From contig NZ_MTSD02000006.1 of the NCBI RefSeq assembly GCF_001995095.2, positions 1 to 64,000 on the forward strand: DNA of 64,000 nt. The letters run 5' to 3'. The notes below the pieces were generated by a model. That model was not told where the DNA came from. It worked only from the letters and a program-made list of their open reading frames with translations, and did not search any database. The DNA is from Oceanospirillum linum (GTDB lineage Bacteria; Pseudomonadota; Gammaproteobacteria; Pseudomonadales; Halomonadaceae). Position numbers and translations under genes: made by a program. Positions 1 through 64,000 of the stretch are shown piece after piece (position 1 is the first letter of the stretch; every line of letters starts with the position of its first letter).

Positions 1-39
1 GGGGTCTCCCCATGTGAGAGTAGGACATCGTCAAGCGCC
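1..39 (+). rRNA. rrf: 5S ribosomal RNA, 3' end (partial)
   Basis: The first bases match the 3' third of bacterial 5S rRNA: GGGGTCTCCCCATGTGAGAG followed by TAGGACATCGTCAAG. This is the loop D/E and helix IV region followed by the closing strand of helix I. The 5' part of the gene lies outside the window. A strong terminator follows, so this is the end of an rRNA operon. The exact 3' end (38-40) is by analogy with the E. coli molecule. Confidence 0.85.
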
Positions 40-83
40 TTATACTGGCTGACTGTGTAAATAGTACACAGACAGCCCAAAAG

Positions 84-113
84 AACCCCGCTTCATTGAA
101 GCGGGGTTTTTTT
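84..113 (+). terminator. rRNA operon intrinsic terminator
   Basis: AACCCCGCTTCA pairs with TGAAGCGGGGTT in a perfect stem with almost no loop, followed by a run of T. It sits about 45 bases beyond the 5S rRNA end, as expected for the end of an rRNA operon. Confidence 0.9.
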
Positions 114-202
114 ATGCCCGGGATTTAGGTCTTGGCATGGGCCGGATATGTCTGGATAAGGGTTGTATGGAGGAGTAAAGAAAGAGTGGGTAAGTAAGGT
201 GG

Positions 203-220
203 CGGGGCAATGACGCCCCG
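203..220 (-). terminator. possible hairpin downstream of epmB
   Basis: CGGGGC-aatgac-GCCCCG forms a short GC-rich stem just past the epmB stop codon on the minus strand. No T tract follows in the epmB direction, so it may only be an RNA 3'-end stabiliser. Confidence 0.35.
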
Positions 221-238
221 TGGTAACGGGTGCTGAGC

Positions 239-1279
239 TCAGAACAGCAATGTTTTGGATGCTTTCCCGGGCTCTTCCCGGGTTAGCTTAGGAACGAGAA
301 ATCCGGGCAACTCGCTCTGGAGTTCGCGCCAAAGCTTTATAAGCTGATGATCCGGCACGTCAAAGTGACTGGCTCCCTGTACAGGGTCAAACGCATGCAG
401 ATAGTAGGGCAAAATACCGGCATCAAAGAGCGACTCGCTCAGGTCAGTGAGAGCCCGGACACTGTCATTGACCCCTTTAAGAATGACGGATTGATTAAGG
501 ACACTCATCCGGTTATCCGTGAGTTTTCTGACCGCTGACACCACCTGGTGGTCAATTTCATTACTGTGATTGATATGCAGAACCCAGATGACTTTCAGTC
601 GGCTCTGGCTGAGCAGGCTGACAAGCTGGTCCGTGATACGCTGAGGAATAACGACGGGTAGCCTGGTATGAATTCTGAGTCGTTTAATGTGAGGAACAGC
701 TGATAGCTGCTCTACCAGCTTTTGTAAGCGTCGGTCCGGCGTCGCCAGAGGGTCGCCTCCACTGAGGATTACTTCGTTCACATCCTTTTGATCCAGCAGA
801 TACCGGACAACCTGGTCAATGCGTTCATTCGACAGTCCATTATCCTGATAGGGGAAGTGTCGGCGGAAGCAGTAACGGCAATTGATGGCGCAAGCCCCTG
901 ACCCTATCAGCAGTACCCGGCTTTTATATTTATGAATAAGGCCCGGAATTGGGTTGCTAACCTTCTCTTCCAGAGGGTCTGTTATGTAGCCAGAAACCTG
1001 AAGGGACTCCTGCTGCAGAGGAAGTATTTGGCGTAATAGGGGGTCATCGGGGTTCCCTTTTTCAATACGATCAAGGTAAGGCTTAGGTGCACGGAGTTCA
1101 AATAACTGATGACCGTTCTCGGCACCGGGTAAATATGTTTTAGGCAGCTCCAGGTATGAGATCAGCTCGGCCACAGGAATGAGGCTCTCTTTCATAAGAG
1201 TCTGCCAATCGCTTTCCGCGGGCTTTTCATGTGTTTTCTTGGCAGGAAACTGCACAGAGGATTCAGAAACAGGTATCAT
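239..1279 (-). CDS. epmB: EF-P beta-lysylation protein EpmB (lysine 2,3-aminomutase family)
   Basis: Radical SAM enzyme that converts (S)-alpha-lysine to (R)-beta-lysine, which EpmA then attaches to elongation factor P. The iron-sulfur motif CAINCRYC (C-x3-C-x2-C, about residues 130-137) and the following FRRHFPY are characteristic of the lysine aminomutase family, as is the glycine-rich ILSGGDPL. About 346 residues, the usual length for EpmB rather than the longer clostridial KamA. The frame opens with a TTG two codons earlier, but the ATG giving MIPVSESS is preferred. It is transcribed divergently from efp, its substrate, with epmA just beyond, so all three parts of the pathway lie together. 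Confidence 0.93.
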   Translation of the reverse strand: MIPVSESSVQFPAKKTHEKPAESDWQTLMKESLIPVAELISYLELPKTYLPGAENGHQLFELRAPKPYLDRIEKGNPDDPLLRQILPLQQESLQVSGYITDPLEEKVSNPIPGLIHKYKSRVLLIGSGACAINCRYCFRRHFPYQDNGLSNERIDQVVRYLLDQKDVNEVILSGGDPLATPDRRLQKLVEQLSAVPHIKRLRIHTRLPVVIPQRITDQLVSLLSQSRLKVIWVLHINHSNEIDHQVVSAVRKLTDNRMSVLNQSVILKGVNDSVRALTDLSESLFDAGILPYYLHAFDPVQGASHFDVPDHQLIKLWRELQSELPGFLVPKLTREEPGKASKTLLF

Positions 1280-1353
1280 TGGCAACCAGATTTTGTTGAT
1301 CAGGAAAGGTCGTCTGCCTTTCCGACTAAATTAAGAGATATTGGTGATATTTT

Positions 1354-1920
1354 ATGGCGAACTATTCTACCAACGAATTCAAGTCGGGTCTTAAGGTAAT
1401 GCTTGAGGGCGACCCCTGCTCCATCCTGGAGAATGAATATGTTAAACCAGGTAAAGGGCAAGCCTTTAACCGTGTGAAGCTGCGTAACCTGAATACTGGT
1501 CGCGTATGGGAGCGTACCTTTAAATCAGGGGAAAGCCTGGAAGGTGCGGATGTTATGGAGTACGACATGGAGTACCTCTACACCGATGGTGAGTTTTGGT
1601 ATTTCATGGCGACTGATGGTTCTTTTGACCAACACCCGGCGGATGAAAAAGCGGTTGGTGAAACGGTTAAATGGTTGAAAGAGCAAGAAAAGTATACAGT
1701 AACTCTGTTTAATGGCGCTCCGATCTCAGTAACGCCACCAAACTTTATTGTTCTTGAGGTGACGGAGACTGACCCAGGCCTGAAGGGAGATACGGCTCAG
1801 GGTGGCTCTAAACCGGCTACTTTGGTAACCGGAGCGGTTGTCCGTGTCCCGCTTTTTGTTAACATCGGCGATAACCTTAAGATTGATACCCGTACCGGTG
1901 ATTATGTTAGTCGTGCGTAA
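1354..1920 (+). CDS. efp: elongation factor P
   Basis: Translation factor that binds between the P and E sites and rescues ribosomes stalled on polyproline stretches. The 188-residue length matches the family. The modified lysine lies in the loop [15 protein letters not shown], where the Lys in PGKGQ is the site of beta-lysylation in the E. coli-type pathway. The three beta-barrel domains (KOW-like, OB-fold, C-terminal OB-fold ending [17 protein letters not shown]) are complete. The neighbours epmB and epmA confirm that this is the lysine-type EF-P and not the arginine-rhamnosylated type of Pseudomonas. A terminator follows 30 bases after the stop codon. Confidence 0.97.
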
Positions 1921-1951
1921 CGGCTAAGTCGCTTGGCGAGTAAAAGTAAAG

Positions 1952-1975
1952 AACCGGCTATGGCCGGTTTTTTTG
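1952..1975 (+). terminator. efp terminator
   Basis: AACCGGC-tat-GGCCGGTT stem followed by seven T, between efp and epmA. It implies that epmA is read by partial readthrough or from its own promoter. Confidence 0.75.
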
Positions 1976-2002
1976 TTTCTGTTATGGGAAACGGGAGACG
2001 TT

Positions 2003-2983
2003 ATGTCTATTGATGCTAGCCTCTGGCAGCCTTCAGCAAAGATCAGAAATTTACGCCTGCGGGCTGAGGTTTTAAAGCAGGTTCGGGACTTTTTTGCAGA
2101 GTGTAATGTGTTGGAGGTTCAGACGCCGGTACTTGGCCGTGCTGGAAGCACAGATGCTTATCTGAGCTCTATGCAGAGTCGCTGCTCAGGTGGTGGCTTA
2201 AGTGAGCCGTTGGATCTTTATCTGCAAACATCCCCTGAGTTCCATATGAAGCGATTATTGGCTGCCGGCAGTGGTGCTATCTGGCAGTTGGCGACCAGCT
2301 TCCGTAACGGTGAAGTCAGTGAACGACATAATCCTGAGTTTGCCATGCTGGAGTGGTATCAGCCGGGCTATGATCTGAATGATCTGATGGCGGAGGTCCA
2401 GGCGCTGATTTCAGAAGTACTTGAGGTCGACCGCTTTAGCTGCCAAAGCTATCGGTCACTGTTTCGTCAACATCTTGAGGTTGATCCGTTTACCTCTGAG
2501 CTGTCTCAATTACAGCGGTTGTCCCATGATAAAACAGGGATCACTGCGGAAGAGCTGGATCGGGATGCTTGCTGTGATCTTTTAATGAGCAGTTGTATTG
2601 AGCCTTTGCTGGGACGTGATGAAATAACCTTTGTTATCGATTACCCTGCCTCTCAGGCAGCACTTGCCAAGGTGAAAACCGATGATGAAGGTGATCAGGT
2701 GGCGGCCAGATTTGAGTGCTATTACCGGGGTATCGAGTTGGCTAATGGTTATCATGAGCTGACGGATGCTGCAGAACAGGCTCAGCGTTTTGCAGAAGAT
2801 AACAGGCAGCGCAAGGTACTGGGTTTGCCTGAAGTAACAGTGGATCAGTATCTGGTTGCTGCTCTGGATTCGGGAATACCGGAGTGTGCCGGTGTAGCAC
2901 TTGGCTTTGACCGGTTGCTTATGCTGAAAGCAGGTGCTGATCGCCTGTCAGATGTGATTAGCTTTAGTATTGATCGGGCTTAG
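2003..2983 (+). CDS. epmA: EF-P lysyltransferase EpmA (GenX/PoxA)
   Basis: Paralogue of the catalytic domain of class II lysyl-tRNA synthetase; it attaches (R)-beta-lysine to the conserved lysine of EF-P. It lacks the N-terminal anticodon-binding OB domain, giving about 326 residues. Class II motif 2 is visible as FRNGEVSERHNPEFAMLEWY and motif 3 as GVALGFDRLLML near the C terminus. The frame opens 10 codons earlier, inside the efp terminator, but ATG at 2003 follows a GGGAGA ribosome-binding site and gives MSIDASLWQPSA, the expected N terminus. Confidence 0.93.
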   Translation: MSIDASLWQPSAKIRNLRLRAEVLKQVRDFFAECNVLEVQTPVLGRAGSTDAYLSSMQSRCSGGGLSEPLDLYLQTSPEFHMKRLLAAGSGAIWQLATSFRNGEVSERHNPEFAMLEWYQPGYDLNDLMAEVQALISEVLEVDRFSCQSYRSLFRQHLEVDPFTSELSQLQRLSHDKTGITAEELDRDACCDLLMSSCIEPLLGRDEITFVIDYPASQAALAKVKTDDEGDQVAARFECYYRGIELANGYHELTDAAEQAQRFAEDNRQRKVLGLPEVTVDQYLVAALDSGIPECAGVALGFDRLLMLKAGADRLSDVISFSIDRA

Positions 2984-3013
2984 GCCTCAGTTTTGAGCTG
3001 CTATTCGGGCATA

Positions 3014-3048
3014 AAAAAGCGTAGCCAGCAGAGCTACGCTTTTTATTT
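3014..3048. terminator. bidirectional terminator between epmA and psd
   Basis: AAAAAGCGTAGC-cagcaga-GCTACGCTTTTT is a perfect inverted repeat with A and T tracts on both sides, between convergent genes. It can terminate both epmA (+) and psd (-). Confidence 0.9.
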
Positions 3049-3068
3049 TAGGCTTGTAAAGCTAAAGA

Positions 3069-3983
3069 CTACTCTGTTTCAGAGGTTCTTGCTTCAGGGG
3101 ATGGGCTTTCAGGTTTATCTGACTCTGTCAGAAACTGGCCGAAGTACTCGCCCATAAGGGTTGGTGAGCCGGCCTGAAACTGATCCAGAAACTCGACCAT
3201 TTCCGGGCCATAGAGCATGACAATGGTTGAGCCCAGTTTAAAGCGACCCAGCTCAGCACCTTTCTCCAGGGTGATTGCCTGGGGCTTGTCCGTATAATGA
3301 GTGACGGCTACATCGCGATTCAGAGGCGTTACCTGACCGCTCCAGACGGTTTCAATACTGGCAACGATCATGGCCCCAACCAGTACCATCGCCATTGGGC
3401 CATACTCGGTATCAAAAATTGCAACAACACGTTCATTACGGGCAAACAACCCATCAACATTTTCAGTTGTTGCAGGGTTAACCGAAAAAAGACGCCCCGG
3501 AACATGGACCATCTGGCGCAGCGTGCCTGTTACCGGCATGTGAATGCGGTGATAATCTTTTGGTGACAGGTAGATCGTTGCAAACTGTCCGCCCATGAAA
3601 GGTGCGGCACGCTCTACATCTCCACCGAGCAGTTCCAGTACGGAATAGCTGTGTCCCTTCGCCTGAAAAATACGGCCATAATCAATGTCTCCCAGCTGAC
3701 TTACCGTGCCGTCAACGGGGCAGGCCATGCTGTTCTCCAGAGCAACAAGTGGGCGGACGCCTGTTTTCAGCGGGCGCGTAAAAAATTCATTAAAGCTCCC
3801 GTAAGCTTTTGGATTTGGCTGTTCAGCCTCTTCCATATCCACCTTAAATGTTTTTATAAACTGGCGGATCAGGATATTCTTCAGCCAGCCGATACGGCTC
3901 TGGGCCAGAAACCCTACCAGCCGGGAGATAAGGTGGTGAGGAAGTGGGTACTGAATTGCTGCAAACAACGTCTTTTTATTCAC
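3069..3983 (-). CDS. psd: phosphatidylserine decarboxylase proenzyme
   Basis: Decarboxylates phosphatidylserine to phosphatidylethanolamine at the inner membrane. The family is self-cleaved to give a pyruvoyl cofactor at the LGST motif, seen here in [14 protein letters not shown] near residue 250; cleavage falls between Gly and Ser. The conserved HRIHMPVTG block and [11 protein letters not shown] are also present. The 304-residue protein is slightly long, with a Ser/Pro/Glu-rich tail after the catalytic core. It starts 9 bases after the sulfurtransferase stop codon on the same strand, so the two probably form one transcript. Confidence 0.95.
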
Positions 3984-3992
3984 GTATGAGCC

Positions 3993-4823
3993 TTAGGTTT
4001 CAATCGGTGTATCGGAGCGGTTGCCCCATTCATTCCAGGAACCGTCATAAGCGCGAACCTGCTTAAAGCCCAGTATTTTACCTAATAACCAGGTAAAACC
4101 CGAGCGGTGATGAGATTGGCAGTAGGTGGCAATTTCCTGATCTATGGTGAGCCCCTTAGTTTGCAGCTCTGTGATGATCTCAGCCATATCGCGAATGCGG
4201 AGTTCGTTCTCCTTATCCATCGCTTCTGTCCACTCATAGTGAACCGCCGTTGGAATATGCCCTGCCCGCTCTGCTTTAGATGATGTTCCCTCATACTCAC
4301 CGCGGGAACGGGAGTCCCAAACTGCAAAATTTTCGGTACCGATTTTAGATTTCAGTTCATCCAGCTCTATACGTTCATGCAGATTGATATGCTCTGCCTG
4401 ATAGTGACTGGCTTGCGGTAAAGTTTGCTCTTGTTCCTGGGCTTTGTCATCAGCACGCCAGGCAAGGATGCCACCATTAAGATAGGAGTAACGGGCGTGA
4501 CCTATAACATCAAGAGTCCAGAGTAAGCGTCCTGCCCAGCCACCACCTTCATCATCATAGGCGACAACATGTGTATCCCGGCTCAGTCCCAGCTCAGAGA
4601 AAAGAAGACTGAGTTGTTCCTGCGTTGGTAATTTGTTCGGGACAGGACTATGACCATTGAAAAGGCGTCGATAGTCCAGAAAAACTGCACCGGGGATATG
4701 TCCATTATCATAGCTCTCACGGGAGCAGGACACATCAATAACCAGCAGGTTTGTATTACCTAAATTTGCCTCCAGCTGATCGGAGTCAATCAGAAGGCTT
4801 AACAGGTTGTCTTCAGAGCTCAT
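3993..4823 (-). CDS. sulfurtransferase with two rhodanese domains
   Basis: Tandem rhodanese protein of 276 residues, the usual size of thiosulfate or 3-mercaptopyruvate sulfurtransferases. The N-terminal domain (residues about 1-130, with the FLDYRRLFNG block) is inactive. The C-terminal domain carries the active cysteine in YCQSHHRSG, about residue 235. The loop CQSHHR differs from the CGSGVTA of SseA and the CRKGVTA of classical thiosulfate sulfurtransferase, so the sulfur donor is uncertain. It is upstream of psd with a 9-base gap. A 290-base spacer separates it from the divergent motA. Confidence 0.85.
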   Translation of the reverse strand: MSSEDNLLSLLIDSDQLEANLGNTNLLVIDVSCSRESYDNGHIPGAVFLDYRRLFNGHSPVPNKLPTQEQLSLLFSELGLSRDTHVVAYDDEGGGWAGRLLWTLDVIGHARYSYLNGGILAWRADDKAQEQEQTLPQASHYQAEHINLHERIELDELKSKIGTENFAVWDSRSRGEYEGTSSKAERAGHIPTAVHYEWTEAMDKENELRIRDMAEIITELQTKGLTIDQEIATYCQSHHRSGFTWLLGKILGFKQVRAYDGSWNEWGNRSDTPIET

Positions 4824-5114
4824 TTTCTTCTCTCATTAGAACGTAGTATTAGTGAATTGATACCATTGTGCTTACAAAAAATAAAGTTTCATGAATAATG
4901 TTACTTTCTTCGATAGCTTAGAGGGTGCACAATGAAGCAGGGGTATTCAAGGGTTGGCTACCACTTTTAAAAGTGTTTTACAGAGAGTCAAACCCTGTTG
5001 CGTTTATTACCTGACCAGACTATTAAAGATATTGTTCTTTTGGACGATAATTGTTCTTCCGGGTGAGAGTGTAAAGCAGATTGCAGCTGTCTTGACAGAG
5101 TTAAGGATCCTGAC
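4824..5114. promoter_or_regulatory. divergent intergenic region, sulfurtransferase / motA
   Basis: This 291-base gap must hold the promoters of both flanking units. The clearest structure is a perfect 14-base palindrome CACTTTTAAAAGTG at 4962-4975. A TAAAGTTT element at 4882-4889 resembles the -35 of flagellar sigma-28 promoters, but no GCCGATAA-like -10 lies 11 bases downstream, so no promoter is assigned. No small gene is evident. Confidence 0.3.
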
Positions 5115-5966
5115 ATGTTATTGATTATTGGTACATTAATTGTTCTGGCCAGTGTAGGTGGTGGTTATGTGCTGTCTCATGGTTACCTGCCGATGCTCTG
5201 GCAGCCGTATGAGATGATTATTATTTGTGGTGCGGCCTTCGGTGCTTTTGTGATAGCCAACAGCAAGCATACTATCGTCGAAGTGATGAAGAGTGTGCCT
5301 AAGCTCATTATGGGTTCCGGTTTTAACCGGGATTTTTATATGGATCTTCTGAGCTTAATGCATGACCTTTTTGCCAAGATTCGCAAAGAGGGCATTATCG
5401 CAATTGAAGAGGATATTGAAGACCCTGACAGTAGTGCGGTCTTTAATGGTTATCCCGCAATTATAAAGCATAAAGAATTGGTTGAGTTTGTTTGTGATTA
5501 TGTACGCCTTATCAGTTCCGGCAATATGCAGCCCCATGAACTGGAAAGTTTAATGGATGCAGAGATCGAAACTCTGCAACATGAAATGTCTGAGCCTGCA
5601 CATGCAGTAACAAGTGTTGGTGATGCCTTGCCTGGCTTTGGTATTGTGGCGGCGGTTTTAGGTATCACAATTACGATGAAGGACATTGCTGCCCCGCCTG
5701 AGGTTCTTGGCTTACACATCGCCGCAGCTCTGGTGGGTACCTTTCTTGGTATTTTGCTTTCTTATGGCTTCGTTAGCCCTATGGCTGCTGCTATGAACAA
5801 TGAAGTTCATGAAAAGATCAAAGCATTCGAATGTGTAAAGGCTTGCCTGATCGCGAATATGACCGGTCTGGCACCTCAGATGTCTATCGAATTTGGTCGT
5901 AAGATGTTGTTCTCCAGTGTTCGTCCCAGCTTTAATGAGCTGGAAGAACATGTACGTTCCCGCTAA
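5115..5966 (+). CDS. motA: flagellar motor stator protein MotA
   Basis: Inner-membrane proton channel subunit; five MotA units surround two MotB and turn the rotor. The 283-residue protein has the family layout: two N-terminal membrane segments (about 1-22 and 33-50), a long cytoplasmic loop with charged residues, and two C-terminal segments around GFGIVAAVLGITITMKDI and GLHIAAALVGTFLGILLSYG. The length and the loop match the proton-type E. coli MotA more than sodium-type PomA. The ribosome-binding site AAGGA precedes the ATG. motB begins 11 bases after the stop codon. No other flagellar genes lie in the window. Confidence 0.95.
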   Translation: MLLIIGTLIVLASVGGGYVLSHGYLPMLWQPYEMIIICGAAFGAFVIANSKHTIVEVMKSVPKLIMGSGFNRDFYMDLLSLMHDLFAKIRKEGIIAIEEDIEDPDSSAVFNGYPAIIKHKELVEFVCDYVRLISSGNMQPHELESLMDAEIETLQHEMSEPAHAVTSVGDALPGFGIVAAVLGITITMKDIAAPPEVLGLHIAAALVGTFLGILLSYGFVSPMAAAMNNEVHEKIKAFECVKACLIANMTGLAPQMSIEFGRKMLFSSVRPSFNELEEHVRSR

Positions 5967-5977
5967 CGGAGTCCGGC

Positions 5978-7153
5978 ATGGAAGAACAAAATAATATTGT
6001 TATTAAGCGTGTTAAGAAAGTTGCTGCCGGCCACCATGGTGGCTCCTGGAAGATTGCCATGGCGGATTTTGCCATTGCGATGATGGCTTTCTTTCTTCTG
6101 ATGTGGTTATTGGCAAATACGACTGAAGACCAGAAAATTGAATTGGAGCAGTTTTTCTCTGATCCTGTGGGTTATATGGATAAGGTTGGGCGGTTGAATC
6201 CCATCGACCTGGGTGGCTCACCTTCAATTATTAAGCAGATTAACACCAGTGCCGATCAGGACCAGATCGAGCAGGCGCAGATGCTGAATAAGGATGACCC
6301 GGAACAGCTTGCTGCGAGTATCGAGACCAATACTGAGGTGATGGATTCTCTGCAAAGTGTGTTGATTAAAACAGTCAGTGAAAGTGAGACACTGCAGAAG
6401 TTTAAAGATCAGCTTTCTATTGATATACGCCCGGATGGTCTGCATATCCAGATTGTGGATAATAAGCTGCGACCGATGTTTGACCCTGGTAGCGACAAGA
6501 TCAAAAACTATTTTGCTGAGATTCTGTTGCAGCTGGCACCTGTGATTTCTCAGGTAAACAATAAGATCAGTGTCAGTGGGCACACGGATGCGGCTGCTTT
6601 TGGTGATACTGATTACTACAGTAACTGGGAGCTTTCCTCTGAGCGAGCCAACGCCGCCCGTCGTATGCTCATTGAAGGTGGACTGCCTCAGAATAATGTC
6701 GCCCAGGTGGTAGGTTGCGCCAGTTCACAGCTCTATAAGCCGGATGATCCTTTAGATCCGATAAACCGGCGTATTGAGATTGTTGTAATGAATAAGCCTG
6801 TAGAACGTGAGCTGAGCCCGGATACTATCCCGGAAGGTAATGGAGTAGAGGCTGGCGGTGAAAGTGAGCTGGATGAGGCAGAGCGCTTGTTAAACGAATC
6901 GCCCTTTGAAGAGAGCCCGCGCTATAACCCACTGGATACAAATACCGTTATCCGTCCTAACCGGGCAGAAAGTAGTTATGGTACGGAACGGCTTGGGCCT
7001 GGTGGAGAACCTCTAGAACAAGCGAGACCGAGCGCATCATCTCAACCTGAGGCAACGCCTGAGCAGATTGCCCCCGAAGAGGTTCTTAATTCTCTGAATG
7101 GTCTGCTATCTCAGCCTGACTCCCCTTACATTCCTCCTCCGGAAGTGGAGTAG
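5978..7153 (+). CDS. motB: flagellar motor stator protein MotB
   Basis: Partner of MotA; anchors the stator to peptidoglycan. One membrane segment (about residues 28-48) begins AMADFAIAMMAFFLLMW, in which Asp30 is the conserved proton-binding residue. A periplasmic linker and plug follow, then an OmpA-like peptidoglycan-binding domain with ISVSGHTDAA and the ELSSERANAARRML block (about residues 205-235). The protein has 391 residues, longer than the roughly 310 of E. coli MotB; the excess is a C-terminal low-complexity tail rich in Pro, Glu and Ser (from about residue 270) of no known function. Confidence 0.95.
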   Translation: MEEQNNIVIKRVKKVAAGHHGGSWKIAMADFAIAMMAFFLLMWLLANTTEDQKIELEQFFSDPVGYMDKVGRLNPIDLGGSPSIIKQINTSADQDQIEQAQMLNKDDPEQLAASIETNTEVMDSLQSVLIKTVSESETLQKFKDQLSIDIRPDGLHIQIVDNKLRPMFDPGSDKIKNYFAEILLQLAPVISQVNNKISVSGHTDAAAFGDTDYYSNWELSSERANAARRMLIEGGLPQNNVAQVVGCASSQLYKPDDPLDPINRRIEIVVMNKPVERELSPDTIPEGNGVEAGGESELDEAERLLNESPFEESPRYNPLDTNTVIRPNRAESSYGTERLGPGGEPLEQARPSASSQPEATPEQIAPEEVLNSLNGLLSQPDSPYIPPPEVE

Positions 7154-7163
7154 TCACTAAGGC

Positions 7164-7210
7164 GGCAGGGACTTGCATATGGGCTAAAAGTGGTCCGTCA
7201 AGTCTCTGCC
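7164..7210. terminator. long hairpin after motB
   Basis: GGCAGGGACTTG pairs with CAAGTCTCTGCC across a 23-base loop, 10 bases after the motB stop codon. The T tract is short (TGCTTTG), so it could act as a terminator or as a 3'-end stabiliser for the convergent motB and sirtuin transcripts. Confidence 0.5.
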
Positions 7211-7291
7211 TGCTTTGAAATAAACACCATCAATAGTTGATACCCTGTATTGATAGCATATCAGTCTGGGCTTTTTGGACTCAGAAATGGC

Positions 7292-8116
7292 TTATAACGA
7301 CAGGCTGAGCTGCCGCGTCAGGCCTTTTAATGTTGGGCCAATAGCCGCATCTACTTTTAACTGAAGAATATCATCAGCCCGGGTTTTCCCCAGCGTCAGA
7401 GCTGCCATAGGTTTATTGCGTTCTTCGGCATAGCGGCAGAAGCGAAAGCCGGAAAACACCATTAATGATGATCCTATGATCAGTAGTCCATCGGCCCGAT
7501 TCAGTGTCTCTGAAACCTGATTTACCCGCTCTCTGGGTACATTATCGCCAAAGAATACGACATCGGGTTTAAGAATGCCGGAGCATTGCGGGCAGGCGGG
7601 AACTTTAAAACCAGAGAAATCCACTTCAAGGTCGGCATCGCCATCCGGTGCCGTATCGGCGGAGTAACCGGTAAATTCAGGATTGAGCTGGGCGCTCTGG
7701 CTATGAATCTGGTCTCTTTTAGCTCTGTAATTACAGTCCATACAGATGACTTCATCGGAGCGCCCGTGAAGGTCTATCACATTCTGACTTCCTGCCTGCT
7801 GGTGCAACCGGTCAACATTTTGTGTGACCAGGAGCTCAACATGTCCCATGGTTTCCAGCATAGCTAATGCGTTGTGTGCTGCATTTGGCTGGGCATCTCT
7901 GATAACAGGCCAGCCAATCAGGCTACGTCCCCAATATCGCTGACGAACCGACTCACTTTTCATAAAGTCGCCATGTTGCACAGGTTGTTTGCGTTTCCAT
8001 TGGCCTTTCTGATCCCGGTAATCGGGAATACCGGAATCGGTGCTGATTCCGGCTCCGGTAAGAATTAACAGGCGAGGATGCTTCTGTATAAACTCAAACA
8101 ATGGTTCATAAGACAT
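7292..8116 (-). CDS. Sir2-family NAD-dependent protein deacylase
   Basis: Removes acyl groups from lysine side chains using NAD+. The Rossmann motif GAGISTDSGIPDYR begins at about residue 21. The catalytic region TQNVDRLHQQAGS and DLHG (catalytic His) follow, and the zinc site has two pairs, CMDC and CPQC. The open frame runs 77 codons further upstream, through the end of rsgA, but ATG at 8116 gives MSYEPLFEFIQKHPRLLILTG, the normal sirtuin N terminus, in a 274-residue protein. It lies 22 bases downstream of the rsgA stop codon on the same strand and is probably co-transcribed with it. The insert between the two Cys pairs resembles class II (SIRT4-like) bacterial sirtuins. Confidence 0.9.
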   Translation of the reverse strand: MSYEPLFEFIQKHPRLLILTGAGISTDSGIPDYRDQKGQWKRKQPVQHGDFMKSESVRQRYWGRSLIGWPVIRDAQPNAAHNALAMLETMGHVELLVTQNVDRLHQQAGSQNVIDLHGRSDEVICMDCNYRAKRDQIHSQSAQLNPEFTGYSADTAPDGDADLEVDFSGFKVPACPQCSGILKPDVVFFGDNVPRERVNQVSETLNRADGLLIIGSSLMVFSGFRFCRYAEERNKPMAALTLGKTRADDILQLKVDAAIGPTLKGLTRQLSLSL

Positions 8117-8138
8117 GGTGTTATCCGTTTTAGCCTGA

Positions 8139-9179
8139 TTAGAATTCGTCCAGAGATGCAATAATGCGGTGATAGCTTTCAAAGCGTTCAGGGCTGATTT
8201 TACCGGCCTCCAAAGCATCCCGGAGAGCACAACCCGGTTCCTGGCGGTGAGTGCAATCACGGAACTTACAGCCCCCCAACAGGCCATCGAACTCTCTGAA
8301 ACCTTCCGCGACCTGGCGCTCATCAATGTGCCAAAGACCAAACTCACGAATTCCCGGTGAGTCGATCAGGTCGCCTCCATCCGGTAAATGGAACAGCATA
8401 GCCGTCGTTGTGGTATGCATTCCTTTGCGGGTTTGCTCTGAGAGTTCACCAACACGCAGATTGATGCCGGGTAGCAGAACATTCACCAGCGACGATTTAC
8501 CCACACCGGACTGGCCAACGAAAACACTGACGCGATTATCCAGTAATTGATTCAGTACCGTCAGGCCATCTTCGTCGACAGTGGATGCTGTCAGTACCTT
8601 ATAACCGATATTCTGATAACGCTCGGCCATCTCAAGTAGGCGAGGTGCATTATCAGCATTTAAAAGATCCGTTTTATTTAACAGCAGAACGGGCTCAATA
8701 CCGGTACTTTCAGCGGCGACAATATAACGGTCGATCAGGTTCGCATGGGCATAAGGCTCAGGGGCAAATACAATGACGATGTAATCTATATTGGCTGCTA
8801 CGGGTTTTAGCTGACCACGGGTGTCCGGTCGCATCAGAGCATTCTCTCGCTCAAGACGTGCCACAACAACGCCATCGCCATCAGGCCCTGGTCGCCAGAC
8901 AACTTTATCGCCGGTCACCAGTGCATCGATATTGGCACGCATGTAGCAGCGGTGAACCTTCCCCTGATACTGCTTATCATGGTCTGCGCCGGTTGTGCCT
9001 TCAACATCAACCTGGCGGCCATAATGAGCGATGATCTGGCCTTCCTGTTCCGTACCCAGCTCTCCGGCACTCAGCTTCTCATCAATCTCCTGATCTTTAC
9101 GACTGACCCGGGATGCCCGCTCTTTTTGGATTTTCTCAACACGCCATTGCTGACGGCGGTTTAATTTACGTTTACTCAT
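8139..9179 (-). CDS. rsgA: small ribosomal subunit biogenesis GTPase RsgA
   Basis: Circularly permuted GTPase that checks the late 30S subunit and releases RbfA. The G motifs occur in the permuted order G4 (LLLNKTDLL), G1 ([12 protein letters not shown]), G3 ([10 protein letters not shown]). The N terminus has a basic stretch and an OB-fold, and the C terminus a zinc-binding region with CKFRDCTH and GCAL. The 346-residue length is normal. It is divergent from orn, the same neighbour arrangement as in E. coli. Confidence 0.96.
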
Positions 9180-9504
9180 GGATGTGGGTTATCACTATTT
9201 GATAAGGCGCTGCTGAATGAGATTCTGATTCTAACATAATCGACAAAAACCCCCTTATTTTTAGCCTAAGCTAAAAGCGCTACCGGAAGGATGGTACCCG
9301 GTGGCAGGTCCCAACAGTGAAGGATAAGGATTAACACTGAAAATAATGGGCGCAACATTGGGTTTGTCTGATAAATATCCTTATACTTTGCAACAACATA
9401 AACATTAACGCTAAATTGACTAATATTCTCTCTGATCGACGAGCCAGGCTCAGGTGTTGCCTGTGGTGTCGGTTGACCGTTAAGAGAAAGGAGCCCCGGG
9501 CACT
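9180..9504. promoter_or_regulatory. divergent rsgA/orn intergenic region
   Basis: A 325-base spacer carrying the two divergent promoters. It contains the inverted repeat TTTTAGC-ctaa-GCTAAAA at 9259-9276. On either strand this hairpin lacks a long T run, so an operator or a transcript end are both possible. I find no RNA gene or small coding sequence here. Confidence 0.3.
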
Positions 9505-10062
9505 ATGGCACAGGCAGCAGAATCGAAAAAGAACAGCAATCTGATCTGGATTGACCTGGAGATGACAGGCCTTGAGCCAGAACGCGATACTATTATTGAG
9601 ATCGCCACCGTTGTCACCGACCCTGAATTAAATATCATCGCCGAAGGCCCGACTTTTGCGATTGCCAAACCAAAGGCTGTCATGGATGAAATGGGCGAGT
9701 GGTGCACTAAACAGCATGGTTCTTCAGGGCTTACTCAGCGAGTGCTTGAAAGTACAACCAGCATGCAGGAAGCAGAGCAGAAAACGATAGAGTTTCTGCT
9801 GCAGTATGTTGAGCCTGGTAAATCCCCCATGTGTGGCAACAGCATTCAGCAAGATCGCCGTTTTCTTGTGAAAGAGATGCCGCGTCTGGAGAAGTTGTTT
9901 AACTACCGGCATCTGGATGTAAGCTCTTTAAAAGTTCTCGCGAAGAACTGGTATCCGGAGGTAGCAAAAAGTGTTCAGAAAGGCGGCTCTCATTTGGCGA
10001 TGGACGATATAAAAGACTCTATCAATGAGCTTAAGCATTACCGTGAGCATATGCTGAAATAA
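9505..10062 (+). CDS. orn: oligoribonuclease
   Basis: 3'-5' exoribonuclease of the DEDDh family that degrades dinucleotides, including pGpG from cyclic-di-GMP turnover. The first acidic pair is in [10 protein letters not shown] near residue 18; further residues lie in [12 protein letters not shown] and in [11 protein letters not shown] with its catalytic His/Asp. The 185-residue length is normal. The start follows AAAGGAG with good spacing. The first eight or so residues (AQAAESKKN) are a slightly extended tail compared with E. coli. Confidence 0.97.
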
Positions 10063-10087
10063 GTTAACCGCTTACTTTGATATAAAA

Positions 10088-10117
10088 AAAGCGAGCCCGA
10101 CACGGGACTCGCTTTGT
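10088..10117 (+). terminator. orn terminator
   Basis: GCGAG-CCCG-aca-CGGG-a-CTCGC stem with a one-base bulge, followed by TTTG. It begins 25 bases after the orn stop codon. The rest of the gap up to 10381 shows no gene, tRNA or repeat that I can recognise. Confidence 0.65.
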
Positions 10118-10381
10118 TGCCATAGACAACCGTTTACCAACACTTTTTAAACTGTGGCGAAAGCCGTTAGGGCTATCTTAGTGGGTAAAAAATGGCATGA
10201 CATGATATATCAGAAGGCTTATAAACCCTGCTCATCTGCCATTTTTCGGGCGATCTGAGAGGCAGTCCAAAGTGAGGGCTGTAATACTAGACTGCGTGAG
10301 ATGGCCCGGATTTTTAGAAGAATCCAGGCCTTTGGGTCATTAGGAGGCTGAGCTGTCTTTTTCAGTCATGGTAGATGATAG

Positions 10382-10729
10382 CTACTGCTCTAACAGTTCT
10401 TTCCAGTTGCCCGGATATACAGCATAGAAAATCTCAGCATTGTCGCCCTGATATTCAAGCTCTGTGCCATTGGGAATCCAAAGTACGTCTCCAGCCTTAC
10501 CCTCAAATACACCTTCGGGCGTTTTTAGGCGGAAGATGCCACTGACCACATACACAATTTCATCGTAAAGAACGGTCCACGCAATAGAGCACTGATCAAA
10601 ACGGGCGACACCGGCAGCCATCGATCGGCTGATATCGGTGCTGACTGCGCGAGCTACCTCGCCATGGCCTGGAGGCCCACCGCGGTGGTTAAACTGAAGG
10701 CTTGCTGATTTAATGAGTTTTACAGGCAT
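10382..10729 (-). CDS. EutQ-like cupin-domain protein
   Basis: A 115-residue single cupin. The barrel core is visible in DEIVYVVSGIFRLKTPEGVFEGKAGDVLWIPNGTE, where the Glu and the turn GDVLWIPNG fit the EutQ/ethanolamine-utilisation cupin group. The usual first-motif histidines are replaced, so metal binding is doubtful. It is the last gene of the FAD oxidase-TRAP operon and is separated from dctM by a terminator-like hairpin. A role in handling the transported compound or its oxidation product is inference from context only. Confidence 0.7.
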   Translation of the reverse strand: MPVKLIKSASLQFNHRGGPPGHGEVARAVSTDISRSMAAGVARFDQCSIAWTVLYDEIVYVVSGIFRLKTPEGVFEGKAGDVLWIPNGTELEYQGDNAEIFYAVYPGNWKELLEQ

Positions 10730-10742
10730 AACAACCTCGTCA

Positions 10743-10768
10743 GAAAAAAAGCCAGGCAGGGCCTGGCT
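10743..10768 (-). terminator. terminator or attenuator between dctM and the cupin gene
   Basis: Read on the minus strand, AGCCAGGC-cct-GCCTGGCT is a perfect 8-bp stem followed by seven T. It lies after dctM and before the cupin gene, so it should lower expression of the last gene. Confidence 0.8.
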
Positions 10769-10801
10769 AAATAGTAAGTAGGAGTTACTGGAAGGAAAGA
10801 G

Positions 10802-12091
10802 TCAGAGCACGCCGAGCAGTCTTGGTATGTAAAGGGAAAGCTCGGGGATGAACGTTACCATCAGCATTACGGGTATACCTACGAAGCCAATCAGATAGAG
10901 TGCTGGCATGATGGATTTATGAATTGAAACTTTTCCGATACGACAGGCCATGTAGAGAATAGGTGCCACTGGAGGACTGTTTGCGCCGATCACTACAGAG
11001 CAGGCCACAATAGATGCAAAGTGCACCGGATCAACACCAACTTCAATCATCAGTGGCATAAATAAAGGGGCTATCACCACGGTCACTGAAAGGTCATCCA
11101 TTATGGCTCCGGCAAATATTAGAAAGACATTGACCAGTAGCAGGATCATCATCGGATTCTGAACCAGAGTCGTCATTGCTTCGGTAAGCTCCTGAGGAAC
11201 TCGCTCAGCGGTCAGGATCCGGCCAATCATAAATGAGAAGAGCAGAATCAGAATAATAGTGCCTGTTGTTTCTGCTGCATTAACCACACTCTCTTTCAGG
11301 TTAGACAGAGTCAGGTCTTTATAAATAAAGAAACCGATAATAATGGCAGCGACAACGGCAACTGATGCGGCTTCTGTCGGAGTAAATATGCCGCCATAGA
11401 TCCCTCCCAGGATAATGAAGGGCATAGATAGTGCCGGTAATGCTGACAGCGTGATACTTCGCGCACTACGGCCTTTACCGGTCTTAAAGTTTGCCATCTC
11501 CTCTTTGAACAGTCGGCCGGCACAGATACGGTTAAATAGAATCAGGCCGATAATGAGTAATAACCCCGGGCCAATTGTGGCAGCAAAAAGCGCGGTGATT
11601 GATTGGCGTGTTACTACGCCAAACAGTATCAGAGTAATTGAGGGTGGGATCAGAATTCCCAGCAGTGAAGACATACCTAAAAGTGCACTGGAGTAGCCGC
11701 GGGGGTAACCACGCTTTGCCAGCGGGCCGATCATAATGGTGCCAATGGAGGCTACAGCTGCTGTAGCTGTGCCTGAAATGGCACCAAAAACACCTGAGGC
11801 CAGAACCATAGATGCGCCCATACCGCCTTTGCGTCCCATCACAATCAACTCGATAAAATCTACCAGCCGCCGGGCGATACCTCCACTTTTCATCAGGTAG
11901 CCGGTTAGCACGAACAGAGGGAGCGCCAGCAAAATAATATGATCCAGGGAGCGGAAACCCTGAAGAAGGAGTGTTGTGGTGCGTACATCAAACACCATAA
12001 CCAGGTAACCTAAAACAGCGGCAAAAGACCAAGCGATGGGTACACCGATCGCCATCAACAGAATTAAGAGAAAAACTGCAAGAAGTGCCAT
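10802..12091 (-). CDS. dctM: TRAP transporter large permease (DctM type)
   Basis: Large membrane subunit of a tripartite ATP-independent periplasmic transporter, which carries an organic acid or amine together with sodium. The 429-residue protein is almost entirely hydrophobic, with about a dozen membrane segments. It contains conserved family blocks such as GVFGAISGTATAAVASIGTIMIGPL and the loop GILIPPSITLILFGVVT. It starts 2 bases before the end of the small permease gene region (gap of 2 bases), as usual for dctQ-dctM. The substrate cannot be told from the sequence. Confidence 0.92.
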   Translation of the reverse strand: MALLAVFLLILLMAIGVPIAWSFAAVLGYLVMVFDVRTTTLLLQGFRSLDHIILLALPLFVLTGYLMKSGGIARRLVDFIELIVMGRKGGMGASMVLASGVFGAISGTATAAVASIGTIMIGPLAKRGYPRGYSSALLGMSSLLGILIPPSITLILFGVVTRQSITALFAATIGPGLLLIIGLILFNRICAGRLFKEEMANFKTGKGRSARSITLSALPALSMPFIILGGIYGGIFTPTEAASVAVVAAIIIGFFIYKDLTLSNLKESVVNAAETTGTIILILLFSFMIGRILTAERVPQELTEAMTTLVQNPMMILLLVNVFLIFAGAIMDDLSVTVVIAPLFMPLMIEVGVDPVHFASIVACSVVIGANSPPVAPILYMACRIGKVSIHKSIMPALYLIGFVGIPVMLMVTFIPELSLYIPRLLGVL

Positions 12092-12093
12092 GA

Positions 12094-12603
12094 TTAATCT
12101 TCCTCTTTTTCTTTGGGATTATGGCAGGGGTTACCGGTAATCAGGTCGCGGACGACATAGAGTGTACAGCCTACTGCAGCAACGAGAATGGCGCTTTGTG
12201 ACGCCAGCTGTGGCATATCCAGGCCCTCCGTATATTGAGGGAGCCGCAGTGCAAATTTGAGTAATTTCCAGCCTAAGAAAAGAAAGAATAAAGTCGTACC
12301 CAACATAATAAGAGCTATTACGCGCTGATGAATTTTCAGCAAAAGTGGTGACCGCAGTTTCTGAGGCAGAAAATCAACCACAAGATGTTCTGAACGACGG
12401 CTGGCGATCAGGGCTCCAGCCATGTAGAGCCACATGGCGGCGAGCAGAGATAGCTCATCAAGTCCTATGATTGACCATTCAAATACATAGCGACTGATAA
12501 CCTGAAAAAAGACCAACCCTGCGACTGCGATACTGGCGACAATCACAATCAGGTGGAGCAGCCGGGCTGTCCAGTTATCGATTGCTTGAAAAAAGTTTTG
12601 CAT
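12094..12603 (-). CDS. dctQ: TRAP transporter small permease (DctQ type)
   Basis: Four-helix membrane subunit, 169 residues, that links the binding protein to DctM. Hydrophobic segments lie at about 17-37, 50-68, 92-112 and 130-148. The family pattern DELSLLAAMWLYMAGALIASRRSEHLVVD is clear. The start ATG follows GGAGT. It is immediately upstream of dctM. Confidence 0.9.
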   Translation of the reverse strand: MQNFFQAIDNWTARLLHLIVIVASIAVAGLVFFQVISRYVFEWSIIGLDELSLLAAMWLYMAGALIASRRSEHLVVDFLPQKLRSPLLLKIHQRVIALIMLGTTLFFLFLGWKLLKFALRLPQYTEGLDMPQLASQSAILVAAVGCTLYVVRDLITGNPCHNPKEKEED

Positions 12604-12620
12604 ATTGATACTCCAAAAAG

Positions 12621-12641
12621 AAGCGCCCGTTGTCGGGCGCT
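12621..12641 (-). terminator. hairpin between dctP and dctQ
   Basis: AGCGCCCG-acaa-CGGGCGCT is a perfect 8-bp stem; on the minus strand it is followed by TCTTTTT. This position, after the binding-protein gene, is where many transporter operons reduce permease expression relative to the binding protein. Confidence 0.75.
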
Positions 12642-12681
12642 CATTACCATGAACCGTAAGTAGGTGGTTCAGTAGTAAGGT

Positions 12682-13692
12682 TTACAGTTTTGGGGCTTTT
12701 TGCTTGATCTGATCAACGATCTCTTTACCTAGTTCGGATTCCATTTTAGGCCAAACTTGCTCCCGGGCTGCTTGTGCTAACGCTTTCAGTTCTTCTTTGC
12801 TGGGCTCTATATATTGCATACCAGAATCAATCGCTTTTTGAACATAAGATTGATCCAGTTTTCGCGCTTCTTTGAATTGTTGGTTCATTACGGATTGTGC
12901 TGCATCTGCGACAATTGCTTGCTGCTGAGTCGAAAGACTGTCCCAGCTTTCCATGTTCATAGAAAGAGAACCGGTTACAAAGGTGTGTTTAGTACGCACA
13001 TAGTAGTCCAGTACATCACGGAAGTACTCGTAATCCCAATAGATGATATTCCCGGCATCACCATCGACAACCCCTGTCTGGATAGAGGTATAAACTTCGC
13101 CCCAGGTGATGGCTGTTGCCTGATAACCGAGTGCCTGCATTGTTTGTGGGTTTGGAAAGTTTGATGGCACACGCACTTTCATACCTTTGGCATCTTCGAT
13201 GGTTGTAGCATAACGGCCACGGGTTGCTACACCAGAGAAGCCTTCAGGCCAGGCACCAAAATATTTGAGGCCAAGGTTTCCATGAATGTCAGAATAGATG
13301 GTATTTAGCCAGCCGCCTGGTTTATATGCGTCATAGGCTTGCTCCCAGGAGAGGAAAAGATAAGGAGTATTACGCAATCCCATTTTTTTATCATATGAAG
13401 TCAGAGGCCAGTTCAGCATCAGGTCAACTTCACCAACGACCAGAAGGTCAAAGACTTCTTTTTGATCTCCTAACTCATCCTGATAAAAGATATCGACCTC
13501 AATCTCATCACCAATAAAGGCCGATTTTTCCTCTATCGCCTTAGCCCAGCTTTCGATAGCAGCCCCCGCAGGTGAGCCTTTGGCGCCAGAGTCGGTTGCA
13601 ATTCTCAATTCTGTTGCTGCTATTGTGCTGGCGGAAGCGGCAATCAAAGCTGTAGTCAGCAGAGTCTGTTTACAGAAACGGGAAAAAGTCAT
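12682..13692 (-). CDS. dctP: TRAP transporter substrate-binding protein (DctP type)
   Basis: Periplasmic binding protein of 336 residues. The signal peptide is MTFSRFCKQTLLTTALIAASASTIAA, with cleavage expected after the AxA. The mature part begins TELRIATDSGAKGSP, and the family's conserved Arg region is seen around MKVRVPSNFPNPQTMQALG, the usual carboxylate-binding site. The block GEVYTSIQTGVVDGDAGNIIYWD is also typical. The N-terminal GSPAGAAIESWAKAIEEKS is near the tartronate/mannonate-type DctP proteins, but the ligand is not determinable. The ribosome-binding site GAGGAA is strong. Confidence 0.93.
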   Translation of the reverse strand: MTFSRFCKQTLLTTALIAASASTIAATELRIATDSGAKGSPAGAAIESWAKAIEEKSAFIGDEIEVDIFYQDELGDQKEVFDLLVVGEVDLMLNWPLTSYDKKMGLRNTPYLFLSWEQAYDAYKPGGWLNTIYSDIHGNLGLKYFGAWPEGFSGVATRGRYATTIEDAKGMKVRVPSNFPNPQTMQALGYQATAITWGEVYTSIQTGVVDGDAGNIIYWDYEYFRDVLDYYVRTKHTFVTGSLSMNMESWDSLSTQQQAIVADAAQSVMNQQFKEARKLDQSYVQKAIDSGMQYIEPSKEELKALAQAAREQVWPKMESELGKEIVDQIKQKAPKL

Positions 13693-13739
13693 GGGAGTTC
13701 CTCAATTGTTGTTATATAGGTTGTTAGTTTTTATGAATA

Positions 13740-13779
13740 AAAAGCCTGGCTGGGTAATGCACGCGTGAGCCCGCCAGGG
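13740..13779 (-). terminator. hairpin between the FAD oxidase gene and dctP
   Basis: On the minus strand CCTGGCGGG pairs with CCCAGCCAGG (one bulge) around a 16-base loop, followed by CTTTTTATTC. It may partly terminate transcription after the oxidase gene. Confidence 0.55.
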
Positions 13780-13789
13780 ATCGAACAGG

Positions 13790-15097
13790 TTAGAATTCAG
13801 AGCGGCTGATAAAGCGCTCAAACTCCAGGCGTAACGGCACACCAATTCTCAGCAGTGGTTTTGGTGGCAGCCAGGATGGTCGTCCGGAAACGGCTTCCAT
13901 CATTTTCAGCTCTTCTGACAGATGACTGGCGACCTTGTCAGCAAGCATCATTCCTGAGATGGTCCCCCGGGCTGCCCCAACACTTTGATCACAGTTGGAG
14001 GAAAAAATACCCGGCTCCAGTTCGCCAAAATAAGTTTCAAAGTTACGGGACAGTGCACTGGCACCACCCCATGTATATTCAAACTCTACGCCCTTAAGGT
14101 CGGGGTACCGGGCTGAAAAACTTTTCCGGTGACGCTCTTTTACCACTGGAATCATCGCGTCCGGGGTGTTGTAGTCATGGGCATAACGATATGAATTCCG
14201 GACGATCAAACGACGATCCTGAGTCATTCTTAGGGTTGTGCCACCATGGTCAGCAGGTGTGATGCCCCAATCCAGCTGACCGCCAAAGTGCTTCATTTCG
14301 GCCTCATTCAGAGGCCGGGTCATACTGGCAAAGGTCATAATCGGTAGGATACGATCTTTCAGGTAACCAAACTCTGAGGTGAAAATATTGGTCGCAAGAA
14401 TAATGTTCTGGCAGTAAATATTGGCATTGCCGGCCCGAACAACAAAACCTTCACTGTCTCGGACCAGAGACTTAACGGGTGTTTTTTCATATACGCTAAC
14501 ATTTTCTGGCAAGTTATCTGCTAATCCCTGCATTAAGGCTGCAGGCTGCATTAGCGTGCCTCCGGGTGTGAAAATCGCAGCATTATAATAGCTTGTGCCA
14601 AAGACATCTTGCCGTTCCTGCTCGCTCAGGCGCAGATAGTGCTCACCGGATGCTTTGAGTAGTTCTTCATAGTGGTTTAAGAAACCTTCACCTCGGGCTC
14701 CTACGGCGGCCTGATACTTACCTGCGTGGGACCACTGACACTGGATGCTGTATTGATCTATCTGTTTTTCCAGATAATTTATAGCTGTGCGGTTAAGGTG
14801 AACTAATTGCCGTTTCCTTTCTTCTGATGCAAGCTCAAGATCACGTTTATGGGGCTGGTCAATGACGAACCCCGAGTTTCTGCCGGAGGCGCCCTGGCCT
14901 ATCTTCAGAGCGTCAAGAAGAACAAAGGATTTGTCCGGCAGGTTTTCCGCCAGGCGACGGGCAGCAGCCATACCAACAAAACCACCACCTACAATAGCTG
15001 TATGTACATGGATATCATTTGTCAGGCTTGGAAATTCTGAGACGCTGGGTAGCATTTCATACCATCCGCACCGCCCATCGTATTGTGGAAAGATCAT
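13790..15097 (-). CDS. DadA/PuuB-type FAD-dependent amine or amino-acid oxidoreductase
   Basis: Flavoprotein of about 435 residues of the D-amino-acid/glycine oxidase superfamily, closest in layout to gamma-glutamylputrescine oxidases. The dinucleotide-binding motif AIVGGGFVGMAAARRLAE lies near residue 35. The second family hallmark GASGRNSGFVID follows, and the C-terminal FAD-contact block is GAARGTISGMMLADKVA. The frame opens with a GTG five codons earlier, but ATG at 15097 follows GAGGAA at good spacing. It is the first gene of a unit with a TRAP transporter and a cupin, so it probably oxidises the imported compound, likely an amine or amino acid. Confidence 0.85.
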   Translation of the reverse strand: MIFPQYDGRCGWYEMLPSVSEFPSLTNDIHVHTAIVGGGFVGMAAARRLAENLPDKSFVLLDALKIGQGASGRNSGFVIDQPHKRDLELASEERKRQLVHLNRTAINYLEKQIDQYSIQCQWSHAGKYQAAVGARGEGFLNHYEELLKASGEHYLRLSEQERQDVFGTSYYNAAIFTPGGTLMQPAALMQGLADNLPENVSVYEKTPVKSLVRDSEGFVVRAGNANIYCQNIILATNIFTSEFGYLKDRILPIMTFASMTRPLNEAEMKHFGGQLDWGITPADHGGTTLRMTQDRRLIVRNSYRYAHDYNTPDAMIPVVKERHRKSFSARYPDLKGVEFEYTWGGASALSRNFETYFGELEPGIFSSNCDQSVGAARGTISGMMLADKVASHLSEELKMMEAVSGRPSWLPPKPLLRIGVPLRLEFERFISRSEF

Positions 15098-15254
15098 AAA
15101 TTCCTCTGTCACTCACTTTGCTCGTTGAAATATCACTTGTTATGAACGTGAGCATGTCATGCTTAATTGAGGATTCTTGATCTTAACTTTAGTAAAATCT
15201 ATAAAATCATGTATTTTTTAGCAAATCTAATTATCAGTATAAGTTGAACTTATT

Positions 15255-16235
15255 ATGAGATGGCGATTACCTGATACTTCTGCTTTGGAGACCTTTGTAG
15301 CTCTGGCGGAATCCGACTCAATGACAGATGTTGCTCAGCGCCTGGGTGTGACGCAATCCGCTATTTCACAGTGTTTACAACAGCTGGAGAAACACATGGG
15401 GGTTGTGCTGGTGATCCGACGTAAGAAGCCGGTACAACTGACACCTGCTGGCCGGGTTCTAAAACAAAGAGCGGATATGATCCTTGGGGAGTTACGCAGA
15501 CTGAAAAGTAGTGTCAGAGAGGCTGCAAACCAAGGTGCGATCCAATGCCGCTTAGGTCTTGTGACATCCTGCTCTGAAGTTTTTGGCAGTCGTTTAATTG
15601 GCCGATTGGAGCAGTCCACAGAACATGTTTCTTTGAAAAGTGGTCTGACACCCGGCTTAGTTGAGCTTTTTATGCACCGTGAGATTGACCTGTTGATTTC
15701 AGATAACCCTATGCAGGAAGTGCCTGGGGTTGAGGTGTTTGAGTTGTTTCATGATCCTATAGTTGTTGCTATTCCAGAGCATTTTTTAGGTGGGCAAGGT
15801 ATGCAAAGCCGAGATACTCTGGATCTGGCGGAGCTTTCTGAGCACTTTTCGCTGATCAAATATGGACGCAACACGAATATTGGTACTTACAGCGAGGTTG
15901 TGATGCGTCGTCTTAAGCTACTACCTCAGGTTCGCTATGAAACAGATGATAGTCATACACTGATGAACTTTGTTTGCGATGGTCTTGGTTGGGGGATGCT
16001 CAGCGCGCTTTGTGCGGCACAATGCATTCATAGGCTGGATAAAGTAAGCATCTTTGAACTCGACAAGAGCCGGCATTATCGTAGTATTTATTTGGTCGCC
16101 CGCGCTGGAGAGCTGGGCGATATACCTGAGAGAGTTGCGGAAACAATTCGACAGATTATGCAGGAAGATGTTGTTCCCAGGTTGAAGTTTAAAGCTCCCT
16201 GGATAAAAAAATCCTTTTTTGAGCTGAAACCATAA
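15255..16235 (+). CDS. LysR-family transcriptional regulator
   Basis: Regulator of 326 residues. The N-terminal winged helix-turn-helix (about residues 8-65) contains SMTDVAQRLGVTQSAISQCLQQLEKHMG, and the effector-binding domain occupies the rest. It is divergent from the FAD oxidase-TRAP-cupin operon with a spacer of about 157 bases, the classical arrangement in which a LysR regulator controls the facing operon in response to its substrate. The spacer is AT-rich; I see no unambiguous T-N11-A operator. Confidence 0.9.
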   Translation: MRWRLPDTSALETFVALAESDSMTDVAQRLGVTQSAISQCLQQLEKHMGVVLVIRRKKPVQLTPAGRVLKQRADMILGELRRLKSSVREAANQGAIQCRLGLVTSCSEVFGSRLIGRLEQSTEHVSLKSGLTPGLVELFMHREIDLLISDNPMQEVPGVEVFELFHDPIVVAIPEHFLGGQGMQSRDTLDLAELSEHFSLIKYGRNTNIGTYSEVVMRRLKLLPQVRYETDDSHTLMNFVCDGLGWGMLSALCAAQCIHRLDKVSIFELDKSRHYRSIYLVARAGELGDIPERVAETIRQIMQEDVVPRLKFKAPWIKKSFFELKP

Positions 16236-16476
16236 AGTTTGGTTCGGATGCCAGTTTTAGTAAACGGGCAATCTTTGACCTGATTTATCTTCAATGGGTG
16301 ACGATGACGGAGGCTGGGAAGCCTGCTAACGGATTAAACTCAGGGCTTCCAGTTTTAGTGCAGATCATTACAATGGCTCCCTGTTAATATACCTGACTAA
16401 AGCCATAGGTTTTTAGTGGGTATTGCCTGATCAATATGATGCGGCGGATTTACGATTCGTTTAGCAGGAGAAATCG

Positions 16477-17457
16477 ATGATTACTGTTTGTGCGCTCTAT
16501 AAGTTTGTTCGTCTCGACCACTTTGAATCCTTGCGAGAACCTCTGCATCAGGTGATGTTGGATCATGAGGTAAAAGGCACTTTGCTGCTGGCAGCTGAGG
16601 GCATTAACGGCACGATTGCCGGTCCAGCTGAAGGTATCAAAGCGGTTCTGAACTGGCTGGCGCAACAACCTGATCTGGCCGATATTGTCACGAAAGAATC
16701 CTTCCATGAAGAGAACCCATTTAATCGTACTAAGGTGAAACTCAAAAAAGAGATCGTCACCATGGGTGTTGAAGGTATTGATCCTCGCCACGTAGTAGGT
16801 ACTTACGTTAAGCCGAAAGACTGGAACGCGCTAATCTCTGATCCTGAGGTTTTACTGGTGGACACCCGTAATGACTATGAGGTTGAGATCGGGACATTTA
16901 AGGATGCGCTGAATCCGGATACTGAGACCTTCCGTGAGTTTCCGGATTATGTCAGAGAGAACCTGGATCCCGGGAAACATAAAAAGGTCGCCATGTTCTG
17001 TACCGGTGGCATCCGTTGTGAAAAATCCACGGCTTATATGAAAGAACAGGGCTTTGATGAGGTCTATCATCTGGAAGGCGGTATCCTGAAGTATCTGGAA
17101 GAGGTACCGGAAGAAGAGTCACTTTGGCAGGGTGAGTGTTATGTTTTTGACGGTCGCGTATCGGTGAATCATCAGCTGGAGAAAGGCCAGTACGATATGT
17201 GCAATGCCTGCCGTCTGCCGATTACCGAAGAAGACAAAGTGTCTGATAAATATGAGGCCGGTGTTAGCTGTCCAAAATGTTATGGCACCCATACTGAAGA
17301 GCAGCTGAAACGTTTCCGTGATCGAGAAAAGCAGATCCAGCTGGCCCGAGCCCGCGGCATTGAACATGTGGGGGGCGAAGCGAAAACCCATGCCGAGCTG
17401 AACCGGGAACTGAAGCTGAAACAAAAGCAGCAGCAAAAAGCAGCTCAGCGTCGTTAG
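16477..17457 (+). CDS. trhO: tRNA uridine(34) hydroxylase (TrhO/YceA)
   Basis: Oxygen-dependent hydroxylation of U34 in tRNA, the first step to cmo5U-type modification. Three parts are visible: an N-terminal acylphosphatase-like domain (about 1-95), a rhodanese domain with the active Cys in [11 protein letters not shown] (about residue 180), and a C-terminal zinc-type segment with CNACRLPI and CPKCYGT. Its 326 residues are slightly shorter than E. coli YceA. AGGAG precedes the ATG. The C terminus is a Lys/Gln-rich tail. Confidence 0.95.
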
Positions 17458-17476
17458 GTATAGAGTTGAGTAGCAT

Positions 17477-17506
17477 CATTCGCTTTTTTAAAAGGCGAAT
17501 GGTGGT
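17477..17506. terminator. hairpin after trhO
   Basis: CATTCGC-ttttttaaaag-GCGAATG stem about 20 bases after the trhO stop codon. A short T-rich stretch follows; it may serve both trhO and the convergent toxin gene. Confidence 0.5.
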
Positions 17507-17549
17507 TCTTCATGATAGAGGTGCTAGTGGGCTGTATCTGTCTGCTTGC

Positions 17550-17834
17550 TCAAACACGTTTCAATGCGATGTTGTACACTTGATTTCGTTCACGCTTTCC
17601 TACGGCTACAACTGACACGACGATTTCTTCATCACGCACCTGGTACACCAGTCGATAGCCTGCACTTCGGAGTTTGATCTTGTAGCAGTCTTTCATGCCA
17701 TTCAGGCGGGCAGCTTCAATCCTGGGTTCTTTCAATCTATCAATAAGTTTTTTCTTAAACTGCAGGCGTATTGTTGCGTCTAATTTTCTCCACTCTTTTT
17801 CTGCGTCACGTTTAAAGACAAGCTTATAGGTCAT
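17550..17834 (-). CDS. RelE-family mRNA interferase toxin
   Basis: Small basic toxin of 94 residues with the RelE/ParE fold; members usually cleave mRNA in the ribosome A site. Typical elements are FKRDAEKEWRKL, QFKKKL, the central CYKIKLRSAGYRLVYQV and the C-terminal VVAVGKRERNQVY. An upstream in-frame TTG exists, but ATG at 17834 gives MTYKL. The gene overlaps its antitoxin by 11 bases. It is about half identical, by eye and without gaps, to the toxin at 52208-52492, yet its antitoxin belongs to a different family. Confidence 0.92.
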   Translation of the reverse strand: MTYKLVFKRDAEKEWRKLDATIRLQFKKKLIDRLKEPRIEAARLNGMKDCYKIKLRSAGYRLVYQVRDEEIVVSVVAVGKRERNQVYNIALKRV

Positions 17835-18078
17835 CAATGCTGATCTCTATTTCTTCCTGACACTCACGATCTTGTACGATTTGAGCAAGCTCCATATCTT
17901 CTAATTTATCCATCAGAGCTTCGTATGCTTCTGCTGGGATACAGTAGAATGCTGGTTGGTTACGATTTAGCACTGCAACCGGAAAGCCGTCAGCTTCGTT
18001 AACGACAGCCATAGGATTCTTTTTTAATTCAGAAATACTGGTCGTGTTGTCGGCCAGTATTGGGCGAATGGTGTTCAT
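17824..18078 (-). CDS. Phd/YefM-family antitoxin
   Basis: Antitoxin of 84 residues. The N-terminal DNA-binding half has the Phd/YefM pattern SISELKKNPMAVVNEADGFPVAVLNRNQPAFYCIPAEAYEAL. The acidic C-terminal tail (EDMELAQIVQDRECQEEIEISIDDL) should wrap the toxin. The final codons (GATGACCTATAA) overlap the toxin start by 11 bases. The region upstream holds a 7-bp inverted repeat AGGTCAT/ATGACCT at 18120-18155 that could be the autoregulatory operator. Confidence 0.92.
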   Translation of the reverse strand: MNTIRPILADNTTSISELKKNPMAVVNEADGFPVAVLNRNQPAFYCIPAEAYEALMDKLEDMELAQIVQDRECQEEIEISIDDL

Positions 18079-18119
18079 GGATTGAGCCCCTTAGATGCCT
18101 TAAAACTAATTTTTATCTT

Positions 18120-18155
18120 AGGTCATTCGCTTTAATTTAGCTATCAATATGACCT
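18120..18155. promoter_or_regulatory. possible operator of the Phd/RelE pair
   Basis: AGGTCAT and ATGACCT form a perfect inverted repeat with a 22-base spacer, about 42 bases upstream of the antitoxin start. Type II antitoxins usually bind such repeats over their own promoter; the spacing is wide, so this is tentative. Confidence 0.3.
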
Positions 18156-18230
18156 TTTAAGAGTGCTGTAATTAGGTTTTATGGTGAAGCGTAGCAGTTT
18201 GAGTCGATATAGGTGGTTCTGACTCATAGT

Positions 18231-18866
18231 TTATGATGGTTTTTTTAGTTTGGCGCGCGCCGCAAGTACCGCTTCCCGTTTAAAACAACCCTCTAAGTGA
18301 TCATTTACTAAGCCCATAGCCTGCATAAAAGCGTAACAGGTCGTCGGGCCGACAAATTTCCAGCCACGTTTTTTCAGATCTTTACTCATCTGTTTGGAGA
18401 GATCCGTCTGAGCTATCTGGCTTAGTGTGCTGTAGTCCAGTTGATCCGGGCGCTGTTCAGGGCCAGGTTCGAAGTGCCAGAAATAAGCCGCCAGTGATCC
18501 CCATTCCTTTTGCAGCTCGATTGCCCGTTTGGCGTTATTAATTGTTGCCTCAATTTTACCGCGATGGCGAATAATCCCTGCATCCAACAGTAAGTTATCC
18601 ACATCCAGCTCCGTGAATTGAGCGACTTTATGGAAATCAAAGCCTGCAAACGCGGCCCGGAAATTCTCCCGTTTACGCAGAATCGTAATCCAGCTTAAAC
18701 CGGCCTGAAAACCCTCCAGGCAGATCTTCTCAAACAGGCGGATATCATCTGTGACCGGAAAGCCCCATTCGGTGTCGTGGTAGTTGCGGTAGAGTTCATC
18801 ATCTTCGCCGCACCACCAGCAGCGCTTCACGCCTTGGGTATCCGTTATGAGCCCTGTGTTTGCCAT
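18231..18866 (-). CDS. tag: DNA-3-methyladenine glycosylase I
   Basis: Base-excision repair enzyme that removes 3-methyladenine. The 211-residue protein shows the Tag signature CWWCGEDDELYRNYHDTEWGFPV, including the zinc-binding Cys pair and the Tyr/Glu that contact the base. The helix-hairpin-helix core, GLSWITILRKRENFRAAFAGFD, and the C-terminal GPTTCYAFMQAMGLVNDHLEGCF, which supplies the remaining zinc ligands, are complete. The N-terminal extension (MANTGLITDTQGVKR) is a little longer than usual. Confidence 0.95.
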   Translation of the reverse strand: MANTGLITDTQGVKRCWWCGEDDELYRNYHDTEWGFPVTDDIRLFEKICLEGFQAGLSWITILRKRENFRAAFAGFDFHKVAQFTELDVDNLLLDAGIIRHRGKIEATINNAKRAIELQKEWGSLAAYFWHFEPGPEQRPDQLDYSTLSQIAQTDLSKQMSKDLKKRGWKFVGPTTCYAFMQAMGLVNDHLEGCFKREAVLAARAKLKKPS

Positions 18867-19189
18867 CTTGAATTCTCTGTATGGATTAATCAGACAAGAG
18901 AATGCATCGGAATGGATGAGTTATCCAGCGAAACAGAGCCTTTTACCACTTAGCAGGCCTGAGTATGAGAAAAATCATGTGCACCTCTTGCTCTCTTCTT
19001 TCTTCTGATATGAGTAGAAGAGGAAGAGAGAAGAGACAACATGGACTCAGGCTTTTTTGAGGCGCACAGATGCTCTCCAGCAGGCTTTTAGCGTCGGATA
19101 CAGGCTTTCTTAGGTCTCTATCGCAGGAGTCGTGCCAGCGATTACTGAGCGGAGGGCGCTGATTAAAAATACGGAACAGAAGCTGATGG
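18867..19189. other. intergenic region between tag and queG
   Basis: A gap of 323 bases. It holds a long imperfect inverted repeat at about 18986-19032, in which a CTCTCTTCTTTCTTCT pyrimidine tract faces AGAAGAGGAAGAGAG. No T run follows on either strand, and no gene or RNA gene is evident. It may hold the tag promoter. Confidence 0.4.
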
Positions 19190-20302
19190 TTATTCCACTG
19201 TGTGTTGACGCAAGGCCCACGTCACATGCTCACAGACCATCTCGGAGGGGGCATTTTCCCGATGCTTCAACGCCGCGATCACCGCGGGGGTTGTCGGAGC
19301 GTTGCCCAGGGCAACGGCGATGTTTCTCAGCCAGCGCTCGTAGCCGGCGCGGCGGATAGGCGTGCCTTCGGTTTTACTGAGGAAGGTGCTTTCATCCCAC
19401 AAAAAGAGATCCACTAAATCTGCGCTGTCGAGACTGTGTCTGGGTGTGAAGTCGGATTCCTGAGTGGGTTTGGTAAAGCGGTTCCAGGGGCAGACCAACT
19501 GGCAGTCATCGCAACCGAAAATACGGTTGCCAATACCGGGGCGGAGCGCTTCAGGGATGGAACCTTTCAGCTCGATGGTCAGATAGGAGATGCAGCGGCG
19601 ACCATCGACAATTTTGTCGCCGACAATGGCCTGGGTGGGGCAGGCAACCTGACAGGCGTTGCAGGAGCCGCAGTGATCCTTTGGGTAGGCGGGGTCTTTA
19701 GGCAGATCCAGTTCGACCATGACCTCCCCCAGAAAGAAGAAGGACCCGGCTTTGGGGTGAATCACCATGGTATTTTTACCAACCCAACCAAGGCCCGAGC
19801 GCATTGCCAGCGCCCGCTCCAGAACCGGAGCGCTGTCGACAAAAGCCCGGTAGCCGTAGGCACCGATTTCCGCTTCGATCTTTTTCGCCAGTTGAGTCAG
19901 ACGCTTGCGAATAAGCTTGTGGTAATCACGCCCCAGGGCGTAGCGGGAGATATAGGCTTTCTCTCCCTGGCTCAGCAATCGTGTGGTTTCCACATCGGCG
20001 GGCAGATAATCCATACGGGCGGTGATCACGGTGCGGGTGCCCTCCACCAGCTCCTCCGGTCGACTGCGCTTGGTGCCGTGGCTCGCCATATAGTCCATCT
20101 CACCGTGATAACCAGCGTCCAGCCAGTCCTGCAGATGTTGCTCATGCTCACCCAGATCCGGATCGGCAAAGCCAATCTGCTGAAAGCCGAGTTCACGACC
20201 CCAGACCTTAATCTGCTCTCTGAGTTGCTGGCGCACTGGAGATGGTAGCGCACTGTTTGTGGGCAATAATTTAAGATCGGATTGAGAGATTGGATCGGAC
20301 AT
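19190..20302 (-). CDS. queG: epoxyqueuosine reductase
   Basis: Last step of queuosine synthesis in tRNA: cobalamin-dependent reduction of epoxyqueuosine. Two 4Fe-4S clusters are bound by CGSCNACQVACPTQAI and CDDCQLVCPWN. Upstream, the DUF1730 region with DYHKLIRKRLTQLAKKIE and WVGKNTMVIHPKAGSFFFLGE is intact. The 370-residue length is normal. In E. coli the same gene lies divergently beside nnr (yjeF), as here. The gene is visibly richer in G+C than its neighbours. Confidence 0.95.
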   Translation of the reverse strand: MSDPISQSDLKLLPTNSALPSPVRQQLREQIKVWGRELGFQQIGFADPDLGEHEQHLQDWLDAGYHGEMDYMASHGTKRSRPEELVEGTRTVITARMDYLPADVETTRLLSQGEKAYISRYALGRDYHKLIRKRLTQLAKKIEAEIGAYGYRAFVDSAPVLERALAMRSGLGWVGKNTMVIHPKAGSFFFLGEVMVELDLPKDPAYPKDHCGSCNACQVACPTQAIVGDKIVDGRRCISYLTIELKGSIPEALRPGIGNRIFGCDDCQLVCPWNRFTKPTQESDFTPRHSLDSADLVDLFLWDESTFLSKTEGTPIRRAGYERWLRNIAVALGNAPTTPAVIAALKHRENAPSEMVCEHVTWALRQHTVE

Positions 20303-20586
20303 GAGGGAACCGTTTGGTGCTATCTGCAGTGTGAGGCCTTGTAAGCTTCCCCTGAGAAAAATATCTTAATATGAACCGGGAAACGACTATGGCAGAGATT
20401 GCGCTCAGGCTATAATTTAATCATTATTCAGGGCGTCTTTTTCGGCGCTAAGCTTAACGTATCCCCCCGGCAAAACAAGCCGGCACTCTGATATCGAAGA
20501 AACCGGAATTCTGACATCGCAGAAATAAACCAGATGTTGGCGCTAATATCTGAAACCACTCACCAACGTTACAGGAATATCGCTAA

Positions 20587-22107
20587 ATGATCGTTTGGCC
20601 CTCCCATGAACGTCTTTATCGTGCAGAACAGGTTCGTGAACTGGATCGTTTAACCATTGCTGCCGGAACCACGGGATTCGATCTGATGCAGCAAGCAGGG
20701 CGAACCGCTTTTCGTCACTTGACCCGCCAGTGGCCTGATACCCGTACCATTACGGTGGTTTGTGGTGGAGGTAATAATGGTGGGGATGGCTATGTGATCG
20801 CAGCTCTCGCACAGCGCACGATGCGGGTTCAGGTGTTGGCGGTAACGGACCCGGAAACCTTATCCGGTGAAGCTGAGGAGGCCTACCAGTGGGCGCTTCA
20901 ACGTGGTGTGGTGGTTACACGCTGGCAGCCTGAATCAGTGATAACCGGCCAGGTTGTTGTTGATGCACTGTTGGGTATTGGCCTGTCCGGTGAGGTTAAG
21001 GCACCTTTTGATACGGTCATTGATCAGATCAACAGCTCCGGAAAGCCGGTGCTGTCGGTGGATGTACCCTCTGGCCTGTGTGCGGATCGGGGAATCCCTC
21101 TGGGCTGTGCGGTTCAGGCAGATCTGACGGTAACCTTTATCGGCAAAAAGATCGGGCTTTGGACCGGAGAGGGGCCTGCTCTGGCGGGCATCCGTCGTTT
21201 TGAACCGCTTCTGGTTCCTGAGTTGGTGCGAGCCCAGGTCAGCGAAACAGCTGAGATGATCTCACAGGAAGATATTGCCCGATTGATCAAGCCCCGGCAT
21301 CGCACGGCCCATAAAGGTGATTGCGGACGTATTCTTTTGGTGGGCGGTGACCTGGGGTTTGCCGGTGCCATTATGCTGGCATCACAGACTGCAGCCCGAT
21401 CCGGGGCCGGGCTGGTCAAGGTGATGACGCGCCCGGAGCATGTTGCTGCGCTGATCAGCCGTCAGCCAGAATTGATGGTGAGCGGTTTAACGTCAATGCA
21501 CCAGCTGGATGAGTGGCTTGAGTGGTGTGATGTGGTTGTGTTGGGCCCGGGGCTTGGTCAGGGGGGCTGGGGGCAGCAACTGTGGCAGAAAGTGATGTTG
21601 GCGACATGTGCCAAAATTATTGATGCAGATGCTCTGAATCTGATGGCAACTAAGCCTGCTTTTATGCAGCAACTGTCTGAAAGCGCTAAAAACTGGGTGC
21701 TGACACCTCATCCCGGCGAGGCTGCCCGACTTCTGGAGTGCTCTGTGGCTGAGGTTGAACAGGATCGTCCGGGTGCTGTGCGAAGGATTCAGCAAAAATT
21801 TGGCGGGTCTGTTCTGTTAAAGGGTGCGGGTACTCTGATCTTTGATGGCAATCTACTGTCGGTAAACAATAGTGGTAACCCAGGCATGGCAAGTGGCGGT
21901 ATGGGTGATGTTCTGGCGGGGTTGATTGGTGCACTTCGGGCTCAGGGACTATCCGGTTATGATGCGGCTTGTGTGGGGACCCAGGTTCATGGGTTGGCAG
22001 CGGATCAGTTAGCGACTCAGTTTGGTGAACGGGGGCTGCTGGCTGCAGATCTGATCCGTCCAATACGGGTGTTACTGAATCCGGAGTGTACAAAAAATGA
22101 GTTCTGA
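20587..22107 (+). CDS. nnr: bifunctional NAD(P)HX epimerase / ADP-dependent NAD(P)HX dehydratase
   Basis: Repairs hydrated NADH and NADPH. The N-terminal YjeF epimerase domain (about 1-215) has VVCGGGNNGGDGYVIA and VDALLGIGLSGEV. The C-terminal ribokinase-like dehydratase domain (about 225-505) has the block LLVGGDLGFAGAIMLAS and the signature NSGNPGMASGGMGDVLAGLIGA. The 506-residue length is that of the fused enzyme. It is the first gene of the conserved nnr-tsaE-amiB-mutL-miaA-hfq-hfl series; tsaE overlaps its end by 11 bases. Confidence 0.95.
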   Translation: MIVWPSHERLYRAEQVRELDRLTIAAGTTGFDLMQQAGRTAFRHLTRQWPDTRTITVVCGGGNNGGDGYVIAALAQRTMRVQVLAVTDPETLSGEAEEAYQWALQRGVVVTRWQPESVITGQVVVDALLGIGLSGEVKAPFDTVIDQINSSGKPVLSVDVPSGLCADRGIPLGCAVQADLTVTFIGKKIGLWTGEGPALAGIRRFEPLLVPELVRAQVSETAEMISQEDIARLIKPRHRTAHKGDCGRILLVGGDLGFAGAIMLASQTAARSGAGLVKVMTRPEHVAALISRQPELMVSGLTSMHQLDEWLEWCDVVVLGPGLGQGGWGQQLWQKVMLATCAKIIDADALNLMATKPAFMQQLSESAKNWVLTPHPGEAARLLECSVAEVEQDRPGAVRRIQQKFGGSVLLKGAGTLIFDGNLLSVNNSGNPGMASGGMGDVLAGLIGALRAQGLSGYDAACVGTQVHGLAADQLATQFGERGLLAADLIRPIRVLLNPECTKNEF

Positions 22108-22570
22108 TATGCTTGATATTCTGCTGCCGAATGAGCAGGCACAGGTGATGTTTGGTGAAAAGCTTGGCCAGGCATGCGCCGGGAGTGGTGTTATCTTTTT
22201 GCAAGGAACTCTGGGTATGGGAAAGACCACCATGACCCGGGGGATTTTAGCGGCCTACGGCCATCAGGGAGCGGTAAAAAGCCCTACCTACACTCTGGTG
22301 GAACCTTACGAGACTGACATGGCTCAGGTTTACCATTTTGATCTTTACCGCCTTGCGGACCCCGAAGAGCTTGAATATATGGGGATTCGCGACTATTTCG
22401 ATGAGCAGGCATTGTGTGTCATCGAGTGGCCGGATAAAGGAGAAGGCATACTGCCTGTACCTGATATTGAGTTGACACTGACAAAGGAGGGTGATGGCAG
22501 AGCTGGGGCACTTGAAGCCTATACGGCAAAAGGGGCTGAAATTTTGGCTCAGCTCCGTACAATGCTGTAA
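22097..22570 (+). CDS. tsaE: tRNA threonylcarbamoyladenosine biosynthesis ATPase TsaE
   Basis: ATPase partner of TsaB/TsaD in t6A37 formation. The P-loop GTLGMGKTTMTRGIL lies near residue 35, and the SPTYTLVEPYE and YHFDLYRLADPEELEYMG motifs are typical. At 157 residues it has the usual length. The start codon lies inside the end of nnr (11-base overlap), which suggests translational coupling. Confidence 0.95.
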   Translation: MSSDMLDILLPNEQAQVMFGEKLGQACAGSGVIFLQGTLGMGKTTMTRGILAAYGHQGAVKSPTYTLVEPYETDMAQVYHFDLYRLADPEELEYMGIRDYFDEQALCVIEWPDKGEGILPVPDIELTLTKEGDGRAGALEAYTAKGAEILAQLRTML

Positions 22571-22624
22571 TCATCTTTCCGATAGAGACTCTATGAAACC
22601 ATCATCACTGCCTGGCAAATATTT

Positions 22625-23998
22625 ATGACTGCTTGGAAAAACAGCCCGATACTACTAAAAAACAGCCAGATACTACTCAGAGTGCAGACCTTTATTTTGC
22701 TACTGGTCTGCATGATGACGACTGTCTTCGCCCATGCCGCGAAGATTGAAAATGTGCGTATTTGGCCAGCCCCTGATCATACGCGTATTGTTTTTGATTT
22801 GGATCAGCCTGTCGGACATAAAGTTTTTAGCCTCAGTGGGCCTGATCGTTTGGTGGTAGATCTGGATAATGTATCCACAAAGGCGAATCTTGAGACGCTA
22901 TCACTTAAAGATACGCCGATTGGAAAAATTCGCACTGCAGTAAAAAACCGTACCGGCATGCGGGTGGTTCTGGATCTGAATAGCAAGGTTCAGCCACGAA
23001 GTTTTCTGCTTAAACCTAACAAGCAATATGGCGACCGTTTGGTAATTGACCTGGTTCACAGGAAAAAGGTTAAACGAACTAAAGTCGTTCGTCAGCTCGC
23101 GGAAAACCCTTCTGGTGGCCGCGATATTATTATCGCCATTGATGCTGGCCACGGCGGTGAAGATCCCGGAGCAATAGGTCCTGGCCGGGTGCGTGAAAAA
23201 ACGGTTGTTTTGGCCATTTCGAAAAAAGTTGAATCTCTACTGAAAAAAGAGCGTGGTTATACGCCGGCTATGATTCGAACTGGGGACTATTATGTAGGCT
23301 TGCGTGCCCGTACAGAGAGGGCACGTAAATTCCGCTCGGACCTTCTTGTTTCTATACATGCAGATGCCTTTAAAGATCACCGTCCCCGGGGGTCTTCTGT
23401 TTTTGCGCTGTCGCAGCGGGGAGCGACTTCGGAAACCGCTCGTTGGTTGGCGGACTCTGAAAACAGTGCTGACCTGATCGGCGGTGTTGAAGGTTCTCTG
23501 AAGCTGGATGATAAAGACAAAGTGTTGGCCGAGGTGCTACTTGACCTGACCATGACCGCGACCTTATCCGATAGCCTGAAGGTTGGCCAAAGTGTACTGC
23601 GCTCCATGGGGACTGTTAATAAACTTCATAAACGGGATGTTGAGCAAGCTGGCTTTGTGGTGCTGAAGTCACCGGATATCCCCTCTATTCTGATTGAAAC
23701 CGGCTTTATCTCTAACCCCAGTGAAGCGAAGAAACTGCAAAGTTCCAGTTATCAGTGGAAAATGGCACGCTCAATCGTTAAGGGTGTAAAAGAACACTTC
23801 AGTAAGAACCCGCCACCGGGAACATTACTGGCCCATGAAAAAAGCAAACGGGATCGCCTTTATGTTGTCAGCCGAGGCGATACACTCTCCGGGATTGCGT
23901 CCCGGAACAAGATTTCAGTAGGTAGTTTGCGCAAAGCCAATAAGCTGAGCTCGGACACCTTATATGTAGGGCAACGATTGCAGATTCCACGCTCCTGA
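22625..23998 (+). CDS. amiB: N-acetylmuramoyl-L-alanine amidase AmiB
   Basis: Periplasmic zinc amidase that splits septal peptidoglycan during division. A signal peptide ends near AHAAKIEN (about residue 40). An AMIN domain follows (about 40-150). The amidase_3 catalytic domain (about 165-395) has IAIDAGHGGEDPGAIG with the first zinc His, LVSIHADAF with another His, and ILIETGFISNPSEA with the catalytic Glu. A C-terminal LysM domain (about 405-455, YVVSRGDTLSGIASRNKISV) binds glycan. The length of 457 residues fits AmiB with LysM. A perfect terminator follows. Confidence 0.94.
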   Translation: MTAWKNSPILLKNSQILLRVQTFILLLVCMMTTVFAHAAKIENVRIWPAPDHTRIVFDLDQPVGHKVFSLSGPDRLVVDLDNVSTKANLETLSLKDTPIGKIRTAVKNRTGMRVVLDLNSKVQPRSFLLKPNKQYGDRLVIDLVHRKKVKRTKVVRQLAENPSGGRDIIIAIDAGHGGEDPGAIGPGRVREKTVVLAISKKVESLLKKERGYTPAMIRTGDYYVGLRARTERARKFRSDLLVSIHADAFKDHRPRGSSVFALSQRGATSETARWLADSENSADLIGGVEGSLKLDDKDKVLAEVLLDLTMTATLSDSLKVGQSVLRSMGTVNKLHKRDVEQAGFVVLKSPDIPSILIETGFISNPSEAKKLQSSSYQWKMARSIVKGVKEHFSKNPPPGTLLAHEKSKRDRLYVVSRGDTLSGIASRNKISVGSLRKANKLSSDTLYVGQRLQIPRS

Positions 23999-24027
23999 TA
24001 GCCCGAGACACAAGCCGAGTATACCTG

Positions 24028-24061
24028 GCCTGAACCGAATCCTGGTTCAGGCTGTTTTTTT
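24028..24061 (+). terminator. amiB terminator
   Basis: GCCTGAACC-gaatcct-GGTTCAGGC is a perfect 9-bp stem followed by a T run, 29 bases after amiB. It separates amiB from mutL, so mutL needs readthrough or its own promoter. Confidence 0.9.
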
Positions 24062-24103
24062 ATAGCCCCGGCATGTTGGATCAGCAGATAGAAAAGAGTT
24101 TAT

Positions 24104-26045
24104 ATGAGTAAAATCCATGTCCTGAGCCCTCGGCTTGCGAACCAGATTGCAGCAGGTGAAGTTGTTGAGCGCCCTTCATCCGTTATCAAAGAGTTAGTGG
24201 AGAATGCCATTGATGCGGGTGCAACCCGTATTGATATTGATGTGGAAAAAGGGGGCAGTAAGCTTATTCGGATTCGGGATAACGGCTCGGGTATTGCACC
24301 GGATGATCTGCCGCTGGCTTTGAGCCGGCATGCCACCAGCAAAATTATTACGCTTGATGATCTTGAAGGTGTTCACAGTCTGGGGTTTCGTGGTGAAGCT
24401 CTGGCGTCCATCAGCTCAGTTTCCCGGCTGGATCTGACGTCAAGCACTCAGGATACCGGTGAAGGGTGGCGTGTTATTGCTGAGGGGCGTGACATGGCGA
24501 CCCAGGTAACCCCGGCTCCGCATCCAAAAGGAACCAGTGTTCAGGTTAAGGATCTGTTTTTTAATACACCGGCCCGTCGCAAATTCATGCGTACCGAAAA
24601 AACTGAGTTTGGCCATATCGAAGAGACGTTCCGGCGTTTAGCCTTAAGCCGACCGGATATAGCCCTGAGTTTGCGGCACAATCAGAAAGCGATTCACCAG
24701 CTGCCAGCGGGAACCCGTCAGGCGGAGCAGGAGAAGCGTCTGGCTTCTCTGCTGGGTAAGAATCTGATGAATCAGTCGTTATATATTGATGTCGAAGCGA
24801 CCGGGCTTAGACTCTGGGGCTGGGTTGGGTTACCAACGCACTCCAGAAGCCAGGCAGATCAGCAGTACTTTTTTGTAAACCGCCGTGTGGTCAAGGATCG
24901 CCTGGTGGTTCACGCGATTCGTCAGGCGTACCGGGATGTATTGTTCCATGGCCGTCATCCGGTGTTTGTGCTTTATCTTGAACTGGACCCGGCGGTAGTG
25001 GATGTGAATGTGCATCCGACCAAGCATGAAGTTCGTTTTCGTGATGGCCGGTTGGTGCATGACTTTTTGTTCCGCACTCTGCACCGGGCTCTGGCGGAGG
25101 TTCGTCCGGAAGCGGATGGTTCAACCGCGCCTACGAATATGACCCATGCCGGAGTGGCCGGTCAGGAGGCCGCGACAGAACAGCCGATGCAGGATCAGAC
25201 TGCTATCGCTTTTAGTGACGGTTCAGCTTCCGGCAGTTCTGATCGAAGTGGCGTTTCAGATGAGCACTCTGTTTTGCCGTATCGCTCTCAGGCTCAGAGT
25301 AGCCCTGGTGGTATTTCAGATTACCTGAACAGCTATCAGCAGATCTCTCGTCAGGCTGGCGCGATGCAGACTGAGAGCGTGGCGGATTCAGGTGCAGCTA
25401 TTGAGCCCTGGAATACAGGCGCTGCTCCACAGGGACTACCGGAAGATGACCCCACCGGTGCCCCGCCTCTTGGTTTTGCGGTCGCACAACTGCATGGTGT
25501 GTATATCCTGTCTGAAGCGAAAGATGGCCTGATTCTGGTGGATATGCATGCTGCCCATGAGCGCATCATCTATGAGCGCCTGAAAACCTCTTATCAGGAA
25601 GGGGGGGCTGAAATCTCAACCGATGCTGGTTCCTCTGTCGATGGCCGTGAGTCGTAAAGAAACGGATTGCGCGGAACAGCATCAGCATGTTTTTCAGCAA
25701 CTTGGCGTTGAGCTACAGGTGATGGGGCCTGAGTCCCTGGTGGTTCGTCAGCTGCCTGTCATGCTGATGGAATCGGATGTGGAACCTTTACTGCGGGATA
25801 TGCTGTCGGATCTTTTGCAATATGGTTCCAGTGACCGGATTCAGGCGCATATTAATGAAATATTTGCGACGATGGCCTGCCATGGCTCCGTACGTGCCAA
25901 CCGTAAACTAACCTTACCTGAAATGAACGCATTACTGCGTGATATGGAGCGAACGGAGCGGAGCGGTCAATGTAATCATGGGCGTCCAACCTGGACTCGC
26001 CTGACCATGAATGAGCTGGATAAGCTGTTTTTGCGCGGTCAATAA
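24104..26045 (+). pseudogene. mutL: mutL, DNA mismatch repair protein, broken by a +1 frameshift in a 7-G run
   Basis: MutL links MutS to the strand-cutting step of mismatch repair. The first frame (24104-25657) encodes the whole GHKL ATPase part, with [17 protein letters not shown] and [10 protein letters not shown], the linker, and the start of the dimerisation domain ([24 protein letters not shown]). It then drifts into 15 nonsense residues and stops. The correct C terminus continues in another frame (about 25608-26045: [15 protein letters not shown] and [22 protein letters not shown]). Removing one G from the seven at 25601-25607 restores one 646-residue frame, the normal size. The frameshift is either real, and possibly reversible, or a homopolymer sequencing error. 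As written, the product lacks most of its dimerisation domain. Confidence 0.9.
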
Positions 26046-26101
26046 AGACCTTTGCGCCCGACGGACCTGTCCCCGAATAACTCATAATAAGTAGAGTTTT
26101 T

Positions 26102-27070
26102 ATGCAACACGATTCTGATACCTCGTCGTTTAGGCAAAAGCCATTGGCCGTATTTCTGATGGGGCCAACAGCCGCAGGGAAAACAGACTTAGCTGTGCAT
26201 CTGAGTGAAGAACATAATTGCGATATTATCAGTGTCGATTCTGCACTTATTTATCAGGGGATGGATATCGGCACAGCAAAACCGGATGCTGAAACACTGG
26301 CCCGGGCCCCTCATCGACTGATTGATATTAGAGACCCTGCTGAGTCTTACTCGGCAGCAGAGTTCCGGGAGGATGCTTTACGGGAAATGTCTGACATTCA
26401 GGCGTCAGGAAAAATTCCGTTGTTAACCGGCGGAACTATGATGTATTACAAGCGTCTATACGATGGCGTTGCAGACCTGCCCTCTGCTGATGCAGAGATT
26501 CGGGCACAGCTGGATGCCTGGGCAGAAAAAGATGGTCTCAAAGCACTGCATGATCGCCTTAAAGAGATTGACCCGGTTTCTGCTGAACGGATTCATCCCA
26601 ATGACCCTCAACGCCTGCAGCGCGCTTTAGAGGTGTATGAGCTTAGTGGTAAGAGTCTGACTCAGCATTGGCAGGAGCAAAAGCAAAACCGGGATAGTTT
26701 CCCGTTTCGGGTGTTATCCCTGGCGGTCAATCCGGCAGATCGTAAACTGTTGCACCAGCGCATCGAGCAGCGATTTAATTTGATGCTGAAACAGAATTTT
26801 ATCGCGGAAGTTCAGGCGTTCAGAGCCAGAGATGATCTGGATCTTACACTACCCTCTATGCGCTCTGTCGGCTATCGTCAGGTCTGGGAGTACCTGGATG
26901 GACTGTATGATTACGACACTATGGTTCATAAAGGTGTCGTAGCAACCCGCCAGTTAGCCAAGCGGCAGGTGACTTGGTTAAGAAGCTGGCCGGACTTGAA
27001 TTGGTTGCCGACGGAAGCCCCGAATTTGCGGGATTTAGCGTTGAAAAAATTAGAGTCAAGCCTTATTTAA
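26102..27070 (+). CDS. miaA: tRNA dimethylallyltransferase
   Basis: Transfers the dimethylallyl group to A37 of tRNAs that read UNN codons. The P-loop [17 protein letters not shown] starts at about residue 20, with [21 protein letters not shown] and [19 protein letters not shown] following. The 322-residue length is standard. It lies 56 bases after mutL and upstream of hfq, the usual order; hfq promoters are often found inside or after miaA. Confidence 0.96.
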
Positions 27071-27235
27071 ACTGGTATGATAAAAATTGCTGCAAGTACC
27101 CCTCCAGGCAGGTGCTCTGTTCTGTCCAAAGCGGATTGTGGTAATTGGTGGTTTGTTAAGGCTTAGCTGTAAAGCTGTTGTTGATCACCTCAAAATTAAA
27201 TCTAATAATCAAAAATTAAAATTAGGGAGAGCGGT

Positions 27236-27487
27236 ATGTCAAAAGGGCAGTCTCTACAAGACCCTTACCTGAACATCCTTCGTAAAGAACGTGTGCCGGT
27301 ATCTATCTTTTTGGTCAACGGTATTAAGTTGCAGGGCCAGATTGAGTCTTTTGATCAGTTTGTTATTCTGCTGCGTAATACGGTAAGCCAAATGGTTTAC
27401 AAACACGCAATTTCAACTGTTGTACCTTCCCGTAATGTTCGTCTGCCGGCGCAGGAAAAAGCCCCGGGCGAAGCGGGTACTGAATAA
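27236..27487 (+). CDS. hfq: RNA chaperone Hfq
   Basis: Hexameric Sm-like protein that promotes small RNA-mRNA pairing. Sm1 is in [36 protein letters not shown] and Sm2 in the conserved [12 protein letters not shown] motif. It has 83 residues: the short C-terminal tail (about 15 residues) resembles that of Pseudomonas rather than the long E. coli tail. The 165-base spacer after miaA probably holds its own promoter. Confidence 0.97.
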
Positions 27488-27502
27488 TCTTCGGAGTAAT
27501 AC

Positions 27503-28837
27503 TTGTTTTTCGAACGTCCTGATTCTGGTGAAGTAGCTGTTCTTGTCCATATCCATTTACCGGATGAGAAAGACCGGGAAGACCCGGGTGAATTTCTGGA
27601 GCTGGTGCGTTCAGCAGGTGCAGATCCGGTTGCCTTAATTGAAGGTAGCCGGTCTCAGCCCAGCCCGAAATATTTTGTTGGTGATGGCAAGCTCGAAGAA
27701 ATTCGTGATGCTGTGACCTCCCATGAAGCTGAAGTTGTTCTTTTCAACCACGCCTTATCCCCATCCCAGCAACGTAATGTTGAGCAGGCACTGCAGTGTA
27801 GGGTGCTGGATCGTACTGGTCTGATTTTGGATATTTTTGCCCAGCGTGCCCGTACCCACGAAGGGAAGCTTCAGGTTGAGCTCGCTCAGCTTGAGTATAT
27901 GTCTACCCGCCTGGTTCGTGGCTGGACCCACCTTGAACGTCAGAAAGGTGGTATTGGCCTTCGCGGGCCTGGTGAAACTCAGCTGGAAACAGATCGCCGA
28001 TTGTTGCGGGAGCGCATCCGCCAGATCAATAAGCGTCTGGACAAAGTCCGTAAACAGCGGGATCAGAACCGTCGCTCCCGGCGTCGGGCTGATATTCCAT
28101 CTGTTTCATTGGTGGGGTATACCAATGCGGGTAAATCAACGCTCTTTAATGCACTGACAGAGTCTGATGTTTATGCTGCAGACCAGTTGTTTGCAACGCT
28201 TGACCCGACTCTGCGTCGTATTGTGATGCCGGATATCGGGCCTGTTGTTTTGGCGGATACTGTTGGCTTTATTCGACACTTACCCCATAAACTGGTGGAA
28301 GCTTTCCGGGCGACCCTGCAGGAAGCACAGGAAGCGACGCTGCTGGTGCATGTGATCGATGCCGCAGATGATGATCGCGATGGCAATATTCGCGAAGTGA
28401 ACAAAGTTCTGGAGGAGATTCAGGCTGACGATATCCCCTGCCTTTTGGTCTATAACAAGATTGACCGTATGCCAGGTTATGAACCTCGTATCGAGCGTAA
28501 TGATCAGGGAGAACCTGAACGGGTTTGGATTTCTGCGGTCAATGGTGAAGGGCTTGACCTGGTTTTGCAGGCGGTTGGTGAGCGCCTGTGTGATGATATT
28601 TTCAAAGGTGAGCTGACGCTTGAGCCGTCTGAGGGCCGTTTGCGCGCGCTTTTATATCAGCAGGGCGCTATTATCGACGAAAACGTCAGCGATCAGGGGC
28701 AGTTTGTGCTTGAGGTGCGTTTACCGGAAGCAGACTTTATCCAGATGCTTTGTCGTGTGGGCGTTGATCCTAAGCGCTATTTTCCAAACTATGGTGTTGA
28801 GGATTTTATGCTGGATTCTGATGCAGAGCTTTCCTGA
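27503..28837 (+). CDS. hflX: ribosome-splitting GTPase HflX
   Basis: GTPase that rescues stalled ribosomes under stress. The N-terminal HflX domain includes the glycine-rich GGIGLRGPGETQLETDRR. The G domain has G1 GYTNAGKSTLFN, G3 DTVGFIRHLPHKLV and G4 YNKIDRM. The start is TTG at 27503, placed by GGAG seven bases upstream and by the expected FFERPDSGEVAVLVHI N terminus; no nearby ATG gives a better fit. The 444-residue length is normal. It follows hfq by 15 bases. Confidence 0.95.
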   Translation: MFFERPDSGEVAVLVHIHLPDEKDREDPGEFLELVRSAGADPVALIEGSRSQPSPKYFVGDGKLEEIRDAVTSHEAEVVLFNHALSPSQQRNVEQALQCRVLDRTGLILDIFAQRARTHEGKLQVELAQLEYMSTRLVRGWTHLERQKGGIGLRGPGETQLETDRRLLRERIRQINKRLDKVRKQRDQNRRSRRRADIPSVSLVGYTNAGKSTLFNALTESDVYAADQLFATLDPTLRRIVMPDIGPVVLADTVGFIRHLPHKLVEAFRATLQEAQEATLLVHVIDAADDDRDGNIREVNKVLEEIQADDIPCLLVYNKIDRMPGYEPRIERNDQGEPERVWISAVNGEGLDLVLQAVGERLCDDIFKGELTLEPSEGRLRALLYQQGAIIDENVSDQGQFVLEVRLPEADFIQMLCRVGVDPKRYFPNYGVEDFMLDSDAELS

Positions 28838-28971
28838 GTCTGTATGGAGCCTGCATAGACAGTAAGCCATTTTGCGCAGTGGGGGCTGATCTGAGTTTCC
28901 CGCTGCGCCAGAAAACAATTCGTAACTTTAACGGAAGCTGTTGTCAGTTTTCTCGGAGAGTGGAGATAGAT

Positions 28972-30225
28972 ATGGCTTGGAATGAGCCGGGTGGCAATAA
29001 AGATGATAATCGTGATCCCTGGGGTAACGATAATAAAAATGGTGGCCGCAACGACCAGGGACCACCGGATCTTGATGAAGCCCTGAAGAAGTTTAATGAC
29101 CGCCTGGGTGGTATTCTTGGCGGTAAAAAAGGTGGTAGCGGTGGCAACGGCGGAAGCAGTAGTGGTGGCAATAGTCCATCTCCGTCTGCCAGCTTCGGCC
29201 TGCTTGGTATCATTCTGGTGGTTGCTGCATCTGTTTGGGCTGTGGCAGGTTTCTATCGTGTAGATCAGGCAGAGCGTGCAGTTGTTTTACGCTTTGGTGA
29301 ATATTATGAAACCGTGGGTGCGGGTCTGAACTGGAATCCGGCTTTGATCGATACCGTACAGACTGTAAACGTGACGAAGGTTCGTTCCCTGAGTCGTCGT
29401 GCACTGATGCTGACTGAAGATGAAAATATCGTACAGGTCAATCTGTCGGTTCAGTACCGTGTTGGCAGCCCCAGAGACTTTCTGCTTAATGTGCGTAATC
29501 CGGAGCAGAGTCTTGAAAATGCGACAGATTCTGCCCTGCGTCATGAAGTCGGTTCTTCAGAAATGAATGATATCCTGACCGAAGGGCGTGAAGCTTTAGG
29601 TCAGGGTGTGAGAGCACGACTGCAGCAGTACCTGGATAGCTATGATGTGGGCCTTGAAGTGCGTTCGGTTAACGTTGAAAGCACATCTGCACCGGATGAA
29701 GTTCAGGCTGCTTTTGATGATGTAATTAAAGCACGTGAGGATGAGCAGCGTGTGAAAAATCAGGCTGAAGCTTATGCCAATGGCATCATCCCTGAAGCGC
29801 GCGGTAAAGCTCAACGTGTTATCGAAGAGGCTAACGGTTACAAAGAAGAGATCATAGCCCGGGCCGAGGGTGAAGCCGATCGCTTTGTGCAGCTTCTGAC
29901 TGAGTATGAAAAAGCACCGGAAGTAACCCGCGATCGTTTGTATCTGCAAACGATGGAAGAGGTAATGGCCAACTCCAGTAAGGTTCTTGTTGATGTTGAT
30001 GGTGGCAACAACATGATGTACATCCCTCTGGATAAAATGGTCGGAGGCAGTGCTTCATCCCGTAGTGCGGGTATGAGCTCAACCGATCAGAGTCGCTTCT
30101 CCGGAGCAGCCCCGTCTCTGAGTTCTGACACTGAAATTGATGAACTGGCTGATCGCGTTCTGCAGCGTCTGCGCGAAAAAAGTGCTAATTCCAATGCCAC
30201 TTCAACTCGTAGGGAGGGTCGCTAA
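28972..30225 (+). CDS. hflK: FtsH modulator HflK
   Basis: SPFH/prohibitin-family inner-membrane protein that, with HflC, encloses the FtsH protease. After a glycine- and asparagine-rich cytoplasmic N terminus comes a single membrane segment (about residues 72-90, FGLLGIILVVAASVWAVAGF). The SPFH domain, with AVVLRFGEYYETVGAGLNW, and a coiled-coil region follow. An in-frame GTG lies 31 codons upstream, but ATG at 2897x (28972) follows GTGGAGA and gives MAWNEPGG, the usual N terminus. It ends in TAATG, overlapping the hflC start. Confidence 0.95.
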   Translation: MAWNEPGGNKDDNRDPWGNDNKNGGRNDQGPPDLDEALKKFNDRLGGILGGKKGGSGGNGGSSSGGNSPSPSASFGLLGIILVVAASVWAVAGFYRVDQAERAVVLRFGEYYETVGAGLNWNPALIDTVQTVNVTKVRSLSRRALMLTEDENIVQVNLSVQYRVGSPRDFLLNVRNPEQSLENATDSALRHEVGSSEMNDILTEGREALGQGVRARLQQYLDSYDVGLEVRSVNVESTSAPDEVQAAFDDVIKAREDEQRVKNQAEAYANGIIPEARGKAQRVIEEANGYKEEIIARAEGEADRFVQLLTEYEKAPEVTRDRLYLQTMEEVMANSSKVLVDVDGGNNMMYIPLDKMVGGSASSRSAGMSSTDQSRFSGAAPSLSSDTEIDELADRVLQRLREKSANSNATSTRREGR

Positions 30226-31091
30226 TGCAATCTAAGTCTTTTCCGGCACTTATCCTGATTGCCATTCTGGCTTTAGTCGGTTCGAACAGTCTTTATATCG
30301 TTAATGAAACTGAGCGCGCCATTAAACTGAAGTTTGGTGAAATCATCGACTCAGATATCAAGCCCGGTCTGCATTTTAAGCTGCCGGTTCTTCATACAAT
30401 CCGTAAATTTGATGCCCGGATTCTTACTATGGACTCCCGTCCTCAGCGTTATCTGACGCTGGAGAAGAAAGCGGTTATTGTTGATTCCTTCATTAAATGG
30501 CGTATTGCTGACGTGCAACAATACTACGAAGCCACTTCCGGTGATGAGTTAGTTGCAGCCCGTCTGCTGGCACCTCGTATGGATGAAGGTCTGCGTAACC
30601 AGTTTGGTGAGCGCACCATGTATGAAGTGATCTCCGGTGAGCGCGATGAGTTAATGGATGAGCTGACGGTCAGGTTGAATACCATTACTCAGGATGAACT
30701 GGGTATCGAGATTCGTGATATACGTGTGAAACGTATCGACCTGCCACCAGAAGTAAGTCATGCCGTATTTGAGCGAATGAATACTGAACGTCAGCGTGAG
30801 GCTCGTGAGCACCGCTCTGAAGGTAAAGAGATTGCCGAAGGTATCCGTGCGGATGCAGATCGTCAGCGTCAGGTGGTTTTGGCAGAGGCGTTCCGTGAGT
30901 CTGAGCGTATTCGTGGTGAAGGCGATGCGATTGCTGCTGCAACCTATGCCAATGCTTATACCAAAAACCCTGAGTTTTATTCGTTTATCCGTAGCCTGGA
31001 GGCATACCGTAATAGTTTCTCCAGTAAGAGCGATGTGATGGTGCTTAAGCCTGAAAGTGAATTTTTCAACTATATGAAAAAATCGCAATAA
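30225..31091 (+). CDS. hflC: FtsH modulator HflC
   Basis: Partner of HflK, 288 residues. An N-terminal signal-anchor (about 5-23, FPALILIAILALVGSNSLYI) is followed by the SPFH domain (NETERAIKLKFGEIIDSDIKPGLHFK) and a charged helical region with repeated EARE/EGIRADADRQR-type sequence. The C terminus ends with the FFNYMKK motif typical of HflC. Its ATG overlaps the hflK stop codon, indicating coupled translation. Confidence 0.96.
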   Translation: MQSKSFPALILIAILALVGSNSLYIVNETERAIKLKFGEIIDSDIKPGLHFKLPVLHTIRKFDARILTMDSRPQRYLTLEKKAVIVDSFIKWRIADVQQYYEATSGDELVAARLLAPRMDEGLRNQFGERTMYEVISGERDELMDELTVRLNTITQDELGIEIRDIRVKRIDLPPEVSHAVFERMNTERQREAREHRSEGKEIAEGIRADADRQRQVVLAEAFRESERIRGEGDAIAAATYANAYTKNPEFYSFIRSLEAYRNSFSSKSDVMVLKPESEFFNYMKKSQ

Positions 31092-31109
31092 GGTTTAATC
31101 ACGATTAGA

Positions 31110-31147
31110 AATACCCTGTAGTTTTTTGGCTGCGGGGTATTTTTTTG
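31110..31147 (+). terminator. hflC terminator
   Basis: AATACCCtGtAG pairs with CTgCgGGGTATT, followed by seven T, 18 bases after hflC. Confidence 0.85.
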
Positions 31148-31236
31148 TCTGCCGGAAGGCTATGCCTGTTGTACTTTTTTAATAAAAGCCACTGGCAAAC
31201 CATGGTTGTAAATCCTAATCGTGGTAGAATGTGTCG

Positions 31237-31260
31237 AACCGGGTTCGCCCCGGTTTTTTT
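31237..31260 (+). terminator. leader terminator upstream of yjeT
   Basis: AACCGGG-ttcg-CCCCGGTT with a UUCG-type loop and seven T. It lies after the hflC terminator and about 80 bases before the yjeT start, so it either backs up the hflC terminator or attenuates yjeT. Confidence 0.75.
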
Positions 31261-31340
31261 GTGTGCAGATTCCGGCAAAAGGGTGGATTAGCAGTGATAG
31301 GCTGCCCCTTAAATTAGCCCGCCTTTGTGGAGATACTCTG

Positions 31341-31532
31341 TTGGATTGGCAAGTTTTGGTTACTGCGTTGGCCCTGGTGTTTGTTATAGAGGGGATTATT
31401 CCCTTTGCAAACCCTTCCCGTTGGCGCAGATTGGTTGCAACAATCGCTGAGGTGCCGGATCAACATCTTCGTATGATGGGGGCGATCAGCATGTTGATCG
31501 GCCTGATCATACTGTACCTGGTGCGGAGTTGA
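31341..31532 (+). CDS. yjeT: DUF2065 family small membrane protein (YjeT-like)
   Basis: Small membrane protein of 63 residues with two hydrophobic segments (about 3-19 and 43-61) joined by NPSRWRRLVATIAEVPDQHLR, the family's conserved basic loop. The open frame is longer (from 31221), but the earlier part runs through a terminator. The TTG at 31341 is preceded by GGAGAT at 8 bases and gives the family length (E. coli YjeT is 65 residues). The function is unknown; its place between hflC and purA is conserved in gammaproteobacteria. Confidence 0.8.
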   Translation: MDWQVLVTALALVFVIEGIIPFANPSRWRRLVATIAEVPDQHLRMMGAISMLIGLIILYLVRS

Positions 31533-31679
31533 TCAGGCATCAGTATCCGCTTTAATGACCATCGGGTACCGAAAAAATAACGGGTAAGTCATTGCTTTAG
31601 ACCCGGATAGATCTGGGTTGGAAAGGCTGTCTAGTCTGACCGGTGATGGATAGATACAGATAAAAAAACAGGCTGAATT

Positions 31680-32879
31680 ATGACCATTGCAGATCGTTGG
31701 TTACTTCCAGATGGCATGGAAGAGGTGCTGCCGCCTCAGGCACGGCAGATTGAAGAGCTTCGTCGTGAATTATTGGATCTGTTCCATAGCTGGGGCTATG
31801 ACCTTGTTTTCCCGCCTCCGGCTGAATATCTTGAGTCTCTGTTGACCGGCAGTGGTAACGATCTGGATCTGCAAACCTTCAAAGTGACCGACCAAATGAC
31901 GGGACGGATGATGGGGATTGCTGCGGATATCACCCCACAGGTTGCCCGGATGGATGCTCATTCCATGAAGCGGCAAGGTGCAGCTCGTTTCTGCTATTGT
32001 GCTAATGTACTGCGGACAAAAGCCGGCAGTATGCTGGGTTCACGCAGTCCTATGCAGCTTGGGGCTGAGCTTTTTGGTCATGAGGGGCTGGAGAGTGATA
32101 GCGAGATTCTGGGGTTGATGATCTCGGCGCTTATCGCAGCTGGTGCCGGAAAGATTTATCTGGATATGGGCCATGTTGGTATTTATCGGGCGCTTATTCG
32201 TGAAGCACACCTTAGTTCAGATCAGGAAAAAACACTGTTTGATGCCATTTTACATAAAGCTTATGGCGAAATTGATCAAATAGTGGCAAGAGATATTGCT
32301 AATGAGTCTGTGAGAGGTATGATTTCACGTCTTGCGCGTTTGAACGGTGGTGCAGATATTTTGGCCCAGGCTCAGATTGAGCTGGCTGATGCTCCGGCAT
32401 CTGTTAAAGAGGCCCTGACCAGTTTGGAACAGACGGCTAATGTTATTAAAAACCAGTATCCAAATGTTGAGATCAACTTTGATCTTGCGGAACTGCGTGG
32501 TTATAACTACCACACAGGGATGGTATTTGCGGCATATATTCCAGGCTATTCACATGCGGTTGCCCAAGGTGGCCGGTATGATGAAACCGGAAAAGTATTT
32601 GGACGCGCACGGCCTGCAACAGGCTTTAGTGCTGACCTGAAAATTCTGGCAAAACTCTTACAAAAAAATGATCCCGTATCCGGTGTGTATGCGCCGGCAG
32701 GTTACAGCGATGATCAGGAGCTTCTCTCTACGATTCGGGCTTTGCGCAGTGAAGGCACCCGGGTAGTGAGTGGTTTACCTGATCAGAATGTCAGTGCACT
32801 TGAGATGGGTTGCGACAGTGAGCTGGTCCTTAAAGATGATGGCCAGTGGGTTGTTGAACCAATTAACCGAATTTTTTAA
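31680..32879 (+). CDS. hisZ: ATP phosphoribosyltransferase regulatory subunit HisZ
   Basis: Histidyl-tRNA synthetase paralogue that forms a complex with short-form HisG and carries the histidine feedback site. It contains class II motif-like stretches but not the tRNA-binding C-terminal domain, giving 399 residues. DRWLLPDGMEEVLPPQARQIEELRRELLDLF is the usual N terminus, and the His-binding region RGYNYHTGMVFAAY is clear. Its presence implies that the genome has a short HisG elsewhere. It is directly upstream of purA, as in Pseudomonas. Confidence 0.93.
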   Translation: MTIADRWLLPDGMEEVLPPQARQIEELRRELLDLFHSWGYDLVFPPPAEYLESLLTGSGNDLDLQTFKVTDQMTGRMMGIAADITPQVARMDAHSMKRQGAARFCYCANVLRTKAGSMLGSRSPMQLGAELFGHEGLESDSEILGLMISALIAAGAGKIYLDMGHVGIYRALIREAHLSSDQEKTLFDAILHKAYGEIDQIVARDIANESVRGMISRLARLNGGADILAQAQIELADAPASVKEALTSLEQTANVIKNQYPNVEINFDLAELRGYNYHTGMVFAAYIPGYSHAVAQGGRYDETGKVFGRARPATGFSADLKILAKLLQKNDPVSGVYAPAGYSDDQELLSTIRALRSEGTRVVSGLPDQNVSALEMGCDSELVLKDDGQWVVEPINRIF

Positions 32880-32913
32880 TCAGCCTGCATGGGCGAGACT
32901 GTTTACAGTCTGA

Positions 32914-34233
<1,320 letters not shown>

Positions 34234-34264
34234 CCCTAAGTGAAGTACCCACGGTTACGTTAAG

Positions 34265-34293
34265 AAAACCCGATGTGAAAGCATCGGGTTTTT
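34265..34293 (+). terminator. purA terminator
   Basis: AAACCCGATG-tgaaag-CATCGGGTTT stem with a T run, about 32 bases after purA. Confidence 0.9.
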
Positions 34294-34351
34294 ACGTTCA
34301 GGCAGGAGTTGGAAAACTCACACCTGCCGAGCCCTATCAGGTTAGTCCGCT

Positions 34352-35284
34352 ATGTCTAAATATCTTCCATCACTGCGTGCCCTTCAGATCTTTGCGGTTG
34401 CTGCCCGGTTAGGCAGCTTTAAACAGGCGTCCGAGCAACTCTGCATTACGCCTCAGGCGGTAAGCTTACAGATTAAATCCCTTGAAGATCAGCTGGGCCT
34501 GAAGTTGTTTGAGCGGAAACCGTCCGGTATCGTCATTACGGCTTCCGGTCAGCAACTGCTGGATTATGTGGAGCGAGGCCTGGCACTGATGCAGCGTGGT
34601 GTGGATGAAGTTTGCGGTCAGCATCATAGGCCTGTCATTCGAGTCAGTTCATCGCCCTGGTTTGCGGTGAACTGCCTGTTACCACGCTTGTCCGAGTTTG
34701 AATCCGCTTACCCTGATTGCCTCGTTCAGGTATCAACCTCTGTACCCTTCCCCGATTTTGAAGCTCAACGTCTGGACCTTGCCATTCAGTGGGGTTTTGG
34801 CGAGTGGGGTTTTGAGTCACAGCAGCTGCTGTTAACGGATGACAAGCTGATTGTCTGCGCACCGGAGCTACCGGAGCGTATTTCCCTGACTCAGGCGAGT
34901 GATCTGATCTATCACCGGCTGCTGTGCACTCCTCTATCTGTTCCGCTATGGGGGCGTGTGTTGGATATACTCAAGGTTGATGCTGCAGTAGATCAGCAGG
35001 TTCTTCCTTTAGACAGTCATGCCGGGCTTCTTGAGGCGGCAAACCGGGGATTGGGCGTCGCCATGATATCAACAGGTGATGCACTGGATGGTATTGCTGC
35101 AGGGCGACTTGTTGCGCCATTAGGAGAGCAGCCAATCAGTCGATTAAATCCTGCGCTGATGCCGGGGTACTGGTTGGTTCATAAAGAGATCGCGCCTGAA
35201 AATGCCAGAGTTAAAGCTTTTATTGATTGGATGCAGGACTGGCTGAAAGATCACCCCAGAGCGGTAAGGATAAATTTATATTGA
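34352..35284 (+). CDS. LysR-family transcriptional regulator (GcvA-like)
   Basis: Regulator of 310 residues. The winged helix-turn-helix spans about 4-62: LPSLRALQIFAVAARLGSFKQASEQLCITPQAVSLQIKSLEDQLG. This N-terminal pattern (LRALQIFAVAAR..SF..A...L.ITPQAVS) is that of the GcvA/AmpR branch. The effector domain follows. It has no divergent partner; the next gene on the same strand is a DUF1338 enzyme 169 bases away, so that gene is one possible target. Confidence 0.9.
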   Translation: MSKYLPSLRALQIFAVAARLGSFKQASEQLCITPQAVSLQIKSLEDQLGLKLFERKPSGIVITASGQQLLDYVERGLALMQRGVDEVCGQHHRPVIRVSSSPWFAVNCLLPRLSEFESAYPDCLVQVSTSVPFPDFEAQRLDLAIQWGFGEWGFESQQLLLTDDKLIVCAPELPERISLTQASDLIYHRLLCTPLSVPLWGRVLDILKVDAAVDQQVLPLDSHAGLLEAANRGLGVAMISTGDALDGIAAGRLVAPLGEQPISRLNPALMPGYWLVHKEIAPENARVKAFIDWMQDWLKDHPRAVRINLY

Positions 35285-35453
35285 TCATGGGGTTAAGTTT
35301 TTTTGTTTGTTGATGAGTTTATTTGTTATCAGAATAAAGGCGTAGATCGTTGTGAACAGCCCGTTCTGCTAACAGGCTATGTTTAAGCGGCAGCTATGTT
35401 TAAAACGGCATTTAAAACAAAAAGACTATCAGTCGTATCATCCCAGGTGACTT

Positions 35454-36266
35454 ATGAATCCGGTTCAGTTTTTTGACAATCTTTGGCAGGACTATATTGC
35501 TATCACACCTCAGGCAGAGGTGATCCGTAAGGTTTTTGAAGGCACGGATGGTGAAGTGATTAATGATCATGTTGCTTTTCGTACTTTTGCTCATACACCG
35601 TTGCAGCTGGAGAGTCTGGAGCCTCTGGTGTTGGCGATGGGATACAGCCTGCAGGATGAGTATCAGTTTAAAGCAAAGAAACTGCGTGCTCGTAGTTATA
35701 TCCACCCAGACGCCTCTGTACCGAAAATTTTTATCTCTGAGCTACTCACCGGGCAACTGAGTGAGTCCGCACAAAAGATCCTGGCGAAATACATTGCAGA
35801 GATCACCGCAGGGCCGGTTGATCAGAGCGTATTCTGGTCCGGGCGTCACTGGAGCGCCCCAAGTTTTGAAGATTACAAAGAACTGATGCAGGAGACAGAA
35901 TACGGAGCCTGGCTGCTGGCAATCGGTATCCGTGTGAATCACTTTACGGTTAGTATCAATCATCTGAATAGTGTGGCGGACTTTAGCGCAACGGCCCAGA
36001 TTCAACATGTCCTCGGCTGCGTTAAAGCAGCAGGCTATGCTGTGAATACTGTGGGTGGTGAAGTGAAAGGCTCACCTGCTGCGCTATTGGAGCAGGGATC
36101 AACTATGGCTGACCGTCAGCAGATCGAGTTTTCCGGCGGTGAGAAACACGAAATTCCGACCTGCTTCTATGAGTTTGCCCTGCGTTATCCAGACTCAGAT
36201 GGTGTGGTATATCAAGGCTTTGTTGAAGCGAATGCGGATAAGATTTTCGAATCAACCAATAGCTGA
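35454..36266 (+). CDS. DUF1338 / 2-oxoadipate dioxygenase-decarboxylase family protein
   Basis: Short member (270 residues) of the DUF1338 family, a vicinal-oxygen-chelate-like metalloenzyme fold. Family members HglS and YdcJ are about 450 residues; HglS converts 2-oxoadipate to 2-hydroxyglutarate in lysine catabolism. Probable metal ligands are visible: His in INDHVAFRTF (about residue 39), His in IRVNHFTVSIN (about residue 163) and Glu in TCFYEFALRYP (about residue 242). The substrate of the short form is not known to me. There is no lysine catabolic gene beside it. Confidence 0.8.
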   Translation: MNPVQFFDNLWQDYIAITPQAEVIRKVFEGTDGEVINDHVAFRTFAHTPLQLESLEPLVLAMGYSLQDEYQFKAKKLRARSYIHPDASVPKIFISELLTGQLSESAQKILAKYIAEITAGPVDQSVFWSGRHWSAPSFEDYKELMQETEYGAWLLAIGIRVNHFTVSINHLNSVADFSATAQIQHVLGCVKAAGYAVNTVGGEVKGSPAALLEQGSTMADRQQIEFSGGEKHEIPTCFYEFALRYPDSDGVVYQGFVEANADKIFESTNS

Positions 36267-36390
36267 TATAGCCACTTCCTCCGAAAGCACGGGATACCTG
36301 GTTTCATAGGGATCGCTCTTTCGGGGGCGTTGCTGCCTGTATACCTGGGTGTCTGATCTTGGTGTTTTGCGAAGCTCAAGCCTTGTGCAC

Positions 36391-36717
36391 TCAGGGTTGC
36401 AGAATCAGGGTTGGCCTTACATCCTTGTTACCTTTCAGCGCACAAAACTCTCTTTTCTGTCCGTCTGCGTAGAATACCTGAACATTAAATCCAGCCCCCG
36501 GGGGATGGTTCAGAAATAGTGTCCGAAACTCTCCGGAAGCAAGGCGGAATGTTTGCAGGCTAGACTGGCCGTCAGCACTGCCAAAGTCCAGCTTGATAGC
36601 TGTGATCATTTGTGCACTTCGGTTTTCAAAACGCACGCCAAAACCCTCATCCGGTGCCAGAGCATATCCGATAACACCTCCTGCTATCAGTAATAGCAGC
36701 AGGGTCTTACGGCTCAT
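36391..36717 (-). CDS. small exported or membrane-anchored protein, function unknown
   Basis: I do not recognise this gene. From ATG at 36717 it encodes about 108 residues with an N-terminal hydrophobic stretch MSRKTLLLLLIAGGVIGYALAP (signal peptide or anchor), followed by a soluble beta-rich domain (FGVRFENRSAQMITAIKLDFGSADG). The open frame could start upstream at a GTG (36783) or at an ATG, MTLFIELK, but none of the starts has a clear ribosome-binding site. It is a lone gene between convergent or divergent neighbours. Confidence 0.55.
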   Translation of the reverse strand: MSRKTLLLLLIAGGVIGYALAPDEGFGVRFENRSAQMITAIKLDFGSADGQSSLQTFRLASGEFRTLFLNHPPGAGFNVQVFYADGQKREFCALKGNKDVRPTLILQP

Positions 36718-37011
36718 CGTTTTTAATTCAATAAAGAGGGTCATGGAGGTATTCGCCGATGGTGTTTGCAGAAACTTTAGCACTTTCTCATGGATGCTTG
36801 CTGAGGCAAGTTGTCGCGCAGACTAGGGTAAACAGGCGTCTCTTGTGATGCATGCCCAGAATCGGGTTGCCGATGATGAAATTTATAAATCGAACGTATG
36901 TTTGATTGTTTCCATGGCATTGATTACTCTGATCTGACGCTGATCGTTGATGACCTCAGGTGTAAATAAAACGGACTATAGCGATAACAATAACAAGAGA
37001 CAGAAAAAACC

Positions 37012-38631
37012 ATGATGGATTATGTGATTGTAGGCGGCGGTGCGGCAGGCTGCCTTCTCGCTGAACGTTTAAGCCGTAACCCGGATTGCCAGGTTACGCT
37101 TTTGGAGGCAGGGGCAGCTGATACAAGTCCTCTGATTCATATTCCGGCTGGAATTCTTGCATTAATGCGTAGCAAACGGCTGAACTGGGCGTTTTATACT
37201 GAACCCCAGCAAGGGCTGAATCAGCGCAGGCTATTCTGGCCCAGAGGCAAAACGCTGGGCGGTAGCAGCTCTATTAATGCGATGTGCTATACGCGGGGGC
37301 AGCCGGAAGATTTTGATCTTTGGGCAGAAAGTTTTAATCCTGACATCCGGCATGACTGGCACTACCAGGGGCTTTTACCTCATTTTAAGCGGGTAGAGGA
37401 TTTTGAACGAGGTGCCGACCCCTGGCACGGTGAAGGCGGTGAGCTATCGGTACAGGCATTACGGCATTTTAACCCTTTATCTGAAGCTTATCTTAGAGCT
37501 GGGCAGCAACTGGGGTTGCCTTTGAATCATGATTTTAATGGTCAGGATCAGTGGGGTGTCGGCCCTTATCAGGTGATGCAGCGTGATGGTAGCCGCTGCA
37601 GTAGCGCTAAAGCTTTTTTGACGCCAGCTTCTGAGCGTCGTAATTTGACGGTGATTACAGGGGCCTGTGTGCAGCGTTTAAAAATACGGAATAAGCGTGT
37701 TTGCGGTCTTCATTATCAGGTTGCGGGTCATGAATTATATCTTCCGGTCAGCGGAGAGATTATTCTTTCAGCTGGTGCCTTGCATACACCTCAGCTTCTG
37801 ATGTTATCAGGTATCGGGCCGGAGCAGATGTTAGCTACCCAGGGGATTACGGTGCGGCATAAGCTGGAAGGTGTCGGGAAAAATCTTCAGGATCATCTGG
37901 ATATCAGTGTGAGTTGGCTGGAGAAAGGCTGTCGGTCGGTCTCTCTGAATCCTATTTTTTGGCCAAAGGGAATTAAAGGCGTACTGGACTACCCGAAACG
38001 CAAAGGTGTGCTAACTTCGAATTTTGCAGAAGCCGGAGCCTTTCTGGCGACAGATCCCCAAACATCCAGAACAGATGTTCAACATCATTTTTTACCTGCC
38101 CTGGAAGTAGAGCATGGTTTGAATCTTGCGCCAACGATACGTTATTTCGGTTATACCCTGAGAGCCTGTTTACTGCGGCCTAAAAGCCGGGGCTATGTCG
38201 GATTGCGCTCTGATCGGTATCAGGATGCGCCGCTGTTACAGCCTGACTACCTGAGTGATGAGGGAAGTGAGGATATAAAAGGTATGGTGCGGGCATTGGA
38301 CAGCGCCCGGGAATTACTGAATCAGCCGGAAATAAGGCGTTTTGGTAAAAGAGAGTGGCGGCCAGGCAAGGCCTGTCAGACCCAAAAGGAAAAAGAAGCT
38401 TATATTCGGCAGTTTGCTGAAAGCATTTATCACCCGGTTGGTACCTGTAAAATGGGTAGCGAAGGCGATGCGGTTGTTGATCACCAGCTGAAAGTTCACG
38501 GTATGGATAACCTGAGAGTGGTTGACGCATCTGTGATGCCAAATCTGGTTAGTGGTAATACCACTGCTGCAACTCTGGCGATTGCGAGTAAAGCAGCAGA
38601 TCTTATTCTGTCAGAGGCGTCAGCCTGTTGA
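37012..38631 (+). CDS. GMC-family FAD-dependent alcohol/choline-type dehydrogenase
   Basis: Flavoprotein of 539 residues of the glucose-methanol-choline oxidoreductase family. The FAD motif YVIVGGGAAGCLLAERLS begins at residue 3. Signature 1 is in RGKTLGGSSSINAMCYTRG and signature 2 in LSAGALHTPQLLMLSGIG. The catalytic His region YHPVGTCKMG and the C-terminal VVDASVMPNLVSGNTTAATLAIA are intact. The sequence is of the choline dehydrogenase/AlkJ-like alcohol dehydrogenase group; no betaine genes (betB, betI) lie beside it, so an aliphatic or polyethylene-glycol-type alcohol is as likely as choline. Confidence 0.88.
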   Translation: MMDYVIVGGGAAGCLLAERLSRNPDCQVTLLEAGAADTSPLIHIPAGILALMRSKRLNWAFYTEPQQGLNQRRLFWPRGKTLGGSSSINAMCYTRGQPEDFDLWAESFNPDIRHDWHYQGLLPHFKRVEDFERGADPWHGEGGELSVQALRHFNPLSEAYLRAGQQLGLPLNHDFNGQDQWGVGPYQVMQRDGSRCSSAKAFLTPASERRNLTVITGACVQRLKIRNKRVCGLHYQVAGHELYLPVSGEIILSAGALHTPQLLMLSGIGPEQMLATQGITVRHKLEGVGKNLQDHLDISVSWLEKGCRSVSLNPIFWPKGIKGVLDYPKRKGVLTSNFAEAGAFLATDPQTSRTDVQHHFLPALEVEHGLNLAPTIRYFGYTLRACLLRPKSRGYVGLRSDRYQDAPLLQPDYLSDEGSEDIKGMVRALDSARELLNQPEIRRFGKREWRPGKACQTQKEKEAYIRQFAESIYHPVGTCKMGSEGDAVVDHQLKVHGMDNLRVVDASVMPNLVSGNTTAATLAIASKAADLILSEASAC

Positions 38632-38672
38632 AGCGCTTATCCTCTGAAGGTTCCTATAGGTGAAATGGTATT

Positions 38673-40322
38673 TCAGTTCGAGGCAATCGGTGGCGGTGAG
38701 AGAGGATAGTGACCTGCTTCATTTTTTGTCGGTGTCAGTGACATTTTTGTGGCAGGACTTATCTGCATCTCCTCTTTTTTCAGATTAGGATTCCAGCGCA
38801 GATCCAGCTCTTTTAACTCGGGCAGATCCAGCTTTAGTTTTTCAAATTTCCCTTTACTCAAAACCAGTTTTTTAAGCTTAGGCTGGTTGGTAAGCTGCAG
38901 TTTTTTTATCGCTGTCTGATTGATAAACAGGGCTTCCAGATTAGGCTGAGCTGCGAACTGCGCATGTTTCAACGGGTTTCCAGTGAGCCTCAGCTGTTTG
39001 AGTTGAGGCTGGGCTGATAACTTGAATCCAGTCAGATTATTCTCCCGCAGATTTAGCTTTTGCAATTTAGGGAGTGTTGGCAACGTAATGCTTTTCAGCA
39101 GATTGTTACTCAGATCAATATTGGCCAGATAACGACTGGAAGGCAGAAGTACCTTTTTTAATGCTTGCTTCTGACTATGGATAACCAGAGATTCAAGACC
39201 GGAAAGATGGCTCAGGTTAAGCTGTTCAACACCCGGAGAAAGACGAAGCTTCAGGCTGCGAATATTGCTGAGTACTTTAAACGCATGAGGTTCTATATCA
39301 CGCCCTACACGGCAGTCCAGGCTGAAAACCTCAACGGTGTAATCCAGCTGGTTTGCATCAATACAATACAGAAATAAACTGCTGTTACCCAGAGCCTTGT
39401 ACAGGTCCGGCAAAGGGTTGTTTTTTACATTCAGACGATTCAGTTGTCGCAAGCCGTTTAAATCCAACGCGGTCAGACGGTTGTTATTCAGCTCCAGCTC
39501 GCGGATATTGGGGGCCTGACTCAGGTCAATCGCCTTCAGTTGTTGATGACGGATAGCCAGTTGCTTCAGTTTTGGGGTTGACCCTAGCTCAATGGTTGTC
39601 AGATTACCTTCCTGTAACCAGAGCTTTTCCAGGTCTGGCTGTGTATCCAGCGTGAGCTTCTGTAAAGGTGTCTTTCGAATCTCCAGGTTGACCAGTTTCT
39701 GAGTGCTGGAAAAGTCCAGCCAGTTAAGCTGGGACCGGTCGCTGTAGAAGTCTTCCAGAGACGGCGTGTTAAGGATCAGTTTGTTCAGAGATTTACTGTT
39801 GAGAAGGCTAAGTGAGCGCAGTTCAGATTGATGGATTTTCAGCTTTGTCATGTCTTCGAAACCCAGGGTCAGCTCTTCCAGTGCAGGCATCGCTTGCAGG
39901 GCATCTTCCGCAATTTCTCCATCTCTGCCGTCAAGAGCCAGAGTTCTGAGCTGAGGGTAATGGCTGAACTTCATTGCCTTCAGGTGGTTTGACGGGAAAA
40001 GCTTCAGACTCTCAAGTTGACTGTTTGCCCGAATATCCAGCCAGCTGATCTCATTAAGGCTCAGATCCAGTTTCTGAAGGTTTGGAAAGTAAAAAAGCTC
40101 ATCTGCGGATTGAATATTGCGCAGGCTACAGTCTAGCTCAGTGATTTCTGCCGGGTCGGAAATCTTCTGTTCAAGTACACAGGCTTTAAAATTTTCATCC
40201 CGAAAAGGAATCTGTTCAATACTGACAGACTGCTTACCTGTTGACTGTATGCCAGCGCAACCGTTCAGCAATACCGTCGTAAAAAAAGTGAAAAAAAGAA
40301 CAGAGCGAGTAGACCGGGACAC
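38673..40322 (-). CDS. leucine-rich-repeat lipoprotein
   Basis: Predicted outer-membrane lipoprotein of 549 residues. The signal peptide ends in the lipobox LNGC (Cys22), followed by Ala, so outer-membrane sorting is likely. From about residue 60 to the C terminus the protein is made of repeats of roughly 20-23 residues built on LxxLxLxxN (for example LQKLDLSLNEISWLDI, IRELELNNNRLTALDL, LQKLNLRENNLTGFKL). A second short cysteine-bearing segment interrupts them near residues 320-345. No enzymatic domain is visible. The function is unknown; bacterial LRR proteins usually bind proteins or glycans at the surface. It is a single-gene unit convergent with the GMC gene. Confidence 0.75.
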   Translation of the reverse strand: MSRSTRSVLFFTFFTTVLLNGCAGIQSTGKQSVSIEQIPFRDENFKACVLEQKISDPAEITELDCSLRNIQSADELFYFPNLQKLDLSLNEISWLDIRANSQLESLKLFPSNHLKAMKFSHYPQLRTLALDGRDGEIAEDALQAMPALEELTLGFEDMTKLKIHQSELRSLSLLNSKSLNKLILNTPSLEDFYSDRSQLNWLDFSSTQKLVNLEIRKTPLQKLTLDTQPDLEKLWLQEGNLTTIELGSTPKLKQLAIRHQQLKAIDLSQAPNIRELELNNNRLTALDLNGLRQLNRLNVKNNPLPDLYKALGNSSLFLYCIDANQLDYTVEVFSLDCRVGRDIEPHAFKVLSNIRSLKLRLSPGVEQLNLSHLSGLESLVIHSQKQALKKVLLPSSRYLANIDLSNNLLKSITLPTLPKLQKLNLRENNLTGFKLSAQPQLKQLRLTGNPLKHAQFAAQPNLEALFINQTAIKKLQLTNQPKLKKLVLSKGKFEKLKLDLPELKELDLRWNPNLKKEEMQISPATKMSLTPTKNEAGHYPLSPPPIASN

Positions 40323-40448
40323 GGCAGATCCTTCTAAGGTTGATGGGACTGATATTCGGGCGTAATAGAGGCCAAATGTAGAGGATCACAGCCACTCTGT
40401 CGAGATATCAGGAGGCTGCTGATCAATACGGAGCTATGAAGGCTTTTA

Positions 40449-41498
40449 TCAGATGAGCTGAGAGCGCTGAGTTACCACGGGGTGTGGGTTTATATTTTCC
40501 TCCTGATCCTGCAGGCGTTTACGCTCTTCTCTAGGGGTCAGACCGTAGTGATTTCGGTATGCCGTGCTGAAATAAGAGGCACTGGCAAAACCACAGGACA
40601 GGCCCACCTGAAGCACGGGCTTGTCGGTTTGGCGCAGTAATTTCCGAGCATGTTCAAGCCGCAACTCAAGATAGTGTTTGGAAGGCACTGTTTGCAGGTG
40701 TTTCTTAAACAGGCGTTCCAGATGGCGACGGGAAACACCTACATGTCGAGCCAGATCATCGGCACTTAAAGGTTCTTCAATATTGGCTTCGATCAGCTGC
40801 ACAGCCTCGATCAGCTTGGGCTGGCTGGCACCAATCCGGGTTTTCAGTGGGATTCTTTGGGGGTCATCTCCCGTGCGCATACGTTCGCAAACAAACTGCT
40901 CTGAAATAGATGCAGCCAGATCCATCCCGTGCTGCTGGCGGATCAGAAACAGCATCATATCCATAGCCGCCGTGCCACCACTACAGGTGTAGCGTTTATC
41001 ATCGATCTCAAACAGGTTATTGGTGACCTGAGTATGGGGGAAATCTTCCCGGAGACTGTCGATATCCCACCAGTGAATCGTCGCTTTATGATTGTTTAAA
41101 AGACCCGCACAGGCCAGAATATAAGAACCGGTTCCTATGCCTCCGATAGCCATTTGGTTGTCCCTTTGCTGACGTAGCCAAGCGATAATGGCATCATTAC
41201 CAGTTCGGGCTATCGGACTGGCGCCGCAGACAAAAATAGCATCCAGCTCCGGCAGGTCATTCAGGCTGTGATTAACGAGTGTTTGTACTCCAAAGCTACT
41301 GGCGACCGCTTCACCGTCATGACTGATCAGCGTTGTTTCGTAGAAATCGTCACCGGTTATCCAGTTTGCCATGCGTAACGGCTCAATCGCTGATGAAAAA
41401 GCGATCAGAGAGTAGTTGGGCACAAGCAAAAAGCCATAGCGCTTAGGCCGGGCTTTAGCGGTGAAATTCTTGGTTCGTCCTGACTGACTGGCTTGCAA
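40449..41498 (-). CDS. GlxA-family AraC-type regulator (ArgR-like), candidate regulator of the AST locus
   Basis: A DJ-1/PfpI-like N-terminal domain (about residues 15-190, RYGFLLVPNYSLIAFSSAIEPLRMAN; an inactive amidase used as a sensor) is followed by a C-terminal AraC/XylS DNA-binding domain with two helix-turn-helix units (LSADDLARHVGVSRRHLERLFKKHL and VLQVGLSCGFASASYFSTAYRNHYG). I choose TTG at 41498, preceded by AGGAG at 7 bases, giving 349 residues; the ATG 19 codons upstream has no ribosome-binding site and adds an atypical basic leader. The Pseudomonas arginine regulator ArgR is of this family. The gene is divergent from astC, and an ArgR-like direct repeat lies between them, so it probably activates arginine catabolism. 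Confidence 0.85.
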   Translation of the reverse strand: MQASQSGRTKNFTAKARPKRYGFLLVPNYSLIAFSSAIEPLRMANWITGDDFYETTLISHDGEAVASSFGVQTLVNHSLNDLPELDAIFVCGASPIARTGNDAIIAWLRQQRDNQMAIGGIGTGSYILACAGLLNNHKATIHWWDIDSLREDFPHTQVTNNLFEIDDKRYTCSGGTAAMDMMLFLIRQQHGMDLAASISEQFVCERMRTGDDPQRIPLKTRIGASQPKLIEAVQLIEANIEEPLSADDLARHVGVSRRHLERLFKKHLQTVPSKHYLELRLEHARKLLRQTDKPVLQVGLSCGFASASYFSTAYRNHYGLTPREERKRLQDQEENINPHPVVTQRSQLI

Positions 41499-41620
41499 CG
41501 GATATCTCCTGAATGATCGTCTCAGACAGCGTACTTGGATGAGCGTATTTGGCATATTGGGTTCAAACCAACTGTAGAATACCGTTTTACGGAACTGATA
41601 GCCGCTGACAGATTAACAAA

Positions 41621-41657
41621 TGTCAGCTTAGAGCAAGTTTGTGTCGCGCTATAACAA
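41621..41657. promoter_or_regulatory. ArgR-type direct-repeat operator upstream of astC
   Basis: Two half-sites 21 bases apart: TGTCAG-N8-AA (41621-41636), then five bases, then TGTCGC-N8-AA (41642-41657). This is the spacing and nearly the sequence of the Pseudomonas aeruginosa ArgR consensus TGTCGC-N8-AA-N5 in direct repeat. The second half-site overlaps a possible -35 (TGTCGC, 41642-41647), with TATGTT at 41665-41670 17 bases further as a possible -10. This fits activation of astC by the facing GlxA/AraC-type protein. Confidence 0.65.
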
Positions 41658-41788
41658 ATCCGACTATGTTATCCCAGCCCGCTTTTACCGATACTGTAAA
41701 CAGAAGATTTTCTGGTTTTATCTGGAAGGCATAGTCGTTTCAGACTCAATCGGAAGGCACGCAATACTAACCACGTGCTTTACAATAA

Positions 41789-43114
<1,326 letters not shown>

Positions 43115-43143
43115 TAGCCCGACCTGACAGCTCTGATAAATCT

Positions 43144-43181
43144 AAAACGGCCATAGGTGAAAACCTCTGGCCGTTTTTTTT
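43144..43181 (+). terminator. astC terminator
   Basis: AAAACGGCCA pairs with TGGCCGTTTT around a loop of about 14 bases, followed by eight T. It isolates astC from the next genes. Confidence 0.85.
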
Positions 43182-43225
43182 GTGTCTGTTTAGGTCTTGC
43201 TTTTTTCTGTGCTACAGGTAATTGT

Positions 43226-43251
43226 TGTCCTGTGTCCCGGTTTTAAGGACA
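43226..43251. promoter_or_regulatory. possible operator of the HTH-NTase-PP2C cassette
   Basis: TGTCCT and AGGACA form a 6-bp inverted repeat with a 14-base spacer, 19 bases before the first gene of the cassette. It would suit autoregulation by the winged-helix protein. The arms are short, so chance is not excluded. Confidence 0.3.
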
Positions 43252-43269
43252 TTGGTCTTTGGAGGGATG

Positions 43270-43914
43270 ATGAAAAGTCAAGATGTTGTTCTGATGCTGA
43301 AGCTGATTTCTTTGCAAAAACAAGAAGTGCCGCGGTCAAGTTTTGATGGGGTTCGTAATGCTTGGCCAGTAGATTGGTGCGATTGGGATGAGGAATTAGA
43401 AAATAGAGGTTTTTTAGATAGCGTAAATGCAGAGCAATTCAGAGCAGCGGTATATACCGCTCGTTCTTTAGAGTTGGAAACAGGGATTAGTAAGACGCAA
43501 GTTAATGAATCGTTGAAGCGTTGCATTGATATTGGGCTCGTCAAAAAAGATAGGAAATATGGTGTCCCGCGCTGTAATTATGTAGCTCTGGAAGAGGTTT
43601 TGATCTCGGGGGCTAAGTATTTTTTTCATGTAAAACCCGGGACTCTAGTAAGGGGGATAGGAACCGCATTTGCTGCTCCGGTTTTGCATGAAATGCTTAT
43701 TAGCGCAGGTGATTTAATTCCTGTATGGCCAGATGCATCTGGTCATAGTAAGGGACTTGCTATTGAACCTTTGCATAAGTCGGTTACCTTTGCTGTTCGA
43801 AAAGATCCTGAACTATATGCTCTATTAGCACTTGTTGATGCTATTAGAGTTGGTCAGCCTAGAGAGGCTAATTTGGCAAAAGACATGCTGAAAAAGAGGA
43901 TGAGGCCATTATGA
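43270..43914 (+). CDS. winged-helix protein, partner of an AbiEii-like nucleotidyltransferase
   Basis: About 214 residues. A helix-turn-helix is visible at about residues 50-90 (SLELETGISKTQVNESLKRCIDIGLVKKD), a MarR/IclR-like winged helix. The C-terminal end, DPELYALLALVDAIRVGQPREANLAKDMLKKRM, is a pattern I associate with HTH proteins encoded beside nucleotidyltransferases. The start is uncertain between two adjacent ATG codons (43267, 43270); GGAGGG lies just before them. It overlaps the nucleotidyltransferase gene by 4 bases (ATGA). The probable role is antitoxin-like repressor or target recogniser. The DNA is more A+T-rich than the flanking AST genes and the codon use differs, which suggests transfer. 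Confidence 0.7.
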   Translation: MKSQDVVLMLKLISLQKQEVPRSSFDGVRNAWPVDWCDWDEELENRGFLDSVNAEQFRAAVYTARSLELETGISKTQVNESLKRCIDIGLVKKDRKYGVPRCNYVALEEVLISGAKYFFHVKPGTLVRGIGTAFAAPVLHEMLISAGDLIPVWPDASGHSKGLAIEPLHKSVTFAVRKDPELYALLALVDAIRVGQPREANLAKDMLKKRMRPL

Positions 43915-44618
43915 GTGAGCGGATCACACAGAAGCAAATGTTGATTCAAGTTGCAGAGGCGTTAGGAAGCGACTTACGGAAAGAGGTGGCCTTTGTCGGT
44001 GGTTGTACAACGGCCTTATTCATCAGTGATGAAGTGACACTGGAAAGTATACGAAGTACAGACGATGTCGATCTGATTATTCATGTAATTGGGTATAACG
44101 GTTTCGATAAACTTCAGCGTCAACTTCAGGTGAATGGCTTTAGAAATTCCATGCCTGAACCTGGGGATGAGAATGAGCCCATTTGTGCGATGAAGCTAGG
44201 GCAATTGAGAGTTGATTTTATGCCTGATGATGAGGCTGTGTTGGGTTTTACAAATCGTTGGTATCGGGCAGCGCTAGAAAACTCGGAAAGCTATGCTTTG
44301 ACGGCTGAGTTGGTTATTCGCCTAGTTGACCCAGTATATTTTATTGCCACTAAGTTAGAGGCCTGGAAAGGAAGGGGTGGTGGCGATGTTCTGGGGAGCC
44401 GCGATCTTGAGGATATTCTGAATGTTGTTGATGGGCGCCCAGAACTTACTGATGAAATTCATCAAGGTCCTGAAGATGTAAGAGCGTATATAGAAGAAGA
44501 GTTCAGAGCTTTGCTTGAAAACAGTATGTTTGAATATGCTATTTCCAGTCAGGCTGACGGCTATGATGAGCGTGAAAACATTCTGTTTCAGCGTATTGAA
44601 AAAATGGCTGGAGTCTAA
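43911..44618 (+). CDS. nucleotidyltransferase, AbiEii/AbiGii toxin-like
   Basis: 235 residues with the minimal nucleotidyltransferase core: the glycine pair in FVGGCTTALF (Gly30-Gly31), the acidic pair in STDDVDLI (Asp52 and Asp54) and a third acid in LRVDFM (Asp102). All three metal ligands are therefore present and the enzyme looks active. The later segment DPVYFIATKLEAWKGRGGGDVLGSRDLEDILNVVDGRPEL is the typical helix that follows in AbiEii-like and DUF1814-like proteins. Related toxins nucleotidylate tRNA or proteins. It overlaps the upstream HTH gene by 4 bases; the PP2C-like gene begins 2 bases after its stop codon. Confidence 0.8.
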   Translation: MSERITQKQMLIQVAEALGSDLRKEVAFVGGCTTALFISDEVTLESIRSTDDVDLIIHVIGYNGFDKLQRQLQVNGFRNSMPEPGDENEPICAMKLGQLRVDFMPDDEAVLGFTNRWYRAALENSESYALTAELVIRLVDPVYFIATKLEAWKGRGGGDVLGSRDLEDILNVVDGRPELTDEIHQGPEDVRAYIEEEFRALLENSMFEYAISSQADGYDERENILFQRIEKMAGV

Positions 44619-44620
44619 AA

Positions 44621-45310
44621 ATGCACATGGAGTGGCGCAGTAAGAAGGGACAGGGAAGGTTAAGCAACTCTGATGCAGCGGCAATAGTTGCATTTGGATC
44701 TGTGATTGGCATTGTTGTTGTGGATGCGGCTGAAAGCCGACAAAGTTGTGAATTTGCAAATTTGTGGGCTAAGCGCTGTGTTGAGCTTGTTGAACCGGAG
44801 GATCTTTTCTCCTCAGAATCCTTGATACTGAAAATCCAGAGTCAATGGCGATCCCTTCGTTTGCAATGTCTTCATGAAAAAGCCAGCTATTCTCTAGTGA
44901 TTGTAGATACAAAGAATCGGAATGGTTTGCTGCTGTTTGTAGGAGATGTCAGGGCAGGCTTGCTAGAAGAAAATGGGGATATAAAGTGGATCAATGATCC
45001 TCACACAATGGAGTTTCAGCAGCTTGAATATCAGACGGGCATGGCCCTATCAGAAGACTCGCGGCACCAGCTCACTCGCTGTTATAAAGCACAGCGTTTT
45101 GCTAAGCCCGAAAGTGTTTCTTTTCAGCTGGGTGAAGACTCTGATTTTATATTGTGCTCAGATGGCTACTGGCGCGAACATCTTCAGGATCAAGTGATGC
45201 TATCTGATGTAAACGATGACTGCAGCGTTTTGCTATTACTAAAAGACCTTTCTGCTTTGAGTGTTAGATCAGATACTGATAATTTTTATCTAAGAGAAAA
45301 GCTTTCATAA
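44621..45310 (+). CDS. PP2C-like (PPM family) phosphatase domain protein
   Basis: 229 residues with a shrunken PP2C pattern: GRLSNSDAAAI (Asp18; compare RxxNED), IGIVVVDAAES (Asp35; the canonical DG is DA here), LLLFVGDVRAGLL (compare GDSRxyL), DFILCSDGYW (Asp181) and NDDCSVLLLL (Asp199/200; compare DNxT). The metal-binding aspartates are kept although the DGMGGH motif is not, so it may still bind metal. No membrane or sensor domain is present. It is co-transcribed with the HTH and nucleotidyltransferase genes. A role in reversing modification is inference; the PP2C-like de-AMPylase SidD of Legionella shows that this fold can remove nucleotides. Confidence 0.65.
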   Translation: MHMEWRSKKGQGRLSNSDAAAIVAFGSVIGIVVVDAAESRQSCEFANLWAKRCVELVEPEDLFSSESLILKIQSQWRSLRLQCLHEKASYSLVIVDTKNRNGLLLFVGDVRAGLLEENGDIKWINDPHTMEFQQLEYQTGMALSEDSRHQLTRCYKAQRFAKPESVSFQLGEDSDFILCSDGYWREHLQDQVMLSDVNDDCSVLLLLKDLSALSVRSDTDNFYLREKLS

Positions 45311-45367
45311 CGCCGAGCTGGCCTTGTTGTTAGAATTCTATTTTAGAGCATTCAGGCCTCCCCCCCA

Positions 45368-45393
45368 TGTCCCCAATCTAAAAAAAAGGTCGC
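45368..45393. promoter_or_regulatory. weak ArgR-like half-sites upstream of the second AST transcription unit
   Basis: TGTCCC-N8-AA at 45368-45383, then GGTCGC at 45388-45393. Each half-site differs from TGTCGC at one base, but the period is 20 rather than 21. It lies about 70-90 bases before the M20 hydrolase start, where a second arginine-responsive promoter is needed after the cassette. Confidence 0.3.
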
Positions 45394-45459
45394 ATCCCGG
45401 ACAGAAACTCTTGCGTGCTTCAACAATAATGGAGACAACGCAAAAAAGGATGTCTTGAG

Positions 45460-46701
45460 ATGAGTAACGACTTTACCCCATGGCTTGAGTGGATCGATTC
45501 ACAGCACGACACCATGCTGGCCAATACCATTGCCCTTTCTGAAATCAACTCAGGCAGTCTGAATGCTGACGGTGTTAACCGTGTCGGTGATGCTCTGATC
45601 CGAATTTGTGAGCCTTTAGGTGGAGAGGTTGAGCGCATTAAGGTGGCTCCCTTCCAAAGCGTTAATAATCAAGGCGTTGTTGAAGAGTTTCCCCTGGGCG
45701 ATGCGATCCGTATTCGCAAGCGTCCGGAAGCGCCGCTACAGATTTTTTTCTGCGGCCATATGGATACCGTATTTGCTATTGACCATCATTTTCAGACGAT
45801 CACTTGGTTGGATGATGACACTCTGAATGGCCCCGGTGTTGCTGATCTTAAAGGCGGTTTGATGGTGATGCTGACGGCTATTCAGGCCCTGGAACGCAGC
45901 CCGTTTGCTGAACGTATCGGTTGGGAGATTCTGTTTAATCCTGATGAGGAGATAGGTTCAGCGGCAAGTGCGCCTCTGATTGCCGAGGCAGCTCAGCGCG
46001 TTAATCTGGGTCTTATCTACGAACCCAGCTTCCCGGATGGCAATCTGGCCGGTGAGCGTAAAGGCAGTGGTAACTTCAGTGTCGTCATTCGTGGCCGGGC
46101 TGCCCATGCCGGTCGTGAACACCATCTGGGCCGAAACGCTATTCGCGCCATGGCGGACTTTATCGCGATGCTGGATGACCTCAATGGTCAGCGTGATGGC
46201 GTAACGATCAATCCTGGCTTTATCGAAGGCGGCGGTGCGGTCAATATTGTGCCGGATCTGTGCGTTTCTAAATTTAATATTCGCCTGGAACAGCCGGAAG
46301 ATGAGCGCTGGTGCCAGAACCGCTTAGCTGAGATTGTTGCAGCGATCCATGCCCGTGAAGGTATTCTGATTGAGCTGCATGGTGGCTTTACCCGCAAGCC
46401 TAAAGTCTTAACACCTGCTAACGAAAGGCTGTTCCGACTGGCGAAAGATTGCGGGGCTGACCTGGGTATGCAGATTCAGTGGCTGCCAACGGGGGGCTGT
46501 TGCGACGGCAATAATCTGGCGGCGGCGGGTATTCCCAATATCGACACTTTGGGTGTTCAGGGCGGCAAGATTCACTCCGCTGATGAATATGTCAAAGTAT
46601 CCAGCTTTACCAAACGGGCTAAGCTGAGTGCACTGATGCTGATGAAACTGGCCACGTCAGATGATCTGAGCTGGCTGGGTGTTCAGAAGGAGAAAGGTTG
46701 A
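45460..46701 (+). CDS. M20-family metallohydrolase (CPG2-like) in the AST operon
   Basis: Zinc-dependent amidohydrolase of 413 residues of the glutamate carboxypeptidase/ArgE-DapE group. Metal and catalytic residues are visible: GHMDTVFA (His100, Asp102), GPGVADLKGG (Asp129), NPDEEIGS (Glu163, Glu164), YEPSF (Glu188) and a C-terminal His in GKIHSADEYV. It lies directly before aruF-aruG-astD-astB, overlapping aruF, and takes the place where succinylglutamate desuccinylase would be needed. CPG2 enzymes release glutamate from N-acyl-glutamate, so hydrolysis of N-succinylglutamate to glutamate and succinate is a reasonable proposal. No M14-type astE is seen in the window. Confidence 0.85.
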   Translation: MSNDFTPWLEWIDSQHDTMLANTIALSEINSGSLNADGVNRVGDALIRICEPLGGEVERIKVAPFQSVNNQGVVEEFPLGDAIRIRKRPEAPLQIFFCGHMDTVFAIDHHFQTITWLDDDTLNGPGVADLKGGLMVMLTAIQALERSPFAERIGWEILFNPDEEIGSAASAPLIAEAAQRVNLGLIYEPSFPDGNLAGERKGSGNFSVVIRGRAAHAGREHHLGRNAIRAMADFIAMLDDLNGQRDGVTINPGFIEGGGAVNIVPDLCVSKFNIRLEQPEDERWCQNRLAEIVAAIHAREGILIELHGGFTRKPKVLTPANERLFRLAKDCGADLGMQIQWLPTGGCCDGNNLAAAGIPNIDTLGVQGGKIHSADEYVKVSSFTKRAKLSALMLMKLATSDDLSWLGVQKEKG

Positions 46702-47732
46702 TGCTGGTACTGCGCCCTTTAGCGTTTCACGATCTGGCGGGGCTTGAGCGCCTGGCCGTGATCTCTGGTGGCCGTATGACGACCCTGCCGGATAACCGTG
46801 ACCATTTGAGTCAGCTCATCAATAATACCCAGCAGTCACTGCGTAAAGAGGTAGAGCGTCCGGCAGGTGAGAGTTATCACTTTGTACTGGAAGATACTGA
46901 CAGTGGTGAAGTGGTTGGTGTTTCCGGTATTGAGGCGGCGGTGGGGATTGCGTCGCCGTTTTACAGCTACCGTATTGATGATGTGGTGCATGCTTCTAGT
47001 GAGCTACAGATCCATAACCGAGTACCGGCGCTGCATCTTTGCCAGGATTACACGGGAGCGTCCCGCCTTTATACCCTGTTTATGGATGATCAGCTTTTAG
47101 GTAAAGCGTATCGTCAGCCTGAGAATATTCATCTGCTTTCCCGTGCCCGTATGCTGTTTATTGCTGCTCATCCTGAGCGCTTTTCTCCCCGGCTGATTGT
47201 CGAACTACAGGGTGTGGCGGATGAGAAAAATCAGTCGCCGTTCTAGGAGTGTCTGGGGCGACATTTCTTCAATATGGATTTCAACAAAGCCAATTATCTC
47301 ACCGGCATTAACTCCAAAGGCTTTATTGCGGATCTGATGCCGCATTATCCGGTTTATGTTCCTATGCTCAACCCTGATGCTCAGGCTGTTTTGGGTAAGT
47401 CCCGTGAAGATATGCGTGATGTGCAGAAGCTGCTGGAAGAAGAGGGGTTTGAGTATCGCCGTTATGTGGATATTTTTGATGCAGGCCCTACGTTAGAAGC
47501 CCGAACCGAATATGTTCGCTCTGTTAGCCAAAGTCGCTGCATGCCTGTGGTTGTTGGCGTGGGAGATGACGGCGATAGCAATCATTCTCTGGCTCTGATC
47601 AGCAATAATCAACTGAATCATTATCGTTGCATTATGGCATCTATTAACCCAGAGCAGCCGACGCTGAGTGAAGCTCAGGCTGAGGCGCTTCAGCTGGCTT
47701 CCGGCGATAGTGCCCGGTTGCTTTGGCTGTAA
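46701..47732 (+). pseudogene. aruF: aruF, arginine/ornithine N-succinyltransferase alpha subunit, interrupted by an amber codon
   Basis: First enzyme of the AST pathway; in Pseudomonas it is a heteromer of AruF and AruG. The reading frame is a normal AstA-type length (343 codons) except for TAG at 47244-47246, placed exactly where the family motif SPFWE-LGRHFF has Trp; TGG to TAG is a single change. The upstream part has the AruF features VVGVSGIEAAVGI, YTGASRLYTLF and HLLSRARMLFIAAHPERFS. The downstream part continues in the same frame (ECLGRHFFNMDFNKANYL). ATG at 46701 overlaps the TGA of the hydrolase gene. Without readthrough, a 181-residue fragment results. Sequencing error is possible. 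Confidence 0.88.
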
Positions 47733-47880
47733 AGCAGAGCTTGTTCGGTGCGAATCGAAATATGTCTGCACCAGGCTGAAGAACAGGGAAGCATTCAGGC
47801 AGGAAGCTGAAAATGATAATAAACGTCAGTACGGCATAACTGGCAAACAACCTTTCTGAGACTTTGAGGAGCAATCCGCC

Positions 47881-50425
<2,545 letters not shown>

Positions 50426-50449
50426 AACGTATTCAATAGCAGGTGGATA

Positions 50450-51823
50450 ATGAAAGCATTTGAAGCAAACTTTGATGGTCTGGTGGGGCCAACTCATAAC
50501 TACAGTGGCTTGTCGTTTGGAAACGTTGCCTCCCAGAGTAACGGAGCCCATGCATCTAACCCAAAACTGGCGGCGTTGCAGGGCTTACAAAAAATGAAAG
50601 CTCTGCACGATATGGGTATGGTTCAGGGGGTACTGGCACCCCAGGAGCGTCCTGATCTGTTTACCCTGCGCCGTTTGGGTTTTACCGGTTCCGATGCTGA
50701 TGTGCTGGCGCAGGCGGCAAAAGAAGCCCCACGTATTCTGGCAGCCTGCTGTTCTGCATCCAGTATGTGGACGGCTAACGCCGCTACGGTCTCCCCCAGT
50801 GCGGACACGTCAGATGGCAAGGTGCATTTTACACCCGCTAATCTGACCAATAAGTTTCATCGCTCGATTGAGCATGAAACCACAGGCCGTATTTTGCAGG
50901 CGACCTTTGCCGACCAGAATTACTTTGCCCACCATCCGGCGCTACCGGGTGTGGAGCACTTTGGTGATGAAGGTGCGGCGAACCATACCCGTTTCTGCCA
51001 CGGGTATGGCGAGCAGGGGGTGGAGTTTTTTGTTTTCGGTCGTAGTGCTTTCGGCAGCCGTTATCCAGAACCCAAGAACTGTCCAGAACCCAAGATCTGT
51101 CTAGAACCTAAAAAGTACCCGGCCCGTCATACGCTGGAAGCTTCTCAGGCCGTGGCCCGCCTGCACGGTCTGAGTGATCGCCATGTGGTTTATGCACAGC
51201 AGCACCCGGATGTGATCGATGCCGGTGTTTTCCACAATGACGTCATCGCGGTGGGTAATCGTGACACCTTGTTTTGCCATGAGCAGGCGTTTCTGAATCA
51301 GGCGGCGGTTAAACAGCAACTGACCGAGGCTATGGGTGGCCACTTTAATATTATTGAAGTTCCGGCTAACCATGTATCCGTAGAGGATGCGGTTCAGAGC
51401 TATCTGTTTAACAGTCAACTCCTGAGCCTGCCGAATGGTCGCACCCTGCTGGTGATACCGGAAGAGTGTAAGAGCAACGAGCGGGTTTGGAGCTATCTGT
51501 CTGAGCTGGTCAATGGCAGCAGCCCGATCGATGAACTCAAAGTGTTCGATCTGAAACAGAGCATGAGCAACGGCGGCGGCCCCGCTTGCTTACGTCTGCG
51601 CGTGGCGATGAATGAAGCGGAACTGGCGGCATTCAACCCCGCCACCCGTATGAGTGATAAGCTGTTCACCACGCTGAACGACTGGGTCGAGCGCCACTAC
51701 CGTGACCGCATCGTGGACGCCGATCTGGCAGATCCTCAGCTGCTGATCGAATCCCGTACGGCTCTGGACGAACTGACTCAGATCCTGCAACTGGGTTCTG
51801 TGTACCCGTTCCAGCGGGTTTGA
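50450..51823 (+). CDS. astB: N-succinylarginine dihydrolase
   Basis: Amidinotransferase-fold hydrolase that splits N2-succinylarginine into succinylornithine, CO2 and ammonia, second step of the pathway. The N terminus [21 protein letters not shown] and the catalytic-region blocks HNDVIAVGN (His) and [13 protein letters not shown] (Cys) are intact. The 457 residues exceed the usual ~447: an insert with three copies of a P-E-P-K-type hexapeptide (about residues 206-222) lies in front of [19 protein letters not shown], encoded by an 18-bp tandem repeat. It is in frame, so the enzyme is probably active. The operon terminator follows. Confidence 0.95.
51065..51115 (+). repeat. 18-bp tandem repeat inside astB
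   Basis: Three copies: 51065-51082 and 51083-51100 differ at one base; 51101-51115 is a diverged partial copy. Each unit encodes a six-residue Pro-Glu-Pro-Lys-x-Cys-type peptide. Being a multiple of three, gain or loss of a unit keeps the frame. Confidence 0.9.
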
Positions 51824-51888
51824 TCGGTTTTACTCGAGAGAGCCCTTCTAACCCGAACGGTTGACCTTCTCTTTTTGTATGTTCTTAC

Positions 51889-51917
51889 CCCTGATCAGAA
51901 ATGGTCAGGTTTTTTTG
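51889..51917 (+). terminator. AST operon terminator
   Basis: CCTGATC-agaaat-GGTCAGG stem (one mismatch) followed by seven T, after astB. Confidence 0.75.
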
Positions 51918-51936
51918 TCGTTAAAATAAATAGCTT

Positions 51937-51966
51937 GCACTACAATTGTCATTACATTCGTAGTGC
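51937..51966. promoter_or_regulatory. operator candidate of the second toxin-antitoxin pair
   Basis: GCACTAC and GTAGTGC form a perfect 7-bp inverted repeat with a 16-base spacer, ending 12 bases before the antitoxin ATG. Ribbon-helix-helix antitoxins bind such paired sites over their own promoter. Confidence 0.55.
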
Positions 51967-51978
51967 GAGGTATAAGAA

Positions 51979-52218
51979 ATGGGCAATGTCACGTTCCGTG
52001 TTGATGATGAGCTTAAAGAGCGTTCCTATCAGGCGCTACAAGAGCTGGGCGTCACCCCTTCAGAACTGTTACGGCAAACTTTGGAATATGTCGCGGAAAC
52101 CGGTCGCTTGCCATTTAAAAAAACACTGGTGACCGATGAGGATGAGCAGATTCTGAACGAAGTGCGCGAACGCCTGAATAATCCACAACCTGTGAGGGTC
52201 AGTCTGGATGACTTATAA
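51979..52218 (+). CDS. RelB/DinJ-family ribbon-helix-helix antitoxin
   Basis: 79 residues. The N-terminal ribbon-helix-helix reads GNVTFRVDDELKERSYQALQELGVTPSELLRQTLEYVAETGRLPF, close to DinJ/RelB proteins. The acidic C-terminal tail ends VRVSLDDL. Its last bases (GATGACTTATAA) overlap the toxin start by 11 bases, the same junction as in the first pair at 17824-17834, although the first antitoxin is of the Phd/YefM family. Confidence 0.92.
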   Translation: MGNVTFRVDDELKERSYQALQELGVTPSELLRQTLEYVAETGRLPFKKTLVTDEDEQILNEVRERLNNPQPVRVSLDDL

Positions 52219-52492
52219 CCTCGACTTTGATCGTCGGGCGCTAAAGGAGTGGCACAAGTTAGGTGATAGTGTTCGCCAACAGTTTAAGAAGAAGTTAGCA
52301 GAAGTACTCGAAAACCCTCATGTGGCTGCGAACCAGCTCCGAGAGCTGGATCACTGCTATAAAATCAAATTGCGTGCTTCGGGTTATCGCCTTATTTATC
52401 AGGTTATCGATGATACGGTGACGGTCTTTGTTGTCGCGATTGGAAAACGGGAAAAAGACGAAGTCTATCAACGAGCCTCGAAGCGGCTTTAG
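52208..52492 (+). CDS. RelE-family mRNA interferase toxin
   Basis: 94 residues, gap-free sister of the toxin at 17550-17834 with about half of the positions identical by eye (MTY, KEW, QFKKKL, CYKIKLR, GYRL, YQV, GKRE, VY are shared). The basic residues and C-terminal RASKR are those expected for a ribosome-dependent RNase. It is intact and paired with its antitoxin. It convergently faces the FKBP gene. Confidence 0.93.
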   Translation: MTYNLDFDRRALKEWHKLGDSVRQQFKKKLAEVLENPHVAANQLRELDHCYKIKLRASGYRLIYQVIDDTVTVFVVAIGKREKDEVYQRASKRL

Positions 52493-52528
52493 AGTCGTTG
52501 CATCAGTCTCTTCCAATTCTTCCGCATA

Positions 52529-52903
52529 TCACTCCCGATTCAACGCTTCCAGCAGCTCAATCTCAAAAATCAGATTACTGTTAGGTGGAATCTTGTCACC
52601 AAAGCCCCGTTCGCCATAACCCATCTCGGCAGGCACCTGTAGTTTACGTTTGCCGCCGACTTTCATACCTTTTAAGCCTTCTACCCAGGCGGCGATCACT
52701 TTTTTACGACTCAGCACCACCTGGAATGGTTGGCCTTTGTCGTAGGGGTTATCAAACTCGGTGCCATCTTCCAGCCAGCCTCTGTAGTGAGCCGTCACTA
52801 AAGCTCCGCCTTTTTTTACTTCAGTGCCAGTGCCTTCAATAAGGTCTTCGATTAACAGGTGCTCGGTCATCGGCTGTTCAAGTTCCGTCATGGAGGTTCC
52901 CAT
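52529..52903 (-). CDS. FKBP-type peptidyl-prolyl cis-trans isomerase
   Basis: Single-domain FKBP of up to 124 residues. The core is visible as GGALVTAHYRGWLEDGTEFDNPYDKGQPFQVVL, VIAAWVEGLKGMKVGGKRKLQVPAEMGYGERG and IPPNSNLIFEIELLEA, with the usual aromatic pocket residues. No signal peptide, so cytoplasmic. The start is uncertain: ATG at 52903 gives MGTSMTELEQ; two further ATG codons follow within 12 residues and none has a clear ribosome-binding site. Confidence 0.93.
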   Translation of the reverse strand: MGTSMTELEQPMTEHLLIEDLIEGTGTEVKKGGALVTAHYRGWLEDGTEFDNPYDKGQPFQVVLSRKKVIAAWVEGLKGMKVGGKRKLQVPAEMGYGERGFGDKIPPNSNLIFEIELLEALNRE

Positions 52904-52983
52904 ATACTATCTGTTTTAAAAGTGTTCGCAGTTTATGTCTCTGCCGGTTTTAAGCTTGCGGGTGATTTTCCTGAAATCAATGA

Positions 52984-53466
52984 CTAACAATGTTCATCCA
53001 TCAGGGCATTCAGTGGATACCCCCGGAAAGGTTTAACCGTTGTTAATACCACATGGCTGCTTAGGTTCACCATACCGGGTAATACATCCAACAGCTGATC
53101 GTTGATTTCGTTATAGCGCATCATATCCGGTGCCACGATGCGTAGAAAAAAATCAAAGCTGCCGCTAACGGTATAACATTCCACCACTTCAGGATGGCTT
53201 TGGGCTGCGGCCTGAAATGTTCTGAATGCCTCTGTGCTTTGGTCTTTCAGGCTGACGGTGACAATGACCTCTACACTTCGGCAGATTTTTGGCAGATTGA
53301 TAGTGCTCAGGTAAGGGCCGATCAGGCCGGCTTCTTCCAGCTTTCTGACTCGGTTAAGACAGGAACTGGGCGACAATCCCACGCGGTCAGCCAGTTCCTG
53401 GTTAGTAATTCTGGCTTCTTTTTGCAAGATCGAAAGAATATTTCGACTTATCTTATCCAGTTGCAT
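52984..53466 (-). CDS. Lrp/AsnC-family transcriptional regulator
   Basis: 160 residues: N-terminal helix-turn-helix (LDKISRNILSILQKEARITNQELADRVGLSPSSCLNRVRKLEEAGLI) and C-terminal RAM/AsnC ligand domain (VIVTVSLKDQS, VVECYTVSGSFDFFLRIVAPDM). It is divergent from the third AstA homologue with a 348-base spacer, so it may control that gene or sense an amino acid for the region. Confidence 0.92.
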   Translation of the reverse strand: MQLDKISRNILSILQKEARITNQELADRVGLSPSSCLNRVRKLEEAGLIGPYLSTINLPKICRSVEVIVTVSLKDQSTEAFRTFQAAAQSHPEVVECYTVSGSFDFFLRIVAPDMMRYNEINDQLLDVLPGMVNLSSHVVLTTVKPFRGYPLNALMDEHC

Positions 53467-53814
53467 TTTATAGGTTCTTTTAGCAGCTATTACAGTTGTT
53501 TTTATTACCAGCTATACACTTTAGGTACTGATATTACCAGCTCTGTAGCGGTGATGGCGTAGTTTGCGTTTCTACTGTAGGCGGTGCAAGCTTTTTTAAT
53601 AATGCCGAATTTTATTTTGTGACCTGGAAGTTATTCTGCAATATCTGCATTTTTTTCCTGAAATCAAACAACTCATTTCGTCACTTCGAAACTAAAATTA
53701 GGGTCATAGAAGTGGCTCTTTTTATTGGGGTGCCAGCATATAACAATAGATTAAGAAACACTGTTGCCGGATCTGCTCTACCGGACAGCAGAGCTGAGAA
53801 GGAAGGGTAGGTTT
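53467..53814. promoter_or_regulatory. divergent spacer between lrp-like and astA-like genes
   Basis: 348 bases, A+T-rich, without a credible gene. The decamer ATTACCAGCT occurs twice, at 53504-53513 and 53533-53542, 29 bases apart, close to the Lrp-like gene start; it could be part of an Lrp-type site. Nothing else was recognised. Confidence 0.3.
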
Positions 53815-54882
53815 ATGTTAATTATTCGTCCATGCCAAATGAAAGATCTTGAAGATCTGATGGCACTGTCCAAAACTGTAGGACGGGGAATGACCTCTAT
53901 GCCAGCAGATCGTGAGGCTTGGCTGAAAAAGATTGAAGCCACCGAGCGCGCTTTTTCTGATCAGGGTAAAAAAGATCCGATGAGCACCTACTTTATGGTG
54001 TTGGAAGATCCGGAATCAGGTCATGTGATCGGCTCAACAGCGATCTATACGGGTATCGGTCTGGATCGCCCTTTCTACTCTTACAAAATCTCTACACTGG
54101 TCAGTAGCTGTAATGATCTGGCTGTAACCCGTCAGGCTCGTGTATTGAGCATGGTGAATGATTATACCGGGGCGACTGAAGTGGGTTCGCTGTTTGTATC
54201 TCCTGAATTCCGCAAACCCGGCATGGGGCAGTTTTTATCCCGTGCACGTTTTCTGGCGATGGCAGACTTTCCCGAGCGTTTTAGTGAAACGGTTATGGCT
54301 GAGCTTAGGGGCTGGCAGGACAAAGACGGTAATTCACCTCTTTGGGAGAATCTGGGGCGTCAGTTTTTTGGTATTGATTTTCAGGAAGCGGTCAATACCG
54401 TTGCTTTGAAAGGCACGCAGTTTATTTCTGATCTTATGCCGAAATATCCGATCTATATCGATCTTCTGCCTCAGGACGCCCGTGAGGTGATTGGAAAACC
54501 TAATGACTCTTCTGCACCTGCGTTGCATATGCTGAAAAAAGAAGGATTCCAGTTTGCCGGTTACGTAGACCTGTTTGATGGCGGCCCATCAGTTCAGTGT
54601 GCCCGTGATGAGATCCATACCGTGCGTGAAAGTGTCAAAGGCGATGTGCGTGTCAGCGGTCACGTTCAAGATGATGATGCACGCTTTATGCTGAGTAACG
54701 GTAGTGAGCAGGATTATCGTGTTGTACTGGCTCCGGCTCGCCTGGCAGCTGATGGTACTCTGCTGATTCAGCAAGCCGCAGCAGATGCGCTGTTAATGGA
54801 TACGAGCCATGACTTCAGTTCTTTACCAGTGCGCTTTATGCCGTTTGTCCAGAACCCGCATTCAGCAGCTTATGCTGCGTGA
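53815..54882 (+). CDS. third AstA/AruF-type succinyltransferase homologue
   Basis: 355 residues in the same family as aruF and aruG, but divergent: the family blocks read STAIYTGIGLDRPFYSYKISTLV, MVNDYTGATEVGSLFV, FLSRARFLAMADFPERFS and SPLWENLGRQFFGIDFQEA, and the C-terminal FDGGPSVQCARDEIHTV. ATG at 53815 is preceded by GGAAGGG; the open frame starts 17 codons earlier. It stands alone outside the operon, facing an Lrp-type regulator. It could act on another amino acid or replace the broken AruF subunit. Confidence 0.88.
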   Translation: MLIIRPCQMKDLEDLMALSKTVGRGMTSMPADREAWLKKIEATERAFSDQGKKDPMSTYFMVLEDPESGHVIGSTAIYTGIGLDRPFYSYKISTLVSSCNDLAVTRQARVLSMVNDYTGATEVGSLFVSPEFRKPGMGQFLSRARFLAMADFPERFSETVMAELRGWQDKDGNSPLWENLGRQFFGIDFQEAVNTVALKGTQFISDLMPKYPIYIDLLPQDAREVIGKPNDSSAPALHMLKKEGFQFAGYVDLFDGGPSVQCARDEIHTVRESVKGDVRVSGHVQDDDARFMLSNGSEQDYRVVLAPARLAADGTLLIQQAAADALLMDTSHDFSSLPVRFMPFVQNPHSAAYAA

Positions 54883-55064
54883 TGGAACCTGAACGTTGGC
54901 AGAGGCAGAGCCTAGCGTGACAGACGGTTTGATATTTTGTTAATAATGGCAACGGTTACTTAATTGTTGTTCTGATGCGGTGATTATTCCAGATATGGAT
55001 TAAGCCGTAGAGTGGGTGTTGTGCTGGGTCAAAGCATTGAAGGGGCTATTGTCTTTCAATCAAT

Positions 55065-55099
55065 AAATGAAATCAGCCCATGGTGGGCTGACTTCATTT
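55065..55099. terminator. hairpin between astA-like gene and TonB receptor gene
   Basis: AAATGAA-TCAGCCCA-tgg-TGGGCTGA-TTCATTT, a 15-bp stem with a single mismatch, 15 bases beyond the receptor stop codon on the minus strand, with a short T-rich stretch. It probably ends the receptor transcript. Confidence 0.65.
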
Positions 55100-55113
55100 A
55101 AGGGCACGCTATA

Positions 55114-57189
55114 TCAGAAGTCGAGTTGAGTACTCACGATAAAAGCGCGACCGCTACCCGGAATACGCCCGACCGGACTTACGTCTGCGCCTCGGAAGTA
55201 GTAGTCCTCGTCCAGCAGGTTATTGATAGAAAGAGCAAGCTCAAGATCGGTACTTGTTCCAAGGTCGATGTCTCGAGCAATACGGGCATTAACCAGAGTA
55301 TAAGCCGGTAGTTTGCCGGCACTTCCGTTACTGGTCTCGCTTTCTGTGTTAGCTGCGTCACTGTAGCTTGCGTTGACGTGGGAGGCTGTCAGGCTGCCTT
55401 GCCACTGGTTTTGCTGATAAACAGCCTCTGCGCCCACTTTATGCTTGGGGGCGTTCGGAAATTCATTACCTTTGTTATCACCGCTGAGTTGTTCGGTATC
55501 CAGGTACGAGTAGCTAATACCAACTTTAAACTGTTGAGATGCCTGCCAGTCACCGGTCAGCTCGATACCTTGTGACCGTGCTTTACCAAGATTGATATAG
55601 CTGTCGCTGGGTTTGTCATATTGAATAAGGTCTTCATGATCAATCCGGAACAGGGTTATACCTGCAGCCAGGTCACGGGTTGCCTGAACTCTGGCGCCTA
55701 GTTCATAGTTCCAGGCGAGTTCATTATCAACTTCTCCGTCTTTAGTGACCTGAGCGGTTTGAACGGGAACCAGGGACCGTTGAGCATTACTGAAAATAAA
55801 CAGCTTTTGCGTTGCCTGGTAGCCTACAGTCAGTCCCGGTAGCCATTCACTGACATTGTTCTCATTTTTACTCCCCGATATGCCATCTTCATAATCCGTT
55901 TTAACAGTTTCAAAGCGAATACCGGGAGTGATTGCGAGATCACCCTGCATCAAGGTGATGGTATCACTGACGTAGGCCGCCCAAGCCTTGGTTTCGAAGT
56001 GCCAGTCCCGTACATTAGATGTACTACCTGTAGCCAGTTCCTGACGGTTGACATCGAAGTCAACGGTTTCACTCATGTAGCGTGCGCCTAAGGTAATCGC
56101 ATGATTATCTTTATGCAGTGTCAGCCGTGGCTCGGTGCCAAATACTTTAAACAGGCGGGGTGAATCTGCAATATGAGTAGAGTCCAGGGCTGGGTCCGCC
56201 CAATGGTCATCCGTACCTAGACGTTGGCCAAAGAAGAAGGTTCTGTCGGCGCTATGGGCAAAGTTACGCCACTGCAGCTCCAGTGAATCGCTGGGTGTAT
56301 ATGTCCAGGCCAGAGTGCCTCGCTGCATGTCTGCGTTGTAGTCATCATAGGGACGTTGAGATTGGGTGATATCATTTTTATAGGCTGAGGGGCTTAATGC
56401 TCCTGGCAGTTCAGCATCAACATCATAATACTGAAGTTGAGCTGATATCTCGTGATTCATGCTTGGAGTGTATCGGGCATCCAGAATCAGATTTTTTACA
56501 TCTGTGTCGGAGTGTTCTCTAGCGCCTTCACCGCTTTGCGCATTTACTTGCACTTGCATTGCCAGATCTTCGTTTACAGCGCCACCGGCACGGTAGTAAA
56601 AATCATTTAGCAGATTACCGCTATCTTCGCTGATTGTAATTTGTTCACGGATGGTTTGGGATAGCTCCTGTGGGATTTCACGTGTATGCAGGTTGATAAC
56701 ACCACCCAAGTTGTTTGGGCCGTAATGAACGGCTGCGCCGCCGCGAACAACATCAATACTTTCAATGCTTGGGAAGGTTACCGGAAAAAGGGAAACGCCG
56801 ACATTCGTGTATGGGCCAATCGCAATGGGGTAGCCATCGACTAAAAACTGTACCCGTTCACTGCGCAGTGGATTCATGCCTCTGACGCTGATGTTCGGCA
56901 ATATGCCGGTGCCTGTTTCGTCCAGCACCTGTATTCCGGGTGTGTTGCGTAGAGCATCCTCTATATTGAGGGCGCCCCGTTCATGCAGCTCTTCTTTACT
57001 GACCAGATCCCTTGAGCCCGGATAAACCTTTACTTCTTCCTTACTTGCATTGCCCAGCCAGTCGCTGGTAATCACCAGGGGAGCCAGAGTTTCACTGGCT
57101 TGGGTGGTAGAGGCCAGAGAGGCTATAAGGCACCCCGTGTATAGTGCGGTGCGTTGAAAGCGAGGCGCAAAAGATCTTTTCAGAGTCAT
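55114..57189 (-). CDS. TonB-dependent ferric-siderophore/citrate receptor (FecA-like)
   Basis: Outer-membrane receptor of 691 residues. A signal peptide (MTLKRSFAPRFQRTALYTGCLIASLASTTQA) leads to a plug domain with the FecA-like stretch VQFLVDGYPIAIGPYTNVGVSLFPVTFPSIESIDVVRGGAAVHYGPNNLGGVINL and a 22-stranded barrel ending in the usual aromatic C terminus (STQLDF). The plug follows the signal within about 30 residues, so the N-terminal signalling domain of E. coli FecA is missing. The open frame starts with a GTG at 57255; ATG at 57189 gives a proper signal peptide. Upstream lie a GntR-type palindrome and a Fur-type palindrome. Confidence 0.9.
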   Translation of the reverse strand: MTLKRSFAPRFQRTALYTGCLIASLASTTQASETLAPLVITSDWLGNASKEEVKVYPGSRDLVSKEELHERGALNIEDALRNTPGIQVLDETGTGILPNISVRGMNPLRSERVQFLVDGYPIAIGPYTNVGVSLFPVTFPSIESIDVVRGGAAVHYGPNNLGGVINLHTREIPQELSQTIREQITISEDSGNLLNDFYYRAGGAVNEDLAMQVQVNAQSGEGAREHSDTDVKNLILDARYTPSMNHEISAQLQYYDVDAELPGALSPSAYKNDITQSQRPYDDYNADMQRGTLAWTYTPSDSLELQWRNFAHSADRTFFFGQRLGTDDHWADPALDSTHIADSPRLFKVFGTEPRLTLHKDNHAITLGARYMSETVDFDVNRQELATGSTSNVRDWHFETKAWAAYVSDTITLMQGDLAITPGIRFETVKTDYEDGISGSKNENNVSEWLPGLTVGYQATQKLFIFSNAQRSLVPVQTAQVTKDGEVDNELAWNYELGARVQATRDLAAGITLFRIDHEDLIQYDKPSDSYINLGKARSQGIELTGDWQASQQFKVGISYSYLDTEQLSGDNKGNEFPNAPKHKVGAEAVYQQNQWQGSLTASHVNASYSDAANTESETSNGSAGKLPAYTLVNARIARDIDLGTSTDLELALSINNLLDEDYYFRGADVSPVGRIPGSGRAFIVSTQLDF

Positions 57190-57297
57190 CAGATTTTTCC
57201 CGTGTTCAGTGGGTTTTGTACCGTGGACCAGGCTGGAAGCGGGGTTGGGTTGCACCCGTACGTTAACGGTCCTGTGCCCGATACGATGAGGTTGTGG

Positions 57298-57326
57298 ATG
57301 GTAGTGTCATATTGGCGCCAATGCAA
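57298..57326 (-). promoter_or_regulatory. promoter of the TonB receptor gene
   Basis: On the minus strand TTGCAT (57326-57321), 17 bases, TACCAT (57303-57298) can serve as -35 and -10. The palindrome ATTGGCGCCAAT lies in the spacer and touches the -35, which suits repression by a bound regulator. Confidence 0.4.
57311..57322. promoter_or_regulatory. GntR operator candidate, copy 1
   Basis: Perfect 12-bp palindrome ATTGGCGCCAAT in the TonB receptor promoter region. The identical 12-mer occurs again at 58070-58081, upstream of the divergent gntR-like and ABC transporter genes. Confidence 0.7.
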
Positions 57327-57333
57327 TCACTAA

Positions 57334-57348
57334 TGATAATAATTATCA
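57334..57348. promoter_or_regulatory. Fur box
   Basis: TGATAAT-A-ATTATCA, a perfect 7-1-7 inverted repeat of the kind bound by ferric uptake regulator, 12 bases from the GntR-type palindrome and upstream of the TonB receptor. Iron repression of the receptor is therefore likely. Confidence 0.75.
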
Positions 57349-57360
57349 GTATTTTGTTTT

Positions 57361-58020
57361 TCAGGGCTCTATAAGCTCTTTGTAGCTTTCTTTCCAGCGG
57401 TTCAGGTGCGTATAGATAATGGCTTGTAAGCGAACGAGGTTTTTCTCTCTAAGTGCCCTGACCATGTTGATATGGTCGTTCGCGCTGGCAAGTTGTGTGC
57501 TTTTTTTGCTCCACCCTCGATCTGCACCGCCGACTCCTCGTTCGCGCATCTCGTCCATGACCTGGTTGAGGTGAGGGTTTTTGCAATACAGATTAAAAGT
57601 TCTGTGAAAGCTGAGGTTTAAAGTCATTGCCTGCTCTGAGTTTTGCTCTTCGACCGCACTTTTAAAGTGTTGTGCGAGCCTTTCCAGCTCATCAAGACCC
57701 GAGGTGTCGATATGGTTCATTACGCGAGCGGCGGCTGCGCATTCAATAATTTCCCTGGCCTCGGTGATCGCTATCCGATCCTGGATTGAGTGTTCAATAA
57801 CACGATAGCCCTTATATGGGATGTGTTGCAGGAAGCCACTGGTGTGTAATTCGCTAAGTGCGGATCGGACGGTAAAACGATTGACCTTGAAGTTCTCCTC
57901 AATATCGATCTGTTTGAGCCAGTCTCCCGGAAGATACCGGCCTGAGCCGATGGCCTGTTTGAGTTGTTGTACAAGCTTTTGTACCGCTTCCTCAGAAAGG
58001 GATCTGTTTTGAGTGCTCAT
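57361..58020 (-). CDS. GntR-family regulator with FCD ligand domain
   Basis: 219 residues. The N-terminal winged helix-turn-helix (about 8-75) reads EAVQKLVQQLKQAIGSGRYLPGDWLKQIDIEENFKVNRFTVRSALSELHTSGFL. The C-terminal FCD domain keeps the likely metal/ligand positions: NLSFHR, NDHINM and THLNRW histidines. FCD domains often bind small carboxylates through a metal ion. It lies between the FecA-like receptor and the FecBCDE-like operon, and the same palindrome precedes both neighbouring units, so it is the likely local regulator, sensing a carboxylate such as citrate or a siderophore. Confidence 0.88.
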   Translation of the reverse strand: MSTQNRSLSEEAVQKLVQQLKQAIGSGRYLPGDWLKQIDIEENFKVNRFTVRSALSELHTSGFLQHIPYKGYRVIEHSIQDRIAITEAREIIECAAAARVMNHIDTSGLDELERLAQHFKSAVEEQNSEQAMTLNLSFHRTFNLYCKNPHLNQVMDEMRERGVGGADRGWSKKSTQLASANDHINMVRALREKNLVRLQAIIYTHLNRWKESYKELIEP

Positions 58021-58069
58021 ATGACGTTATTCCTTCTTTTTAGCTGTCCTGAAAATCTTGTCTACCAAT

Positions 58070-58081
58070 ATTGGCGCCAAT
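58070..58081. promoter_or_regulatory. GntR operator candidate, copy 2
   Basis: ATTGGCGCCAAT, identical to the copy at 57311-57322, between the gntR-like gene (start 58020, minus) and the ABC transporter operon (start 58138, plus). It can regulate both directions. Confidence 0.7.
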
Positions 58082-58109
58082 TATGGCATAATCTTGCTGT
58101 ATTAAATAT

Positions 58110-58124
58110 TAATGATTCTTATTA
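58110..58124. promoter_or_regulatory. weak Fur-like box before the ABC transporter operon
   Basis: TAATGAT-T-CTTATTA is an imperfect 7-1-7 inverted repeat resembling a Fur site, 13 bases before the start of the binding-protein gene. Confidence 0.35.
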
Positions 58125-58137
58125 GGTTTTCTTGTTG

Positions 58138-59073
58138 ATGAAAATTATATTCTGCCTTGTTGCTTGCTGTTTGCCGTTGATTTCTGCGACAGCCGCTGCG
58201 GTCTCCGCAACGGATGACCGGGGTGTGCGTGTTGAATTGAAACAGCCTGCTGAACGAGTGGCGAGTATCTCGACATTTGGTGCAGATCTTTTGCTGGCCT
58301 TGGGAGTAAAACCTGTGGCAGTAACCCAGTTTGGCCCTTTTGCCAAACCCGATTATCTGGCTGATCAGTTAGTTGATGTTCCTGTCATTGGGAGTCGTTC
58401 GCAGGTCAGTATGGAGATGCTTTCGGAAGTCTCTCCTGATCTAACGTTGGCCATTCGCCGATATACCGAGCAGAACGCCGAAAAGTTTAACGATATTGCT
58501 CCATATGCGGCTCTTAATCTGATTACCCTGGACGACAGTCTGCGGGCTGTATCGTTTTCTGGAGCGCTTTTGGGCCGTGACGCTGATGCCAGAGCTTTGA
58601 ATCAGGATTTTACAGCAATGCTTGAGCAGTATAAGAAAAAAGCTCCCGGTGGACTGTCAGCTGCTTTGCTGGTGACGGGTGGAGAAGTGCCTTTCACCTA
58701 TCATGATCACTTTTTAACGGCTCAATTGCTGAGCTGGCTGAATGTTAAAAATACCGGTGGCAAGCTATCGACACAGGTACAGGGACTACCTCTAGGTTAC
58801 CGTGTTCGTTTGGAGAATCTGTTACAGCAGGATCCTGATATTATTTTTCTGTTTCAAACGAATAAAGAGCGTGCTTTTACGCAGAGCCCCATATGGCCCT
58901 ACCTGAAAGCTGTTCAGGCTGGCCGCGTTTACGAAGTCGGGCAGCACTGGAAAGAAGCTGCAGGGCCAACGGCACGATCCTTAGTTTTTAAGGAGATGGC
59001 GCACCGTATATATCCTGATATTTTTCCAATGCCGACGTTACCTGAATCGATGCGTAGTAAGCGCTATAAGTAA
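58138..59073 (+). CDS. iron-siderophore ABC transporter substrate-binding protein (FecB-like)
   Basis: Periplasmic binding protein of 311 residues of the FecB/FhuD/BtuF fold. The signal peptide is MKIIFCLVACCLPLISATAAAVSA. The mature part begins TDDRGVRVELKQPAERVASISTFGADLLLALGVKPVAV, typical of the N-terminal lobe. Two TTG codons precede the ATG in frame; the ATG at 58138 is preferred. Its TAATG end overlaps the first permease start. Confidence 0.9.
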   Translation: MKIIFCLVACCLPLISATAAAVSATDDRGVRVELKQPAERVASISTFGADLLLALGVKPVAVTQFGPFAKPDYLADQLVDVPVIGSRSQVSMEMLSEVSPDLTLAIRRYTEQNAEKFNDIAPYAALNLITLDDSLRAVSFSGALLGRDADARALNQDFTAMLEQYKKKAPGGLSAALLVTGGEVPFTYHDHFLTAQLLSWLNVKNTGGKLSTQVQGLPLGYRVRLENLLQQDPDIIFLFQTNKERAFTQSPIWPYLKAVQAGRVYEVGQHWKEAAGPTARSLVFKEMAHRIYPDIFPMPTLPESMRSKRYK

Positions 59074-60065
59074 TGATTACTGTGCATAATAAAAAACGCG
59101 CTCTCTTTATTGTTACCCTGTCCGCTCTAATACCCGTTCTATCCTTGATGGTGGGCGTTGAGTTTCTGACACCACTGGATCTTTGGCAGCTTATAACGCA
59201 GGAAGGAGATCGTGTTCAGCGGATCGTCTTTTGGGAGCTGCGTCTGCCCCGTATATTGATCGCCTGTTTTGTGGGTGCTGCACTGGCAACGGCAGGAGGA
59301 GTGATGCAGGGGATTACCCGAAATGCGCTGGCGTCACCAGACCTTACCGGAGTAGTTGCCGGGTCGAGCTGTATGATTGTTATTCTAACCTCATTATTCA
59401 GTATTGATGCCCAATGGTTTCCGTTAGCAGGCATCAGTGGTGGGCTTATTGCCGGTGCTTTAACGTTTGCATTGGCCTGGAAAAATGGACTGATGCCTTT
59501 AAGGGTTATTTTAGCAGGTGTTGCTATCAGCTCTGTTTGCATTGCATCAATGACGGGGTTTCTCATTTTTTCAGGTGCGGAGGCTGGTGATCTTTTTTTC
59601 TGGTTGGCAGGTGGTATTGCCGGTCGTGGCTGGATGCAGCTTGAGCAAACCTTTGCTTGGGTGCTGATCCCGCTTTTCCTATCAATATTGTTAACTCAAC
59701 GGTTCAGGGTTTTACTGTTGGATGATGCTATTGGGCAAAGTCTGGGAATTGCAGTGTCGTTGTGGCGACTGATCTTTATGCTACTGGCTGTGATCATGAC
59801 TGCCGGAGCAGTAACGCTTGCTGGGCCGGTAGGTTTTGTAGGCCTTGTTGTTCCCCATATCACTCGAAAGCTACTACCTGAACAGTCTGTATTGTGGCTA
59901 CCCTTAAATGCTCTGGTGGGGAGTGGGCTGCTATTGGGAGCTGATATTCTGGCAAGACTGCCTATTCTGGCTCAGGAGATCCCCTTAGGAGTGGTTATGT
60001 CGCTGATAGGAGCCCCCTGGTTGCTTTGGCTACTGAAGCGTCAGTATCGGACGGGGGGCGTATGA
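59073..60065 (+). CDS. FecCD-family ABC transporter permease 1
   Basis: Iron-siderophore permease of 330 residues with about nine to ten membrane segments. The conserved LRLPRILIACFVGAALATAGGVMQGITRNALASPDLTG loop and the C-terminal GPVGFVGLVVPHITRKLLP block that contacts the ATPase are both present. The start overlaps the binding-protein stop codon (TAATG) and the end overlaps the next permease (ATGA), so the operon is translationally coupled. Confidence 0.92.
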   Translation: MITVHNKKRALFIVTLSALIPVLSLMVGVEFLTPLDLWQLITQEGDRVQRIVFWELRLPRILIACFVGAALATAGGVMQGITRNALASPDLTGVVAGSSCMIVILTSLFSIDAQWFPLAGISGGLIAGALTFALAWKNGLMPLRVILAGVAISSVCIASMTGFLIFSGAEAGDLFFWLAGGIAGRGWMQLEQTFAWVLIPLFLSILLTQRFRVLLLDDAIGQSLGIAVSLWRLIFMLLAVIMTAGAVTLAGPVGFVGLVVPHITRKLLPEQSVLWLPLNALVGSGLLLGADILARLPILAQEIPLGVVMSLIGAPWLLWLLKRQYRTGGV

Positions 60066-61087
60066 GGTTGAATATACACCGCTATAAAGTGATATATGGT
60101 TTGCTCATACTGGCGATAGCATCTGGTTTGGTCTGCAGCTTGATATATGGTGCGGCTACCCTGAGCCTGGATCAGGTGGTGCATGCGATGTTCAGCCAAG
60201 GAGGGGAACATAGTGATAGGGTTGTTTGGAATATGCGTTTACCCAGGGCTGTACTGGCGTGCCTGGTTGGTCTGCACTTCGCACTATCCGGCCTGATACT
60301 GCAAACCCTCACCCGCAATCCATTGGCGGATGCCGGTATTATGGGGATCAATGCGGGAGCAGGCCTTGCTGCTATTTCGGTTGTTGTTGGGGCGGCCTTA
60401 TTACCTTTTGGCAGTGGTATTTATTCCCAGGGAGGGCAGGTTTTAACATGGTTGCCAATAGCAGCTCTTACGGGGGGCTGTATTACAGCCATTCTGGTTT
60501 ATCTGGTTAGTGGTGCAGGGCAGATGACTCCCTTGAGACTAATTTTGACTGGCGTGATATTTGCAGCGGTGTTTAATGCTTTGGCAACAGGGTTGCTTGC
60601 TTTATGGGGGCAGGCCCATACGGAAACTGTTGTGGCTTGGTTGGCCGGTAGTCTGCACGGCCGTAACTGGTTACACCTTTGGATACTTCTGCCATGGACC
60701 GTTCTGGGTCTTATAGGCGTCGTTTTTTGCCTGAGACCACTGGAATTGATTCGGTTGCATGATGATCAGGTTCAGTGCCTTGGTGTCAATATTCGATTTT
60801 GGCGGTTGGTTGTAGTGCTGCTCGCCACTCTTTTGGCTTCCAGTGCTGTGGCTGTGGCTGGCCCGATCGGTTTTGTTGGCCTTATCGTACCCCATATTGC
60901 ACGAAAAATAGCACCGGTATCATTTAAACAACAGCTTATGCTAACGGGTGGAATTGGGGCTTTATTGGTTATGACGGCAGATCTGGTGGGGCGTGTCTCT
61001 GTAGCCCCATTTGAATTACCGGTGGGTATTCTCTGTGCCTTACTGGGTGTTCCTGCTTTTTTGTATCTTTTAAGAAAAAACCCCTGA
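60062..61087 (+). CDS. FecCD-family ABC transporter permease 2
   Basis: Second permease, 341 residues, homologous to the first: NMRLPRAVLACLVGLHFALSGLILQTLTRNPLADAGIMGINAGAGLA and GPIGFVGLIVPHIARKIAP are the matching conserved blocks. The open frame begins 12 codons earlier; ATG at 60062, overlapping the first permease stop codon, gives MRLNIHRYK and is preferred. A heterodimeric permease is the pattern of FecCD and FepDG. Confidence 0.92.
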   Translation: MRLNIHRYKVIYGLLILAIASGLVCSLIYGAATLSLDQVVHAMFSQGGEHSDRVVWNMRLPRAVLACLVGLHFALSGLILQTLTRNPLADAGIMGINAGAGLAAISVVVGAALLPFGSGIYSQGGQVLTWLPIAALTGGCITAILVYLVSGAGQMTPLRLILTGVIFAAVFNALATGLLALWGQAHTETVVAWLAGSLHGRNWLHLWILLPWTVLGLIGVVFCLRPLELIRLHDDQVQCLGVNIRFWRLVVVLLATLLASSAVAVAGPIGFVGLIVPHIARKIAPVSFKQQLMLTGGIGALLVMTADLVGRVSVAPFELPVGILCALLGVPAFLYLLRKNP

Positions 61088-61101
61088 TAAATGGATAGTT
61101 G

Positions 61102-61917
61102 ATGAGCCTGATGTTGGAACAGGTGCAGCTTGGATATGGCGGCAGCACCATTATTGAAGATATTTCGGTTGTTATTCCGGATAAAAAAATCACAACGCTA
61201 ATTGGCCCTAATGGTTGTGGTAAAAGTACTCTGCTTAAAAGCCTGGCTGGTTTGCTTAAACCTATGAAAGGGAGTGTTTCCCTTAAAGGCAAGGCACTTG
61301 AGCAGTGGTCACGAAAAGCACTGGCTTTTGAGGTTGCGATGCTGCCGCAAAAACCAACAGCACCAGAAGGAATCTGTGTTAAGGCGTTGGTGGAATATGG
61401 TCGCTTTCCATACCAAGGGATTTTGGGCGGTCAAAGCCAGAATGACAAAGATGTTGTTGCATGGGCTATGGCGCAGACAGGTATCTCGGAGCTTGCTGAG
61501 CGCTCGGTTAATGCACTGTCAGGAGGGCAGCAGCAAAGGGTCTGGATTGCGATGGCTATTGCCCAGCAAAGCCGCATATTACTTCTGGATGAACCGACCA
61601 CATTTCTGGACTGGGGGCACCAGTTAGAAGTATTGGAGTTGCTGACCAAACTGAATCTGGAGCAGGAGCTAACCGTTGTTATGTCGCTGCACGACCTGAA
61701 TCAGGCGGCTCAGTTTTCGGATCATATTCTGGTGATGGAGCAGGGGGGGCTAATTACCGAAGGCTCTCCGGCAGACGCTATTAGCCCGAAGATTCTGGCC
61801 AATGTTTTTAACGTTGATGCAGATGTTGAGATCAGAGGTAATAACCGGCCTTACTTCTTGGCAAGAGGTTCTATACAGGCTGCTGATCAGAATTTACTGG
61901 CGGGAGTTACTCCGTGA
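61102..61917 (+). CDS. iron-siderophore ABC transporter ATP-binding protein (FecE-like)
   Basis: ATPase of 271 residues. Walker A is GPNGCGKSTLLKSL, the signature is LSGGQQQRVWIAMAIAQ, Walker B is ILLLDEPTTFLDWGHQ, and the switch His is in MSLHDLNQAAQFSD. It is preceded in frame by a TTG codon; ATG at 61102 is chosen. The GTG start of the hydrolase overlaps its stop codon. Confidence 0.93.
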   Translation: MSLMLEQVQLGYGGSTIIEDISVVIPDKKITTLIGPNGCGKSTLLKSLAGLLKPMKGSVSLKGKALEQWSRKALAFEVAMLPQKPTAPEGICVKALVEYGRFPYQGILGGQSQNDKDVVAWAMAQTGISELAERSVNALSGGQQQRVWIAMAIAQQSRILLLDEPTTFLDWGHQLEVLELLTKLNLEQELTVVMSLHDLNQAAQFSDHILVMEQGGLITEGSPADAISPKILANVFNVDADVEIRGNNRPYFLARGSIQAADQNLLAGVTP

Positions 61918-62672
61918 GGGCGCTTCAGAAACGTTATCACCTTGGGCGGATCCCTTTTACGGCCTGTAAAGCAGATCCCAGGTTTTCCTACTGCCTTTAC
62001 TTGCCAGAGCGCCACTTGAAACAGTCCGATAAAAAGCTACCTTTAGTTGTGGTCGTACATGGTTCTGCAAGGACCGTTGAAAGTCTTAGGGACGGCTTCA
62101 TCGAGTTTGCGGAGAAGGTGCATTGTGCTGTTCTGGCACCGCTTTTTCCTAAAGGGGCTGTTGCTCAGGATGAGGGTGACGGCTATAAGCTAAGTTCTCC
62201 TGCCTCATTTCCTTATGATCAGATTCTCTTAAGTATGGTTGATGAGGTATCGACCACTTATATGGCCCAGAATACCTTCTGTCTTTATGGCTTTTCCGGG
62301 GGCGCACAGTTTGCTCATCGGTTTGCATACCTCCATTCTGAAAGATTAGAGGCTTTATCAATCCATGCTCCCGGGGGATGCTCTTCGATTCATCATAATA
62401 TAACAGAAGAGAAACTCTCTGCTCTCAGGGCTACGCCAGTTCAAATGGTTGTTGGTGAGCGGGATACGCTTAGCCATACTCTGAAAATATGCCGAAAAAG
62501 CATGCTGGAGTCGTTATGTGAGCAGTGGCGCAGCAAGGGGATCTCTGTCGACTTTAAAATTGCAGCACACATTGATCACGATGGGTTTGCTCTTTTATCC
62601 CACTGCTTTGATTTTTTCAGTGAACATATATCCTCTGCAGATGCGTATGTGGAGCATGTGCGAATGGCCTAG
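61914..62672 (+). CDS. alpha/beta hydrolase in the siderophore operon
   Basis: 252 residues with the alpha/beta-hydrolase fold: oxyanion-side VVVVHGSART, nucleophile elbow GFSGGAQFAHR (Ser about residue 126), acid in VVGERDTLS and His in AAHIDHDGF. No signal peptide, so cytoplasmic. The start is GTG at 61914, overlapping the ATPase stop codon by 4 bases. As last gene of a siderophore uptake operon it could split an ester siderophore or a related ligand inside the cell to release iron. It is not visibly close to Fes or IroE, so the substrate is open. Confidence 0.75.
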   Translation: MRALQKRYHLGRIPFTACKADPRFSYCLYLPERHLKQSDKKLPLVVVVHGSARTVESLRDGFIEFAEKVHCAVLAPLFPKGAVAQDEGDGYKLSSPASFPYDQILLSMVDEVSTTYMAQNTFCLYGFSGGAQFAHRFAYLHSERLEALSIHAPGGCSSIHHNITEEKLSALRATPVQMVVGERDTLSHTLKICRKSMLESLCEQWRSKGISVDFKIAAHIDHDGFALLSHCFDFFSEHISSADAYVEHVRMA

Positions 62673-62700
62673 ATTCGCCGTGAACAGGTCTGAGGTTGCC

Positions 62701-62734
62701 TTTCAGACTTGATATGTACCTGGCTCTCTATAAT
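62701..62734 (+). promoter_or_regulatory. possible dapA promoter
   Basis: A consensus TATAAT at 62729-62734 lies upstream of dapA. TTGATA at 62709-62714 is only 14 bases before it, too close for a standard -35; GACTTG at 62706-62711 gives a 17-base spacer but a poor match. The gap 62673-62895 otherwise shows nothing. Confidence 0.35.
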
Positions 62735-62895
62735 GCTTTTTTAGCCTTTAGACCTGCGCTGAAACTGGATTTTTATTTTGTGGTTAAGTCCACAAGCAGA
62801 ATAACCGCGATTGTGAAGGCGGATGCTTGTGTTCAGGCTGGGGCAAAAGTAACATTGGGCTTTCGCTTTTTTCGCGTTTTTTTCGGAGACAACAG

Positions 62896-63777
62896 ATGAT
62901 CAAAGGCAGTATTGTTGCATTGGTAACCCCAATGACTACCTCGGGAGCTATCGATTGGGAAGCACTGCATCGTCTGGTTGAGTTCCATCTGGAAAACGGT
63001 ACCGATGCAATTGTTGCAGCGGGCACCACAGGTGAACCCACCACGATGTCATTTGAAGAGCACTTTGACGTCATCCGAAAGGTGGTTGAGCAGGTTAATG
63101 GTCGTATCCCTGTTATTGCCGGGACTGGTGCAAATAACACGGCAGAAGCGGTAGAGCTGAGTAAATTCGCTAAGAAAGTTGGTGCCGATTATTGTCTGTC
63201 CGTCACCCCATACTATAACAAGCCAACTCAGGAAGGTTTATTTCAGCACTTTAAAGCGGTTGCTGAGGCCAGTGACCTGCCGGTGATTCTCTATAATGTG
63301 CCAGGCCGTACAGCTGTTGACCTGCATAATGAAACCGTTGTTCGTCTGAGCAAGCTTGAGAATATTGTGGCCTTGAAAGATGCTACCGGTGATGTTGAGC
63401 GTGGCAAAGAGCTTATGGTGCGTCTTGAAGGTTCGGGCTTCCTGCTATTTTCCGGTGATGACCTGACCGCAGCCGATTTTATTCTGCAGGGTGGCGATGG
63501 AAATATTTCTGTTACTGCGAACGTTGCGCCGCGCCAGATGTCTGAACTTTGTGCTGCTGCTTTGAATGGCGATGCTTCTACTGCACACCAGATCAATACT
63601 CGCCTGATGCCGTTGCATCGTGCACTCTTTGTTGAATCAAACCCCATTCCGGTTAAGTGGGCTGTTGCTGAGATGGGAATGATGGAAACCGGTATTCGTC
63701 TACCGCTGACTGTTCTTTCCGATCAGTACCATGCAACCGTTCGTGAAGCTCTGCAACACGCCGGAATTATCGGATAA
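62896..63777 (+). CDS. dapA: 4-hydroxy-tetrahydrodipicolinate synthase
   Basis: Condenses pyruvate and aspartate semialdehyde in lysine/diaminopimelate synthesis. 293 residues. The N terminus is [65 protein letters not shown] and the Schiff-base Lys in [11 protein letters not shown] are present. The open frame begins 23 codons earlier; ATG at 62896 follows CGGAGAC and gives the family start. bamC follows by 17 bases, the usual dapA-bamC operon. Confidence 0.97.
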
Positions 63778-63794
63778 CTGATCGGGAAGTCGCA

Positions 63795-64000
63795 ATGTCC
63801 AGAAAGGACTTGAACAAACTGACAGCCGGTTGCCTTGTGCTAACCGGCTTTCTGTTAGCTGGCTGTAGTTCCTCCGGCTATTACTATGACCGTAAAACAG
63901 ACTATGCGGATGCAAAAGAGTATCCGGCTATTTCTCTGCCAGACTCCGCTGGTGCGCGCCAACTTAAGCAAGTTATGCCTCTGCCGGATATTACGGCTCA
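63795..64000 (+). CDS. bamC: outer membrane assembly lipoprotein BamC (5' part)
   Basis: Component of the BAM complex that inserts outer-membrane proteins. Only the first 68 codons are in the window: a lipoprotein signal MSRKDLNKLTAGCLVLTGFLLAGC, with lipobox LAGC (Cys24), then SSSGYYYDRKTDYADAKEYPAISLPD, the typical unstructured N-terminal region of BamC with the DYxxAxExPxLxxP pattern. It starts 17 bases after dapA. It is cut by the window edge. Confidence 0.9.
   Translation, partial: MSRKDLNKLTAGCLVLTGFLLAGCSSSGYYYDRKTDYADAKEYPAISLPDSAGARQLKQVMPLPDITA

Follow-up and report, generated by a model that had tools for sequence, protein, structure and literature searches.

A conserved palindrome as the probable operator of a GntR/FCD regulator at a siderophore-type uptake locus of Oceanospirillum linum

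VanR of Caulobacter crescentus is an FCD regulator of vanillate genes, and its operator is ATTGGATCCAAT. The palindrome considered here, ATTGGCGCCAAT, has the same ATTGG..CCAAT half-sites around a 2-bp centre, although this centre is AT in the VanR operator and CG here. PmiR of Pseudomonas aeruginosa has a role in the 2-methylcitrate pathway. The structure of PmiR (PDB 7xp0) is the best sequence-profile match of the regulator of the present locus among solved structures (E 9e-26), and the two proteins share a fold (Z 19). Another described system is Atu1419 of Agrobacterium fabrum, a VanR-group FCD/GntR repressor. The available part of its report (PMC7797058) describes a GntR-FCD architecture in which Asn137 and three His residues hold Zn and Arg45 reads a guanine in the palindrome. 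According to the same part, this palindrome is short, has two or more copies among the promoters of the regulator's own gene and of its targets, and governs a repression that is relieved by a small metabolite (PMC7797058). The architecture, the Asn and three His residues and the arrangement of the palindromes are all alike in the locus described below, and the relief by a metabolite resembles the mechanism proposed for it. Atu1419 differs, as far as the available text goes, in its 10-mer ATGTATACAT, its effector N5,N10-methylenetetrahydrofolate and its targets in hydroxycinnamate catabolism (PMC7797058). The two regulators are also distant from each other, with a VIA-align Z of 16 to 17 and about 20% identity.

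The window, that is, the whole stretch of 64,000 nucleotides of O. linum that was analysed (contig NZ_MTSD02000006.1, positions 1 to 64,000), carries a receptor gene on the minus strand, a first palindrome, the gntR gene on the minus strand, a second palindrome and the plus-strand genes of a binding protein, permeases, an ATPase and a hydrolase (58138-62672; Table 1). The initial annotation had noticed an identical palindrome on either side of the gntR gene and had read it as the operator of the GntR/FCD protein. Both copies of ATTGGCGCCAAT are indeed exact; they lie 759 bp apart and have in common a flank of just two further bases, on the left side. Site 1 is located about 120 bp upstream of the likely ATG of the receptor (57189, minus). 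Site 2 precedes two start codons, that of gntR (58020, minus) by about 50 bp and that of the binding-protein gene (58138, plus) by about 57 bp. The presence of two sites suggests coordinate control of receptor and transporter, and the position of site 2 upstream of gntR as well is the layout of an autoregulated repressor. Spacings of 820, 836, 921 and 822 bp separate the two sites at the related loci L062, L063, L071 and L077. DNA looping between the sites was considered by analogy with the Atu1419 tetramer and is not claimed, the spacing being mostly the length of gntR. Elsewhere in the window (48812-54882), there are genes that we take, from their translations, to be like those of the arginine succinyltransferase (ast) pathway, including a dehydrogenase, a dihydrolase and a succinyltransferase.

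Table 1. Coordinates of genes, putative operators and candidate promoter elements of the locus in the window
Feature	Position	Strand	Remarks
TonB-dependent receptor, FecA-like, without N-terminal signalling extension	55114..57189	-	
Candidate receptor promoter A	57298..57326	-	-35 TTGCAT (57326-57321), 17-nt spacer, -10 TACCAT (57303-57298)
Putative operator 1, ATTGGCGCCAAT	57311..57322		Receptor upstream region; comparable position conserved at related receptor genes
Fur-box-like sequence	57329..57347	+	16 of 19 against the consensus; 0 of 200 mononucleotide shuffles reach the score
Candidate receptor promoter B	57336..57364	-	CTGAAA, 17 nt, TATTAT; 9 of 12; from consensus scan
GntR/FCD regulator, 219 aa, proposed repressor	57361..58020	-	Pfam PF00392 and PF07729 above cut-off
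Candidate ABC-operon promoter	58064..58092	+	-10 CATAAT (58087-58092); 17-nt spacer starting with operator 2
Putative operator 2, ATTGGCGCCAAT	58070..58081		Between divergent gntR gene and ABC operon; autoregulatory placement usual in related loci
Siderophore-type periplasmic binding protein	58138..59073	+	Pfam PF01497
FecCD-family permease 1	59073..60065	+	PF01032
FecCD-family permease 2	60062..61087	+	PF01032
FecE-like ATPase	61102..61917	+	PF00005; NF008409 302.6 bits, below cut-off 375
Alpha/beta hydrolase, proposed siderophore hydrolase	61914..62672	+	35% identity to the L051 hydrolase

The regulator comprises an N-terminal GntR winged-helix domain (42.2 bits for PF00392, cut-off 27) and a C-terminal FCD domain (70.3 bits for PF07729, cut-off 24.3). 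Its AF2 model has a pLDDT of 90.2, and FCD proteins match it over the full length, with Z scores of 22.3 for McbR, 21.1 for AlkR (VanR), 19.3 for PmiR and about 17 for Atu1419. Seven helices follow residue 78 in the model, the last two being one residue apart, whereas six are characteristic of the VanR group; among the structure matches are FCD folds of both groups. The residues N135, H139, H183 and H205, which make up a metal site of Asn and three His by sequence, are invariant in a 47-row alignment, as are R48 and R52 of the recognition helix. By analogy with the Asn-His-His-His set of Atu1419, metal-assisted carboxylate sensing can reasonably be expected of this protein. The regulator is apparently an unpublished member of the VanR group of FCD regulators.

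Fifteen perfect 12-bp palindromes were counted in the window, and ATTGGCGCCAAT is the only one that is repeated. Some repeated perfect 12-bp palindrome, of whatever sequence, appeared in 8 of 200 dinucleotide shuffles of the window, and the 12-mer itself occurred once across all 200. The repeat on its own is modest evidence (about 4%); since chance repetition is not very rare, a comparison with other genomes was needed, and it is placement and conservation that make the case. A genome scan, which the initial annotation had proposed, returned two exact copies only in 3,779,673 bases, both of them at this locus. Eight more sites have one mismatch, and a reversed control pattern gave seven sites at no more than one mismatch. 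Exact copies anywhere in the genome were found in 100 of 201 family genomes versus 16 of 201 for the reversed control, so that the sequence alone, present in about half of the genomes of the family, does not define the site. The genome-wide rarity of the 12-mer was dropped as evidence for the same reason, and placement near gntR was used. In the literature, the 12-mer was found in a mannosidase paper, and the matches listed for the VanR-like 12-mer concern nearly all unrelated eukaryotic subjects and in one case Caulobacter.

The comparison of orthologous loci, by which the initial annotation wanted its reading to be judged, came out in its favor. Relatives of the regulator were found in 201 family genomes at 1e-8, and all 13 closest non-self relatives (28-36% identical) carry the palindrome, 12 as exact copies and one as the centre variant ATTGGTGCCAAT. 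The palindrome is absent from the loci of the next six relatives in this family search. Within the genus, a close relative of the regulator exists in two (G421 and G440) of the five other genomes searched and is absent from three. In O. beijerinckii and O. sediminis, the palindrome and the relative of gntR adjoin a different type of receptor (22-25% identical). When 390 genomes of the order were searched at E 1e-20, the window's own gene alone was recovered, despite the inclusion of 17 other family genomes, and a single-protein search of genome contigs found no close regulator orthologues. The outcomes of the order and family searches indicate that the regulator is patchy, the order search being a different sample with fewer candidates scored.

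Loci in named genomes were collected by an alignment-based scan, of which the best 80 of 154 candidates were considered. The scan was anchored on the wing motif [ILV]EH[VI]P[NYH][RK]G[YH], and it therefore sampled the clade with a bias; many of its loci are from Bosea and Rhizobium, and the 80 are not independent events. An exact or variant palindrome lies within 300 bp of gntR at 69 of the best 80 of 154 loci; 58 of these copies are exact, nine are centre variants (TA in six, TG in two, CA in one) and two are edge variants. Among the 11 loci that remain of these best 80 of 154, six carry an exact copy farther from gntR within the locus and five have none (L064, L065, L066, L072 and L123, the last on a 5.3-kb contig). 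At L064, L065, L066 and L072, which belong to Niveispirillum and Sphingomonas, the wing motif is kept and the palindrome is absent, and a check for other palindromes nearby found short, unshared ones only. Exact copies at the best 80 of 154 loci number 59 in 95 kb near gntR versus 7 in 1.16 Mb of flanks, where they represent the six far-site loci and a second Advenella copy at a hydrolase gene. The exact near copies in the same set span 16 named genera, including Nitratireductor. Regulator relatives with the palindrome are 28-46% identical and come from Oceanospirillum, Moritella, Halomonas, Bosea, Rhizobium, Advenella and others; the putative regulator-operator pair occurs in Alpha-, Beta- and Gammaproteobacteria. 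A tandem of two different GntR/FCD genes was observed in Devosia (L060, 7974-9347), with an exact palindrome about 3 kb upstream.

The control loci were free of the palindrome. Even the loose pattern [AT]TTGGNNCCAA[AT] was found at none of 31 loci of other FCD regulators, a set composed of 25 class-search hits and six lower family-search hits, in which all of L140-L164 are counted and a few loci are cut by contig ends. The loose pattern is also absent from the loci of all seven related binding proteins; five of these loci, covered over about 19 kb, were searched by tblastn and contain no gntR. Four of the seven are syntenic orthologues with receptors 59-61% identical to that of the window, whereas the receptors beside gntR genes are at most 52% identical to it. 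The palindrome, being kept beside gntR with unlike receptors and absent at close receptors without gntR, follows the regulator and not the receptor. A 108-row tree of regulators places all site-bearing rows in one 85-row clade (support 100/98), to which none of the 23 control rows belongs; L012-L020 (eight duplicate named loci and the unique L018), L149, L151, L152 and L154 (class loci without full flanks) and L161-L164 were left out of this tree. Of the many exact copies outside the known loci, nine were examined, and eight of these are inside called ORFs, one of the eight being only 19 bp past a non-ATG start. The ninth copy, in the Rhizobiales genome G950, adjoins another GntR gene of the regulator clade (L176, 3925-4671), the second in this genome and 30% identical. 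Genes for a hydrolase and a solute-binding protein are nearby, as are neighbours that, from the protein starts, are presumably hydantoinase-like. The copy was found by a pattern search and is a small blind test of the regulator-operator pairing.

The promoters of related receptor genes give some indication of how the sites might work. Eleven promoters were compared, from Oceanospirillum, Moritella, Terasakiispira and Halomonas-type genomes, and L091 was used in the Fur test only. TTGCAG or TTTACAG directly precedes the palindrome in 9 of the 11, and a TATGAT or TATCAT hexamer follows it after 4 nt in 8, the other three being those of Marinobacterium, Moritella and the window. The genomes are for the most part related to one another, and the count of 11 overstates independence. 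Most of the related receptor promoters thus look like sigma-70 promoters whose 16-17-nt spacer is filled by the palindrome. The receptor promoter of the window is ambiguous. Candidate A was drawn by analogy with the relatives, has a weak -35 that operator 1 overlaps together with the spacer, and was not picked up by the consensus scan, which found three sites in the region versus a shuffle mean of 1.2. The scan favours candidate B, the -10 of which lies inside the Fur-like box, and operator 1 would then be located just downstream of the transcription start; both layouts would suit a repressor. The candidate promoter of the ABC operon has a very weak -35 and was missed by the consensus scan. 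A Fur-like box (14-16 of 19) occurs within 100 bp of 10 of 12 receptor-promoter sites versus 0 of 12 sites in other, non-iron contexts, and the receptor sites of L059 and L062 have no strong one (11 of 19). No strong Fur-like box was detected at 58070, where the best score, 13 of 19, was reached by 15 of 200 shuffles that kept base composition but not dinucleotides. With the palindrome between likely -35 and -10 hexamers near a Fur-like box in most relatives, ligand-relieved repression on top of Fur is likely.

Judged by its distribution at 13 of 13 nearest relatives and 69 of the best 80 of 154 loci, with controls at 0 of 31 and 0 of 7, ATTGGCGCCAAT would very probably be the operator of the GntR/FCD regulator, as the initial annotation had read it, and would control both the receptor and the transporter units. 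Direct binding of the regulator to the palindrome appears almost certain. Repetition by chance, leaving two functionless copies, can practically be disregarded: repeated palindromes of this length do arise in shuffles of the window (8 of 200), but the palindrome is conserved next to diverged regulators from several proteobacterial classes and missing from the controls, which does not agree with it. The palindrome could also be the site of another DNA-binding protein, found near gntR through a common uptake locus, and the presence of the exact 12-mer in genomes without a detected close relative of the regulator speaks for this. Such an origin is nonetheless very improbable, because none of the seven related binding-protein loci, of which five were found to contain no gntR, carries the palindrome, gntR relatives beside quite different genes do have it, and the nine outside copies examined are inside ORFs except for the one beside a second GntR gene.

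The sign of the regulation is less firmly indicated. The regulator probably represses rather than activates, and relief of this repression by a carboxylate ligand is fairly likely. An activator or dual regulator, silent without ligand and recruiting RNA polymerase with it, would explain why the window promoters fit the consensus poorly, a common trait of activator-dependent promoters, and some FCD regulators are dual. This alternative is improbable, since a dimer bound between the likely -35 and -10, as in 8 of 11 related promoters, should block the polymerase and since a site is usually shared with the promoter of gntR itself, as for autoregulated repressors. If the protein is a repressor, a GntR/FCD dimer would dock on each palindrome, within or next to the core promoter, and block RNA polymerase at the receptor gene, the ABC operon and gntR itself. 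Binding of a carboxylate ligand in the metal-centred FCD pocket would lift the repression, the ligand most likely being the imported iron carrier or a piece released by the hydrolase of the operon. Fur would add control by iron at the receptor promoter.

The nature of the imported substrate was approached from the uptake proteins. FecA is the nearest solved structure of the receptor (E about 1e-88), which scores 376.5 bits against an NCBIfam equivalog cut-off of 1100 bits for FecA. The FecA residues that hold citrate are kept only in part, a hand count giving two Arg kept, one position uncertain, and Gln changed to Lys and Asn to Ser. The binding protein reaches 61.8 bits against the NCBIfam subfamily cut-off of 320 for FecB, and its best-scoring solved structures are YfiY, SirA and HtsA, which we take to be binders of carboxylate siderophores. 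A FecB-type binding protein is found at the Moritella locus (384.7 bits, cut-off 320), and that of Marinobacterium is just below the cut-off (318.5). The closest receptor orthologues, 59-61% identical, adjoin IucA/IucC genes on the same contig in three of four family genomes; the corresponding loci L054-L057 hold orthologues of both the receptor and the transporter of the window, and the genome without an IucA/IucC gene is G381 (L056). The L055 cluster, the one of these that was annotated, encodes a PLP decarboxylase and an HpcH aldolase besides two IucA/IucC proteins. No IucA/IucC genes were found in the genome of the window, which is 98.5% complete. From these neighbours, and from the lack of such genes here, we propose an inducible uptake of a foreign citrate-type siderophore. 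Among the iron-type genomes with gntR, IucA/IucC occurs somewhere in 5 of 12 and is absent in 7 of 12, so that loss of synthesis is not a rule. A citrate-type siderophore not made by the cell may be the ligand, with a probability that we would place a little short of even. The hydrolase is proposed as the enzyme that cleaves the imported siderophore. Its family recurs beside the same regulator and operator in peptide-ABC, non-iron clusters; no hydrolase was seen in the other iron-type loci read, and a role in ligand release is unsupported there.

The operator and the repressor could be as described and the ligand simply plain citrate or ferric citrate, a cytoplasmic sensor then replacing FecI/FecR signalling. 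FecA as the best solved relative of the receptor and the FecB-type binding proteins, above the cut-off in Moritella and just below it in Marinobacterium, are in line with this. So is the finding, in the available part of the report on Atu1419, that a relative FCD protein holds citrate, although this is a fortuitous ligand that does not affect the binding of DNA (PMC7797058). We consider plain citrate unlikely, given a receptor far below the FecA cut-off, a binding protein that is weak for FecB and best matched by YfiY, SirA and HtsA, and the adjacency of the closest receptors to IucA/IucC siderophore genes in three of four genomes.

In many relatives, the regulator and the palindrome are associated with uptake clusters of peptide type or amino-acid type and not with iron genes. 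In Bosea, Chelatococcus, Roseobacter-type genomes, Advenella and Pseudomonas, the pair is found at clusters of a hydrolase, a peptide-type ABC transporter and a C45-like protein, the label C45 being our assumption. Clusters of this kind with the same regulator and operator were noted at L067, L099, L102, L105, L116, L119 and L124; the L067 copy of the C45-like protein has no Pfam match. In Rhizobium mongolense (L125, 3771-8567), a Pfam scan identified, beside the pair, genes for M20 and M28 peptidases and for a binding protein of amino-acid type. The regulator and operator occupy similar positions at L122, L126, L129 and L133, the Pfam scan having covered L125 only. At six Rhizobium-type loci the centre of the palindrome is TA instead of CG. 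The putative operator is fixed while its cargo changes.

A wider meaning can be proposed tentatively. A widespread pair may have been recruited once the receptor was no longer tied to the synthesis of a siderophore, so that a cytoplasmic FCD sensor would allow inducible uptake of carboxylate siderophores of other organisms, layered on Fur; we lean somewhat against rather than for this scenario as a whole. If it is true, an FCD sensor would stand in the place of a sigma/anti-sigma pair, an AraC-type regulator or a two-component system, and a non-producer could induce the capture of a foreign siderophore once this has been sensed in its cytoplasm. The same pair would govern elsewhere the uptake and hydrolysis of amide- or ester-bearing compounds, and the effector may therefore be a shared hydrolysis product. 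In the other branches, the clusters of a peptide-type ABC transporter, a hydrolase and a C45-like protein would be marked as one ligand-controlled unit. The literature, subscription papers aside, contains among the matches listed no report of this operator, of an FCD regulator for such an uptake system or of such an intracellular route of induction. A group of regulators for which no described target was found gains an exact putative operator over a wide range of Proteobacteria, and its regulon becomes readable from genomes.

Compared with described operators and uptake systems, the locus combines familiar parts. A survey of operators, as far as its available part goes, describes palindromes with a 2-nt centre and frequent divergent operons that hold the regulator gene, as in the window. 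The common boxes given there are TKGT/ACMA, whereas those of the window are TTGG/CCAA, and the strings siderophore and CCAA are absent from the main text of the survey. A possible likeness to vibrioferrin/staphyloferrin-B-type systems, including a vibrioferrin-type (PvuA) receptor, consists in the linkage of the receptor orthologues to IucA/IucC, with binding-protein and transporter genes. Unlike the window, these IucA/IucC-linked orthologous loci have neither gntR nor the palindrome. The receptor and transporter families are the same as in FecA-FecBCDE of Escherichia coli. The receptor aligns from its residue 38 with residue 115 of the 774-residue FecA chain and thus has no signalling extension, and no fecI or fecR gene was recognised by eye beside it among the ORFs of the window. 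In this locus, a cytoplasmic FCD protein stands where FecI and FecR of E. coli would act.
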